From contig JABHMO010000036.1 of assembly GCA_018693855.1 (NCBI GenBank), positions 1 to 48,448 of the forward strand: a stretch of DNA of 48,448 bases, in the 5' to 3' direction. Shown piece by piece: positions 1-48,448 of this stretch. This DNA comes from Candidatus Falkowiibacteriota bacterium. Lineage in GTDB: Bacteria > Patescibacteriota > Patescibacteriia > UBA11705 > JABHMO01. The position numbers were made by a program, and so were the translations under genes. Below the pieces are notes generated by a model. The model worked only from the letters and a program-made list of their open reading frames with translations, was not told the DNA's origin and did not search any database. Within the stretch, counting starts at the first letter, position 1. Each line of letters starts with the position of its first letter.

Positions 1-8
1 CAAACATA

Positions 9-1331
9 ATGATAATTTCTGAATCAAATGACCATAAAAAGAAAAAAATATCCCCAAAACAAAATCTTGATGTACTATGTAATATTTACAACAACAAAAT
101 TGAATCTCCTGAATTATTAGGCATAGATAAAGGCTTAAATTTTGAACAATTCAAATCACTATTTATCAGAATGTATTATGAACAGATGTCTGGCTATCAA
201 TTTGACCAAGTGGCAATTATATCAAGAAACCTTATTTTCTATCTTGATATTCTTCCTCAACTTACAGCAACAGAAAAGTTGGGTGATTTGCAAAATATTT
301 TCATTGAAGAAAATAAGATTACATTGAAAGAATACTTCATTTTGGCTTTTTGTGTGCAGGCTATCGCTATGAAAGATACTACTTTCAAAGCAGAACAGCT
401 TACTATGGCTCAAATTGAAAACTTGAAGGAGGTTTTACAAAAAACAGATGATTTTTTGAATATACTCGTAGCTGACTATTCGTCTTTTAGAAAAGCGGAT
501 ATGGAAATAAACAAATTATTCAATGGGAAGTATACAAAAAACAGATTTAATCCTCTATTTGTTTATCCTATTGTTGAGACTCAAATAAGTGAAGATGGAC
601 GCAAATACGTCATTCCGAACTTTCTTGCTTACATAGATAAAGCATTTCGAGGTGTTTTTTGGTGGTTTAACAACCATTTTGAAAAAAAGGGTAAAGCCCT
701 TGATTTTAGAATATTTTTTGGTGGAATCTTTGAAGAATATGTAAAACTGATACTAAATACTATATACGGTAAAAATAGTGTAAAAAAACTTATATTAAAA
801 AATGGAGAAGAATTTTTTGACTGGTATGTAATAAAAGATGAAAAAGTATATCTATTCGAAGCTAAAGCTTATCAATTTAATTTAGTAAGTAAAACTACCG
901 CGGAAAAAGAAAGTGTAATCGATGTTGAAATAGGCAAAGTTGCAAAGGCAATGAAACAAGTAAATAAAAATGTACAAAAAATTAGTAAAAACAAAGAACT
1001 TAGCATATTTAGAGGTAAAAAAGTAATACCCATTATAGTTGCTTTGGAAATGCCTTTTGTAGACACTGATTTATACGATGAGTGGTTATTAACAAAGGAA
1101 ATTAAAAAAGAAGAAATTATTCGAACAATGAATATCGAAGAATTAGAGGTTTATGAAAATGGAAAAAACAAATTAGAATTAGAAGACATTCTTGATGAAA
1201 TTAAAAAAAATCATCACAAAAACTTTACATCAATAATGAAAGAGAAAGGCATTACTTCTTTTAATAATACTATTTTGGACAAAAAGTACAAAGATTTTGC
1301 AAATTCTCTAGCGACAAAACCTCTTTTTTAA
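9..1331 (+). CDS. Hypothetical protein with PD-(D/E)XK nuclease-like core
   Basis: The 440-residue protein is not recognised as a named family. Residues about 235-290 look like a PD-(D/E)XK nuclease fold: a helix with an acidic residue (GGIFEEYVKLI), then D271 in FFDWYVI, then a strand ending in E284-A-K286 (VYLFEAKAY). That D-x12-E-x-K spacing suits restriction-like endonucleases; catalysis is inferred, not shown. The C-terminal part is lysine- and glutamate-rich. The reading frame is open to the left window edge, so ATG at 9 may not be the true start. It lies 25 bases before the ATG of the next gene and is probably co-transcribed with it, which would fit a two-gene defence or DNA-processing pair. 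Confidence 0.55.
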   Translation: MIISESNDHKKKKISPKQNLDVLCNIYNNKIESPELLGIDKGLNFEQFKSLFIRMYYEQMSGYQFDQVAIISRNLIFYLDILPQLTATEKLGDLQNIFIEENKITLKEYFILAFCVQAIAMKDTTFKAEQLTMAQIENLKEVLQKTDDFLNILVADYSSFRKADMEINKLFNGKYTKNRFNPLFVYPIVETQISEDGRKYVIPNFLAYIDKAFRGVFWWFNNHFEKKGKALDFRIFFGGIFEEYVKLILNTIYGKNSVKKLILKNGEEFFDWYVIKDEKVYLFEAKAYQFNLVSKTTAEKESVIDVEIGKVAKAMKQVNKNVQKISKNKELSIFRGKKVIPIIVALEMPFVDTDLYDEWLLTKEIKKEEIIRTMNIEELEVYENGKNKLELEDILDEIKKNHHKNFTSIMKEKGITSFNNTILDKKYKDFANSLATKPLF

Positions 1332-1356
1332 CAAAAAATTGAATTCAAATTTAACT

Positions 1357-1956
1357 ATGAATAAATACAAATATTTACCAGGAGATAAAAAACAACTATA
1401 TACACCAATTGGTGTTAAAGAATTATTTCAAGATGCAGTTAATAAAGAAAATGGGAATATAAAAAAAGTCCTAACATTAGATAAATACAAAAAAATCATA
1501 GAATTATGGCACGCATCTCCATTAGCAGTTGCGATATACAACAAAACAGGAGATAAATTTTTCTTATACCCGTCAGAAAATCCTGACGTCCACTTTATAA
1601 AAATGGACAAAAAGCAAGAACAAATGGAAGAAGGATTTTCATTAGAAGTAATGTCACTTTACAACCACAATCAGACTTTTGATCAAGATTATGACAAATT
1701 AACAAAAAACATCTGGGACAAGAAAGGATTAAACGACTACGATAGAAGTGAATTGCTACTAATTGCAAGATTAAACAGTAACTTTAACGTTGATAAATTC
1801 ATCGATAATATTAATAAATATCAATGGAAATTCTTACAAATTTGGTTAAGTGCCTTTTCTGAAAAGGATAAAATGTGGAGACTAATCAATGTAAAACCTT
1901 ATCCAAATGAGACCTCTTATCAACTTGAAGTTGGATTAACTGATTTCCCATACTAA
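1357..1956 (+). CDS. Hypothetical protein, partner of the PD-(D/E)XK-like gene
   Basis: This unrecognised soluble protein has about 199 residues. The ORF track starts at a TTG (1339), but ATG at 1357 (MNKYKYLPGD) is the more natural start. It has no signal peptide or membrane segment. Aromatic-rich stretches (WKFLQIWLSAF, WRLINVKPYP) suggest a folded domain. It follows the nuclease-like gene by about 25 bases with no terminator between them, so one transcript is likely. A hairpin with a T tract follows at about 2015. Function unknown. Confidence 0.6.
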   Translation: MNKYKYLPGDKKQLYTPIGVKELFQDAVNKENGNIKKVLTLDKYKKIIELWHASPLAVAIYNKTGDKFFLYPSENPDVHFIKMDKKQEQMEEGFSLEVMSLYNHNQTFDQDYDKLTKNIWDKKGLNDYDRSELLLIARLNSNFNVDKFIDNINKYQWKFLQIWLSAFSEKDKMWRLINVKPYPNETSYQLEVGLTDFPY

Positions 1957-2014
1957 TAAGACAATAAAACAAAATTTCACTATTGTCGCATTTGTCCTGT
2001 CGCATCACTCAAAG

Positions 2015-2036
2015 TAGCCTAATTAGGCTATTTTTG
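2015..2036 (+). terminator. Rho-independent terminator after the first gene pair
   Basis: The 16-base palindrome TAGCCTAATTAGGCTA is followed directly by TTTTT. It ends the plus-strand transcript of the two upstream genes. The bases before it (CGCATCACTCAAAGTAGCC) resemble the recurring intergenic repeat described below. Confidence 0.75.
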
Positions 2037-2120
2037 CGTTTTAAGCCCCCGACCCGAGTGCATCAGTGTCTCATTTCCCAGACCTCCAAATAAGCCCTTA
2101 ATTTGCTTGATCTAAAGTGG

Positions 2121-2200
2121 TTCTGAACCCTAACTGTGAGCCAAAGAAAATTATTTTCACATATCAAAAACAGTCCGTTTTAGCGGAGCTGTTTTTGTTT
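2121..2200 (+). repeat. Cassette-type intergenic repeat, copy A
   Basis: This is one of at least four related plus-strand elements. The shared core reads roughly TTCTGAACGCATCCC, then TAACTGTGAGCCAAA, then TTATTTTCACATATCAAAA, then a hairpin of the type AAACAG...CTGTTTTT. Here the CGCAT part is shortened; the hairpin arms are AAAACAG/CTGTTTTT with an inner CCG/CGG. Other copies lie at 2819, 4724 and 7546, and a degenerate one at about 8845. Confidence 0.7.
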
Positions 2201-2258
2201 AACAAAACACCAAAACTATGTTACGCTATTAACATTAATTAATAGAAATAATTGACTT

Positions 2259-2792
2259 ATGAAAAAATTCAAACTGGCATTTTGTATCATTTTCGTCCTA
2301 TTTCTTGTCGTTGGGTGCTCAAACTCAGACAAAAAATTAATAGATGATACAACCGAATTATTAACTAATTCCAACTTACCCCCAGAAGTGAAATTTGAAG
2401 GGTATATTCCTGAATCAATGAAAGTTGGTCAAGACATTGAAGGATATGCTAATTTCGAAAATATTGGAAGTGGGGAAATAATAGTTTTTGGACATCATTA
2501 TAAAAACGATCAATATACATCCACATTAACAACGAAGTCTGTTTTTAAGAATGGAATAAAAGGTGGCACAAATTTAGATCCCTTTGATTCAACAATTAAT
2601 CCAAACATTGAAAATAGTTTTGCAAGTCCTGGAATTTATAAATACGAATTTGCATTTTATGATTGTCAAGATATTATAGAAAAATACAATACAGAGTCTT
2701 GTAATATATCCTATAAAACGCCAACCAAATTAGAAAATGCAGGACTAGTCCCTCTTAAAATTGAAACGTTATCAACTCAGGTAACAAACTAA
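2259..2792 (+). CDS. Putative lipoprotein
   Basis: The 177-residue protein starts with a typical lipoprotein signal: MKKFK, a hydrophobic stretch and the lipobox LVVGC (Cys at about residue 20), so it is predicted to be exported and lipid-anchored. The mature part (about 40-175) looks beta-rich, with phrases such as VKFEGYIPESMKVGQDIEGYANFENIGSG that suggest an immunoglobulin-like fold, and it holds two cysteines near the C-terminus (DCQDI, ESCNIS) that could form a disulfide. Function unknown. It stands alone: repeat A with its terminator lies before it and repeat B with a terminator after it. Confidence 0.7.
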   Translation: MKKFKLAFCIIFVLFLVVGCSNSDKKLIDDTTELLTNSNLPPEVKFEGYIPESMKVGQDIEGYANFENIGSGEIIVFGHHYKNDQYTSTLTTKSVFKNGIKGGTNLDPFDSTINPNIENSFASPGIYKYEFAFYDCQDIIEKYNTESCNISYKTPTKLENAGLVPLKIETLSTQVTN

Positions 2793-2818
2793 TAAAACAT
2801 CATTAAAACAAGATGTTA

Positions 2819-2897
2819 TTCTGAACGCATCCCTGACCGTGAGCCAACTCAAATTTATTCACATATCAAAAATAGCAGAATTTCTCTGCTGTTTTTG
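2819..2897 (+). repeat. Cassette-type intergenic repeat, copy B, ending in a terminator
   Basis: This copy contains TTCTGAACGCATCCCTGACC, GTGAGCCAA and TTATTCACATATCAAAAA, nearly the same words as copy A. The hairpin AGCAGA-ATTTC-TCTGCT (2874-2890) is followed by GTTTTTG. It lies between convergent genes and ends the lipoprotein transcript. Confidence 0.75.
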
Positions 2898-2908
2898 TGT
2901 ATATAATT

Positions 2909-4669
2909 TTATTTAATTTGATCGCAATCAGAACAATTCTCTATGTAAGTGTCAGATCTGAAAATCTTGAAATCAGCAAGGAATTGATCAATGGAAGAAT
3001 TATCAGTAATATCCACAATCAAATCATAGAAATAGTAGCTCTGCGTGTTGCGACTTTTTAGCCAAGATTGTTTGATGAGCTCTGTTAGTTTATCGTAACC
3101 ATAATTTTGAGCGAATTTATTGTAGAAACAAAACCCTGTTTTATAGATATTTTGGGAGGTCTCAGTATTATCATACGCATGGATCGTTGTCTGTCCGTCA
3201 ATTGCCCAGCCGTTATCTAGGCATACAAATAATTTATCGTGATTCAATTGGTAAGTCACATACTCTGCAATACCTTCGACAAAAATACCATTTTCAGGCA
3301 AATATGAACTAGTTAATATATGAGTCATTTCATGAGCTAAAGAAAAAGGTTCTGGACATGGCGTGTTATCCAAATTAGTGACAAAATCATTCAACTTTGT
3401 TTGGTCAGAGTCTAACGTGGAATAAGCCCTGGTCGAACCTATTTGAGAAAATGAAAAATCAGCGCCACTAGCACTATCCCTATCTTCAGCTAATACACTT
3501 AACCCCACGTAAGTATGATCTGGATTTACTTTTATTAGATTTGCAACTCCACTGTAACATTTATCTAAAATTCGTGGATAAACATCGGTGTATGACGAAT
3601 ACTGATTGGGAAACTTGGCCCAATAACCTCCGGATAATTCAACTGATTTATACGGGTTACTACTTACTGGACAAATATAACAAGATTCTTCATTTCTAGT
3701 GTCTAGATCTAGTAAACAACTATCAACATAATCTTGGCAATCTAAATACAAAGACACAGATGCTTTTTGATCTTCGATTTCGTAATCATTAAAAACGAGA
3801 ATGAGCCCATTAATATTTCGTTCTCCATTTTTGAAAATTTCATTTCTTTTGGAAGGCCAATAATAATAATGTCCATTTGACTCTTTTTTAAAAACCTCAA
3901 AATGCAATGTATAAATTCCCCATTTATTATCATTGTCAATTTTTTTTATTTTTATTAAATACTCGTCATTTCCAACTCCGTCATTTTCCATCAATTGATA
4001 GGTCCCTGATTGGTAATGATTATTACCAATATTTTCAGGATGAATAGTGTCTAAATTTGACCAATTCACTGTCAGAACATCATAATCGTTGACTACATCA
4101 GTGTCGATCAATCCCTTTGAGATACAACTGTCGCCAAATTTATAGTAATTTGTTTGGCAAACAGTTTCTTTATTAGATTCGGTTGGAATTACTGAACCTA
4201 CTGGAGAAGGAATTGGAATCGATTGGCTGTTTTTACTTTTTGCAATACTTTCAAGGTTTGAATTTGTAATACCAAGCCCCAATTCCCTCATAACCTGGAA
4301 TGCATCAGCCGGTCTTCCTAGATAATGCATTTTTAGATCTGTTGGATTTATGTAATATGCTTCTCCATTAGCTTCAACTCGAAGTAAAATTTTACCGGAT
4401 AAATTTTTTGGTGCATAACCGTTAAATTTCGAATAATTTGATTCGTTGATCCCCAATCCCAATTCTCTCATAATTTGAAAAGCATCTGCTGGACGACCGA
4501 GAAAATAACGATTATTGTCTGCTGGGTTTACATACCAAGCCTCACCGTTTTCTTCTATTTGTAGAAGAATTTTGCCATTCAGTCTTTCGGCTATAGTTGC
4601 TGCATCAACTGAAACTACAAACGCTAATACTAAGAGGAATGAAAAACTTAAAAAAAACACTTTTTTCAT
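2909..4669 (-). CDS. Secreted metalloprotease-like protein with two GEAWYVNP-type repeats
   Basis: The protein has 586 residues. An N-terminal signal peptide (about 1-23, ending SVDAA) is followed by two tandem copies of a 55-60-residue module: GKILLQIEENGEAWYVNP...YFLGRPADAFQIMRELGLGIN and GKILLRVEANGEAYYINP...YLGRPADAFQVMRELGLGIT (about residues 32-145). This module occurs in many CPR secreted proteins and may bind the cell surface (inference). The C-terminal half carries HEMTH at about residues 444-448 and, about 20 residues on, an EGIAEY segment, a gluzincin-like zinc protease pattern. Several cysteine pairs (CQDYVDSC, CYIC) fit an exported protein. A paralog of the N-terminal part is encoded at 7633-8781. 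Confidence 0.75.
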   Translation of the reverse strand: MKKVFFLSFSFLLVLAFVVSVDAATIAERLNGKILLQIEENGEAWYVNPADNNRYFLGRPADAFQIMRELGLGINESNYSKFNGYAPKNLSGKILLRVEANGEAYYINPTDLKMHYLGRPADAFQVMRELGLGITNSNLESIAKSKNSQSIPIPSPVGSVIPTESNKETVCQTNYYKFGDSCISKGLIDTDVVNDYDVLTVNWSNLDTIHPENIGNNHYQSGTYQLMENDGVGNDEYLIKIKKIDNDNKWGIYTLHFEVFKKESNGHYYYWPSKRNEIFKNGERNINGLILVFNDYEIEDQKASVSLYLDCQDYVDSCLLDLDTRNEESCYICPVSSNPYKSVELSGGYWAKFPNQYSSYTDVYPRILDKCYSGVANLIKVNPDHTYVGLSVLAEDRDSASGADFSFSQIGSTRAYSTLDSDQTKLNDFVTNLDNTPCPEPFSLAHEMTHILTSSYLPENGIFVEGIAEYVTYQLNHDKLFVCLDNGWAIDGQTTIHAYDNTETSQNIYKTGFCFYNKFAQNYGYDKLTELIKQSWLKSRNTQSYYFYDLIVDITDNSSIDQFLADFKIFRSDTYIENCSDCDQIK

Positions 4670-4723
4670 AATTATTTCTTTAATTCTTATATCTAGAAAT
4701 ATTATAACACATTACAGTAATAT

Positions 4724-4790
4724 TTCTGAACGCATCCCTAACTGTGAGCCAAAGAAAAACAGCATATTTATCATGCTGTTTTTCTTTGAC
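4724..4790 (+). repeat. Cassette-type intergenic repeat, copy C, with a 16-bp inverted repeat
   Basis: The words TTCTGAACGCATCCCTAAC and TGTGAGCCAAAGAAAA match copies A and B. The hairpin is CAAAGAAAAACAGCAT (4750-4765) with the perfect complement ATGCTGTTTTTCTTTG (4773-4788). It sits between two divergent genes, where a terminator is not expected, which supports a mobile or cassette-boundary role. Confidence 0.75.
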
Positions 4791-4842
4791 TTAATAGTCA
4801 TTCATTGATAAAATATAGTAATTAGACTATAACTATATATTT

Positions 4843-5838
4843 ATGAGTTGTTGTACAAATTTGAATAAAAAGATTGGAATCGACACTAATACTAAGAAAA
4901 AAGAACAATTAAAAAATAAAAAGGTACTATTGAATTTTAATCATCAAAAATGGAGTGAGCCAACATATGGTCCATACTTCAAAACAATTCTATTATTTAT
5001 TACCAATCGATGTAATTTAAATTGTTCTTTTTGTTTTGATAATGCAAATGTGCATGGGTTAGAGGAAATGAGCTTTGATTATATAAAAAAAATCGTTGAC
5101 AACAATCCTCAAGTTAATAAATATGACATCATGGGTGGTGAACCTTTGTTACATAATGATTTAGATAAAATACTGAGGTATTTGGCAAAAAAAGGGAAAA
5201 AAATTGGTTTATATACAAATGGATTCTTGCTTCATAAATTAAAAGACGATTATGATAATTTAAAAGTTAATATTGCTTTTCATAGCATCAATTCTAAAAA
5301 TAAGTCATTGAAACCCATTGCATGCTTGAATGAATCAATAAAAAAAATACAACAAATATACCCCTTAAAAGTCGTCTTTCTGATAACAAACAAAAATAAA
5401 AAATTGTTACTAAAATTTGCAAAATATATAGAAAATAATTTCAAATTAATAAATAAATTAACTATTGGTTTAGTGCGAAATGAAGAAGATTATTACAATG
5501 ACAACTATGAAGGAATAGTCTCTTTTGATGAATACGTAAAAATAGTTAAAGACTATGTAAATAATTACGGAGGTACTTTAGATTTAGATATTTTCGCAGA
5601 AGGTATGTTGTATACAAACAAATTACCCTTTTCACAAAAAAATCAAATTAACCGATTCAAATGTGTATTTGTAGATAACAAATATACATCTTGTTTATAT
5701 GATATTGGCCCAGACAAAAAGAACAATTTTGATCCCGAAAAAAGAATAACATATTCAAATTGCGAATTGTGTCCAAAAACAGGGAAGAATAGATGTTTAA
5801 CCGACAAAATAAAATTAAAAAGGGAAAAAAATACTTAA
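4843..5838 (+). CDS. Radical SAM protein with SPASM/twitch-like C-terminal cysteines
   Basis: The 331-residue protein holds the radical SAM cluster motif CxxxCxxC at C57, C61 and C64 (TNRCNLNCSFCFD), then MGGEPLL (the GGE motif) and LYTNGFLL, all typical of the SAM-binding TIM barrel. The C-terminal end has further cysteines (C274, C284, C307, C310, C318) in FKCVF, TSCLY, NCELC and NRC, like an auxiliary Fe-S cluster domain of SPASM/twitch enzymes. Substrate unknown. It is the first gene of a tight operon with a methyltransferase (10-base gap), a NUDIX hydrolase and a guanylate-kinase-like protein. SPASM enzymes often modify peptides, but no precursor peptide gene is visible here; nucleotide chemistry is an equally open inference from the neighbours. 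Confidence 0.8.
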   Translation: MSCCTNLNKKIGIDTNTKKKEQLKNKKVLLNFNHQKWSEPTYGPYFKTILLFITNRCNLNCSFCFDNANVHGLEEMSFDYIKKIVDNNPQVNKYDIMGGEPLLHNDLDKILRYLAKKGKKIGLYTNGFLLHKLKDDYDNLKVNIAFHSINSKNKSLKPIACLNESIKKIQQIYPLKVVFLITNKNKKLLLKFAKYIENNFKLINKLTIGLVRNEEDYYNDNYEGIVSFDEYVKIVKDYVNNYGGTLDLDIFAEGMLYTNKLPFSQKNQINRFKCVFVDNKYTSCLYDIGPDKKNNFDPEKRITYSNCELCPKTGKNRCLTDKIKLKREKNT

Positions 5839-5848
5839 TAAATATAAT

Positions 5849-6496
5849 ATGTGCGATAGAATAACAACAAACAGTGTATGGGCGGAAACAAAAACATTTT
5901 TCCCTTTGTTCTTCGATTATTTAGAAAAACAAAATAAACAAATATCAGTCTGTGTAATAGGGGCTTCAGATGGACGTTTTGTTGTACCTTTGGCAAAAGA
6001 AGGATACACTGTAGTTGCAATTGAAAGTGATCCAACTTTGTTAAATGGTGGAATAATTTCTGTAGGGAAAAATAAAAAAATAGAAATATTGGGCTTAAAA
6101 AAAAGATTGGAACTAGAAAATGAGTTTAAGAATGTAAAAGTGATTTCAAAAAATTTTTTAGATATGAAGGTTAATTTTAAAGTAGATGCAGTTTTTACGA
6201 GTTCTACTTGGGATTGCTCCATTAATCATAATCGACCAGTCAAAGAATATATAGGAAAAATGCAAGCAATTATTAAACCAAAAGGAATATTTTGTGCAGA
6301 ATACATGATGCCCTGTGAGGATAAACATAAAAAAATTGAACATTTTATTGATGAAAAACAAATAAATAAATATTTTGATAAAAAATGGAAAATTATTGAT
6401 GAATTTTATACACCTGTTTTTAATGATTTACCTCATATTGGAAAAGAAATTGAGCACATTCATCGTATGGGATTTTTTTTAGCAAAAAACAAATAA
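5849..6496 (+). CDS. Class I SAM-dependent methyltransferase
   Basis: The 215-residue protein has a Rossmann-type SAM-binding start: VCVIGASDGRFVVPLA (motif I, about residues 34-49), then VVAIESDP (motif II acidic loop) and a later DAVFTSSTWD segment. It is a class I methyltransferase by pattern; the substrate is unknown. A cysteine- and methionine-containing stretch (CAEYMMPCED) follows. The start ATG is 10 bases after the radical SAM stop with no Shine-Dalgarno, which suggests translational coupling. The downstream NUDIX gene begins 13 bases after its stop. Confidence 0.75.
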   Translation: MCDRITTNSVWAETKTFFPLFFDYLEKQNKQISVCVIGASDGRFVVPLAKEGYTVVAIESDPTLLNGGIISVGKNKKIEILGLKKRLELENEFKNVKVISKNFLDMKVNFKVDAVFTSSTWDCSINHNRPVKEYIGKMQAIIKPKGIFCAEYMMPCEDKHKKIEHFIDEKQINKYFDKKWKIIDEFYTPVFNDLPHIGKEIEHIHRMGFFLAKNK

Positions 6497-6509
6497 AAAC
6501 ATAAAAAAT

Positions 6510-6941
6510 ATGACTCAACGTTACAAACTTCCAGTTGCCGCACATTTATTTTTAATAAAAGATAACAAAATATTACTTCATTTAAGAAAGAATAGCAGTT
6601 TTGAGAACATGTACGGAGTAATTGCCGGACACTTAGATGGTGGTGAAAGTGCAATTGATTCTATAATTAGAGAAGCAAAAGAAGAAGCAAATATAGATAT
6701 CAATAGAAATGATTTAAAAATTGCGACAGTATCACATAGCAATGCTAACAATAATGAATATATACAGTTTTTTTTCTTTTGCGACAAATGGGATGAAGAC
6801 ATTAAGAACATGGAACTAGACAAATGTAGCAAATTAACTTTTTTCCCAATTAATGAATTACCTGAAAACATTGTTCCTTATATAAGAAAAGCAATCGGAT
6901 GTGCAATGGAAAATATTACCTATTTTGAATTAGGTTGGTAA
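6510..6941 (+). CDS. NUDIX hydrolase
   Basis: The 143-residue protein has the Nudix box GHLDGGESAIDSIIREAKEE at about residues 36-60, matching Gx5Ex7REUxEExGU except that the final Gly is Asn (EEANI). NUDIX enzymes hydrolyse nucleoside diphosphates linked to another group; the substrate here cannot be read from the sequence. It starts PVAAHLFLIKDNKILLHLRKN, typical of MutT-like and dihydroneopterin-triphosphate-type members. It is the third gene of the radical SAM operon and could remove or produce a nucleotide intermediate of that pathway (inference). Confidence 0.85.
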   Translation: MTQRYKLPVAAHLFLIKDNKILLHLRKNSSFENMYGVIAGHLDGGESAIDSIIREAKEEANIDINRNDLKIATVSHSNANNNEYIQFFFFCDKWDEDIKNMELDKCSKLTFFPINELPENIVPYIRKAIGCAMENITYFELGW

Positions 6942-7001
6942 TTATAAATTGTTTTTTGACCTGGAATGATTAATCAAACAATTCACGACAAGGAGGCTGT
7001 C

Positions 7002-7511
7002 ATGATTATAAATATTTTCGGAGGTGGGGGAAGTGGAAAAACAACTCTTCAAATGGCGTTGCTTAAAGATCCAAGATTCATTAACGTAATTCCTTACACC
7101 ACTAGAAAAATGAGATCAGGTGAAGAAAATGGAGTTCATTATCATTTTGTAACAAAACAGTTTTTTAAGAATAAGACATTAGTACTAAAACGATTTGCTT
7201 TAGGACATTCATACGGATACAAACTGAGGGATCTACATTTGCCGAGAATTGGTATTTTAACAGTTGACCTAGAGGGACTTTTAGAACTACATCGTTTAAA
7301 TATTGAAACAAAAGTTATTTATTTAAATTTAAAAGAAGAAGAAAGAGTTCAACGAATGACTCTTCGCGGTGATACAAAAACACAGATATTGAATAGGATT
7401 TCACTTGATCGAGAAAAAATTGTTCACCCAAAGATTGATTTTCCTGTTATGGAAATAATTGGAGGAACAATTGCAGAAAATGCAACAAAAATAAAAAATT
7501 TTGCAACATAA
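7002..7511 (+). CDS. Guanylate kinase-like P-loop protein
   Basis: The protein starts best at ATG 7002, five bases after a perfect AGGAGG; the track start at 6966 is 12 codons upstream and has no such site. It has 169 residues. The P-loop GGGGSGKTTL lies at residues 7-16, followed by PYTTRKMRSGEENGVHYHFV, which matches the GMP-binding segment of guanylate kinases (TTR..R.GE.nGvdYhFv). The usual length is about 200 residues, so this is a short, divergent member that may act on another nucleotide. It ends the four-gene radical SAM operon and is followed at once by a terminator. Confidence 0.75.
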   Translation: MIINIFGGGGSGKTTLQMALLKDPRFINVIPYTTRKMRSGEENGVHYHFVTKQFFKNKTLVLKRFALGHSYGYKLRDLHLPRIGILTVDLEGLLELHRLNIETKVIYLNLKEEERVQRMTLRGDTKTQILNRISLDREKIVHPKIDFPVMEIIGGTIAENATKIKNFAT

Positions 7512-7540
7512 AACCTGAATCTTGATTCAGGTTTTTCTTA
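7512..7540 (+). terminator. Terminator of the radical SAM operon
   Basis: The inverted repeat AACCTGAAT-CTTG-ATTCAGGTT is followed by TTTTCTT. It starts at the stop codon of the guanylate-kinase-like gene. Confidence 0.85.
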
Positions 7541-7545
7541 TCAGA

Positions 7546-7628
7546 CCTAGAAACGCATTAAGACAACAAGCCAATCAAATTTCACACAAAAAAAGCAGCC
7601 CCGCGATCGCGAAGCTGTTTTTATTTTG
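7546..7628 (+). repeat. Cassette-type intergenic repeat, copy D, with terminator
   Basis: A more degenerate copy: AAACGCATTAAGACAACAAG, then GCCAATCAAATTTCACAC, then a hairpin AAAAGCAGC...GCTGTTTTTATTTT with an inner palindrome CGCGATCGCG. It keeps the word order of copies A-C, with CGCAT, GCCAA and TTCACA in register. It lies between the operon terminator and the convergent gene at 7633. Confidence 0.6.
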
Positions 7629-7632
7629 TCTA

Positions 7633-8781
7633 TTATAATACTCTATATTGATATTTCACATCATTGGGAGACGATGCGTTACAATCAGCTCCTTCAAGGG
7701 CTTCTCCATTAATAGTACAAGTTGTAGACTGAGTTCCTAAATACATAAATTCACGACCATCAGCAGTCACAGTCTCATCCTTCTCCATTGTGTATGGAGC
7801 GCCATTCAATTCAAACACAGCGGTTCCATCAACACCTTCAACAGAGACAACCCCTACACTGAAACCATTCACAGTTGCAGTTCCTCCAAGCATAGACCAT
7901 CCATCTAACCACGTATTGTAAATCTCCGTATCCATGTCATTATCAAGAGTCCAATAACCATCATTTTTCCATCTATTTAATACATCTTTCAAATCCGTCT
8001 TCGCTATTCTTATATAAGTATCTTCACCATGAAAGAATACTTCATAAGCACTCTGCAAATCAATAGCATTTTGATCTATTGTATCGTCTGTCTCCCCCAA
8101 ATCCAAGGCAACCTGTCTCTGCGCGTCACTCAGGGTTACAGCTACATCTGAAATATTATATCTATAGTTACATTTACCATCTCCATTATCTCCAATGATT
8201 TCATTCTCAACCTTCATTGTAACTGTAATAGTGTCTTCATCGTACAAAGACTGTTTACTAACTGTAGAAGCAGAACAATCGTCAACAGAATTAATCATGC
8301 CATTCAAACTATTCCCTGCATTTTCCGGTCTTTTTGAATTTGCATGAATCTTGACCTTGTCCAAATTTCCATTTGTAATACCAAGCCCAAGCTCTCTCAT
8401 CACTCTGAATGCATCAGATGGTCTTCCTAAATAATTCATTTTTAGATCTAGCGGATTAACATAATAAGCTTCTCCGTTTGCTTCGACTCGAAGTAAAATC
8501 TTTCCTGCTAAATAACTTGGGGCATAACCATCAAACTTATCATAGTTCGCTTCATTAATACCAAGCCCAAGCTCTCTCATAATCTGAAAAGCGTCTGCTG
8601 GTCTACCAAGAAAATGACGATAGTTATCGGCTGGGTTCACATACCAAGCTTCTCCGTTTTCTTCTACCTGAAGAAGAATCTTCCCTTTCAATCTCTCAGA
8701 CATTGTTGCTGCAGCATCAGCTTGAGGGATGAAAGAGACTATCAAGAACATTGCTAAACATAGAAAAATAGCTTTTTTCAT
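7633..8781 (-). CDS. Secreted protein with two GEAWYVNP-type repeats, unknown C-terminal domain
   Basis: The protein has 382 residues. The signal peptide (about 1-23, ending PQADAAA) is followed by two modules nearly identical to those of the 2909-4669 protein (GKILLQVEENGEAWYVNP and GKILLRVEANGEAYYVNP, each ending LGRPADAF or LGRPSDAF then MRELGLGI). The C-terminal 230 residues differ completely: no protease motif, several cysteines (DDCSAS, GKCNYRYN, TTCTINGEALEGADCNAS) and a beta-rich look. This is a paralog pair built by joining one conserved anchor or binding module to different effectors. Exported location is predicted; function unknown. Confidence 0.7.
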   Translation of the reverse strand: MKKAIFLCLAMFLIVSFIPQADAAATMSERLKGKILLQVEENGEAWYVNPADNYRHFLGRPADAFQIMRELGLGINEANYDKFDGYAPSYLAGKILLRVEANGEAYYVNPLDLKMNYLGRPSDAFRVMRELGLGITNGNLDKVKIHANSKRPENAGNSLNGMINSVDDCSASTVSKQSLYDEDTITVTMKVENEIIGDNGDGKCNYRYNISDVAVTLSDAQRQVALDLGETDDTIDQNAIDLQSAYEVFFHGEDTYIRIAKTDLKDVLNRWKNDGYWTLDNDMDTEIYNTWLDGWSMLGGTATVNGFSVGVVSVEGVDGTAVFELNGAPYTMEKDETVTADGREFMYLGTQSTTCTINGEALEGADCNASSPNDVKYQYRVL

Positions 8782-8844
8782 AGTTGTTTTGTTAATTTAT
8801 TGTTAAGGCTATTATAGCACATAACCTTGTTGTCGAAAAAATAC

Positions 8845-8920
8845 GTCAACGCAATCCCCTATTTTACTTTAATTTAAGACCAAATAAACAGACAGTCTTC
8901 ATGAATGGCTGTTTTTTGGT
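8845..8920 (+). repeat. Possible degenerate cassette-type repeat, copy E, with hairpin
   Basis: CAACGCAATCCCC followed by a long hairpin ACCAAATAAACAG (8879-8891) / CTGTTTTTTGGT (8909-8920). The word CGCAATCCC and the AACAG/CTGTTTTTT arms recall copies A-D, but the GAGCCAA core is lost. Like copy C, it lies in a divergent intergenic region. Confidence 0.4.
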
Positions 8921-8997
8921 TCAAAAAGCTGGAATCTCGATACGATATAAGCAGAGAATAACTAATGACCTTTGACAAAAAGACAAGGAGCCAAACC

Positions 8998-9249
8998 ATG
9001 AAGATAGCAAGACCTATAAACATGGTGCCTAACGAACTAGCATCAATCACACCAAATCGACCTGGATATGGAATGTTCAACGCATGGGACACTCAAGATT
9101 GCGCAGGGTCTTTTGCTCAACTTGACGGAGATGGAATAGAAGAGGAAGAAGAAGAAATTTTCAATCCAGACGAAGGAATCTTTCTCCCCTTTCCTAGAGG
9201 ATTAGGAACAAAACATCGATTCCCATTCTTCGGTAGTTCAAATTTATAA
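8998..9249 (+). CDS. Small protein of an unrecognised triplicated family, copy 1
   Basis: The 83-residue protein is read from ATG 8998, seven bases after AAGGAG; the track start at 8965 lacks a ribosome site. It shares with the next two genes the N-terminal block MKIARPINMVPNELASITP...YGMFNAWDTQDC and the C-terminal block FLPFPRGLGTKHRFPFFG. The middle is variable and acidic here (GIEEEEEEIFNPDEG). It has no signal peptide, membrane helix or known motif. The fixed ends around a free middle recall small binding proteins or peptide precursors, but neither is shown. It heads a three-gene operon. Confidence 0.7.
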   Translation: MKIARPINMVPNELASITPNRPGYGMFNAWDTQDCAGSFAQLDGDGIEEEEEEIFNPDEGIFLPFPRGLGTKHRFPFFGSSNL

Positions 9250-9270
9250 AAACACTAAAAGGAATAATTC

Positions 9271-9537
9271 ATGAAACTCGCCAAACCAAAAGAGATGGTT
9301 CCAAAGAGACTAGCAAAAATCATACCACCATGTGAAAGATATGGAATGTTTAATAATTGGGATAGTCAAAACTGGGAAGGAGATTTTGAGTCAATTGATG
9401 GAACCAGCGAAGAAAACAAAGCCTTAAGCGATAAAAAAGAAAGACCACTCTCTTCATTCAGGCCTTTCCCAAAAGGACTAAAAACCGAACACAGATTCTC
9501 GTTCTTCGGCAGAACACATCTACCGGATAAGGAGTAA
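9271..9537 (+). CDS. Small protein of the triplicated family, copy 2
   Basis: This 88-residue paralog has a start preceded by AAAAGGAAT. It keeps MKLAKPKEMVPKRLAKIIPP, YGMFNNWDSQNWEGDFESID and FRPFPKGLKTEHRFSFFGR; the middle (SEENKALSDKKERPL) differs from its neighbours. The cysteine of copies 1 and 3 (TQDC) is replaced by Trp (SQNW), so that Cys is not essential to the family. Spacing to copy 1 is 21 bases. Confidence 0.7.
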   Translation: MKLAKPKEMVPKRLAKIIPPCERYGMFNNWDSQNWEGDFESIDGTSEENKALSDKKERPLSSFRPFPKGLKTEHRFSFFGRTHLPDKE

Positions 9538-9542
9538 ACAAG

Positions 9543-9812
9543 ATGAAGCTGACTAAACCAAATCATCTAGTACCAGACAGATTAGCATCAATCATACCAA
9601 GGCAATCGGCATATGGGATGTTTAGTGAATGGGACACCCAGGATTGCAAGGGTAAATTCGCAAAACTCGACGAGCAAGAAACTGACCAAAATGTCACAAA
9701 ACAACGTAACAAACCAAAAGAAAAACCTTTCTTGCCTTTCCCAAAAGGACTTCTAATAAAACACCGTTTCAGTTTTTTCGGCCGACCAAACCTATCCAAA
9801 GGAAAAGATTGA
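9543..9812 (+). CDS. Small protein of the triplicated family, copy 3
   Basis: This 89-residue paralog has an AAGGAG site that overlaps the stop region of copy 2, only five bases away, so the genes are likely coupled. Conserved blocks: MKLTKPNHLVPDRLASIIPR, YGMFSEWDTQDCKGKFAKLD and FLPFPKGLLIKHRFSFFGRP. The middle is rich in Gln, Asn and Lys. Family consensus over the three copies: MKxxxPxxxVPxxLAxIxP, YGMFxxWDxQxxxGxF and FxPFPKGLxxxHRFxFFG. A terminator follows at 9846. Confidence 0.7.
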   Translation: MKLTKPNHLVPDRLASIIPRQSAYGMFSEWDTQDCKGKFAKLDEQETDQNVTKQRNKPKEKPFLPFPKGLLIKHRFSFFGRPNLSKGKD

Positions 9813-9845
9813 TATTCAAATACAACGATAAATTCAAACCATCAA

Positions 9846-9876
9846 AAAACCGTGAACACTCTCACGGCTTTTTTAT
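9846..9876 (+). terminator. Terminator of the triplicated small-protein operon
   Basis: Stem CCGTGA (9850-9855), loop ACACTC, stem TCACGG (9862-9867), then CTTTTTTAT. Confidence 0.85.
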
Positions 9877-9998
9877 TGAACTTTAGATAAATACAAAGTA
9901 TAATCAAATTACCATACTCTTAGTTTACTAAGAGATAAAAACTAATACAAAACAATCCATTTAGCCTTATATAGCCTCGTTTAGCCCCCTTTTTCTCT

Positions 9999-10748
9999 AT
10001 GAATAAACAAACTCAAGAGTACTTACAAGAACTTGATTTCAAACCAAATGAAATAAAAGTTTACATTGCTTCAACTCAACTGGGAGAAGCTACTGCTGCA
10101 CAGATCGCTAAGAAGATTAATTTACCAAGAACAACCGTAATCAGTGTTCTGCAAAAGCTAGAACAGAGCAACTATATTTCAGCCCACAAATACAAAGGTA
10201 AAACTTTTTATTGGGTTGAGTCACCTCGATTAATTAAATCTAGTTTAGAACATAAAGTAGAAGTCGCGAGCAACCTTGAAAATCTTTTGACTGAACTTTA
10301 CCGTAGCGAATCTACTTTCCCCTTCTCAAAAACAGTTGACACGAAAAATGGTATTAAAAAATACATTGAAAAGACATTACTAGAAACCACTAAAAAATCC
10401 ACTATATACACAATTGACAACCCAAACGTAGGCAACTACAGAAAAATCTTTTCAGATGATTATGGTAAAATTTTGGTTGGAATAAAAAAGAAAAGACAAC
10501 TCAATACAAAAACACTAATTCCTTTTGGAACTCTAAACAAGATTCATCCAAACAAAATTAAAACTCAAGCAATAGAAGTCAAAGAACTACCTGAAGGAAT
10601 CGATTTCCCTGCATCACTCTGGATAATTGATAAAAAAATAGTCTTCTTTTCCGGTAAGATTCCATTCCTAGTAGAAATAAATCATCCATTAATAAAAGAA
10701 AGTATTAAGAGTTTGTATAACTATTTGTGGGGAACAGCTACAGGGTAA
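9999..10748 (+). CDS. TrmB-like transcriptional regulator
   Basis: The 249-residue protein starts with a winged helix-turn-helix of the TrmB type: EYLQELDFKPNEIKVYIASTQLGEATAAQIAKKINLPRTTVISVLQKLEQSNYI (about residues 8-60), followed by a hydrophilic wing. The rest (about 85-245) resembles the effector or sensor part seen in CPR TrmB-family proteins, with no clear ligand motif. It probably binds DNA as a dimer. It stands alone after the terminator at 9846 and is preceded by a TTTAGCC-type leader repeat. Whether it regulates the small-protein operon next to it is open. Confidence 0.75.
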   Translation: MNKQTQEYLQELDFKPNEIKVYIASTQLGEATAAQIAKKINLPRTTVISVLQKLEQSNYISAHKYKGKTFYWVESPRLIKSSLEHKVEVASNLENLLTELYRSESTFPFSKTVDTKNGIKKYIEKTLLETTKKSTIYTIDNPNVGNYRKIFSDDYGKILVGIKKKRQLNTKTLIPFGTLNKIHPNKIKTQAIEVKELPEGIDFPASLWIIDKKIVFFSGKIPFLVEINHPLIKESIKSLYNYLWGTATG

Positions 10749-10778
10749 TTATGAGTAAGGCTCTTTAACCTAGCCTTA

Positions 10779-10801
10779 CTCCGGATCGAGTCCGGAGTGA
10801 C
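10779..10801. repeat. CTCCGGAT hairpin, copy 1
   Basis: ACTCCGGATcgaGTCCGGAGTGAC forms a stem of CTCCGGA with TCCGGAG. A related element (ACTCCGGATCCCGTCCGGAG) lies at 15724-15747. No clear T tract follows, so it looks like a small dispersed repeat rather than a terminator. Confidence 0.55.
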
Positions 10802-10848
10802 TTGATTTTGATAGAGCCCGAACAATCGTTATTAAAAACCTTAAATCT

Positions 10849-11451
10849 ATGCATTTGATCCTAATGTCCAACGGTGAATTTTTCACGGAGAAAGTTCCTC
10901 AACTTGTTGAGAATTTTTCGAAGATGAAAATCGCCTACATCAATACAGCAACTAAAGGTATGCCTGATCCGTCAGCACTTGATCGACATATTGAGAGGAT
11001 GAAAGAGCTTGATTTTAATTTTGAAGTGATTGATATTGCGGATAAAAACGAGGATGAACTTTTCGAACAATTAAAAACTAAAGATCTAATTTACGTTCAA
11101 GGAGGAAACACATTCTACTTATTAAAATGCATCCGAGAAAGCGGTTTTGATAAAGTCATTAAAAAACTTTTACAGAAAGGAATTATATACACTGGCGCAA
11201 GTGCTGGAGCTTATGTGGCTTGCCCGACAATTGAAATGGCAACTTGGAACGATTCGCAACACTTTGATAGATTTGGAATCACTGATTTCACAGCCCTAGG
11301 CTTGTTCCCCTCTTTAATCAAAGCTCACTTTACAGAAGATCAACGACCAGTTCTTGATTCTTATATTAACAATTCACATTATAAAGTTGAACTGCTAGCA
11401 GATAATGAAGCGCTCATGATAAAAAACGGTAAAATCACTAAATTCAATTAA
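10849..11451 (+). CDS. Peptidase S51 family protein (dipeptidase E-like)
   Basis: The 200-residue protein carries the S51 hallmarks: YVQGGNTFYLLK (the GGNT segment) and the nucleophile elbow YTGASAGAYV with the catalytic serine in GASAG. The later KAHFTEDQRP segment is where family members keep a histidine of the active site. S51 peptidases of this type cleave Asp-Xaa dipeptides or cyanophycin-like substrates in the cytoplasm; the exact substrate is not readable. Length fits PepE-type members (about 200-230). It lies 24 bases before the membrane protein gene, probably in one transcript. Confidence 0.85.
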   Translation: MHLILMSNGEFFTEKVPQLVENFSKMKIAYINTATKGMPDPSALDRHIERMKELDFNFEVIDIADKNEDELFEQLKTKDLIYVQGGNTFYLLKCIRESGFDKVIKKLLQKGIIYTGASAGAYVACPTIEMATWNDSQHFDRFGITDFTALGLFPSLIKAHFTEDQRPVLDSYINNSHYKVELLADNEALMIKNGKITKFN

Positions 11452-11475
11452 ACAAATCTAATACAATATCCTCTT

Positions 11476-12366
11476 ATGAAAACAACAAAATATAACATGG
11501 TCGCATTTGGGATTGTGTTTTTCTCATTATCGGTCAATTTTCTGGCACTTCTATTCACTTCTGTAATCACGAAAGTTGGGTCACCTACTAACTTCTCAAT
11601 CTTTGGACTTTATAATGGAACAGGGACAACGATCGAAATGACTGCGGGACTAACTCTGTTCTTCGCTGTACTCATGTTATCAGCCTTTGTACATATTGGT
11701 ATCTATTCAATTAAACAAGCTGTTACAATTAACAACGAAAAAACGACTACTTATCAGGATAAAAATATCTGGTGGGCAACAGCACTCTTTCTAATAGTAA
11801 AAGATAGCTTCAAATTGATTCTTGCTATGATAATCGCTGTCCCTCTTTTACTCGTAACGCTATCAATGACAGTCTCTGCCCTATTTATGAACCAGCTTGA
11901 ATTAGGACAACCTCTTTTAATTTTCGTAGTTGGAATAATCGCTTATATACCAACACAATCTGTTGGGTTAAGGATTGGTAAATTAATTACAAAAGCAGCT
12001 GACAAAACAAAGGCTACTATCACCTTTTCTAAAACTGGATTTGATATTCAGTTCCATTGGTTAGGCCTTAAACCAGGAGAGGGTGAATTCCATATTGATT
12101 TTTCTGAATTAGAGCGAGTTGAGACAATGACATTTTTCGAAGCACAAAAGTACCAAAAAGAGTTTGGTCCAAACGTACAGATGGCATATGATCAGGTAAA
12201 ATCAATGTACAAAATGAAAGAGAAAAGACCTTCCACCCTATTTCAAGCTGAATCAGGTACTAATACACTAATCAAAGGACCAGAAATACATTACCTTTTC
12301 CGGTTCCGATCTGATCAGGATATTGATGGATTAGTTAAAGCATTTAATGATTATAAAAAAAAATAA
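11476..12366 (+). CDS. Multi-pass membrane protein of unknown function
   Basis: The 296-residue protein has about four hydrophobic segments in the first 165 residues (near 8-32, 55-78, 98-135 and 145-165) and a soluble C-terminal half (about 175-296). The soluble part looks like a PH-like or bacterial 'photosystem-associated' beta domain (ATITFSKTGFDIQFHWLGLKPGEGEFHIDFSELERVETM), a resemblance only. Upstream in the same direction is the S51 peptidase; a strong terminator follows. Function unknown. Confidence 0.6.
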   Translation: MKTTKYNMVAFGIVFFSLSVNFLALLFTSVITKVGSPTNFSIFGLYNGTGTTIEMTAGLTLFFAVLMLSAFVHIGIYSIKQAVTINNEKTTTYQDKNIWWATALFLIVKDSFKLILAMIIAVPLLLVTLSMTVSALFMNQLELGQPLLIFVVGIIAYIPTQSVGLRIGKLITKAADKTKATITFSKTGFDIQFHWLGLKPGEGEFHIDFSELERVETMTFFEAQKYQKEFGPNVQMAYDQVKSMYKMKEKRPSTLFQAESGTNTLIKGPEIHYLFRFRSDQDIDGLVKAFNDYKKK

Positions 12367-12375
12367 GATAGTACA

Positions 12376-12402
12376 GTCCTGAGGAAACTCAGGACTTTTC
12401 TT
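12376..12402 (+). terminator. Terminator after the membrane protein
   Basis: GTCCTGAG-GAAA-CTCAGGAC (an 8-bp stem with a GAAA tetraloop) followed by TTTTCTTT. Confidence 0.9.
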
Positions 12403-12429
12403 TACACAAAATAGTAATCAAAATTGTCC

Positions 12430-12458
12430 TTGACAAGCAAATTCAATAGGTGTATATT
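12430..12458 (+). promoter_or_regulatory. Sigma-70-type promoter of the small membrane protein gene
   Basis: TTGACA at 12430-12435, a 17-base spacer, then TATATT at 12453-12458. It lies just after the preceding terminator and about 40 bases before the start codon. Confidence 0.75.
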
Positions 12459-12496
12459 CCTGACAGGTCAATTTTTCGCCTGAAAGGAGTGCGGAA

Positions 12497-12727
12497 ATGA
12501 TCGTTCGTGCGAAGAGACAAAAAAGAATAAGGGGTGGTAAGCACTACTACGAATTCTTGGGGATCTTCGTCTCATGCGTTGCAGTGCTCTATGTAGCCAA
12601 GGTAGGAATTCTCCTGTCTCTGCTACTAGGTGGCTGCTTTGCAATTCTGCTCTTTATCTTCATCTATCCAATCCCCATCAAAATACCAGAGGAGAACGAT
12701 GAGGAGGATGAGGACGGCACACAATAA
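12497..12727 (+). CDS. Small membrane protein of unknown function
   Basis: The 76-residue protein has a very basic N-terminus (VRAKRQKRIRGGKHYY), two closely spaced membrane helices (about 20-36 and 39-57) and a proline- and acid-rich tail (IPEENDEEDEDG). By the positive-inside rule the charged N-terminus is probably cytoplasmic. The start is supported by AAAGGAG nine bases upstream. It is a single-gene unit with its own promoter and terminator. No family recognised. Confidence 0.65.
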   Translation: MIVRAKRQKRIRGGKHYYEFLGIFVSCVAVLYVAKVGILLSLLLGGCFAILLFIFIYPIPIKIPEENDEEDEDGTQ

Positions 12728-12740
12728 AAAATGTCCATTT

Positions 12741-12773
12741 AGCGGCTTCGCATTGCGAAGCCGCTTCTCTTTT
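12741..12773 (+). terminator. Terminator of the small membrane protein gene
   Basis: AGCGGCTTCGC / GCGAAGCCGCT (11-bp stem) followed by TCTCTTTT. Confidence 0.85.
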
Positions 12774-12826
12774 AAATCAATTCCTTTCTGCTTGATAATA
12801 ACCTTCAGTCATGCTATTATTTGGCT

Positions 12827-14104
12827 ATGAAAAAAATCAGTTGTAATACACTAGTAATAGGTGGCGGTCCTGCTGGGATAATGTCAGCAATTAAAGCATC
12901 AGAAAAGAATTCTGATGTAATTTTAGTAGAAAAAAATAATCGATTAGGTGTAAAATTACTTATTACTGGTAAAGGCAGATGTAATATTACTAATGCTGAA
13001 AACAATGTAAAAAAACTAGTTGAGAAGTATGGTAAAAATGGAAAATTCCTTTACTCTTGCTTGAACAATTTTTGTACTCAAGACGTTGTAAATATGCTAG
13101 AAAAGTACGGTTTGAACACTAAAATTGAACAGGGAAACAGAATTTTTCCAGATTCGGATAAATCGGCTGATGTTCTTAATTTATTTGTAAAATTACTTAA
13201 AAAGCAGAAAGTTGAGATTATGGTTAATAGTGGGGTTAGAAAGATAGTCACAGAGCACAGAACAGATAACACGGAACAAAAGACTCCAAGCACAAAGATA
13301 ATCAAAAAGGTAATTCTTGATGATGGGACGGAGATTGAGGCGAAGAAGTATATTCTTACAACGGGTGGCAAATCATATCCAGCGACTGGATCGACTGGAG
13401 AGGCGTTTTTATGGTTAAGGACTCTAGGTCACAATATTACGAAGCTATCCCCTGCTCTAGTACCAATCAAGTGCAAAGAATCGTTTATTGAAGAACTCGA
13501 AGGACTGAGTTTAAGAAATGTAGAGATCGCAGCTTATCAAGACAATAAGAAAAGACTATCTCAATTTGGAGAGGCTGTTTTCACAAATAACGGGATGAGT
13601 GGACCTATTATTCAAGATATGAGTTCTAATGTTGGCGAGTTACTTGAGAATGGAGAAGTTAAACTAAAAATCGATTTCAAACCAGCACTCGACTTCCCTA
13701 CCCTTGATAAACGACTACAAAAAGATTTTCAAGAATTTAGTAACAAAATGTTTAGAAATAGTTTAGATAAACTTCTACCAAAGTCTTTAATTCCTATAAT
13801 TATAAAACTTTCTAAGATAGATCCTGATAAAAAAGTAAACTTAATCACAAAAGAAGAAAGAAATAAACTTCTGCATCTACTTAAAGAGTTCGAACTGATA
13901 GTTACAGCCTTAGAAAAGTTTTCAAAAGCAATCATCACTAAAGGTGGAGTAGATTTAAAAGAAGTTGATCCCAAAACAATGCAATCTAAAATAGTCGATA
14001 ATCTATATTTCGCTGGAGAGATCCTTGACCTAGACGGCCCGACTGGCGGCTACAATCTGCAAATATGTTGGAGCACTGGTTATGCAGCTGGGACAAGCAG
14101 CTAA
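12827..14104 (+). CDS. BaiN/HI0933-family FAD-dependent oxidoreductase
   Basis: The protein of about 425 residues has an N-terminal FAD-binding motif (VIGGGPAGIMSAIKA, then ILVEKNNRLGVKLLITGKGRCNITN) and the family's TTGGKSYPATGSTG and C-terminal LYFAGEILDLDGPTGGYNLQ segments. It belongs to the HI0933/BaiN flavoproteins, whose physiological reaction is mostly unknown. The track starts at a TTG (12821); ATG 12827 is more likely. TATTAT sits about 8 bases before it, so the mRNA may be leaderless. A stretch near residues 142-160 (TEHRTDNTEQKTPSTK) looks like an inserted, repeat-like tract absent from the family core. The stop codon lies inside the terminator stem. Confidence 0.85.
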   Translation: MKKISCNTLVIGGGPAGIMSAIKASEKNSDVILVEKNNRLGVKLLITGKGRCNITNAENNVKKLVEKYGKNGKFLYSCLNNFCTQDVVNMLEKYGLNTKIEQGNRIFPDSDKSADVLNLFVKLLKKQKVEIMVNSGVRKIVTEHRTDNTEQKTPSTKIIKKVILDDGTEIEAKKYILTTGGKSYPATGSTGEAFLWLRTLGHNITKLSPALVPIKCKESFIEELEGLSLRNVEIAAYQDNKKRLSQFGEAVFTNNGMSGPIIQDMSSNVGELLENGEVKLKIDFKPALDFPTLDKRLQKDFQEFSNKMFRNSLDKLLPKSLIPIIIKLSKIDPDKKVNLITKEERNKLLHLLKEFELIVTALEKFSKAIITKGGVDLKEVDPKTMQSKIVDNLYFAGEILDLDGPTGGYNLQICWSTGYAAGTSS

Positions 14105-14121
14105 GGACTAGCTGCTTTTTA
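14096..14121 (+). terminator. Terminator overlapping the flavoprotein stop codon
   Basis: AGCAGCT (14096-14102) pairs with AGCTGCT (14110-14116), followed by TTTT. The first arm runs into the TAA stop. Confidence 0.8.
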
Positions 14122-14169
14122 GTTTATAAACAGTAACACTTGCATTTATTTAATTATGGGTATATACTT

Positions 14170-14215
14170 ATTATCATATCACGTAGCATATGGTACGTAA
14201 CATAAAAATAATAAT
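14170..14215. repeat. ACGTA/ATAC-type leader repeat upstream of the Trx-CcdA gene
   Basis: Degenerate words CATATCACGTAGCATATGG and TACGTAACATAA, shared with the leaders at 15496, 19336 and 21433. Confidence 0.55.
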
Positions 14216-14241
14216 TCAAATCTAAATCATTATTCAAAACT

Positions 14242-15447
14242 ATGAGATCCAAACTTACTATTTTCGCTATTTTATTTTTTTGCCTTTTGTCATTTTTACC
14301 GATACAACCGACTAACGCAGCCGAACAAGTTGAGTTAGACTTTTTCTACAGTGAAACATGTCCTCACTGTATAAAAGAGTATAAATTTTTGGATAATGAT
14401 ATTGAGCCAAAATACGAAGACGTTAAAATTAATAAATACGTTTTATCAAAACAAAAAAACGTTGATCTGCTGGAAGAATTTTACGCAGAATATGAAGTTC
14501 CAAAGAATATTCATGGATACGTGCCTATCACTTTTATTGATGATGTTTATTACTCAGGATTCAATGATCGGATTGCCATGCAAATTGAGTCAAAGATCAT
14601 TAATTTAACAAAGTACGAGGCATCTCAGCAACCGATTGAAGACGGAGACTCTCAAATGGCCGACGAACTAAGAGAGACTGTTAAAGTTCCTTTGTTCGGA
14701 GAAATTGATCTGAAAAACTCATCACCTCTAACCCTATCAATAATCCTCGGTACACTCGACGGATTCAACGCCTGCGCAATGATCGCTCTGGGATTTTTAC
14801 TAGCTGTGCTAATTGGAACAGGTGTCAGAAAAAAAATAATCCTAATCGGAGGAACATTCATCCTGGTTTCAGGAGCTGTCTACTTCCTGTTTATATCAGC
14901 TTGGTTGAACTTGTTCATGATCACTCAAAACATAGCATTCATAACTTCAATTGTTGCAATTATTGTAATTATTTTCGCAATCCTGATTTTACGAGACTAC
15001 ATTAGAAATATTGTTTGTAAAATCTGTCATATCAATCCAAAGGGAGCAACAATCTGGCAAAAGATGGAAAAATACTTGTTTACTAAAATGCAGTATTACG
15101 CAACAACTCCAATGTCAACATTCTTGATGCTACTAGGAGTTGCTGGAGTAGCTGTTGGAATCAATACAGTTGAACTTGTCTGTTCATTCGGCTTCCCTCT
15201 TGCATTCACAAAAGCTCTGACAGACATGGGAATGTCAACTGGTAGTTACTACTTTTATTTGATCCTGTACATCATGTTCTACATGCTTGATGATTTCATT
15301 ATCTTCTTAATTGCAGTAATAACCCTGCGTGTAACAGGAATCTCTGACAAATACCTGAAGTTCGTCATGTTAATCTCTGGAATAATGTTACTAATACTTG
15401 GTATTGTTATGTTATTTAAACCAAGTTTGTTAGCTTTTAATTTATAA
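14242..15447 (+). CDS. Secreted thioredoxin-fold domain fused to a CcdA/DsbD-like membrane domain
   Basis: The protein has 401 residues. A signal peptide (about 1-27, QPTNA) is followed by a thioredoxin- or glutaredoxin-like domain with CPHC at residues 40-43 (FFYSETCPHCIKEY). From about 165 there is a six-helix DsbD/CcdA-type domain; its helix starts carry single cysteines (DGFNACAMIALGF and VELVCSFGFPLAF), the pair that normally shuttles electrons. The expected role is passing reducing power from the cytoplasm to exported proteins, with the Trx domain as the outer partner. A CxxC pair in a loop (KICHIN preceded by IVCK) is extra. The small cysteine-rich protein just downstream may be a client or metal carrier (inference). 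Confidence 0.8.
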   Translation: MRSKLTIFAILFFCLLSFLPIQPTNAAEQVELDFFYSETCPHCIKEYKFLDNDIEPKYEDVKINKYVLSKQKNVDLLEEFYAEYEVPKNIHGYVPITFIDDVYYSGFNDRIAMQIESKIINLTKYEASQQPIEDGDSQMADELRETVKVPLFGEIDLKNSSPLTLSIILGTLDGFNACAMIALGFLLAVLIGTGVRKKIILIGGTFILVSGAVYFLFISAWLNLFMITQNIAFITSIVAIIVIIFAILILRDYIRNIVCKICHINPKGATIWQKMEKYLFTKMQYYATTPMSTFLMLLGVAGVAVGINTVELVCSFGFPLAFTKALTDMGMSTGSYYFYLILYIMFYMLDDFIIFLIAVITLRVTGISDKYLKFVMLISGIMLLILGIVMLFKPSLLAFNL

Positions 15448-15495
15448 AAAATAAAGTTCATTATAATCTTTCAATAAAGAGTACTTATCATCTAT

Positions 15496-15537
15496 TACGT
15501 GATACGTGATACATGATACATGATACGTGATACATGA
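15496..15537. repeat. GTGATAC/ATGATAC minisatellite
   Basis: Tandem units of about 7-8 bases: TACGTGATACGTGATACATG and ATACATGATACGTGATACATG. It runs up to the start codon of the cysteine-rich miniprotein. Confidence 0.8.
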
Positions 15538-15542
15538 AAAAT

Positions 15543-15704
15543 ATGAATGATACAAAAACAGGCTGCAACTGCTCATGTGACTGTAGCGGATGCGGTAAAA
15601 GTAAAAAACCATCTAAAGAAGAGATTGATGCTTTCATTCAAAAGTTCGCTGATTACACAGATCAGGAAAAGGCTGATGTGAAGAAAGCGTTGGATAAGCT
15701 TTAA
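15543..15704 (+). CDS. Cysteine-rich miniprotein, not in the ORF track
   Basis: Read directly from the sequence: ATG at 15543, TAA at 15702-15704, 53 residues. An in-frame ATG at 15534 would add MKN. The N-terminus has five cysteines in TGCNCSCDCSGCGKSK, a spacing suited to metal or Fe-S binding. The rest (SKEEIDAFIQKFADYTDQEKADVKKALDKL) is a helical region. It follows the thioredoxin-CcdA gene and could depend on it for thiol redox state; the function is unknown. Confidence 0.65.
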   Translation: MNDTKTGCNCSCDCSGCGKSKKPSKEEIDAFIQKFADYTDQEKADVKKALDKL

Positions 15705-15723
15705 GTCAGTTGTTTACCTTGCC

Positions 15724-15747
15724 AGACTCCGGATCCCGTCCGGAGTG
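15724..15747. repeat. CTCCGGAT hairpin, copy 2
   Basis: ACTCCGGATCCCGTCCGGAG forms a stem like the copy at 10779; both are followed by TGAC. It lies between the miniprotein and the UPF0251 gene. Confidence 0.55.
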
Positions 15748-15826
15748 ACCTAATTGGGAGTTGGCCTCCTTGCGACTTTAATTGTTCCCATCTCCCCCCT
15801 CTACCTCCTCTCGCCCCTCTAATTAT

Positions 15827-16096
15827 ATGCCACGACCAAAACTACTAAGAAAAATTTGCTGTTGTCCATGTGCAACAATATTCAAACCTAATGATAAAAA
15901 ATCAAAAGGCAAAGTTTTGTTGTCTCTTGAAGAGCTGGAGGCTCTTAGATTAAAAAACATAGAAAATCTAGAACAGATTAACTGTGCGAAAAAAATGGAT
16001 ACGTCTCAAAGTACTTTTCAACGAATACTTACCTCTTCATATAAAAAGATAAGTGACGCACTAATTAACGGAAAAGAGATTGAGATTGGGAAATAG
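15827..16096 (+). CDS. UPF0251/DUF134 family protein
   Basis: The 89-residue protein starts MPRPKLLRKICC, the classic N-terminus of UPF0251, and continues with FKP, LSLEELEALRLKNIENLEQINCAKKMDTSQSTFQRILTSSYKKISDALINGKEIEI. That segment contains a helix-turn-helix of the sigma-70 region 4 type, so a DNA-binding role is likely but unproven. The cysteine cluster CCCPC replaces the usual sparse cysteines and might bind metal. The track's TTG start at 15782 lies in a C-rich leader and is rejected. The gene's 3' end is followed by a GGAAATAG-type repeat and a terminator. Confidence 0.85.
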   Translation: MPRPKLLRKICCCPCATIFKPNDKKSKGKVLLSLEELEALRLKNIENLEQINCAKKMDTSQSTFQRILTSSYKKISDALINGKEIEIGK

Positions 16097-16151
16097 ACGT
16101 TAGGAAATAGGAATTGGGAATTTGTAATTAGCAATCAATGAAACAAAACAT

Positions 16152-16172
16152 GTCCCCACTGGGGACTTTTTT
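16152..16172 (+). terminator. Terminator after the UPF0251 gene
   Basis: GTCCCC-ACT-GGGGAC followed by TTTTTT. Confidence 0.85.
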
Positions 16173-16243
16173 GATTGGGCAAAATATGATAAAATTAGAA
16201 TTAAGAGACTACTACATCTATTAGTAAAATACCTCGATAAAAT

Positions 16244-17593
16244 ATGCCAAAACAGAATCAAAACATTAAAGCTCATGTAGTTGCAGTAAACATGGGTTAC
16301 GGTCATCAAAGAGCCGCTCACCCACTTCAAGAGATTGCTTACAGAAACTCAATCATTGACGCCAATACTTATGCTGGTATCCCAGCAAAAGATAAAGCGG
16401 TTTGGGAAGATAGTCGGAAAGCTTATGAGTTTATCTCTAGATTCAAAAAAGTGCCTTTAGTCGGGCAAGTTGCTTTTGATCTGTTTGATAAGTTCCAAGC
16501 AATTCCAGCCTTCTATCCAAAACGAGATCTGTCTGCTCCATCAATTCAAGTTAGATCTTTCTACAAATTAATCAAAAGAAAGAAATGGGGTAAACATTTA
16601 ATAGACAAACTAGCAAAAAAGCCATTACCAATAGTTACAACCTTTTTCATGACAGCTTTTATGGCAGAAATTTGGGATTATCCCGGAGAAATTTACTGTT
16701 TAGGAACAGATACTGATTTAAGTCGAGCCTGGGCACCACTTCGACCAAAAGAAAGTCGGATAAAATATTTTGCTCCTAACTACAGAGCTGAAGCTCGATT
16801 AAAAATGTATGGAATAAAAGCGCAAAATCTTTTCGTAACAGGTTTTCCATTACCTGATAAATTAGTTGGTGGAAAAAAAGAGAAAGCTGTGAAAAAGAAT
16901 TTAGGAAAAAGACTGTTCCGACTTGATCCGAAAAAAGTTTACATTAAAAGATATCATGAATCTATCTGTAAACACATTGATAAATGCAATGCTCCTAAGG
17001 CAGCGAAGCAACCTCTAACTTTAACATTCGCAGTTGGTGGAGCTGGAGCACAGAGAGAGCTTGGTATTGAGATTGTAACTAGTTTGAAACAGAAAATTGA
17101 GCAACATGAAATAAGAGTAAATTTAATCGCTGGTACACATAATGATGTAAATAAATATTTCCGAAAAGAGATCGCAGCGTTAGGTCTTAATCGAGAATTA
17201 GGTAAATATATTTCAGTAATCTACGAGAAAAAGAAAAAAGACTATTTCCTCGCTTTTGATAAAGCATTAATGCAAACAGACATTCTCTGGACAAAACCAT
17301 CTGAACTAAGTTTTTATACTGCTCTAGGTTTACCAATTATAATGTCTAGCCCAATTGGCTCACAAGAAAAATTTAATCAAAAATGGCTTAAGACAATTGG
17401 TTCTGGCATTGATCAAGAAAACCCAAAATACACAAGCCAATGGTTATTCGATTGGTTAGAATCGGGCTGGTTTGCTGAAGCTGCAATGCAGGGATTTGTT
17501 GAAGCTTCTACTAGCGGAGTTGAAAACATTAAAAAAGTTCTGGCTCATAAAGAACAAGAAGTACATAAAATAAAAAAGATCTTACAGTATTGA
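16244..17593 (+). CDS. GT-B glycosyltransferase, MGDG synthase/MurG-like
   Basis: The 449-residue protein has an N-terminal VVAVNMGYGHQRAAHPLQEIA, like the GxGH-AA start of MGDG synthase and related lipid or peptidoglycan glycosyltransferases, and a C-terminal half with TFAVGGAGAQRELG and WTKPSELSFYTALGLPIIMSSPIGSQE, matching the nucleotide-sugar-binding side of GT-B enzymes. It probably transfers a sugar to a membrane lipid; donor and acceptor are not readable. Its last codons and stop lie in a 31-base tandem duplication. The convergent pyrG gene is separated by a shared perfect palindrome. Confidence 0.7.
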   Translation: MPKQNQNIKAHVVAVNMGYGHQRAAHPLQEIAYRNSIIDANTYAGIPAKDKAVWEDSRKAYEFISRFKKVPLVGQVAFDLFDKFQAIPAFYPKRDLSAPSIQVRSFYKLIKRKKWGKHLIDKLAKKPLPIVTTFFMTAFMAEIWDYPGEIYCLGTDTDLSRAWAPLRPKESRIKYFAPNYRAEARLKMYGIKAQNLFVTGFPLPDKLVGGKKEKAVKKNLGKRLFRLDPKKVYIKRYHESICKHIDKCNAPKAAKQPLTLTFAVGGAGAQRELGIEIVTSLKQKIEQHEIRVNLIAGTHNDVNKYFRKEIAALGLNRELGKYISVIYEKKKKDYFLAFDKALMQTDILWTKPSELSFYTALGLPIIMSSPIGSQEKFNQKWLKTIGSGIDQENPKYTSQWLFDWLESGWFAEAAMQGFVEASTSGVENIKKVLAHKEQEVHKIKKILQY

Positions 17594-17642
17594 TAGCCAA
17601 ATAAAAAAGATCTTACAGTATTGATAGCCAAATAAAAAAGAT
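17568..17642. repeat. 31-base tandem duplication over the gene end
   Basis: The unit runs from AAATAAAAAAGAT through CTTACAGTATTGATAGCC; it occurs as unit 1 at 17568-17598, unit 2 at 17599-17629 and a partial third at 17630-17642. It duplicates the last codons, the TGA stop and the spacer of the glycosyltransferase gene. Confidence 0.9.
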
Positions 17643-17676
17643 AACCGAGAATGCGCATTCTCGGTTATCTTTTTTT
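17634..17676. terminator. Bidirectional terminator between the glycosyltransferase and pyrG
   Basis: Perfect 21-bp inverted repeat: AAAAAAGATAACCGAGAATG...CATTCTCGGTTATCTTTTTT, with T tracts on both strands. The same hairpin core (ATAACCGAGAATGCGC) is reused at 35900-35930, also between convergent genes. Confidence 0.9.
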
Positions 17677-17685
17677 ATAGCACTA

Positions 17686-19332
17686 TTAAATCAATGGTAA
17701 TTTCGTCTCTTTATCCATGGCCGCTTTGATAAATGAGTTAAAAAGTGGATGCCCTTTCGTTGGCCGAGACTTAAACTCTGGATGAAACTGACAAGCAACA
17801 AAGAAAGGGTGATCAGGCACTTCAATAATCTCAACTAACTTTCCATCAGGAGATGTCCCCGCAAACTTCAAACCATTCTCTTCCAATCGTGGTCTATACT
17901 CATTGTTAACTTCGTACCGATGTCTATGTCGTTCAGTAATATCTTTCTGACCATAAGCAGCAAAACTCTTAGAATCTTCAGCTAGAGTACATGGCCAAGA
18001 ACCGAGCCTCATAGTTGACCCGTATTTACCTTGCTCAATATTTTCAATCTGCTCAGGCATAATATGAATAACTTGATTTGGAGCATTTTTATCAATCTCA
18101 GTTGATGTAGCATCCATGATTCCACATTTATTTCTAGCAAACTCAATTGTTGCTAATTGTAATCCGTAACAGAGACCTAAAAATGGAATATTATTTTCTC
18201 TTAAATACTGAATTGCCTTAATCTTACCTTCAATCCCTCGTGATCCAAACCCACCAGGAATAATCACACCATCATATTTCTGTAATTCAATTAATTTTTG
18301 AGGATCTTCTTCGTATGTCTCTGAATTAATCCACTCAATAACAGGTTTCTTCTCAAAATGCCAACAAGCATGTTTTACTGCTTCAATAACTGAAATATAT
18401 GAATCTGAAAGCACGAACTCACCAGTTCTGAAATACTTACCAACAATACCTATTTTAACTTCGTCTTCCGCCTTTAATATAACATTGTTAAGTTTTTCCC
18501 AATCACCAATACCTGGAGCGTCTGGTCTTGTTGCCCAGCCAAATACTTTCAATAACTTTTCAGCAACATGCTCTCTATTAAAATTAATTGGAATCTCATA
18601 AATAGAACCAACATCTGGTGCAGAAATTATATGATCAGGAAAAATATTGCCTTGAATACCAATCTTTTCTTTTCTAACATCATCAAGAGGTTTTTCACTT
18701 CTACACAACACAAAATCAGGTTGTATTCCGACAGAATTTAATGTTCTAATAGCATACTGAGTTGGCTTTGTTTTCATTTCACCTACCTTGGAAGGAACTG
18801 GTAAATAAGAAACCAAAATAAATTGAACATCATGAGAATTTTGCATCTTCATCATTCTAGCTGCTTCTAGGAAAAGTACGCTTTGATACTCACCAACTGT
18901 TCCACCAATCTCAACCATCATAATATCAGATTCAGTGTCTCTGGTAGCTTTTGTTATTCTACGAATAATTTCTTCAGGAATATGCGGGACAACCTCTACA
19001 CATTTACCACCGTACTCAAGATTTCGTTCCTTTTCAATCACAGACTGATAAACTCTACCAGTTGTCATGTAATTTGTAGATAAAATATTTGTATCCAAAA
19101 ACCGCTCATAGTTCCCAATGTCCTGATCAGTTTCATCACCATCTTCCGTAACAAAAACTTCTCCATGTTCTGTTGGATTCATTGTTCCTGCGTCAACGTT
19201 GATATAAGGATCCACTTTTATAGCACTTACTTTATATCCTTTTCCTTTTAATAAACGACCAATTGTTGCACAAGCAACACCCTTTCCAACACCACTCATA
19301 ACACCACCGACAACGAAAATAAATTTAGACAT
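17686..19332 (-). CDS. pyrG: CTP synthase
   Basis: The 548-residue protein is a full-length CTP synthase. The synthetase domain starts KFIFVVGGVMSGVGKGV (P-loop) and has NVDAGTMNPTEHGEVFVTEDG. The C-terminal glutamine amidotransferase domain has GGFGSRGIEGK and the nucleophile elbow LGLCYGLQLA, with Cys in GLCYG, and ends with the FHPEFKSRP histidine-glutamate pair. It converts UTP and glutamine to CTP in the cytoplasm. Upstream lies an ACGTA-type repeat leader and then rplI in the same direction. Confidence 0.97.
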   Translation of the reverse strand: MSKFIFVVGGVMSGVGKGVACATIGRLLKGKGYKVSAIKVDPYINVDAGTMNPTEHGEVFVTEDGDETDQDIGNYERFLDTNILSTNYMTTGRVYQSVIEKERNLEYGGKCVEVVPHIPEEIIRRITKATRDTESDIMMVEIGGTVGEYQSVLFLEAARMMKMQNSHDVQFILVSYLPVPSKVGEMKTKPTQYAIRTLNSVGIQPDFVLCRSEKPLDDVRKEKIGIQGNIFPDHIISAPDVGSIYEIPINFNREHVAEKLLKVFGWATRPDAPGIGDWEKLNNVILKAEDEVKIGIVGKYFRTGEFVLSDSYISVIEAVKHACWHFEKKPVIEWINSETYEEDPQKLIELQKYDGVIIPGGFGSRGIEGKIKAIQYLRENNIPFLGLCYGLQLATIEFARNKCGIMDATSTEIDKNAPNQVIHIMPEQIENIEQGKYGSTMRLGSWPCTLAEDSKSFAAYGQKDITERHRHRYEVNNEYRPRLEENGLKFAGTSPDGKLVEIIEVPDHPFFVACQFHPEFKSRPTKGHPLFNSFIKAAMDKETKLPLI

Positions 19333-19335
19333 AAT

Positions 19336-19400
19336 TTTTCACGTATCATATATCACTTAGCACGTAGCAATCGTTACGTGCTATGAGTTACGTGTTACGT
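19336..19400. repeat. ACGTA/TCAC-type leader repeat upstream of pyrG
   Basis: Words such as CACGTATCATATATCACTTAG, CACGTAGCA and TTACGTGCTATG, TTACGTGTTACGTGC recur with variation, on the 5' side of pyrG and reaching the end of rplI. Confidence 0.7.
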
Positions 19401-19829
19401 GCTTGTGTTTGTAATGATTTTTATTTCACTTTTAATACCAGAATCAACATTGATCTGGACAGTTGTTTTAGTTGCTTGCTTGATTGGACTGTCCAAAACG
19501 ATCTTCTTTGGATGAACTGTGATTCCTTTAGCTGCTAGCGCTTTTGCAATCTTTTCTTTACTAATCCCTGCAAAGAACGTACCATTCTCATCTGCTTTCT
19601 CTTCAAATGTTAATGTAATCGCTTTAATTTTATTAGCTAAAACTTTTGGATCAACCTTTGATTTTTTTTGACGAATATCATCTTGCTGAAGCTTCTGCTC
19701 CATCTTCAAACTATAAGGAGCTGCTACTTTCTGAGGTATTAAAAAATTCCTAGCATGTCCATCAGAAACATCCTTCACATCACCCTTTCGTCCTAATTTT
19801 TTATCATGTTTTAGTAGAATAATTTTCAT
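19395..19829 (-). CDS. rplI: Ribosomal protein bL9
   Basis: The 144-residue protein starts MKIILLKHDKKLGRKGDVKDVSDGHARNFLIP, the conserved bL9 N-terminal domain, followed by a helix and a C-terminal domain (FFAGISKEKIAKAL and beyond). bL9 is a large-subunit protein near the L1 stalk. It is absent from some CPR branches, so its presence helps place the organism. The upstream leader carries a GGAGGCTATACGGGG repeat interrupted by a GC-rich hairpin. Confidence 0.95.
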   Translation of the reverse strand: MKIILLKHDKKLGRKGDVKDVSDGHARNFLIPQKVAAPYSLKMEQKLQQDDIRQKKSKVDPKVLANKIKAITLTFEEKADENGTFFAGISKEKIAKALAAKGITVHPKKIVLDSPIKQATKTTVQINVDSGIKSEIKIITNTST

Positions 19830-19837
19830 AGAATAAG

Positions 19838-19902
19838 GAGGCTATACGGGGCCAGCCCGCAATGTCTACGCATAGCGTTGCTGGCGGGCTAAACGAGGCC
19901 TT
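19838..19902. repeat. TTTAGCC-type leader split by a GC-rich hairpin
   Basis: AAGGAGGCTATACGGGG, then AGCCCGC (19854-19860) ... GCGGGCT (19884-19890), then AAACGAGGCC. The hairpin looks inserted inside a leader repeat of the type seen at 22953 and 41517. Confidence 0.6.
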
Positions 19903-20035
19903 TAATAAATTATATTAATAAAAAAGAGAGCCTAAAATAGACCCCCTCCCTTAAAATTGTAAGTTACTTAGTTTATAGTGAATATGAAGTTTATACAGGA
20001 TATACAGGGTATAAAGGTTATTAAGTTACATATTA

Positions 20036-20139
20036 TAGTAATAACTTTGCTCACCCTGCCCGCAGTGCTACAGCGTTGCCCGCCTGCTACGATATAGCAT
20101 TTCGGGCAGGCAGGCGGGCTTAATTTCAACTCAATATCC
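20036..20139. repeat. GC-rich hairpin element, left arm of a 104-bp inverted pair
   Basis: The 67-base core 20054-20120 (starting CCCTGCCCGCAGTGCTACAG, ending GGCAGGCAGGCGGGCT) is the exact reverse complement of 23179-23245. Flanks on both sides match with a few mismatches (TAACTTT..CTCACCC and TTAATTTCAACTCAATATCC). The core can fold on itself. Confidence 0.9.
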
Positions 20140-20172
20140 CTGCCCGCAGTGCTACAGCGTTGCAGGCGGGCT
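20138..20172. repeat. Short GC-rich hairpin element, copy 3
   Basis: 35 bases, starting CCCTGCCCGCAGTGCTACAG and ending TTGCAGGCGGGCT, with arms GCCCGC/GCGGGC. It is identical to 32196-32230. Flanking AT-rich arms (TTTCAACTCAATAT / AATTTTAACTTAATAT) recur at both places. Confidence 0.85.
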
Positions 20173-20221
20173 CAATTTTAACTTAATATCCTTTTCTTGC
20201 GATTCGCTTCGCTCGACTCCC

Positions 20222-21427
20222 CTATTTTAACAAATCTAAAGCTTTTTGTAACTGCGGATCGACTTCGTTATCCACATCTTCCTTAGTGTATTCAACTTCA
20301 TGATCTGGATTGATTCCTTCACCGTCGATGACTCTGTCTTTTGGTGTTAACCATTTTGCAACAGTTACTTTTACAGATGAACCATCTGGCAACGTCTTCA
20401 AAACTTGAACTGAACCTTTACCGAAGGTCTTTTTTCCAATTAGTTCAGCAATTCCATGATCTTGTAATGCACCAGCAACAATCTCGGCTCCAGAAGCACT
20501 TCCTTGATTAATAAGAGCTACAGTTGGGATATCTCCAAACACAGTGCCTGTACTAGCAACGTGTAACTCTTCTGTACCATCACCAAACTTTTCTTTAACA
20601 ACAACTGATCCGTCTAACCACAGCGAACTAACATTAATCGCGGAATCAAGAAGTCCACCAGGATTATTTCTCATATCTAAAACCATTCCTTTAATCGGTT
20701 TATTTTTCACTTCATTAACCATCTTTTGAATTAATGACATTGTATCTGTCCCAAAAGCATTTAACTCTACATATAGAATTTGATCGTCTTGATATTCCCA
20801 TTTCACACTTTTCAATTCAATAACGTCCCGAGTTATAATAATTTCCATTGGTTCATTGTCGCCACGAACTATTAATAGCTTCACATCAGTACCTCTTGGT
20901 CCACGAATCTTTCTAGCAACTGAATCAATACTCTCACCAATCACTTCCTCGTCATCTACTGAAATAATTTTATCACCTGCTTCTAAACCAGCTCTTTCAG
21001 CTGGAGAACTGTCAATTGGAGAAACAACTGTTGTAAATCCATCTCTGATTGCAATTTCAGCACCAATCCCTTCAAACTCACCATTAATCTGAATCTCAAA
21101 CTCCTCAGTGGTTGGTGGATCTAAAAATACAGTATATGGATCCCCTACGCCATCAACAAAACCACGCAATGCACCATAGTACAGCTCATCTTTTTCAATA
21201 TTCTCTATATCAACGTAATCTTCATTAATAATACTCCAAACCTGTTTAATCAAATCACTTTCAAACAACTCTGGTAACTCAGTCTTATGGATGTAATCAG
21301 GATTAATGTTCAATCTCAATTTATTATCAGTCAATTTCCCAACAAAATATCCTGTCAAAAAGATTCCCCCAATCACAAAAATCACAAGTAAACTAATAAT
21401 TACCTTTAATGTCTTATTATTCTTCAT
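20222..21427 (-). CDS. C-terminal processing protease (S41, CtpA-like)
   Basis: The protein has 401 residues. An N-terminal membrane anchor (about 8-30) is followed by a PDZ domain (about 105-190: GIGAEIAIRDGFTTVVSPIDSSPAERAGLEAGDKI) and an S41 catalytic domain. The catalytic serine is S312 in NQGSASGAEI and the general-base lysine K337 in GKKTFGKGSVQ, the standard pair. It is a periplasmic-side or cell-surface protease that trims or degrades proteins from the C-terminus. Upstream lie an ACGTA-type leader (21433) and a 150-bp two-hairpin element. Confidence 0.93.
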   Translation of the reverse strand: MKNNKTLKVIISLLVIFVIGGIFLTGYFVGKLTDNKLRLNINPDYIHKTELPELFESDLIKQVWSIINEDYVDIENIEKDELYYGALRGFVDGVGDPYTVFLDPPTTEEFEIQINGEFEGIGAEIAIRDGFTTVVSPIDSSPAERAGLEAGDKIISVDDEEVIGESIDSVARKIRGPRGTDVKLLIVRGDNEPMEIIITRDVIELKSVKWEYQDDQILYVELNAFGTDTMSLIQKMVNEVKNKPIKGMVLDMRNNPGGLLDSAINVSSLWLDGSVVVKEKFGDGTEELHVASTGTVFGDIPTVALINQGSASGAEIVAGALQDHGIAELIGKKTFGKGSVQVLKTLPDGSSVKVTVAKWLTPKDRVIDGEGINPDHEVEYTKEDVDNEVDPQLQKALDLLK

Positions 21428-21432
21428 ATTTT

Positions 21433-21480
21433 TTCACGTAACACATATCACGTAGCACGTAACATATAGCACGTAGCATA
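21433..21480. repeat. ACGTA/CACGTA leader repeat upstream of the S41 protease
   Basis: Units CACGTAACACATAT, CACGTAGCACGTAACATAT and AGCACGTAGCATAA directly before the protease start; same family as 14170, 15496 and 19336. Confidence 0.75.
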
Positions 21481-21517
21481 ACAATTATATAATAATTAAA
21501 TAATGATAGAACAAACA

Positions 21518-21668
21518 AGGGGTCTGGGGGGCGACTGTTTAAGCGTCGTTGATCAACACGCTAAAAGTAGCTAAATAGAACATAGTGAGTTTTAGCCCCC
21601 CAGCGGTTTTGGTTACTTTTGGCGGCAAAAGTAACTCGAACGAGAGTTCGAAGGTCATTACCCACAAA
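21518..21668. repeat. 150-bp two-hairpin dispersed element, copy 1
   Basis: Outer pairing CTGGGGGGC (21524-21532) with GCCCCCCAG (21595-21603); then GTTACTTTTG-GCGG-CAAAAGTAAC (21612-21635) and TCGAAC-GAGA-GTTCGA (21636-21651). A second copy lies at 26189-26343 with compensating changes. Both are between minus-strand genes. It could be a MITE-like repeat or a structured RNA element. Confidence 0.85.
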
Positions 21669-21689
21669 CTATTCTCAATAAGTATCTTA

Positions 21690-22943
21690 TTAATCAACGC
21701 GTTTTATATCCGCTCCTAAAGCAGTTAATCTTTCTTCAATCTTCTCATATCCTCTATCAATTTGATAAATATTATCAACTTCTGTTTCACCCTGGGCAAC
21801 TAGACCGGCTAAGATAAGAGCAAAGCCAGCACGAAGATCAGGACTTTCTAGTTTACGTCCGTAAAGATTGGTTGGACCATTAACAATCACTCGATGAGGA
21901 TCACACATAACAATGTTAGCTCCCATCTGTTTTAATTTATCAGTATAAAAAAGTCTTGCTTCAAAAATAGTTTCATGAACCATGCTCATGCCATTTGATT
22001 GAGTTAGAAGAACTGTGAATGGTTGTTGCAGATCTGTAGTAAAACCTGGGTATTCATGAGTTACAACATTAACAGCCTTCACCTTGTCAGACTTTCTAAC
22101 CTCTATCCAATCGTCTCCTACCTTGTAATCAACTCCCATCTTATCAAACATCACAAATAAAGCTTCTAGATGTTTTGGTTCACAGTTAGTAACTTTTATA
22201 GGATCACCGACTAAAGCGCCTAAAATCGCAAAACTACCAGCCTCTACCCTATCTGGCATAACATCATAAGTGTCTGCAGTTAAAGACTCAACTCCTTCAA
22301 TCTCAATAGTATGAGTACCAGCCCCTTTAATTTTAGCACCACATTTGTTTAGATAATCAGCTAAAGCAGGAATCTCTGGTTCACAAGCCGCATTTTTTAG
22401 AACTGTAGTACCTTCTGCTAATGTAGCACTTACCATCAATGCTTCAGTTGCTGTAACAGAAATTTTCGGAAAGATAAAAGTATTACCGATTAATTTATCT
22501 GCTTTGAAAGTATATCCAGTTGGATCTTCTGTAACTGTTGCGCCTAATTTTTCAAACCCCTCAACAAAAATATCAATCGGGCGTTGTCCAATAGCACATC
22601 CACCTGGATGAGGAAGTTTGACTTCACCGTTTCTAATCATGATTGGTCCAATCAGAAGAACAGCCGTTCTAATCTTTTTCACTAATTCAGGATCAAGTTC
22701 AGAAGACGCAACTTTTTCTGTTTTAATTTTTACAACGCCTTTTTCACGTTGCACAGTACTGCCAATTGATTCACAGATTTCAAGTAATCGATTAATCTCT
22801 TCAATATTTGGACAGTTTGTAATAGTGATCTCTTCTTTTGAAAGAATTGAAGCAGCCACAACTTTTAATGCTGCGTTCTTTGCTCCATTAACAGAAATCT
22901 CTCCTTTGAGAGTTTTTCCGCCATTGATTATGAATTTTGACAT
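21690..22943 (-). CDS. murA: UDP-N-acetylglucosamine 1-carboxyvinyltransferase
   Basis: The protein of about 417 residues performs the first committed step of peptidoglycan precursor synthesis, adding enolpyruvate to UDP-GlcNAc. K22 (NGAKNAAL) and the catalytic C116 (PHPGGCAIGQRP) are in place, and the GFTTDLQQP segment near the C-terminal half is present, so it should be active and fosfomycin-type Cys chemistry applies. The track start is a TTG at 22952; ATG 22943 (MSKFIINGGKTLKG) is the family start. The leader carries TTTAGCC-type repeats. Confidence 0.97.
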   Translation of the reverse strand: MSKFIINGGKTLKGEISVNGAKNAALKVVAASILSKEEITITNCPNIEEINRLLEICESIGSTVQREKGVVKIKTEKVASSELDPELVKKIRTAVLLIGPIMIRNGEVKLPHPGGCAIGQRPIDIFVEGFEKLGATVTEDPTGYTFKADKLIGNTFIFPKISVTATEALMVSATLAEGTTVLKNAACEPEIPALADYLNKCGAKIKGAGTHTIEIEGVESLTADTYDVMPDRVEAGSFAILGALVGDPIKVTNCEPKHLEALFVMFDKMGVDYKVGDDWIEVRKSDKVKAVNVVTHEYPGFTTDLQQPFTVLLTQSNGMSMVHETIFEARLFYTDKLKQMGANIVMCDPHRVIVNGPTNLYGRKLESPDLRAGFALILAGLVAQGETEVDNIYQIDRGYEKIEERLTALGADIKRVD

Positions 22944-22952
22944 AAATCGCAA

Positions 22953-22985
22953 GGTGGCTAAACGGGGCTAAACGAGGCTAAGAAG
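22953..22985. repeat. GGCTAAACGGGGCTAAACGAGG leader repeat upstream of murA
   Basis: On the minus strand it reads TAGCCTCGTTTAGCCCCGTTTAGCC just before the start codon. Related leaders: 9963 (before the TrmB-like gene), 29840, 32134 and 41517. Confidence 0.75.
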
Positions 22986-23159
22986 AAGCCAGATAACCCG
23001 ATTACTCATTATTAATTTTGGGTTCTATAATACTTCAATTCTAGCATATTATTTACATAATTACAAAACTTGAATTTTTTGCTATTTTATCATATAATTT
23101 ACTCAGATTTATCATTATAATACATTCATTTACGAATAAGGGGATTGAGTTAAAATTAA

Positions 23160-23263
23160 GGATATAAAGTTGAAATTGAGCCCGCCTGCCTGCCCGAAAT
23201 GCTATATCGTAGCAGGCGGGCAACGCTGTAGCACTGCGGGCAGGGTAAGAAAAGTTATAACTA
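23160..23263. repeat. GC-rich hairpin element, right arm of a 104-bp inverted pair
   Basis: The core 23179-23245 (AGCCCGCCTGCCTGCCCG...GGGCAGGG) is the exact reverse complement of 20054-20120, with homologous flanks (GGATATAAAGTTGAAATTGAG and GTAAGAAAAGTTATAACTA). Confidence 0.9.
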
Positions 23264-23335
23264 CTGCGATTTTCATGGTCTTGAGCGTAGTCGAAAGGCT
23301 TCGATTCACTTCCATTTACTTCGATTCACTAAAAT

Positions 23336-24676
23336 ATGCATATCAATATACGAAGAGCTATTGCTCTCTTTTTCCTAATCATTTTTGTCGTCGGTACACC
23401 AATTTTAATTTTTTATGCTTCAGGTTATCGATATAATGTAAAAAAAGGAAAGGTTGAAAAATCTGGAGGTCTTATCATTGATTCAGAACCGTCTCGTGCT
23501 GGGATCTTTTTGAATGAAAAATTCATAAATGACTCAACACCTGCTAGGTTAAAAAACCTTGTTCAAGATAGATACAGTGTCAGATTAGAAAAAGAAGGTT
23601 ATTACAGTTGGAATAAAAATCTTGAGATCAGAAGTCAGGAAACAACTTTCGCTGAAGATGTAATTCTTTTCAAAAACACAGAACCTGAAAAAGTTATTGA
23701 CTCAGAAATTCAGTTCATCTCGTTTTCACCAGATCATTCATATGCCGTTTTCACAACTTCCGACTTTGAACAAGACTATCTTTATTTAATGAATTTGAAT
23801 AATCAAAAATACAATCTAATTTACAACAATAACAAAAAGTTTACTGAACCTTCTGTCTATTGGACTGATGATGCTTCAGAAATACTTTTCGTATCAAATG
23901 GTGACAGAATCATTATTCCAACTCAATTCCCAAAGAACTCTTTTTCATTAACAAAGTTCTTCAACTACCCAGATGCTGTAAACTATAAATGGGACGCAAA
24001 CAGCAACAATGCTCTTTTTGCTCAAACTGAAAATGCAGTATTTAAGATAAACAGTTCTACAAAAAAAGCTGAAGATATTTTCTTGCTAAATCCGTCTGAA
24101 AAATTAATTGACTTTTATATCAATAAAAACGACATCTATTACATTTTCGGAATTGAGAATAAAACCTTTTTGGGAAAAGCTGATTTAGCTGACAATAAAT
24201 TACAAAAGACTCTTGAATTAAAAAATGATAGTTACAAATTTGATAGATTCTACGGAGACAAAATAGCGATCTTTGATCATAAACTGCCAACTCTATACTT
24301 AATTAATCAAGAGATTGATAATATCTATTTTCAAAAAGCTGATGTCCAAAATCTAGATTTCCACAAACAAAAAAATCTGCTACTTATGCAGACTCACCAA
24401 GATTTATCTTCTTTAGATTTAAATGAAGCAGTTGCTAATGAAAGAAACATCACTCGATACAGTTCAAATCTGACAGATGCAAAGTGGCACAAGTCAACCA
24501 ACTACGCGATTGATCTACAAAATCAGACTATTAACATAATCGAATTAGATGATAGGGACTCACACTTCATCCTCTCTCTTCCCTATCAAAACATTACAAA
24601 CTTCTCAATCGACAAAGATTCTGAAACAATATACTTCATTCAGAATGAACTACTTTATAGTTTAGAGATTAAATAA
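23336..24676 (+). CDS. PEGA-domain membrane-anchored protein with propeller-like repeats
   Basis: The protein has 446 residues. An N-terminal membrane segment (about 8-30, with a YASGYRYN end common to CPR PEGA proteins) is followed by a PEGA domain (about 40-105: GGLIIDSEPSRAGIFLNEKFINDSTPARLKNL...YSVRLEKEGYYSWNKNLEI). The rest (about 120-446) is a series of WD/TolB-like blades (IQFISFSPDHSYAVF, YKWDANSNNALFAQ, AKWHKSTNYAID), so a beta-propeller outside the cell is likely. Function unknown; a wall- or surface-binding role is typical for PEGA. Confidence 0.8.
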   Translation: MHINIRRAIALFFLIIFVVGTPILIFYASGYRYNVKKGKVEKSGGLIIDSEPSRAGIFLNEKFINDSTPARLKNLVQDRYSVRLEKEGYYSWNKNLEIRSQETTFAEDVILFKNTEPEKVIDSEIQFISFSPDHSYAVFTTSDFEQDYLYLMNLNNQKYNLIYNNNKKFTEPSVYWTDDASEILFVSNGDRIIIPTQFPKNSFSLTKFFNYPDAVNYKWDANSNNALFAQTENAVFKINSSTKKAEDIFLLNPSEKLIDFYINKNDIYYIFGIENKTFLGKADLADNKLQKTLELKNDSYKFDRFYGDKIAIFDHKLPTLYLINQEIDNIYFQKADVQNLDFHKQKNLLLMQTHQDLSSLDLNEAVANERNITRYSSNLTDAKWHKSTNYAIDLQNQTINIIELDDRDSHFILSLPYQNITNFSIDKDSETIYFIQNELLYSLEIK

Positions 24677-24685
24677 AAATTTTTA

Positions 24686-24712
24686 AAAATAAGAGCCCCA
24701 GATCGATGTCGA
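24686..24712 (-). terminator. Minus-strand terminator of the ~400-nt RNA gene
   Basis: On the minus strand: AGCCCCGGATCGA...TCGATCTGGGGCTC, then TTATTTTTAAAAATTTTT. The T tract is on the minus-strand side, so it ends the transcript starting at about 25115; it may also help end the PEGA gene. Confidence 0.8.
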
Positions 24713-25116
24713 TCCGGGGCTGGTTTTGTGTGCACGCCTTTTTCATTTGAGTCGGAGGACCGGGCGCCGTCGGTCAGCTGTTGCCATGGCTATTCGCTGG
24801 TCTGCATACCAGCTAGGACATGAGTCCAACCATTCTCCTTAAAGTATTGTCCCAGAATTTTTCGAGAAGGTTTCTGGTACCCTGCGGTTTCCTCAAAAGT
24901 GCAGCTCTCGAGGTCCTTTGGCATACGCCGCCCCTTTCGATAAAGAGACGTCTCTGACATTTTACATCATTCGAGATCCCAGTAGATCTCCCAAGGCCGC
25001 TAGCCTTGATCAGCGTACCAATGCTGCTGAATAATGCTATCCCAATTAGCGGGATGTTACAGATCAGGGAATCTTTAAGAAGCTGTAAGCCGGCCTCTCC
25101 CCTCTCCGTACTGGAA
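24690..25116 (-). ncRNA. Candidate structured RNA, about 350-420 nt
   Basis: This segment is clearly richer in G+C than its surroundings, has its own promoter (25122-25150) and terminator (24686-24712) and is full of short hairpins, for example GCTGGT/ACCAGC, AAGGC/GGCCTT, GAGATC/GGATCTC and CCAGAA/TTCTGG. Its ends can pair: CGGAG and GGCCGG near the 5' end (25108-25090) with CCGGTC and CTCCG near the 3' end (24763-24753), giving a closing helix around about 355 nt. No RNase P, tmRNA or SRP signature was found by eye. The 108-residue ORF over it starts at TTG inside the promoter and is rejected. Confidence 0.65.
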
Positions 25117-25121
25117 TATAG

Positions 25122-25150
25122 CATATAGCACACATTCAATGTTCTGTCAA
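25122..25150 (-). promoter_or_regulatory. Sigma-70-type promoter of the candidate RNA
   Basis: On the minus strand: TTGACA (25150-25145), a 17-base spacer, TATATG (25127-25122). The -35 box is a perfect match. Confidence 0.75.
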
Positions 25151-25206
25151 GTCTTTTTCTTCCTCTATTGTTATTTAGTCTAAATTTAGATAATTATTGC
25201 GAATAA

Positions 25207-25247
25207 AAAATATCACTTGACTGAAACGTAAAGTGATATTTTTTATT
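25207..25247 (-). terminator. Terminator after the 25266-26129 membrane protein
   Basis: AAAAAATATCACTT (25206-25219) pairs with AAGTGATATTTTTT (25232-25245), with A/T tracts at both ends; it lies about 20 bases after the minus-strand stop. Confidence 0.75.
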
Positions 25248-25265
25248 ATTTAAGTTATGTTTGCT

Positions 25266-26129
25266 TTACTTTTTGTCATTAAGAGCCCAATAGACTTGAG
25301 TCATGAAACCTTGGAAAAAGGTTGAAAGATAGGCCTTCACACATAGAAGAAGGAATAAAAGACCTATAAATGCAAAGAATCCAAGTATAACGATGAAAAT
25401 GATGAAACCTCCATATAAGAACGATAAAGTAGCAATTGTCACAACAATTGCAGATCCGATGAAGAAAATTACAACAAGTATCGCCATGATAGCTAGAATT
25501 AAAACAATTTCAATCAATTTAGCCAAAATTACGTTTTTAGGATTCTTTCTCAATAACTGCCAAGCTGCTACGATTGCCTGCCAAGTAGATTTATTTTCAA
25601 AAACGATGTAACAGTACGCATAGTGCTTACATAGATATAGAATGACATTATAGATAAGCAATAGTAACATCGCAACAATAAATAGAACAGCCATTACCGC
25701 TGATTGAGTATACATGAAGTACAGACTAATTATTACTGCCAACACAATGTTAACTATGCCTAGATAAATTTCTAACAGTAATGTTCTAGGAATTTTTCTG
25801 AAACCAAACTTGATCAGTTCCCAAACTTTATAATCTTCATTCTGCTTAATCTTCTTCAACCCTGACAGAATACTTGCCTTAGCAATGAGTGAGATCAAAT
25901 AAACAACAACGAAAAACAAAAGCCCTAAAACAATCATTTTATCAAATCGAAAAGATGAAAATCCATCTTTGAAAAAACTAACAATGTTCAAATCAGCTGA
26001 GTCGTCTTGCCAAAACTGAAAACTAATTGTTGTTGTAGTAATAAAAAACCCAATGATCCATATTCGTTTATAGATCCAAGCCCAACTCAACGACTGTTTA
26101 ATAAAACTAGAAAATGGTAATGCTTTCAT
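25266..26129 (-). CDS. Multi-pass membrane protein of unknown function
   Basis: The 287-residue protein has about six hydrophobic segments (near 18-36, 48-75, 105-160 as two or three helices, 195-235 and 238-265). It begins MKALPFSSFIKQSLSWAWIYKRIWIIGFF, similar in style to the 'membrane domain of glycerophosphoryl diester phosphodiesterase' or DUF-type six-helix proteins in CPR, a resemblance only. No catalytic residues were identified. A 150-bp two-hairpin element lies upstream. Confidence 0.65.
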   Translation of the reverse strand: MKALPFSSFIKQSLSWAWIYKRIWIIGFFITTTTISFQFWQDDSADLNIVSFFKDGFSSFRFDKMIVLGLLFFVVVYLISLIAKASILSGLKKIKQNEDYKVWELIKFGFRKIPRTLLLEIYLGIVNIVLAVIISLYFMYTQSAVMAVLFIVAMLLLLIYNVILYLCKHYAYCYIVFENKSTWQAIVAAWQLLRKNPKNVILAKLIEIVLILAIMAILVVIFFIGSAIVVTIATLSFLYGGFIIFIVILGFFAFIGLLFLLLCVKAYLSTFFQGFMTQVYWALNDKK

Positions 26130-26188
26130 AAAATGTTTTATATTTATTTTTTTATTATAAAGTAATTGTAAATATTATTTAATACACC

Positions 26189-26343
26189 AAGGGGTCTGGG
26201 GGGCGACTGTTTAAGCGTCAACAATCAACACCACGAAAAACGCTAGATAGTACATAGTGAGTTTTAGCCCCCCAGCAGTTTTTGGTTACTTTTTGCTGCC
26301 AAAAAGTAACTCGACCGAGAGGGCGAAATCTATTCCCCACCAA
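26189..26343. repeat. 150-bp two-hairpin dispersed element, copy 2
   Basis: CTGGGGGGC...GCCCCCCAG outer pairing, then GGTTACTTTTTG-CTGC-CAAAAAGTAAC. Compared with copy 1 the second hairpin is one pair longer (TTTTTG/CAAAAA), a change that keeps the pairing. The shared words CGACTGTTTAAGCGTC and ACATAGTGAGTTTTAGCCCC show common origin. Confidence 0.85.
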
Positions 26344-26378
26344 CAAAGTACTCAGAAAAACATTTTCATCACACAAAA

Positions 26379-27101
26379 CTACTTATCTTGCTCCATTTTA
26401 TATACATGATTAGACGCCCTTAACAAAGAATCAAATGTTCCTGCATCTGTCCAATTATTTTCTAGAATTTCATAACTCATTGTTCCTTGCTGAACATAAA
26501 AATTATTCACATCAGTAATCTCCAACTCTCCCCTACCAGACGGAACTAAATCATCAATCACGTTCCAAACTTGAGAGTCATACATATACAAACCAGTTAC
26601 TGCGTAATCAGATTTTGGTACAGCGGGTTTTTCTTCAATCTGAACAATCTTATCTCCTGAAAGCTGTGGAACACCAAACCTTTTTGGATCTTCAACTGAT
26701 TTAAGAAATATTTTCGCACCACCGGGTTGTTTTTTGAAATCTTCAACAGCTTTGGAAATATTATCATCAAAAATATTATCTCCTAAAATGACCATTAACT
26801 TTTCATCACCAGCCCACTGACGCGCCAAACCAAGAGCTTGAGCAATACCGCCAGCCTCTTCTTGAACTTCATAAGTAATTCGAGCTCCAAGAGCTTTCCC
26901 TGAACCAAGTAATTCGACAAAATGCCCTGCAAACCCCTTACCACTTACGAGCATAATGTCTTTTATCCCTGCATCAACAAGTGTTTGCAGAGGATAATAG
27001 ATCATTGGCTTATTATAAACAGGTAACAAATGTTTATTTGTTATCTTGGTTAATGGCATCAATCTTGAACCAGTTCCGCCTGCTAATATTATTCCTTTCA
27101 T
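26379..27101 (-). CDS. rfbA: Glucose-1-phosphate thymidylyltransferase (short form)
   Basis: The 240-residue protein has the sugar-nucleotidyltransferase signature MKGIILAGGTGSRLMPLT and the product-binding GDNIFDDNI, EEKP and TGLYMYD segments. It makes dTDP-glucose from dTTP and glucose-1-phosphate, step one of the dTDP-rhamnose pathway. It is shorter than the enterobacterial enzyme (about 290), lacking the C-terminal helical extension, as in many short RmlA forms. ATG 27101 (MKGIILAGG) is preferred to the track start three codons upstream. rfbD, rfbB and an rfbC-like gene lie upstream on the same strand. Confidence 0.92.
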   Translation of the reverse strand: MKGIILAGGTGSRLMPLTKITNKHLLPVYNKPMIYYPLQTLVDAGIKDIMLVSGKGFAGHFVELLGSGKALGARITYEVQEEAGGIAQALGLARQWAGDEKLMVILGDNIFDDNISKAVEDFKKQPGGAKIFLKSVEDPKRFGVPQLSGDKIVQIEEKPAVPKSDYAVTGLYMYDSQVWNVIDDLVPSGRGELEITDVNNFYVQQGTMSYEILENNWTDAGTFDSLLRASNHVYKMEQDK

Positions 27102-27111
27102 ATAAAACAAA

Positions 27112-27236
27112 CTCTAAGCACTAAACTCTAAATACTAAACAATATCTAATTTTCAAAACTCTAAATACTAAACTGTTTTAGAATTTTGAACATTTGAATT
27201 TTGTGTTTGTTTAGGATTTAGGAATTAGGATTTAGA
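27112..27236. repeat. ACTCTAAATACTAAAC / GGATTTAGGAATT minisatellite
   Basis: The spacer between rfbA and rfbD is made of degenerate units: CTCTAAGCACTAAA, CTCTAAATACTAAACAAT, CTCTAAATACTAAACTG, then TTTAGGATTTAGGAATTAGG. It is the leader of rfbA, read on the minus strand. Confidence 0.75.
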
Positions 27237-28064
27237 ATTTAAATATGCACTAAGCGCCTCCCTCCAGTGTCTTAATTTAGGTAATTTCGTATTAATTAGA
27301 GATGAAAACTCAGGCCTTTTTGCTGGTCTAGGGAACTTATCTGAGCTAACTGGGTTAATTGTAACATTTTTACCTAATATTTCAAATATAGCTTTGGCAA
27401 ATTCAAACCAAGTACAGGCTCCTTCGTTCACACCATGATAAAGACCAAAATCATAATTACCATCGACGAGGACCTTCGTTTGAGCTGCTAGATCATTCAC
27501 AAAGGTTGGATTACTAAATTCTTCGTCAACTACATCCAAACTATCTCTTGTTTCTGATAAAAACAACATTACATCAACAAAACTTTTCTTAGCCCCTTCA
27601 CTTTTCGCTGGTGAACCAAACAATCGAGAAGTTCTAATGACGTAAGCTTTATCACAGTAATTAAAAACCTTTTCTCCTCCAAGTTTTGACTCTCCGTATC
27701 TTGAAATCGGACCTGGTTGATCAATCTCGACATACCCATCTTTCTTTGTTCCGTCAAAAACATAATCTGAACTATAATGAACAAAAACAGCACCTACTTT
27801 TTGCGCTGCCTTTGCAATATTGATTGGCCCATCACTGTTAACAGCTTTCGCAATATCAAAATCAGTCTCACAACGATCAACATCGTTAAAAGCAGCTGAA
27901 TTGACAATTAAGTCTGGTTTTATTTCCAGAACTTTTTGTTCAACCTGTTCTTCACTGGTAATATCAATCTCCTCTCTATCACAACAAACTAAATCGTGAG
28001 CAGCAAAAACCTTTTGCAGCTGAGCGCCGAGCATACCTTTTGAACCGATTATAAGTATTTTCAT
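27225..28064 (-). CDS. rfbD: dTDP-4-dehydrorhamnose reductase
   Basis: The 279-residue short-chain dehydrogenase has the Rossmann start ILIIGSKGMLGAQLQKVF and the RmlD segments NSAAFNDVDRCE, HYSSDYVFDGTK and the YGESKLGGE motif (catalytic Tyr and Lys). It reduces dTDP-4-dehydrorhamnose to dTDP-rhamnose with NAD(P)H. The C-terminal INTKLPKLRHWREAL segment is typical. The leader (28065-28150) contains TCGAAGTAAAT-type repeats and a TCCTACG hairpin. Confidence 0.93.
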   Translation of the reverse strand: MKILIIGSKGMLGAQLQKVFAAHDLVCCDREEIDITSEEQVEQKVLEIKPDLIVNSAAFNDVDRCETDFDIAKAVNSDGPINIAKAAQKVGAVFVHYSSDYVFDGTKKDGYVEIDQPGPISRYGESKLGGEKVFNYCDKAYVIRTSRLFGSPAKSEGAKKSFVDVMLFLSETRDSLDVVDEEFSNPTFVNDLAAQTKVLVDGNYDFGLYHGVNEGACTWFEFAKAIFEILGKNVTINPVSSDKFPRPAKRPEFSSLINTKLPKLRHWREALSAYLNSKS

Positions 28065-28150
28065 AAGTAGAAAGCGAGTCGAAGTAAACCTGTCCTACGA
28101 AGCTATTAGCGTAGTAGGATCGATGTAAATCGGAGTAAATCGAAGCCTTC
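28065..28150. repeat. TCGAAGTAAA / CGATGTAAATCGG leader repeat with a small hairpin upstream of rfbD
   Basis: Units GAGTCGAAGTAAAC, CGATGTAAATCGG and AGTAAATCGAAGCC flank CCTACGAAGCTATTAGCGTAG, which can form a short stem. Related leaders: 23297, 31003 and 32713. Confidence 0.7.
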
Positions 28151-28204
28151 ATTAATTATCTATTGTAGTACAAGAATAGTCAATCTCAGCTAAAAAGTCA
28201 ATTC

Positions 28205-28231
28205 AAAAAAGGAGTGTGTTAACTCCTTTGG
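28205..28231 (-). terminator. Terminator overlapping the 28219 gene's stop codon
   Basis: On the minus strand AAAGGAG-TTAACAC-ACTCCTTTTTTG; the first arm includes the last codons and the TAA stop. Confidence 0.75.
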
Positions 28232-28788
28232 TAACCATCGTGAAAGAGTGTTCTTGCTTGCTCGAAGCATTTGCGACAAAATGCTTCTTTCTCAAGAAAC
28301 AGATCCATTAATGTGTCAAGGATTCTGTGCCTTGGCAACATAGCAAAAAGTCGATTTCTATCTTGCGAAAGTTCTGAAGTGAGTCGATTGAAAATCGTTT
28401 CAAAATATCTTCCCCGTAAAAAAGTTTCAGTGTTTATTTTCGCTGTAAATGTAATCGTTTCAGGTTCAACTTCACTTGCCTTCATATAAAGCATCCGAAA
28501 CAACAAAGCAGAAGGAACCACTTTTATTGTTATAAAAACACATCCGTGAGCTTGTTCTTCATTGGTAATGACCTCACTGATACATCCTATCTTTACTGGT
28601 TCAAATACTTGAAAAGCATCTTGTTCCAAATCATCAACTACAATAAATTTTCCGATCAAGTCAGCTTGAGCAATATTTGAAATCTTTTCAGCTCGATGTT
28701 CTTCTAGTTCATGTACATTACATGGTCCGGATCCTATGAAAGTTTCACTACAAAAACTACACTGAATATTTCTTACCTCATGTCCCAT
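28219..28788 (-). CDS. Hypothetical protein with two CxxC zinc-ribbon-like sites
   Basis: The 189-residue protein starts MGHEVRNIQCSFCSETFIGSGPCNVHELEEH, a CxxC followed by C and H ligands, and ends with EAFCRKCFEQARTLFHD, a second CxxC. The middle is predicted soluble and mixed alpha/beta. The two sites could form one or two zinc-binding units. The start is supported by AAGGAGG five bases upstream. It sits between rfbD and rfbB but has its own ribosome site and terminator, so it need not belong to rhamnose synthesis. No family recognised. Confidence 0.6.
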   Translation of the reverse strand: MGHEVRNIQCSFCSETFIGSGPCNVHELEEHRAEKISNIAQADLIGKFIVVDDLEQDAFQVFEPVKIGCISEVITNEEQAHGCVFITIKVVPSALLFRMLYMKASEVEPETITFTAKINTETFLRGRYFETIFNRLTSELSQDRNRLFAMLPRHRILDTLMDLFLEKEAFCRKCFEQARTLFHDGYQRS

Positions 28789-28808
28789 ACCAACCTCCTT
28801 GTTAAGAC

Positions 28809-29837
28809 CTATATAAGAAAATCGCTTTTTTGATCAGGTTGTTGTTCTTCGGGTTTGTAATTGCGATACTCGCCTGATTGGATATTTTTCCACCAACCTT
28901 CATTCGCAATATACCACTGAACCGTACGCCGAATACCTTCTTCAAAACTGATCACAGGTTTCCAGCCAAGCTCAGCTTGTGCTTTATTTGAATTAATTGC
29001 GTATCGTCTATCATGACCAAGTCGATCTGCTACAAACTCAATCATCTCTTCGCCAAATCCCATCTGATTCAAGATAGTCATAGTTAAATCTTTATTAGAT
29101 TTTTCACTATCAGCACCCAAACAGTATGTCTCACCTATTTTCCCTTTGTGAATAATAGCATCCACTCCAGCATTATGATCATCAACATGAATCCAATCAC
29201 GCACATTCTTTCCATCACCGTAAAGAGGTACTTTTCTACCTTCTATTAAATTAGTTACAAACAACGGAATAACCTTTTCTGGAAACTGATACGGTCCATA
29301 GTTATTTGAACAGTTTGAGATTGTAATTGGTAATCCATAAGTACGATGATAAGCTCTTACCAAATGGTCAGATGATGCTTTAGCAGCAGAATAAGGACTA
29401 CTTGGATCGTAAGCTGTTTTTTCATCAAACTGACCTGGATCTTCAAGTAATAAGTCGCCAAAAACCTCATCAGTTGAAATATGATGAAATCGAATATTAT
29501 ACTTTCTAGCAACTTCAAGCAAAGTAAAAGTCCCAAGAATATTTGTTTTAATAAAATCTTCCGGAGCATCAACACTTCGATCAACATGACTCTCTGCTGC
29601 GAAATGAACAATGATATCACAATCTTTCACAAGATGATCGACTAATTCTTGATTAGAAATATCACCTTTTATAAATTTATAATTATCATACCTTTCAAAA
29701 TCCTTCAAATTTTCCAAATTTCCAGCGTACGTTAATTTATCATAGTTTATTACACTATAATGAGGATATTTAGTTAAAATGTATCGGATGAAGTTAGAGC
29801 CAATGAAACCGGCTCCACCGGTTATAAACATTTTCAT
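28809..29837 (-). CDS. rfbB: dTDP-glucose 4,6-dehydratase
   Basis: The 342-residue extended SDR has the NAD-binding start FITGGAGFIGSNFIRYIL and the RmlB motifs HFAAESHVDRSVDAPEDFI, STDEVFGDLL and YSAAKASSDHLVRAYHRTYG (catalytic Tyr-Lys), plus NCSNNYGPYQFPEKVIPL. It converts dTDP-glucose to dTDP-4-keto-6-deoxyglucose, step two of the pathway. The C-terminus (GYRNYKPEEQQPDQKSDF) is slightly extended. The leader reads AAGGAGGCTATATGGGGCTA on the plus strand and belongs to the TTTAGCC leader family. Confidence 0.96.
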   Translation of the reverse strand: MKMFITGGAGFIGSNFIRYILTKYPHYSVINYDKLTYAGNLENLKDFERYDNYKFIKGDISNQELVDHLVKDCDIIVHFAAESHVDRSVDAPEDFIKTNILGTFTLLEVARKYNIRFHHISTDEVFGDLLLEDPGQFDEKTAYDPSSPYSAAKASSDHLVRAYHRTYGLPITISNCSNNYGPYQFPEKVIPLFVTNLIEGRKVPLYGDGKNVRDWIHVDDHNAGVDAIIHKGKIGETYCLGADSEKSNKDLTMTILNQMGFGEEMIEFVADRLGHDRRYAINSNKAQAELGWKPVISFEEGIRRTVQWYIANEGWWKNIQSGEYRNYKPEEQQPDQKSDFLI

Positions 29838-29839
29838 AT

Positions 29840-29872
29840 AAATAAGGAGGCTATATGGGGCTATAGAAGGCC
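29840..29872. repeat. GGAGGCTATATGGGGCTAT leader repeat upstream of rfbB
   Basis: A variant of the GGCTAAACGAGG leader family, with TATAT in place of AAACG, ending GGCC. Confidence 0.6.
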
Positions 29873-29930
29873 AACAAAGAATATGTTTTAATAATTAGAT
29901 CTTACCTCTTTTTATCTAATTTTGCAACTT

Positions 29931-29955
29931 AAAAAGGAGGTGGGCCTCCTTTTCG
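29931..29955 (-). terminator. Terminator after pilT
   Basis: On the minus strand AAAAGGAGG-CCCA-CCTCCTTTTTAAG, about 25 bases after the pilT stop. Confidence 0.85.
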
Positions 29956-29977
29956 TATTTTTGATAATTTTATTGAT

Positions 29978-31000
29978 TTAACTATACTGCGCTTTTGTTC
30001 TATTATAAACATCTTCATCAATAAGTTCTTGCTTTTTCAACTGATCCAAATGTCTTTTAGCGCTAATCATACCCTCTGCAGAACTTGTCTGAACAACGTT
30101 TTGAATTTGAGGGATCTTACCTTCACGAATTGAGTTAGCAATTGCGGGATTGTTTAGAAGAACTTCCCAGTTAGCTAATCTACCACCTCCAATCTTGGGC
30201 AACAACCGTTGTGAAATAATCCCTCGCAAAGTAATTGAAGTCTGAATCTTAACCTGCTCCTGTTGATATGGAGGGAAAACATCAATAATTCGATCGATTG
30301 TCTGACCGGCAGTATGAGTATGTAATGTTGATAAAACTAAATGTCCCGTTTCCGCGAGAGTAATAGCTGTCGCAATTGTTTCAAGATCACGCATCTCACC
30401 AACCATGATTACATCTGGATCTTGTCGGAAAACATGTTTCAATGCACTATTAAATGAGTTAGTATCTCGTCCAACTTGTCTTTGCGTGAAAAAACTTTTA
30501 TTATTTTCAAAAAGATACTCAATTGGATCTTCAATTGTTGATATATGATAAGAATAGTTCTGATTCAAATAATTGATCATCGCAGCCAAAGTTGTTGATT
30601 TACCGCAACCTGTTGGACCAGTTACTAAGATTAATCCTTCTTGATAATTTAACAAATCTTTGAACGATTCAGGTGCACCAATATCTTCCAACGTTGGAAT
30701 CTGTTTTGCAATGATTCGAGCTGCTAAACACAGCTTGTTTTTTTCATAATAAAGATTTATTCTAAGTCTTGCTCCATCCTTTAGCTGATACGAAGCATCT
30801 AACTCCTTCATCTCTTGGATAATCTCTTTCTGTTTCTCATTTAACAGTCCAAAAATCACGTTATCAGTAACAGCTTGTGTACCTTGTTTAATTTGAACTA
30901 ACTGCCCATCAATACGAAAAATAGGCAGCTTGCCAGACACTAAGTGAATGTCAGAAGCACCTTTTTTTATCGCTAGAGTGAAGATTTCGTTTATAGGCAT
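29978..31000 (-). CDS. pilT: Twitching motility / pilus retraction ATPase
   Basis: The 340-residue PilT-type GSPII secretion ATPase has an N-terminal domain (ASDIHLVSGKLPIFRIDGQLV), Walker A GPTGCGKST at residues 128-136, the Asp box, Walker B around PDVIMVGEMRDLET and the His box TGHLVLSTLHT, with AETGHLVLSTLHTHTA typical of PilT. The C-terminus keeps LRGIISQRLLPKIGG. It drives type IV pilus retraction from the cytoplasmic side. Other pilus genes are not in this window. Leader repeats of the TGTAAATATAAGCGAGTA type precede it. Confidence 0.93.
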   Translation of the reverse strand: MPINEIFTLAIKKGASDIHLVSGKLPIFRIDGQLVQIKQGTQAVTDNVIFGLLNEKQKEIIQEMKELDASYQLKDGARLRINLYYEKNKLCLAARIIAKQIPTLEDIGAPESFKDLLNYQEGLILVTGPTGCGKSTTLAAMINYLNQNYSYHISTIEDPIEYLFENNKSFFTQRQVGRDTNSFNSALKHVFRQDPDVIMVGEMRDLETIATAITLAETGHLVLSTLHTHTAGQTIDRIIDVFPPYQQEQVKIQTSITLRGIISQRLLPKIGGGRLANWEVLLNNPAIANSIREGKIPQIQNVVQTSSAEGMISAKRHLDQLKKQELIDEDVYNRTKAQYS

Positions 31001-31002
31001 AA

Positions 31003-31070
31003 AGTCGCGGAGTGAAGACAGGTAAATATAAGCGAGTACATGTAAATATAGGCGAGTAGAAATAAATTAC
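31003..31070. repeat. GTAAATATAAGCGAGTACAT minisatellite upstream of pilT
   Basis: Units GGTAAATATAAGCGAGTACAT and GTAAATATAGGCGAGTAGAA in tandem between the HIT gene and pilT. Confidence 0.8.
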
Positions 31071-31090
31071 AAAACAAAACATGCAAATAA

Positions 31091-31495
31091 TTAGGCTGAT
31101 TTGATTTTATCAGCAATAACAGATAATTCATCAGGACTCATCTCTTTACCGTGAAAAAGTTCGTGGCCATCGTCTGTAAATCTAGGAATAATATGAAAAT
31201 GTAGATGAGGGATGACTTGGCCAGCTATCTCTCCATTATTCACAATTAGATTAAAATCTTTAGCATCAACTGCGTCAAGTACAGACTTAGCAATCTTGGG
31301 AATAGCTTTTGTAACTGCTGTTAAATAGTTTTCTTCTACTTCGAAAAGATCCTTAAAATGTTTTTTAGGAATAACTAAAACATGACCTGCATTAACCGGA
31401 CTTATATCCAGAAACCCCAAAACCATATCATCTTCATAAACAATATTAGCAGGAATTTCTTTATTAACCATCTTACAAAACAAGCAATCCTCCAT
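31091..31495 (-). CDS. HIT family protein (HINT-like)
   Basis: The 134-residue protein starts EDCLFCKMVNKEIPANIVYEDD, a CxxC zinc site found in HINT-type members, and has the histidine triad HLHFHIIPR. It is a nucleotide phosphoramidase or hydrolase acting on AMP-linked substrates in the cytoplasm; the natural substrate is usually unclear. Length is typical. It lies between pilT and the phosphatidyltransferase gene on the same strand. Confidence 0.93.
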   Translation of the reverse strand: MEDCLFCKMVNKEIPANIVYEDDMVLGFLDISPVNAGHVLVIPKKHFKDLFEVEENYLTAVTKAIPKIAKSVLDAVDAKDFNLIVNNGEIAGQVIPHLHFHIIPRFTDDGHELFHGKEMSPDELSVIADKIKSA

Positions 31496-31549
31496 AATTT
31501 TTTATTTATTACCGCAAAATCCATTTGTAAATTTGTAATTTCGTATTCC

Positions 31550-32131
31550 CTATATCCCTTTTCTAAAAATACTCATCAAAGCAAAAAATAAGCTTATATA
31601 AAACAGTAATTCTCCAAAAAACATTAAATGACTTACGCCAATGATTAATCCAAGTAAGATAAATCCTATCCCAAAACATTGCAAGTTCATCTTGATCTTC
31701 CCCCAAATATTAGCTTGAATATCAGTATGACTAGACATTCTATGAAAAGCTCCGCCGATTATAAAGGATAACTCCATGGCTAAAACTAGAATTGTTAAAA
31801 CTAAATTAACCTTCAATAATAAAACCACAACTGCTCCACCAACCAACAACTTATCAGCAATCGGATCCCAAATCTTTCCCCAAGTAGTGATCTCTTTTCT
31901 AATTCTTGCCATTGATCCATCAAACATGTCAGTTAACGCAAGAATCACAAATAAAATAAGACCGATAAAATACTGTTCAAAAGCTAACCAAGTGATTACA
32001 ACTGGAGAAAAAACCAACCGAAAAAATGTTAAATGGTTTGGTTTAATCTTCTTTGGAATAAACGGGATAACATATTTAAGAACATGGTCATAAACAGCTA
32101 CCTCTTTTTCTGGTACATCTTTTAATTTCAT
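31550..32131 (-). CDS. CDP-alcohol phosphatidyltransferase family protein (PgsA-like)
   Basis: The 193-residue membrane protein has the family motif DG(x)2AR(x)8G(x)3D(x)3D in DMFDGSMARIRKEITTWGKIWDPIADKLL, so it should transfer a phosphatidyl or similar group from a CDP-alcohol to an acceptor alcohol. Four or so hydrophobic segments follow the cytoplasmic N-terminus. PHLTFFRLVFSP-like text (NHLTFFRLVFSPVV) fits PgsA. The start at ATG 32131 (MKLKDVPEK) is preferred to the track's 32167. The leader carries GGCTATAGGAGGCG repeats. Confidence 0.85.
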   Translation of the reverse strand: MKLKDVPEKEVAVYDHVLKYVIPFIPKKIKPNHLTFFRLVFSPVVITWLAFEQYFIGLILFVILALTDMFDGSMARIRKEITTWGKIWDPIADKLLVGGAVVVLLLKVNLVLTILVLAMELSFIIGGAFHRMSSHTDIQANIWGKIKMNLQCFGIGFILLGLIIGVSHLMFFGELLFYISLFFALMSIFRKGI

Positions 32132-32133
32132 AA

Positions 32134-32158
32134 GACAAAGAAGGCTATAGGAGGCGAA
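32134..32158. repeat. AGGCTATAGGAGGCGAATGAGGCC leader repeat
   Basis: A degenerate member of the GGCTAAACGAGG family, upstream of the phosphatidyltransferase gene on the minus strand. Confidence 0.5.
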
Positions 32159-32175
32159 TGAGGCCAACTCTATAT

Positions 32176-32247
32176 CCTCAATTTTAACTTAATATCCCTG
32201 CCCGCAGTGCTACAGCGTTGCAGGCGGGCTTAATTTCAACTCAATAT
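32176..32247. repeat. Short GC-rich hairpin element with AT arms, copy 5
   Basis: The core 32196-32230 is identical to 20138-20172. Arms CCTCAATTTTAACTTAATAT and TTAATTTCAACTCAATAT match those around the copies near 20 kb, so the whole ~70-base unit looks mobile or duplicated. Confidence 0.85.
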
Positions 32248-32256
32248 TCTGACTCC

Positions 32257-32712
32257 CTATCTATTCTTCGTTTCCCAATCAAATCCAATCGTTGGATCAT
32301 CAAAATCAATACGTTCTTCATCAGGATTCTCTGGATCGTACGCTTCACTTGTATGGTAAAACAGTGCTACCTTTTCATTTCCAAGAACTCTATAACCATG
32401 AGCAACTCCCGGTGGGATTGATATCACAACAGGATTATCAGCACCTGCGTAAATAACTTGAGTCTCCCCTTTTGTACTTGAATCATCTCGCAAATCATGA
32501 AGTACAACTTGAGCCATACCTCGTACAACAAACCAGACATCCCATTGTTTTTTGTGCCAATGAAAAGCCTTTATTACGCCAGGTTGCGTTTCTGTATAAC
32601 TAGTCTGTTTAACTTCGTGAAAAATTTCTTCCCCATCCTTAATAATTTCTGCGAAAAACCCCCTATCATCGCAATACTTTTTAAGTTGTTTGACTTTTAC
32701 ATCATTGATCAT
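32257..32712 (-). CDS. rfbC: RmlC-like cupin, dTDP-4-dehydrorhamnose 3,5-epimerase family
   Basis: The 151-residue cupin resembles dTDP-sugar 3,5-epimerases: CDDRGFFAEII, GVIKAFHWHKKQWD, WFVVRGMAQVVLHDLRDDS and IPPGVAHGYRVLGNEKVALFYHTSEAYDP. The catalytic-His region of RmlC (usually GLHxQ) reads FHWHKKQ here, and it is shorter than the common 180-residue form, so it is a divergent epimerase; the role in dTDP-rhamnose synthesis is supported by rfbA, rfbB and rfbD within 6 kb on the same strand. Gene symbol assigned on that basis. Confidence 0.75.
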   Translation of the reverse strand: MINDVKVKQLKKYCDDRGFFAEIIKDGEEIFHEVKQTSYTETQPGVIKAFHWHKKQWDVWFVVRGMAQVVLHDLRDDSSTKGETQVIYAGADNPVVISIPPGVAHGYRVLGNEKVALFYHTSEAYDPENPDEERIDFDDPTIGFDWETKNR

Positions 32713-32805
32713 ATTATAGCATTTTAGTTAGTGCGAGTAAATATAAGTGAATACATGTAAATATGTGTAAATACATGTAAAGACAAGTGAAGATAAATAA
32801 ATGGT
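32713..32805. repeat. GTAAATACATGTAAA minisatellite upstream of rfbC
   Basis: Units AGTAAATATAAGTGAATACAT, GTAAATATGTGTAAATACAT and GTAAAGACAAGTGAAGATAA. Same family as the pilT leader at 31003. Confidence 0.8.
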
Positions 32806-32879
32806 AATAAAGCTCAATCAAGAATAATTCGCATTGCGATTATTAGTATTATATTAGTATAATTCGCATGATTCGCATA

Positions 32880-35090
32880 TTAGAATATATCCGCAATCGT
32901 TCCGTAAATGTAACTATCACGATCAGCTCGGAACTCGGCTTGGAAGTCGCCATTGTTATCAAATATCTTAACATGAGGACCACCTCCTTGGCCAGGGCCT
33001 GTAATTATTTCTAAATCAGAGTCGCCTCCCCAATCGCCTGTTCTGACATAAACTCCGCCAGTAAAAGCCTTGTCATATGCGTAAAAGTTGACTAATTGGT
33101 CTCCATTATAAGAAAAAGCTTGAATGTGAGGTCCGCCTCCAGGTCCAGCTCCTGTTATGATATCTTGTTTTCCATCTTTATTCAAATCACCCAGCGCGAT
33201 GTTTACTCCGCCTACAAATTGAGCGTCGTAAGCTAAAAGACTTTTTTTCAAATTTCCGTTATAATCAAATATTTTAACTTTTGGCATAATCCCATGTTTA
33301 GGAGCAACTACTAAATCATCTTTCCCATCACCGTCAACATCACCTATTTCAATGTGAACACCATTTTTGTACGAAGGGTTAAAGACAGTCAACTGTTTTT
33401 TGAACTTGCCATCTAAATTATAAATCTTAACAATAGGTGCGTAATTACTATCAGGAGCAACAGCTAAATCAATCTCGCCATCGTTGTCTAAATCACCTGC
33501 GGCAACATTAATACCACCTTGATAATCATTACCAAATGGTAAAAAGCTTGATTCGAGAACACCGTTATCTTTGATAACTCTTACCAAACATCGATCCCCT
33601 TCAACAGCACCTGCCACAATATCTTTTTTTCCATTATTATTAATGTCTATTAATTTAAAGTTTACACCTCGTGAAGTTTTTGAAAATACTTTAATTTCTC
33701 TTTCAAATTCAAAATCTTCATCATAAACTCGAATTTTTCCATTCTTTCTCTGCAATCCACTCACATAGACATCTGTTTTTCCTGAAATCTTTTGAACGAC
33801 TTTTGTCGGTGCTGGAGTGTCGTCAACTTCTTCTTCGTCATCATCATTATTATTATCAGAAGAATCATTATTATCTGAACTTGGTGTATCAGATCTATCA
33901 GAAGACGAAGATGAGTCTGAATCTGAATCAGAGCTGTCATTTGAAGATGAACTTGAATCAGAAGATGAATCAGAAGATGAATCAGAACTATCGTTCATTC
34001 TTCGTTCAACTTCTTGCAAAGCTTTCTTTATATTCAAAACTCCGTCACCAGACTTCCCACTGTGAACTGAATCTAAGACGATTAATCCGCTTTCTTCTTT
34101 GATAATCTCAATCATTTCAGATGGACGCAAAGTTGGGTCTAATGATTTCATTAAAGCTGCTGCACCGGAAACTAAACCTGTAGCAAACGAACTTCCATTC
34201 CAATGTTGTTTAACATAATCACGGAAGTTACGATCATCATCTGAATAGTAACCTAAACTAACAATATCACTGCCAGGTGCACCAATATCTATACAACCTT
34301 CTCCGTAATTAGAAAAAGGTGAAACTCGATTATTTTCATCTGTTGCTAGTACTCCTAAAACTCTATTCACACTTGATCCTTTATCATAACAAACCGGGTA
34401 GACAGGTGTTTTACCAAGATCAGAACCAACTGTTCCGTTAAGTGCATTACCTGAAGCTGCCACAACTAGAACACCGTTACTATATGCTCGTCGAATACTT
34501 GATTTTAGATCTGAACTGTATTCAGTTCCTCCAAAACTTAAATTTATGATGTCCGCCCCATTCGCAACTGCGTAATCAATTGCGTCGGAAACGTCAGAGG
34601 AGATGCCTGAACCTGATGCGTTCATAGCAACCAAAGGCATAATCTTCACGCGTTTTGTAACTCCCTTAATTCCAACATTATTATTATGAACAGCTGATAT
34701 CAAACCTGCAATAAAAGTCCCATGATTAGCAGCTTCTACATTATAATCAAGTCCTAAGACAGGTTCTCCTCCAGGTTCATTATTAATAAAATGCCAACCA
34801 TAACGATCATCAACATAACCGTTGTGATCATTATCAATATTATCATTAGCTACTTCACCACTGTTTTTCCAAATGTTATTCTGCAAATCAGGATGATCTA
34901 GATCAACACCTGTATCAACTACAGCCACAACGATATCACTGTCACCACTTGTAATTTCCCAAGCGTAAGTTGCCTTAATTTTATCCAAATACCACTGTTT
35001 CGTATAATAAGGATCACTAGCAGCAAAAACTGTTCCAGCGGAAAAAAAGAGTATTAAAAAAAAGATTAAAACTTTGTTAGAAAGTTGCAT
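32880..35090 (-). CDS. Secreted subtilisin-like protease (S8) with Ser/Asp-rich linker and FG-GAP repeats
   Basis: The protein has 736 residues. A signal peptide (about 1-24, AGTVFA) is followed by a subtilase domain with the catalytic triad D59 (VAVVDTGVDLDHPD), H123 (AANHGTFIAGL) and S301 (NGSSFATGLVSG) and the oxyanion Asn region (AASGNALNG). A low-complexity Ser/Asp/Asn linker (about 352-425) joins it to about six FG-GAP/VCBS-like repeats (about 430-736), several with calcium-loop text such as GDLDNDGEIDL, GDVDGDGKDDL and GDLNKDGKQDI. It is exported; the C-terminal propeller may bind a surface. A candidate for host-surface contact (inference). Confidence 0.92.
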   Translation of the reverse strand: MQLSNKVLIFFLILFFSAGTVFAASDPYYTKQWYLDKIKATYAWEITSGDSDIVVAVVDTGVDLDHPDLQNNIWKNSGEVANDNIDNDHNGYVDDRYGWHFINNEPGGEPVLGLDYNVEAANHGTFIAGLISAVHNNNVGIKGVTKRVKIMPLVAMNASGSGISSDVSDAIDYAVANGADIINLSFGGTEYSSDLKSSIRRAYSNGVLVVAASGNALNGTVGSDLGKTPVYPVCYDKGSSVNRVLGVLATDENNRVSPFSNYGEGCIDIGAPGSDIVSLGYYSDDDRNFRDYVKQHWNGSSFATGLVSGAAALMKSLDPTLRPSEMIEIIKEESGLIVLDSVHSGKSGDGVLNIKKALQEVERRMNDSSDSSSDSSSDSSSSSNDSSDSDSDSSSSSDRSDTPSSDNNDSSDNNNDDDEEEVDDTPAPTKVVQKISGKTDVYVSGLQRKNGKIRVYDEDFEFEREIKVFSKTSRGVNFKLIDINNNGKKDIVAGAVEGDRCLVRVIKDNGVLESSFLPFGNDYQGGINVAAGDLDNDGEIDLAVAPDSNYAPIVKIYNLDGKFKKQLTVFNPSYKNGVHIEIGDVDGDGKDDLVVAPKHGIMPKVKIFDYNGNLKKSLLAYDAQFVGGVNIALGDLNKDGKQDIITGAGPGGGPHIQAFSYNGDQLVNFYAYDKAFTGGVYVRTGDWGGDSDLEIITGPGQGGGPHVKIFDNNGDFQAEFRADRDSYIYGTIADIF

Positions 35091-35216
35091 AAATACTTTT
35101 ATTTGATTATTTTTGTTAACTACTTAATTATACAACAAATATTCATTATACCCAAGTAAAACTTGACAATATTAAAAAAATATGCGAAGATATGATGATT
35201 GATCTTTTCTAACTAG

Positions 35217-35222
35217 AAGGAG
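35217..35222 (+). promoter_or_regulatory. Shine-Dalgarno that supports a GTG start
   Basis: AAGGAG at 35217-35222, seven bases before GTG at 35230. A TTGACA lies upstream at 35163-35168; the -10 is unclear (TATGAT is 22 bases away). Confidence 0.7.
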
Positions 35223-35229
35223 AAGCAAC

Positions 35230-35853
35230 GTGGGAAACAATGCACATAGCAACGTAATCCAAGTTAAATTCGGGGGACAAAGTACCGTAACCCCTACCGT
35301 GGGGGACAACAACATGAGAATTGAAAGAATCAAGGCAGATGCATTCGACATTGAATTAAGTCGTCTTGTAGAAGAAGGATTCATTACTTCAGCTGACGCA
35401 GTTCAACTTTTACACATGCTACAACCAGTGCGAAAGCTTGTACCTTGGGTAGACGCAAGACACGTCAAAGAAGCTGAGGATTCCCATCAATTCGCTACGG
35501 TTCTTAGAAAAGAAAGAGGTAGATATTTCATAGCAATAGATAATAAGCGAGTTTTCTTCCGTGGATTGGACTTCCGTCCAGTATATGCTCAATTCTTCCT
35601 CGATCCAATTGAACACCCAATAGCGATCACGTCTATCATCAGCGGAAAAGAAGAAAACATTACTGAACCATACCTGAATCCTGAGTTAGCTCACCTTGAA
35701 ACATACTTCTTCTACCTCGTGAAAATTCTTCGTAGGCAAAATGTCCAAAACTACAACGAGACAGCTAACGAAGAAGCAAAAAAAGAGGTCCAACAGATGC
35801 AACCTTGGCTAAAAAGATGGCTAGACAAAATTGTCAACTCCCTCTTCAAATAA
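35230..35853 (+). CDS. Hypothetical protein, GTG start
   Basis: The 207-residue soluble protein belongs to no family I recognise. The GTG start is set by AAGGAG seven bases upstream. An N-terminal low-complexity part (MGNNAHSNVIQVKFGGQST) precedes a predicted helical segment (FDIELSRLVEEGFITSADAVQLLHML) and a beta-rich middle (QFATVLRKERGRYFIAIDNKRVFFRGLDFRPVYAQFFLDP), then a helical tail (NEEAKKEVQQMQPWLKRWLDKIVNSLF). It is a single-gene unit on the plus strand amid minus-strand housekeeping genes, with strong translation signals and its own terminator. Confidence 0.6.
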   Translation: MGNNAHSNVIQVKFGGQSTVTPTVGDNNMRIERIKADAFDIELSRLVEEGFITSADAVQLLHMLQPVRKLVPWVDARHVKEAEDSHQFATVLRKERGRYFIAIDNKRVFFRGLDFRPVYAQFFLDPIEHPIAITSIISGKEENITEPYLNPELAHLETYFFYLVKILRRQNVQNYNETANEEAKKEVQQMQPWLKRWLDKIVNSLFK

Positions 35854-35854
35854 A

Positions 35855-35883
35855 AAGCGCGACCAAAACCGATCGCGCTTTTA
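35855..35883 (+). terminator. Terminator of the GTG-start gene
   Basis: AAGCGCGA (35855-35862) pairs with TCGCGCTT (35873-35880), followed by TTAG; the arm overlaps the TAA stop region. Confidence 0.8.
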
Positions 35884-35899
35884 GAATTCTCGAAATAAA

Positions 35900-35931
35900 A
35901 TAACCGAGAATGCGCGTTCTCGGTTATTTTT
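35900..35931. terminator. Bidirectional terminator shared in sequence with the pyrG locus
   Basis: ATAACCGAGAA-TGCGCG-TTCTCGGTTAT with T/A tracts on both sides, between convergent genes; one base different in the loop from 17641-17668. Confidence 0.9.
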
Positions 35932-35946
35932 ATTAAAATTGTTCTT

Positions 35947-37680
35947 CTAATTAATTCTCTCTTTATTCTCCTTTTCCAACTGTTTGATAAACTTGTCCAA
36001 CTGTTGAGCACCTAGATCACCTTCTTTTCTCTTTCTAACTGCTACAGTTTTGTCAGCCTGTTCTTTCTCTCCTATAACTAATATATATGGTAACTTTGAT
36101 TTTTCTGCGTTTCTAATTCGTTTATTGAGTGATTCACTTTCATTATCAAGTTTACTTCGCAACCCAGCTGCAACCAACTTATCATTCACTTCCTTTGCAT
36201 ACTCGTCAAATTTTTCTGAAACAGGGAGCACTCTCACCTGTTCAGGAGACAACCATAGTGGAAAAGCTCCCGCGAAATGTTCAACTAAGATACCGAAGAA
36301 TCTTTCAACTGAACCGAAGATAACTCGATGAATCATAACTGGTCTTACATCTTCTCCTTTTTCATTAACGTAGTTAAGATCAAATCGTTCTGGTAAATTC
36401 ATATCTAGCTGAATTGTTGCACATTGCCAAGTTCGGCCAAGAGCATCTTTTACATGAATATCAATTTTAGGACCATAGAAAGCTCCATCACCTTCATTTA
36501 GTTCATAACCTTGCCCATATTCATCAAGAGCGTCTTGCAAACCTTTAGTTGCTTTTTCCCAAGCTTCATCAGTCCCAATAGATTTTTCAGGACGAGTTGA
36601 TAGTTCAAGATGATAAGATAGACCAAATGCTGAATAAATTTCATCTGCTAACTTTAACACTCCGAAAATTTCTTCTTTAATCTGATCTGTTCTCATGAAG
36701 ATGTGAGCGTCATCTTGCCAAAAAGCTCTGGCTCGAAATAAGCCATTCAGAGTTCCTGAAAGTTCATGTCGATGATCAAGTCCAATCTCAGCCCATCTCA
36801 GTGGTAAATCTCGATAAGAGTACTGTCCTTCTTTGTACAAAAGCATTCCACCGGGACAGTTCATTGGTTTAATCGCGTAATCATGATCATCTATTTTTGT
36901 TGTATACATGTTTTCTCGATAGTTATCCCAATGCCCTGATTTTTCCCACAACTCACGTGACAAGATAACTGGAGTTTTCACTTCACTGTATCCTGCTTTA
37001 TCATGAGCTTCTCTCCAATATTTCATCAATTGATTCCAAACAACAACGCCTTTTGGTTTGAAAAATGGAAATCCAGCACCAACATCATGAAAGCTAAATA
37101 GCTCTAGCTCTTTTCCGAGTTTCTTATGATCTCTTTTTTCTGCTTCTTCAATTAGCTTCAGATAATCGTCCAACTCTTCTTTTTTCTCAAATGCTAAACC
37201 ATAAATTCTTTGCAACATCTTATTTTTCTCATCTCCTCTCCAATACGCTCCAGCCACTTTATCAAGTTTGAAAGCACCAACTTCTTTTGTTGATTCCAAA
37301 TGAGGACCTCGACACATATCAACAAAAACATCTTCTCCTTTTGCGTTTATGTTTTTGTAAAAACTGATCTCTTTCTCCCCTTCCTTTTCTAAATCCTCAA
37401 TCATCTCAATTTTATAAAGATTGTCTTTAAGTTTTTCTTTAGCTTCCTTAATAGGTAAACTAAACTGTTCAAATTTCTGACCTCCCCCAATAATTTTCTT
37501 CATTTCCTTTTGGATCTTTTTCAGATCTTCCGGAGCAAAAGAATCTTCACCCAAATCAAAGTCATAATAAAATCCATTATCAATCGCTGGCCCAATCGCC
37601 ATCTTAGCATTTGGATAAAGTTTAAGTACTGCTTGCGCCATAATGTGAGATAGTGAGTGACGCATGTTTTCTAATTTCAT
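35947..37680 (-). CDS. thrS: Threonyl-tRNA synthetase lacking the TGS domain
   Basis: The protein has 577 residues. It begins directly with the editing domain (MRHSLSHIMAQAVLKLYPNAKMAIGP, the HxxxH site, then VDMCRGPHL), followed by the class II catalytic core (KPMNCPGGMLLYK, RWAEIGLDHRHELSGTLNGLFRARAFWQDDAH, GAFYGPKIDIHVKDALGRTWQCATIQLDMNLPERF, motif 3 around VMIHRVIFGSVERF) and the anticodon-binding domain (VRVLPVSEKF to the end). The usual ~60-residue N-terminal TGS domain is absent; a GAAGAAAGAAGAAGG-type repeat lies directly upstream, so the start is not misplaced. It charges tRNA-Thr with threonine. Confidence 0.96.
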   Translation of the reverse strand: MKLENMRHSLSHIMAQAVLKLYPNAKMAIGPAIDNGFYYDFDLGEDSFAPEDLKKIQKEMKKIIGGGQKFEQFSLPIKEAKEKLKDNLYKIEMIEDLEKEGEKEISFYKNINAKGEDVFVDMCRGPHLESTKEVGAFKLDKVAGAYWRGDEKNKMLQRIYGLAFEKKEELDDYLKLIEEAEKRDHKKLGKELELFSFHDVGAGFPFFKPKGVVVWNQLMKYWREAHDKAGYSEVKTPVILSRELWEKSGHWDNYRENMYTTKIDDHDYAIKPMNCPGGMLLYKEGQYSYRDLPLRWAEIGLDHRHELSGTLNGLFRARAFWQDDAHIFMRTDQIKEEIFGVLKLADEIYSAFGLSYHLELSTRPEKSIGTDEAWEKATKGLQDALDEYGQGYELNEGDGAFYGPKIDIHVKDALGRTWQCATIQLDMNLPERFDLNYVNEKGEDVRPVMIHRVIFGSVERFFGILVEHFAGAFPLWLSPEQVRVLPVSEKFDEYAKEVNDKLVAAGLRSKLDNESESLNKRIRNAEKSKLPYILVIGEKEQADKTVAVRKRKEGDLGAQQLDKFIKQLEKENKERIN

Positions 37681-37780
37681 ATTAAGAAGTTAAGAGGGTA
37701 AAGAAGAAAGAAGAAGGTTAAAGGAAATTTTAATACTTTTATTCCCTCAATTTTAACTCAATTTCAACTTAATCCCCTTT
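37681..37780. repeat. AAGAAGTTAAGAGGGTAAAG and CTCAATTTTAACTCAATTTC leader repeats upstream of thrS
   Basis: A purine-rich degenerate repeat (AAGAAGAAAGAAGAAGG units) followed by TCAATTTTAACTCAATTTCAA, the same words as the AT arms of the GC-rich hairpin elements but without the hairpin. Confidence 0.6.
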
Positions 37781-37819
37781 CATTTAATTAATTATTGTTA
37801 TTTGATTACCGATAATAAG

Positions 37820-38287
37820 TTATTGATTATTGGAATTTGAAACTTGGTTATTCCTTTCGATTAGAAAGGTTGCCGGCCCATCATTCTCAAGTTTAACTTG
37901 CATATAAGCTCCAAATTCTCCAGTAGAAACTTTCAGTCCCGTGGCTTCTAATTTCGTGATAAATTCATCATAAATCTTTTTCGCTCGGAACGGTTCTGCT
38001 GCTGCGAAAAAATCAGGTCGTCTCCCCTTTTCACATGCAGAGCAGAGAGTAAACTGAGAAACAATTAATGCTTCACCTTCAACCTCTAACAATGATTTAT
38101 CAAAAGCTTTGTCTTCATTTTCAAAAATTCTTAGATTAGTTAGTTTATTTACAAGATAATCAACCTCCTCGCCAGTGTCATCTTTTATAATTGCAAGAAA
38201 AACTAAAACTCCATTGCCAATTTCACCGACAACTTTATCTTTAATTAGAACTTGTGCGTTTTTCACGCGTTGTATTAATAATTTCAT
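37820..38287 (-). CDS. dtd: D-aminoacyl-tRNA deacylase
   Basis: The 155-residue protein keeps the DTD motifs SQFTL (LIVSQFTLCSAC) and the C-terminal NDGPATFLIE (the GPxT/NxPxT site) that hold the D-amino acid. It removes D-amino acids from mischarged tRNAs. ATG 38287 (MKLLIQRV) is the family start; the track's TTG at 38302 lies inside the upstream terminator. The last residues (RNNQVSNSNNQ) go beyond the usual end and are encoded by a repeat-like AT tract. The upstream region is a strong promoter plus ~175-nt structured RNA ending in a terminator only five bases before this ATG. Confidence 0.92.
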   Translation of the reverse strand: MKLLIQRVKNAQVLIKDKVVGEIGNGVLVFLAIIKDDTGEEVDYLVNKLTNLRIFENEDKAFDKSLLEVEGEALIVSQFTLCSACEKGRRPDFFAAAEPFRAKKIYDEFITKLEATGLKVSTGEFGAYMQVKLENDGPATFLIERNNQVSNSNNQ

Positions 38288-38291
38288 ATAA

Positions 38292-38466
38292 ACAAAAACC
38301 AAGGCGCATAACCTTGGGTCCCATTTTCATCTAACGGGAGTTTCCACCCAAGTTCCTAAGCAGACAAACGCTTAAGCACTTCATTTATTCAATTGTTCTC
38401 AAAAGTTTAGCCTAATTTAGGATACAAAGATGATTAGTTGGTAGCTAATCCAATCGCTTTTGATTA
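38292..38466 (-). ncRNA. Candidate ~175-nt structured RNA or attenuator leader upstream of dtd
   Basis: The transcript would start at about 38465, six or seven bases after a perfect -10 box, and end at the hairpin CCAAGG-TTATGCG-CCTTGG (38317-38299) with TTTTTG. Inside are stems GATTAG/CTAATC, CTTAAGC/GCTTAGG and CTTGGGT/ACCCAAG around GGAAACTCCCGTTAGATG. The length resembles 6S RNA, but no family was matched. Because the terminator ends five bases before dtd's ATG, it could also be a riboswitch-like attenuator of dtd. Confidence 0.6.
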
Positions 38467-38471
38467 GATTT

Positions 38472-38500
38472 ATTATAAGTATTCCTAATATAATTGTCAA
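38472..38500 (-). promoter_or_regulatory. Consensus sigma-70 promoter of the dtd-upstream RNA
   Basis: On the minus strand TTGACA (38500-38495), a 17-base spacer, TATAAT (38477-38472): a perfect match to both boxes and the ideal spacing, the strongest promoter in the window. Confidence 0.92.
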
Positions 38501-38502
38501 AT

Positions 38503-38527
38503 TAAAAACCGCCTCTATGGAAACGGT
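38503..38527 (-). terminator. Terminator of the trypsin-like protease gene
   Basis: On the minus strand ACCGTTTCC-ATA-GAGGCGGTTTTTAAT; stem ACCG..CGGT with an inner part, then TTTTT. It directly precedes the RNA promoter. Confidence 0.65.
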
Positions 38528-38531
38528 ACTT

Positions 38532-39686
38532 TTAATGTGGTGTTCTATTATACAGTTGCACTAAGTTCGCCCTGATCTGATCAGGTCCAGAAAAGAGCTG
38601 GCAACACAGAGAATCAAACGCGCCAATGCCTTCAAAATATCCATGCAACAAGCCTACTAATTCACCAGTCTCGCGATCTACAACAGGAGAACCTGACGCA
38701 CCCTGATTAAGACTGTTGTATTTTGGATCTGTCACACTTTTTACTCGAAAACAAAATTTGTTTTGATAATTCTTCCAATCTGTTGAAAAATGAAACGACA
38801 AGCCAGCATTTGCAACGTAGTGATGAGATTTCGCTAGACCAACATTTTCTAGCTGTCTATTCGTCAACTCCTGATTTGTCAATTCTGAAAGTTCTAACGC
38901 AACGTCTTGAGCGTCTGCACCGAGCAACGTTACGTATCGCATGCTAATGATGGCAATATCGTACTCACGATCCATAACAGCAAGTGCTTCAAGTTCTTTT
39001 CGAGAATTGAGCAAAACATGCTCATTTGTTGCTAAGAAAAACTCACCTTGATATTTCAAAACTAAACCCGAAGCTCTGCCTGGGGTAACATCATATTCTT
39101 CATCCCGACTTTCAATTTCGAATCGATAAAGATGTCTATTCGGTCCTAACTCTCGAGGATAGGATACCAGCTGGTAAAAATACGGGATTGTCATAGCGAC
39201 AATATCACCATTCTGCTCAATCTGAAGAACAAGCGTCATCGAATTCATAGGATGGTTTTCGAATTCGATTGTTTCCACATGAGCATACTCCATTCTAGCC
39301 AAAGCGTAAAAACGACTTGGTATTAGAGAGAGACCAATTGCCATACAAACAGCGCAAAACAATAAAACAAATTTCCAACCAATGATCAAGTTTACAATGT
39401 TCTTTTTACGATTAAAAGAGTTACTCACCCAGATCAAGACTAGAATCAGACTTGCTCCAAGAAAAAGTAAATACCCGTAATCAAAATAAAAAACGAAATG
39501 AACCAGTGCTGTAAAGGTTGACCAGATAAAAACAAATCTACCTATCAGCCAAGACATGTCGACACGATTTCTTTTGGCCAAAGCCTTGTCCTTGAAAGAC
39601 AATGTCCACGGAACAAAGATTAAATAAATTACGCTATAAAAAACAATTAATAAACAGAAACTTGTCACTGACAACTTATACAACAT
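38532..39686 (-). CDS. Membrane-anchored trypsin-like serine protease
   Basis: The protein of about 384 residues has four hydrophobic segments in the first 125 residues, then a trypsin-like domain: the His region VLKYQGEFFLATNEHVLLN, the Asp region REYDIAIISM and the Ser motif NQGASGSPVVDRETGELVGLLHG. All three catalytic residues are visible, so it should be active, with the protease domain outside the membrane. ATG 39686 (MLYKLSVTSF) is preferred because GGAGG lies six bases upstream. A stretch ELSELTNQELTNRQLENVG looks like an in-frame repeat insertion between the Asp and Ser regions. Role unknown. Confidence 0.82.
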   Translation of the reverse strand: MLYKLSVTSFCLLIVFYSVIYLIFVPWTLSFKDKALAKRNRVDMSWLIGRFVFIWSTFTALVHFVFYFDYGYLLFLGASLILVLIWVSNSFNRKKNIVNLIIGWKFVLLFCAVCMAIGLSLIPSRFYALARMEYAHVETIEFENHPMNSMTLVLQIEQNGDIVAMTIPYFYQLVSYPRELGPNRHLYRFEIESRDEEYDVTPGRASGLVLKYQGEFFLATNEHVLLNSRKELEALAVMDREYDIAIISMRYVTLLGADAQDVALELSELTNQELTNRQLENVGLAKSHHYVANAGLSFHFSTDWKNYQNKFCFRVKSVTDPKYNSLNQGASGSPVVDRETGELVGLLHGYFEGIGAFDSLCCQLFSGPDQIRANLVQLYNRTPH

Positions 39687-39761
39687 TGGAAACCTCCTCG
39701 AGTGCAATTGTCAAAAAACAGTTCATAGTATATTACCATCTAAAGTCAATTCCGTCAACAC

Positions 39762-39788
39762 AAAAACAAGCTATTACAAGCTTGCTTT
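39762..39788 (-). terminator. Terminator after the 39800 gene
   Basis: On the minus strand AAGCAAGC-TTGTAATA-GCTTGTTTTTGTG, about 12 bases after the stop of the 161-residue protein gene. Confidence 0.75.
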
Positions 39789-39799
39789 TAAAATCTCTT

Positions 39800-40285
39800 T
39801 TAAGCATTTCCTTCCCTACTTGTATTGGCCAGCACTTTGTTTTCTGCTACATTCGTTAAGTCATCAACCCAAATATGTGTATCTGAATATACTATTGCAC
39901 CTCTTTTTCCGTTTACAATGGGATACACTTCTAAACAAACTCCATTAATGGCTTTTTTATCAGACACCAACAGATGTAAGAACTTTTTTTTATCAAGCAA
40001 ATCCTTGTCCATTGGAGCTAAAACTCGATACTCTACTCCATCTTGTTTTAAAAATAGTTCAACTGCATTTTCCATAAATGCGTCTTGTTTTTCATCTGAA
40101 TCTTTCTCGATTTCTGTATCAAAATCAGACATTGCCTTTTCTTGTCTACTGGAGACAAGGTCACCTACTGCTTCACTTGTACTTCTCTGTGATTCAATAG
40201 GCTTGCTATCAACCTTAAAATTAGTATCACCTTCTTCACTAATTGCTTTCTCAAGTTTTAGAAAAACTTCATCTTCTTTACCCAT
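39800..40285 (-). CDS. Hypothetical acidic protein
   Basis: The 161-residue protein has a highly charged, probably disordered N-terminal half (GKEDEVFLKLEKAISEEGDTN ... FDTEIEKDSDEKQD) and a small predicted folded C-terminal part (VEYRVLAPMDKDLLDKKKFLHLLVSDKKAINGVCLEVYPIVNGKRGAIVYSDTHIWVDD). No signal peptide or membrane helix. Not recognised. It lies downstream of the baseplate-J-like gene on the same strand, with a GGATTTCGAGTTTC minisatellite as its leader. Confidence 0.55.
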   Translation of the reverse strand: MGKEDEVFLKLEKAISEEGDTNFKVDSKPIESQRSTSEAVGDLVSSRQEKAMSDFDTEIEKDSDEKQDAFMENAVELFLKQDGVEYRVLAPMDKDLLDKKKFLHLLVSDKKAINGVCLEVYPIVNGKRGAIVYSDTHIWVDDLTNVAENKVLANTSREGNA

Positions 40286-40319
40286 ATAATTGTATTTACA
40301 AACTATATAATAAAAGTTT

Positions 40320-40375
40320 TGATTTTTTTCGGATTTCGAGTTTCGGATTTCGAGTTTCGGATTTCGAAATTCCCC
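40320..40375. repeat. GGATTTCGAGTTTC minisatellite
   Basis: Tandem 14-base units: CGGATTTCGAGTTT, CGGATTTCGAGTTT, CGGATTTCGAAATT. It fills the spacer between the 380-residue protein and the 161-residue protein. Confidence 0.85.
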
Positions 40376-41503
40376 CTATTCAATCACAATTTCTATATGA
40401 TCTCTAAATTTTGGAACTTTTTTTACCCAGAACGGACTAAGCTCGACTGTAACTTCTTCAACTTCTTCAAAGTTCGCTAAGTACAGCTCAACACCTTTGG
40501 GACTTAATCCACCAATTTTATCTTTATCAAATATCTCACTATTATTTTGGATTTTCACTTCACCTTCAAGATGCGCTTTTATTACACCTGACTTTGAAGC
40601 ATCATCAAAGCTTTGCACACTGTATGTGAAGTTATCAAGATTAACTGTAACAAGTTCTTTACCTGAAGGCACAACGTTACCAAGCCTCTCTCCTGCTAAT
40701 TGTAACACATCTTCTCGATTAATTGCTAATAAAACTACTTTCTTTTTCTGACTAATACTAAACTGATCAGTCGCATCGCCTATTTCATCAGACAGTTCTT
40801 CATCAAGTAACTGACTTTTAATTTCAATAATTTGGTATGAATCATTTGGTAACTGAACCTTAAACTCTGTCATTGCTTTATCAACAAGTTTTCTATCTAA
40901 AATTTCTTTTGCTGTAATGATATCAACTTCTTGAACAGCTTTGACAGACTGCCCAGTTGATTTTAGAACTGTTGAACTTTCGCCGTAAACTAATTTTTGC
41001 AAATTCTCGAACAGTCCAGGAATAATGAAGCTAGTTGGTTCAAGTTCCTTAAAAGAATCTGGATCATCAGCATACACAAATGCTTCCAACTCACCATTAG
41101 CAGGAATATCAACACGCTCTACTAATCTAAGTAATATTCCATCTGAAGTTTGTAGCCGAGTTGTCTTAACTAATGTTTGGTTCTCTGATCTTTTATTAAT
41201 TAATTTCACTTTTCCAATTGAGTCACCTTGTACGACAGCTTGTCCGGTTGATTCTCCAACTTCCTCTGCCATGACTTCTGTTTCAAATAAAACACCTTGC
41301 AGAGCAGACGCTGAACTCATTCCCCCATCAGTTGCAACATCACTTACAAAATCTGTTTCAATTGTTGTACTTTGCGCAGCAACTCGAATTATTGCTCGGC
41401 TTGCAGAAAAATAAAGAACTACGATAACTAGAATAACAGTTACAACAACAAATCCGAAAATAATTTTTTTATACCCCTCCGATACTTTTGCGTTTTTTTT
41501 CAT
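40376..41503 (-). CDS. Membrane-anchored baseplate-J-like protein of CPR type
   Basis: The protein has about 375 residues. A basic N-terminus and one membrane helix (about 12-36: IIFGFVVVTVILVIVVLYF) are followed by an extracellular part with GKVKLINKRSENQTLVKTTRLQTSDGILLRLVERVDIPANGELEAFVYAD, the pattern annotated as baseplate J/gp47-like in CPR proteins. The rest holds beta-rich and charged regions without known catalytic motifs. ATG 41503 (MKKNAKVSEG) is chosen; the track start adds five codons. It lies downstream of dnaE, preceded by TTTAGCC-type leader repeats. Probably a cell-surface structural protein. Confidence 0.65.
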   Translation of the reverse strand: MKKNAKVSEGYKKIIFGFVVVTVILVIVVLYFSASRAIIRVAAQSTTIETDFVSDVATDGGMSSASALQGVLFETEVMAEEVGESTGQAVVQGDSIGKVKLINKRSENQTLVKTTRLQTSDGILLRLVERVDIPANGELEAFVYADDPDSFKELEPTSFIIPGLFENLQKLVYGESSTVLKSTGQSVKAVQEVDIITAKEILDRKLVDKAMTEFKVQLPNDSYQIIEIKSQLLDEELSDEIGDATDQFSISQKKKVVLLAINREDVLQLAGERLGNVVPSGKELVTVNLDNFTYSVQSFDDASKSGVIKAHLEGEVKIQNNSEIFDKDKIGGLSPKGVELYLANFEEVEEVTVELSPFWVKKVPKFRDHIEIVIE

Positions 41504-41516
41504 GAACATATAGAGC

Positions 41517-41548
41517 AAGGGGGCTAAACAAGGCTAAACGAGGCTATA
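41517..41548. repeat. GGGGCTAAACAAGGCTAAACGAGGCT leader repeat
   Basis: Three tandem GGCTAAAC units on the plus strand, read on the minus strand as the leader of the baseplate-J-like gene; same family as 22953. Confidence 0.8.
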
Positions 41549-41635
41549 CTTAATTAATTGCCTAGAATAGCGCCTGATGGCCTCATTGGTTTTCTTATTT
41601 CAATTATACATAAAGCCATTCAAAGATCAACGCTG

Positions 41636-44600
41636 TTAAATCGTAATCATGCAGTTTTTGCCTAAAATTGACTCAATTTTGTCTTGATTGTCACCGTTTG
41701 GATTGACCTTAAAGTTGGTTTTTATTAATTTTTCGCCTATTTTTAAATAAACTTGATACTGACCAGGAATTGTCATAAATAACATCTTAATCTGACCAGC
41801 TAACTCAGCAGAAGCACCAACCGGATATTTCAAAACGACTTTTCGACTAGATTCAGTATTTACTGGAATAGCAGCATTCTTATTCTGAAAAAAACTTTTG
41901 CGATTATCTTGTTTATACGGAGTGTTCCGCAACTCTTCGGTTAACTCTTTTATATTATCACCGTTAACATCCCAAACATTATTACACAGTATTTTCTTCT
42001 CATCATCTTTATCAGACAACGTACCTTCAACAACAATAACCTTACCTTCAATCCATTCAATCTTATCTTCTTTGTACAACCGAGGAAAGATCAAAAGCTC
42101 TGTCGAAGAAACACCATCGTCAAAACCAACAAACAACATTGGATCACCTTTTTTTGTCATGATCTTTTTTACTGTGGAAATAACTCCCCCAGCTCTAACG
42201 ATCTTATCACTTTCTTGAATTTCATTTATCAAAGTAATCGAAGTAATGAATGGTTTCAAATACTCTGCGTAACTTGCGAAAGGATGATCAGACACATACA
42301 AACCAAGATACTCTCTTTCCCAACCAAGAATCTTCGTTTTTGAAGCTGGTTCTGTCTCCTTTAAAATCAATCTAGTCGTTGTTACGTCTTCACTATTACC
42401 AAAACTGAACAGATTAGTCTGATTTGAGTTTTTTTCTATCTCAATTTCTTTAATGAACAACAAAATCTTCTCCATGTTTTCTAATAAACTGGTTCTTTCT
42501 CCAAATAAATCCATGGCTCCACTTTTGACTAATCCTTCTAAAGACTTTTTATTTAAATCTCGACAGTTAATTCTGGTTAAGAAATCTTCTAGGTCTTGAT
42601 ACTTACCATTCTCTTTTCGTTCATGAATAATCTTTTTTGCAATCGCTTCACCAACGTTACGAACCGCGTTTAATCCAAATCGGATAGTTGGTTTATCAGA
42701 GTCGAGCGTTTCAGCAACAACTGTGAAGTTTGAATAACTTTCATTTATATCAGGTGGTAAAATAATAATTCCCATCTGTTTACATTCATCAATTTCAATC
42801 GCAATCCTTTCCATATTCCGTTGATCTGCTGTCATCAGAGCTGCCATAAACTCAGCTGGATAGTTTCCTTTCAGATACGCAGTCTGATATGAGATCATTG
42901 CATAACAAGCAGCATGACTTCTGTTAAAACCATATCCAGCAAACGGTTCGATAAAGGCAAATACGTTTTTAGCTTTCTCTCTATCAATACCATTATCAAC
43001 ACAACCATTGATAAACTTCTCTTTTTGCTCAGCTAGAAGTGCTGCAATCTTTTTACCAACCGCTTTACGCAAAACATCAGCTTCTCCTAGTGAGAAACCG
43101 GCTAAATCTCGAGTAATTTGCATGATCTGCTCCTGATAGATTGCGATTCCAAATGTCTTCGCCAAGGAAAGTTCTAGTTTAGGATGAATATACTCAACTT
43201 TTTTCAAACCATATTTACGATTAATAAAATCTGGAATCAAATCCATCGGACCGGGACGATACAGTGACACCATCGCAATTAGATCTTCAAAAATATTGGG
43301 TTTTAACTGTCGCAGATATTTTTTCATTCCACTAGATTCAAACTGAAACACGCCAGTTGTTTGTCCATCTTGAAAAAGTTTATAAGCTTTTTCATCTGTT
43401 AATGAAATACTATCAATATCAATCTCTACATTATGAATTTTTTTAATGTATTCACACGCATTTTCCATGATTGTCAGATTCTTCAAACCCAAGAAGTCCA
43501 TTTTCAACAGACCTAAATCTTCAACAGGGTGCAGTGAGTACTGACTAACTACAACGTTCTCATTATCACGAGAGTACTGACATGGTGCATACTCATCAAG
43601 TGACAACTTTGTAATAACCACACCACAAGCATGAACTGAACAGTGACGCGCTACACCTTCAATCCTCCTAGCATAATCAATTATCCTTTTTGCATCTTTA
43701 TTTGTATCGTAGAGTTCTTTCACTTCTTGAATTTGAGAGATTGCTTCATCCAGTTTCAAGTTCATCGGAATCAACTTCGAGATCTGATCACAAAAAGCAT
43801 ATGGCATTTCCATTACTCGACCAACATCTTTTACCGCCGCTCGAGCTGCCATTGTTCCAAATGTTACAATCTGAGCGACATGATCTTTACCATACTTTTC
43901 TTCCGTATATCGAAGCACCTCGTCTCGACGAGTATCAGCAAAATCAATATCAATATCAGGCATGCTAACTCTTTCTGGATTCAAAAATCGCTCAAACAGA
44001 AGATCGTATTCAATTGGATCAAGATTTGTAATGTTTGTTAGATAAGCCACAATACTTCCAGCAGCACTTCCACGACCAGGACCAACCACAATACCTTGTT
44101 CCTTTGACCAGTTAATAAAATCTTGCACAATTAAAAAATAAGACGGATAGCCTGTCTTTTTTATAATCTCCAACTCATAATCAAGTCTTTCAATAATACT
44201 AGTCTGTTTCTCATTAGTTGGATTATGATAATCAAACCCATATCTAGTTTGGAAATTGTCGATACACATTTCACGAAGCACGCCATCATCAGTTTTTCCC
44301 TCAGGAATTTCATAATAAGGCAGTTGAGTTTCACCTAAACTGATCTCTACTTCACACTGCTCTGCGATTTTATTTGTATTTTCTAATACTTCTAAATTAC
44401 CTCGAAAAAAATCGCTCATCTGGTCACTAGAATACAGTGAATAATCTTCACCTAAATAACTCATTCTATTCTCAGCGTTAATCGTCTTCTTTGTTTGTAA
44501 ACAGATCAAAATATCATGAGCTTCCGCATCTTCTGTATTTACATAATGAGTATCATTAGTTGCAACAATTGGCACATCGAATTTTTTTCCAAGATCAAAC

Positions 44601-45166
44601 ACTTTTTCATTAACTTTTTTCTGTTTTGGTAAGTTTGGATGATGTTGAACTTCTAAGTAATAGTTTTCTTTACCAAAAATATCTTGATATTTATCGATTA
44701 TCTTTTTTAATTTATCATCTGAAGCATCATTTAAAATACCTCTAGCAAGTTCACCGTTCTGACAAGCGCTACAACAGATAAGTCCTTCACTATATTTTTT
44801 CAAAACCTCAAAATCAATTCTTGGTTTATAATAAAATCCTTCCAGATGAGCAATCGTTGTCAGTTTAATTAGGTTTTTATACCCTTTATTGTTTTTCGCT
44901 AATAAAATAAGATGGAATCGTTGTTCAGTTGCAACGTCTTTTACATTTCGGTTAGTTACGATGTAAGCTTCCACTCCGATAATAGGTTTAATCCCAGCTT
45001 TCTTACATTTCTGATAAAACTCAATCGCTCCATACATCACACCATGGTCAGTCAATGCCAAAGCTGTCATGCCATCACTTTTCGCCTTATTAATAAGGTC
45101 ATCAAGCTTAGCCAATCCGTCAAGAAGGCTGTAGTGGCTGTGGACGTGTAGTGGGGTGTATTTCAT
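41636..45166 (-). CDS. dnaE: DNA polymerase III subunit alpha
   Basis: The 1176-residue protein is a full DnaE-type polymerase. PHP domain at the start (HVHSHYSLLDGLAKLDDLI, ALTDHGVMYGAIEF), then the polymerase core with the catalytic acid region SMPDIDIDFADTRRDEVLRY, PGRGSAAGSIVAYL and fingers (IYQEQIMQITRDLAGFSLGEADVLRKAVGKK), then HhH, OB-fold and C-terminal domains (VRAGGVISTVKKIMTKKGDPM). It is the replicative polymerase. The leader is a AAGTAGGAAGTAG minisatellite. Confidence 0.97.
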   Translation of the reverse strand: MKYTPLHVHSHYSLLDGLAKLDDLINKAKSDGMTALALTDHGVMYGAIEFYQKCKKAGIKPIIGVEAYIVTNRNVKDVATEQRFHLILLAKNNKGYKNLIKLTTIAHLEGFYYKPRIDFEVLKKYSEGLICCSACQNGELARGILNDASDDKLKKIIDKYQDIFGKENYYLEVQHHPNLPKQKKVNEKVFDLGKKFDVPIVATNDTHYVNTEDAEAHDILICLQTKKTINAENRMSYLGEDYSLYSSDQMSDFFRGNLEVLENTNKIAEQCEVEISLGETQLPYYEIPEGKTDDGVLREMCIDNFQTRYGFDYHNPTNEKQTSIIERLDYELEIIKKTGYPSYFLIVQDFINWSKEQGIVVGPGRGSAAGSIVAYLTNITNLDPIEYDLLFERFLNPERVSMPDIDIDFADTRRDEVLRYTEEKYGKDHVAQIVTFGTMAARAAVKDVGRVMEMPYAFCDQISKLIPMNLKLDEAISQIQEVKELYDTNKDAKRIIDYARRIEGVARHCSVHACGVVITKLSLDEYAPCQYSRDNENVVVSQYSLHPVEDLGLLKMDFLGLKNLTIMENACEYIKKIHNVEIDIDSISLTDEKAYKLFQDGQTTGVFQFESSGMKKYLRQLKPNIFEDLIAMVSLYRPGPMDLIPDFINRKYGLKKVEYIHPKLELSLAKTFGIAIYQEQIMQITRDLAGFSLGEADVLRKAVGKKIAALLAEQKEKFINGCVDNGIDREKAKNVFAFIEPFAGYGFNRSHAACYAMISYQTAYLKGNYPAEFMAALMTADQRNMERIAIEIDECKQMGIIILPPDINESYSNFTVVAETLDSDKPTIRFGLNAVRNVGEAIAKKIIHERKENGKYQDLEDFLTRINCRDLNKKSLEGLVKSGAMDLFGERTSLLENMEKILLFIKEIEIEKNSNQTNLFSFGNSEDVTTTRLILKETEPASKTKILGWEREYLGLYVSDHPFASYAEYLKPFITSITLINEIQESDKIVRAGGVISTVKKIMTKKGDPMLFVGFDDGVSSTELLIFPRLYKEDKIEWIEGKVIVVEGTLSDKDDEKKILCNNVWDVNGDNIKELTEELRNTPYKQDNRKSFFQNKNAAIPVNTESSRKVVLKYPVGASAELAGQIKMLFMTIPGQYQVYLKIGEKLIKTNFKVNPNGDNQDKIESILGKNCMITI

Positions 45167-45206
45167 AAATTAGAAAGTAGGAAGTAGTAAGTAGAAAGTA
45201 GGAATA
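45167..45206. repeat. AGAAAGTAGGAAGTAGTAAGT minisatellite upstream of dnaE
   Basis: Units AGAAAGTAGGAAGTAGTAAG and TAGAAAGTAGGAAT, directly before the dnaE start codon. Confidence 0.8.
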
Positions 45207-45258
45207 AACAATCACTTCTATGTTCCTCATTTTAACATATAAAATCAAAATCAGGTAG

Positions 45259-45287
45259 TTGACAAAAGATTGGTTTACTGCTAATTT
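45259..45287 (+). promoter_or_regulatory. Likely promoter of the small membrane protein gene
   Basis: TTGACA at 45259-45264, a 17-base spacer, TAATTT at 45282-45287; the -10 box is weak, with TATATT further on at about 45294. Confidence 0.55.
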
Positions 45288-45343
45288 ATGTGTATATATT
45301 GTACTTTTCAGCCATTCAAAAAACCTTACGAAGGAGAAGTATC

Positions 45344-45817
45344 ATGTCGATGATAAACTGGAACAATCGAACAGAAGAACAAAAAGATCTTTTCATTCAT
45401 GGGATAGAAGGTTTGATCTTGTTCTTTGCCTTTTGCATATCTCTTCTCTTCTGGCCAGAAAGCAAACGCACAAATCAATACCCAAACGATTGGACTTCCA
45501 TGTTTGGAGCAGTCGTCATGATATATTTAATGCTATCAGTATTGGATAAAATCATGCACCTGTTTTTCCTATCTTTCGAAAGACTCCATGCCTGGTTAAA
45601 ATGGTTGCCTCTACTTGTGATACTTTACGGAGCTGCAATCTCTATAAACAACGCTGTTAATATTGATTCGGTCACAATGGAGCAAATGGTCCAAGGCTGG
45701 TTCTCTGTCCAAGGACTCACCGTTATCCTTTTTGCTTTCATCGGTTTTTGCGACATTGAACTACTGGCATCTGACAACGGAAAAGCACTCACGCGATTCC
45801 TTCGCAAACACCAATAA
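45344..45817 (+). CDS. Membrane protein of unknown function
   Basis: The 157-residue protein is read from ATG 45344, seven bases after AAGGAG; the track start at 45290 lacks a ribosome site. It has about four hydrophobic helices (near 20-38, 52-75, 83-102 and 122-140). A cytoplasmic N-terminus (SMINWNNRTEEQKD) and a basic C-terminus (ALTRFLRKHQ) suggest an even number of passes. No family recognised. It is a single-gene unit on the plus strand between dnaE and the DUF4012 pair, with its own terminator. Confidence 0.65.
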   Translation: MSMINWNNRTEEQKDLFIHGIEGLILFFAFCISLLFWPESKRTNQYPNDWTSMFGAVVMIYLMLSVLDKIMHLFFLSFERLHAWLKWLPLLVILYGAAISINNAVNIDSVTMEQMVQGWFSVQGLTVILFAFIGFCDIELLASDNGKALTRFLRKHQ

Positions 45818-45843
45818 ACCGCCCCCAAATAGGAGCGGTTTTT
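45817..45843 (+). terminator. Terminator of the small membrane protein gene
   Basis: AACCGCCCC...GGAGCGGTT followed by TTT, immediately after the stop. Confidence 0.8.
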
Positions 45844-45850
45844 CAATCCA

Positions 45851-45880
45851 AAAACAATCAGTTATCTGATTGTTTTATTT
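45851..45880. terminator. Second, bidirectional terminator before the convergent gene
   Basis: AAAACAATCAG-TTAT-CTGATTGTTTT with A/T tracts on both sides. Confidence 0.85.
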
Positions 45881-45901
45881 ATACGATATTTAATTTTACA
45901 A

Positions 45902-46837
45902 TTATTCAACTAAATTATCTAACTTCTCCAATATAGCACTAATTTTTTTTGATTTTTCAACACCAATTGAGCCATCATAAAAATTTTCTTTTCGTTTATA
46001 TTCTGTACTCAAAGTACTAGCTCTATAAAATCCATTTCGATAGTCCTCACTAGTTGGCTGAATGACACTCTCAGGTTGACCAGCGTATTCACGAAGAGGA
46101 ACATGACTACCAAAAACGTAAATGTCTCGATCTTCTTCTTCTCGAAAAACTTTTATATCAACAACTCGATTACCTGAAGATAAGCAGACAATTCTATAAG
46201 TTTCATGATTTGCTCTGTAACTTGTTTCAAACTTCTCTTGAACAATATCTTCTTCCTTTTGATTAGTTACCTCATGAATATAAAAAGCTAACTCATGCAG
46301 GGCTCTTCGAAAATATTCGTTTTCAACAAACCGTTTTGGATCAAAGAACTCACGATATGCTGGTAAAATTGATTTATGATAAAAATCCTCATTAAATCTC
46401 ATCCTAGCAGGTTCTCGACCAAATTCCAGTTCTCTTTCTTCATCCAAATATTTATAATATTCTGGATGGACAGAAATTCCGAACAAAACAGAGATTTTAT
46501 TAAAACCCTGCTCAATCTTTTTCTCATCTTTGCTCAAGTTCCTATCTTCTATTTTATTTTTAGATAAAATAGCTTTTATTCCAGCCCAAAAAGAAGGTTT
46601 CTTCCTTTTTGCATATCCTAATGGACGTTCTGGTTCTGGCGGTGGAACTAGATGAACAGGAGCAGTTTCAACTTTTGCTCTTGCAGATTCAAGACTAGCC
46701 GCTTCTCTTTCTCTTGCTTCCCTTGCAGCTCTTGCTACAGCTAGGTCTACTAGATTTTCATTATTTACCGGAGTTTCTACTTGTTTAGAAGCTGGTAATA
46801 AATTTTGTTCAACTTTTTTTTCATTTGTTAATGCCAT
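45902..46837 (-). CDS. Hypothetical protein paired with the DUF4012 gene
   Basis: The 311-residue soluble protein is unrecognised. Residues 25-65 are an Ala/Arg/Glu-rich likely coiled coil (AVARAAREAREREAASLESARAKVE), then a Pro-rich hinge (HLVPPPEPERPLGY). A folded domain follows (about 105-290: HPEYYKYLDEERELEFGREPARMRFNEDFYHKSILPAYREFFDPKRFVENEYF...). The start is four bases after the DUF4012 stop, so the two genes are almost certainly one operon. Cytoplasmic by lack of signals. Confidence 0.6.
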   Translation of the reverse strand: MALTNEKKVEQNLLPASKQVETPVNNENLVDLAVARAAREAREREAASLESARAKVETAPVHLVPPPEPERPLGYAKRKKPSFWAGIKAILSKNKIEDRNLSKDEKKIEQGFNKISVLFGISVHPEYYKYLDEERELEFGREPARMRFNEDFYHKSILPAYREFFDPKRFVENEYFRRALHELAFYIHEVTNQKEEDIVQEKFETSYRANHETYRIVCLSSGNRVVDIKVFREEEDRDIYVFGSHVPLREYAGQPESVIQPTSEDYRNGFYRASTLSTEYKRKENFYDGSIGVEKSKKISAILEKLDNLVE

Positions 46838-46841
46838 ATTA

Positions 46842-48448
46842 TTAATACTTTACTTCATCTAAATATATATTATAAATTTCATCATGAGTCAGCTGTTCTG
46901 CATAATCAAACTCGTAATGATTGAAACTTTTACTGTCAAAATTAAAATCTAACTGTAAATTGATTTTCGGGATACCACTTTGTTTTTGGAATAAAAGTTT
47001 ATACTCACCATCACCGTACAACTTCTCATTCATTCGTTCAGGTAATTTATAATTCCAACAAACTTGCTTACTGCTCTGAGGTTCTACTTCGAGAAATAGT
47101 CCAAAAGCTGTTTTTCCGAATTCATTATAAGTATCAACTTTGCTTTCTTGATTGTGACCAACTGTAACAGCAATCAATTCACTTCCAGCTGAAACATACA
47201 GTCGTGAATAAGTTCTGTATCGAGTTGTTGCCCATCCGAAATTACCAGTGTTTTGATAATTAACACAACTTTGAGCTATTAGTTCATCAGAAGTTTGATC
47301 TAATTTATACGTTAAAGTTCGTTCCATAACAGAATCAGTTTTCAAGGCTGCTAAATTAGCATCAACTAACTGAATGTAATCATTCTCAAAATCAGAGACA
47401 TGGCCTGACCAATCATTCTCAACAGCTATCTGCTGGAAATCGTTATCATTAAAATAGAACAGCAACTGTCTTTCATCCAACTGATTATCAATAACACCCA
47501 GAAGATCTGGCCACTGATCTAGTGGATATTTATATAGTTTTTCAATTAAAACTTTTGCTAACTCGCCAATCACATCTTTCCTATCAGACTCTTCAATCCC
47601 GCGATTCTTATATCCATACTCAACTTCATACTCAAGCTTTTCCCAAAGATCTTTGTAGTCAAATATTAAATTCTGAACAGAGATTGCACCTGTTTTCTTA
47701 ACTAACGCTTCAATTAACGTTGGTGTTAAACCAATCACACCATCAATTTTTTCGGTTCCACCTTCTAAGTTATAAAACTCAATCGCCTTTTGCGCAGAGG
47801 TTGGAAAATCAGGTGACCAGTTACTGTCTCGCAAAAACCAGTGTTCTTGCTTCATATACTCCTGAATCGGAGCTGGTGCTTCAATTTTTAATGTATCTTT
47901 TACTAATTTGTCCAAATTGTAACTATTATCAATAAATAACTCTTTAACTTCAGCGTCTTTTACTTTCAAAATACCATATGCACCAATAAATCCTCCACTA
48001 GGACGCATCTCTCGGTTGTTTTGCAGTAGTATTAAATAAGTTTGCTCTTCTGGAAATCCACTTAGAGCTGGCAGCAGTCTAATTCCGAGCATTGAGTTAT
48101 CAATTGTTCTTTTCAACTCAGGTAACTGCTGTTGCAAAGGTGTGAGAATCTCATCATAAACAAAGAAAGGATTTCTTCTATTGATCGCTACTAACTTTTC
48201 ATCAACTTCTGCTAATGAAACCTGCAAGTCCTCGAACTTATTCAGAGAATCATTCACAAGTGCGAGCAAGCCTTGTTTTGTTTCCAAATCTAGATTAGAA
48301 AAAGTCACATCTGACGATCCTAGGATCTTGTACGCTTCTACTCCCACAGTTGATAGGTCCTGCAAAGCGGTTGCTGCGTCCTCACCTATCTCCGTAAGAT
48401 CCATTGCTATTAAAAGTTGATTGTTCAAATAATCATTCTTAAATAAGA
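46842..48448 (-). CDS. DUF4012 domain protein, 5' end beyond the window
   Basis: At least 528 residues. The central FPEEQTYLILLQNNREMRPSGGFIGAYGILKVKD segment is the DUF4012 hallmark common in CPR and Actinobacteria. The track's start is a TTG at 48428 and the frame stays open to 48448, so the N-terminus, where DUF4012 proteins usually carry a membrane helix, is outside the window. The N-terminal part seen here is helical, the C-terminal part beta-rich (FGWATTRYRTYSRLYVSAGSELIAVTVGHNQ). Function unknown; a cell-envelope location is usual for the family. Confidence 0.8.
   Translation of the reverse strand, partial: LFKNDYLNNQLLIAMDLTEIGEDAATALQDLSTVGVEAYKILGSSDVTFSNLDLETKQGLLALVNDSLNKFEDLQVSLAEVDEKLVAINRRNPFFVYDEILTPLQQQLPELKRTIDNSMLGIRLLPALSGFPEEQTYLILLQNNREMRPSGGFIGAYGILKVKDAEVKELFIDNSYNLDKLVKDTLKIEAPAPIQEYMKQEHWFLRDSNWSPDFPTSAQKAIEFYNLEGGTEKIDGVIGLTPTLIEALVKKTGAISVQNLIFDYKDLWEKLEYEVEYGYKNRGIEESDRKDVIGELAKVLIEKLYKYPLDQWPDLLGVIDNQLDERQLLFYFNDNDFQQIAVENDWSGHVSDFENDYIQLVDANLAALKTDSVMERTLTYKLDQTSDELIAQSCVNYQNTGNFGWATTRYRTYSRLYVSAGSELIAVTVGHNQESKVDTYNEFGKTAFGLFLEVEPQSSKQVCWNYKLPERMNEKLYGDGEYKLLFQKQSGIPKINLQLDFNFDSKSFNHYEFDYAEQLTHDEIYNIYLDEVKY

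Follow-up and report, generated by a model that had tools for sequence, protein, structure and literature searches.

A repeat that lies on one strand only, carries a terminator and recurs between accessory genes raises the question of how it came to be there: did gene units insert one after another at a shared site, or was a spacer copied together with its neighborhood? We addressed this in a window of 48,448 nucleotides, the entire contig C3 of a Candidatus Falkowiibacteriota genome (995,244 bases in 48 contigs; assembly completeness, 92.9%). A preliminary description of this DNA had likened positions 2000 to 8920 to an array of inserted gene-plus-site units. We find that local duplication of a spacer with a bidirectional terminator would explain most of the pattern, though not all of it.

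Results

A conserved core runs into a terminator hairpin

Three plus-strand copies are beyond doubt (Table 1). The upstream core scores 41 to 48 between pairs of these copies, a level reached by none of 2,000 dinucleotide shuffles; their likeness cannot be chance. Similarity begins in all three with an abrupt left border, TTCTGAAC. The core is 29 bases long, differs at 2 positions between 2819 and 4724, and is more conserved than the inner stems of the hairpin. When folded, it is mostly unpaired, and the hairpin stems vary yet remain paired; in copy 4724, the stretch that separates core from hairpin is shorter by about 19 bases. Folding beats nearly all shuffles at four of five sites, the exception being 8845, where 17 of 200 shuffles fold as well. 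The hairpins have the GC-containing stem and following T-tract of an intrinsic terminator.

Much of the preliminary description holds for these copies. Each strong copy leads into a hairpin and T-tract, all copies lie on the plus strand in gaps that adjoin genes of both directions, and the gene layout confirms that 4724 occupies a divergent gap. The statement that four copies share three words does not hold. The word CTGAACGCATCCC is exact in two copies only (2821 and 4726), GTGAGCCAA occurs in three (2136, 2839 and 4744) and again at 4955 within a gene and at 17355 on the minus strand, and TTCACATATC followed by AAAAA is found in two (2156 and 2858). The repeat is real, but smaller than was described.

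Table 1. Copies of the repeat and the genes between them
Feature	Position	Strand	Remarks
Copy 1	2120..2201	+	core minus 5 bases, TTCACATATC part, hairpin with T-tract
Small lipoprotein-like gene	2259..2792	+	separates copy 1 from copy 2; no family match; read by eye as lipoprotein from its N-terminus
Copy 2	2818..2901	+	full core, TTCACATATC part, both-strand terminator hairpin; convergent gap
Surface-protein-like gene	2909..4669	-	HExxH motif (seen by eye); paralogous to 7633-8781 in its N-terminal repeat domain
Copy 3	4723..4788	+	full core, then directly a long hairpin, middle part absent; divergent gap
Four-gene unit	4843..7511	+	radical SAM, methyltransferase-like, NUDIX, guanylate-kinase-like
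Copy 4, diverged	about 7546-7627	+	hairpin also reads as terminator of minus-strand gene 7633-8781
Paralogue of 2909-4669 in N-terminal domain	7633..8781	-	both flanking gaps homologous to those of 2909-4669
Copy 5, doubtful	about 8840-8920	+	similar hairpin type, AACGCA-ATCCC; related mainly to copy-3 gap

Site 7546 gave a weak match (E 0.6) when the whole genome was searched with a covariance model built from the three strong copies. Ranked by core similarity, it came next after the strong copies in a set of 1,021 hairpin/T-tract places, which come from the window and 26 loci of its own genome, duplicates included, and not from the whole genome. With strict gap costs, its score against 2819 was reached by 8 of 2,000 shuffles, against 4724 by 238 of 2,000 and against 2121 by 1,043 of 2,000. 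Softer gap costs gave a z of 8.7 against the 2121 site and a z of 4.7 against the 2819 gap, the best control pair (six site stretches compared with 17 other gaps) being 4.3. By these alignments, 7546 is a diverged copy.

Weaker relatives had also been proposed near 2000 and 8845. They rank 125th and 438th in core similarity among the same 1,021 places, and we rejected both as core copies on their own merit. Site 8845 has some support as a counterpart of the 4724 gap and is kept as doubtful; the site near 2000 has the look of a plain terminator for the gene that stops at 1956.

The core is confined to one region

The covariance model recovered the three strong copies and no further full copy in the genome; its remaining matches were terminator hairpins alone. 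These other matches (L012 to L032) had core scores of 14 to 27, 7546 itself scoring 23, and were rejected; we read the 27, in L028, as a chance word match. The exact hairpin type AAACAG...CTGTTTTT gave 21 matches, counted as 15 places, against 1 in the control, and 3 of the 15 lie in the region. Since the hairpin type also occurs at places outside the region, the hairpin is not special to the array and the core alone is.

Allowing up to 3 mismatches, we found the core in its own genome only among 93 near genomes, a set with four genomes of the same family and no other of the genus. In an overlapping set of 379 phylum genomes there were two matches, one in its own genome and one that shows no hairpin in the bases displayed and was set aside. 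At E 0.001, the covariance model matched 17 genomes besides its own among 285 class genomes; these 17 loci carry the hairpin only (core scores, 12 to 21) and were likewise discarded. Viral contigs held no relative of the core, and plasmid and phage DNA searched with one gap each yielded nothing. Core plus hairpin was not found in a collection of 84,980 species. This collection contains six exact matches to the 18-letter core pattern, all without hairpin, and by our own estimate about 7 are expected by chance; none is preceded by GAACG, an open frame of 133 to 557 codons spans each site on either the one or the opposite strand, and none was accepted. The collections searched may omit the window's own genome and near relatives. 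Because the core is without a relative in the genomes searched, it belongs to no genome-wide family of terminators, and it is not a known, shared site. The former had been named as the outcome that would speak against inserted units; no full copy lies outside the contig. A further check proposed was whether different genes sit between copies of the core in related genomes; no other genome searched shows this.

The copies bound accessory-looking segments

The segments bounded by copies have G+C contents of 0.28, 0.29, 0.33 and 0.28, against 0.356 for 10 to 48 kb. They look accessory, as the preliminary description had it, and are mostly AT-rich; their differences in composition are in keeping with accessory DNA from diverse sources, and accessory genes are indeed concentrated here. 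A search of 54 other genomes for the radical SAM protein of the four-gene unit turned up no close counterpart, the best being 40% identical over about 100 amino acids. Viral contigs searched with this protein, and plasmids searched with the surface protein, returned nothing. Synteny was sought in four stretches around relatives of the gene at 12821-14104, and only that gene matched the window.

Several side observations concern these genes. The unit at 4843-7511 is operon-like, with a G+C content of 0.28 for 4789-7545. The NCBIfam viperin model scores 45 bits on the radical SAM gene at 4843, far under its cut-off of 180. In the family member G004, a radical SAM/surface protein pair was likened to the 4669/4843 pair and dismissed, the radical SAM match covering 85 amino acids only. 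Three tandem small open reading frames at 8965-9812 (94, 88 and 89 amino acids, about 272 bases apart) share a YGMF..WD pattern and have no family match; their nearness to the radical SAM gene raises the question of whether they are precursors of modified peptides. A faint, subthreshold resemblance of the first gene of the contig (9-1331) to the antiphage GapS1 family (28 bits; cut-off, 320) hints that defense genes may be present in the accessory region.

Two paralogous genes have homologous flanking gaps

The two minus-strand genes at 2909-4669 and 7633-8781 share a 300-base segment at 79% identity, and their proteins are 73% identical over 151 amino acids. The homology extends into the gaps on both sides. 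The upstream gaps (4670-4842 and 8782-8964) match, promoter included, better than any of 1,000 dinucleotide shuffles, and 1 of 1,000 shuffles reaches the match of the site part alone; the downstream gaps (2793-2908 and 7512-7632) match at 0 of 1,000. Gaps compared crosswise match less well (their scores are reached by 8 of 300 and 168 of 300 shuffles). Homology of upstream and downstream gaps alike means that 2818/7546 and 4723/8845 are likely counterparts carried along by a duplication of gene plus flanks. The three tandem reading frames at 8965-9812 show that this stretch duplicates locally. Members of the same gene family stand side by side on a second contig of the genome (L093) and in two genomes from the same taxonomic order (L118 and L119).

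In L118 and L093, the coding sequence of the tandem paralogues is repeated and the spacers are not. No comparable repeated gaps flank the relatives' paralogues among 40 gene entries, some of which repeat the window's genes or come without upstream sequence; there are scattered weak matches only. G004 has a 77-base direct repeat with 83% identity (L090, 9567-9643 and 11420-11496) flanking a surface-protein paralogue and made of TACGGATTA-like units. We rejected these repeats as relatives of the spacer; the sequence is unrelated.

These observations suggest how the pattern may have formed. A segment made up of a conserved, unpaired core (about 30 bases) and the intrinsic terminator hairpin after it would have been copied locally within one accessory region. 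As part of this copying, the gene for a secreted-looking protein may have been duplicated together with its promoter gap and its downstream gap (2909-4669 and 7633-8781), which would make 2818 the counterpart of 7546 and 4723 that of 8845. The cores of 2121, 2819 and 4724 are nearly identical; they would then be later local copies, or may have been kept alike by mutual recombination. Today, the hairpins would serve as ordinary, often bidirectional, terminators insulating neighboring units. Two hairpins (2868-2896 and 7596-7617) are flanked by converging gene ends and are predicted terminators of minus-strand genes, which would be an ordinary use. The paralogy, the gap homology, the hairpins and the restriction to the region are direct observations; the route of recombination and the working of the terminators are inferred.

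We lean toward this account, in which a spacer with its terminator was copied locally and in part alongside a duplicated gene, with moderate confidence. Some facts sit poorly with it. The pairing is not clean, since 7546 is nearer to 2121 than to its supposed partner 2819, whose z is just above control. Copy 2121 adjoins an unrelated gene, and gene duplication does not explain its placement. Taken alone, 8845 shows no clear core similarity, and 4724 lies between divergent genes, a place where a simple terminator would serve little purpose.

Discussion

Could the genes instead have arrived as units? In a cassette-like array, recombination at the core would have inserted gene units in succession, every unit carrying in a site or duplicating one, and the recombinase would have been lost, be encoded elsewhere or lie past the contig end. 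The copies stand at successive unit boundaries in a single orientation, G+C varies from 0.28 to 0.38 between segments, and conservation is higher in the core than in the inner stems of the hairpin. The region also touches the contig start, so one array end may be missing. The preliminary description had proposed looking for a recombinase near an array end; the genome has two tyrosine recombinases (PF00589), both Xer-type and both on other contigs (C6 and C14). The gene on C14 (L006, 1123-1983, in G000) is shortened, and a stop codon interrupts the part of it that matches the family. No integron integrase was detected in the genome, where integrase_gron matches score 110 and 55 bits against a cut-off of 265, and no serine recombinase was found there. 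The attC box consensus is RYYYAAC/GTTRRRY, and no such pair, 30 to 160 nucleotides apart, occurs on either strand around five copies. Folded as an attC bottom strand, four copies are stable only at the terminator hairpin, the core staying largely unpaired. The earlier remark that the sites do not match integron attC is thereby borne out for both boxes and folding. Arms of the dif-like 11-6-11 type are also lacking: symmetry is at best 5 to 7 of 11, and between 625 and 989 of 1,000 shuffles do as well. The proposed insertion units come without integrase, serine recombinase, attC boxes or folding, dif-like arms or pairing of the core. Two of the units are, moreover, paralogues with homologous promoters, and the core is absent from the other genomes searched. 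As two modules are paralogues with homologous flanking gaps, local duplication suffices and site-specific insertion is not needed. We regard a cassette system as unlikely; the duplication account fits better. A narrower version, a lineage-specific system in this Patescibacteria-type genome and unrelated to integrons, in which an Xer-type recombinase would insert units at the 29-base core and a bidirectional terminator would insulate each, strikes us as very improbable. Among the open-licence papers that literature searches brought up, no title or abstract opening describes such cassettes in Patescibacteria.

Other readings dispense with gene capture. The segment could be a small multicopy RNA gene, whose short transcript would begin with the conserved unpaired stretch and end at its own terminator, whatever the direction of the neighboring genes. 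That would account for copies in divergent gaps and agrees with the fixed order of core and terminator, the mostly unpaired core and the stems that change but stay paired. However, conservation begins abruptly at the left border with no common promoter upstream, and the consensus-type promoter sites listed, which are all but 6 weaker ones, include no plus-strand promoter directly upstream of the three copies. No Rfam family matches the window at gathering score, lax matches in 1900-9000 being far below the cut-offs, and we doubt that an RNA gene is involved. The abrupt left border of the three copies would also suit remnants of a short nonautonomous mobile element carrying a terminator, and the genome has three Y1 transposase-like matches, two of them over the cut-off, on other contigs. 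Against this, terminal inverted repeats and target duplications were not seen by eye, and a total of only three or four copies, confined to 5.5 kb and absent from the rest of the genome, makes such an element equally doubtful. Finally, the core could be a putative regulator binding site attached to the promoters or terminators of a gene group. At 4724 it overlaps the predicted -35 hexamer of a minus-strand promoter (TTCAGA, 18, TATAAT; 4730-4701), and the promoter region is kept in both minus-strand paralogues. Copies 2819 and 7546, however, are located at the ends of genes, away from any gene start, and we give a binding site very little weight.

The distinction matters for how such regions are read. 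A cassette system, if true, would show how very small genomes of this type gather accessory genes. The caution is that local gene duplication can leave repeated terminator-bearing spacers among accessory genes, and that these imitate a cassette array. This accessory-gene region deserves attention in strain-resolved data.

CALINs, clusters of attC sites, are by definition without an integrase, and they and integron arrays resemble this locus in having repeated hairpin-forming sites in one orientation between accessory genes, with no integrase nearby. Here, however, there are no R boxes, the conserved core is unfolded, and the hairpin is an A/T-framed terminator; the genes run in both directions, one unit holds four genes, and the core is alike in sequence rather than in structure. 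An attC site, as described in PMC2727003, is a palindrome of 57 to 142 nucleotides bounded by R boxes (top strand GTT, bottom strand AAC). The dif/pdif modules of Acinetobacter plasmids likewise have sites of about 28 to 30 bases between accessory modules, with Xer genes elsewhere in the genome, but no 11-6-11 arms above chance occur here. According to PMC13141974, pdif sites alternate in orientation, whereas all copies here are on the plus strand. Local gene duplication with flanking terminators offers the same features as this locus, namely, paralogues with homologous upstream and downstream gaps and adjacent copies of the family elsewhere, and differs in that one near-identical copy here stands beside an unrelated gene.
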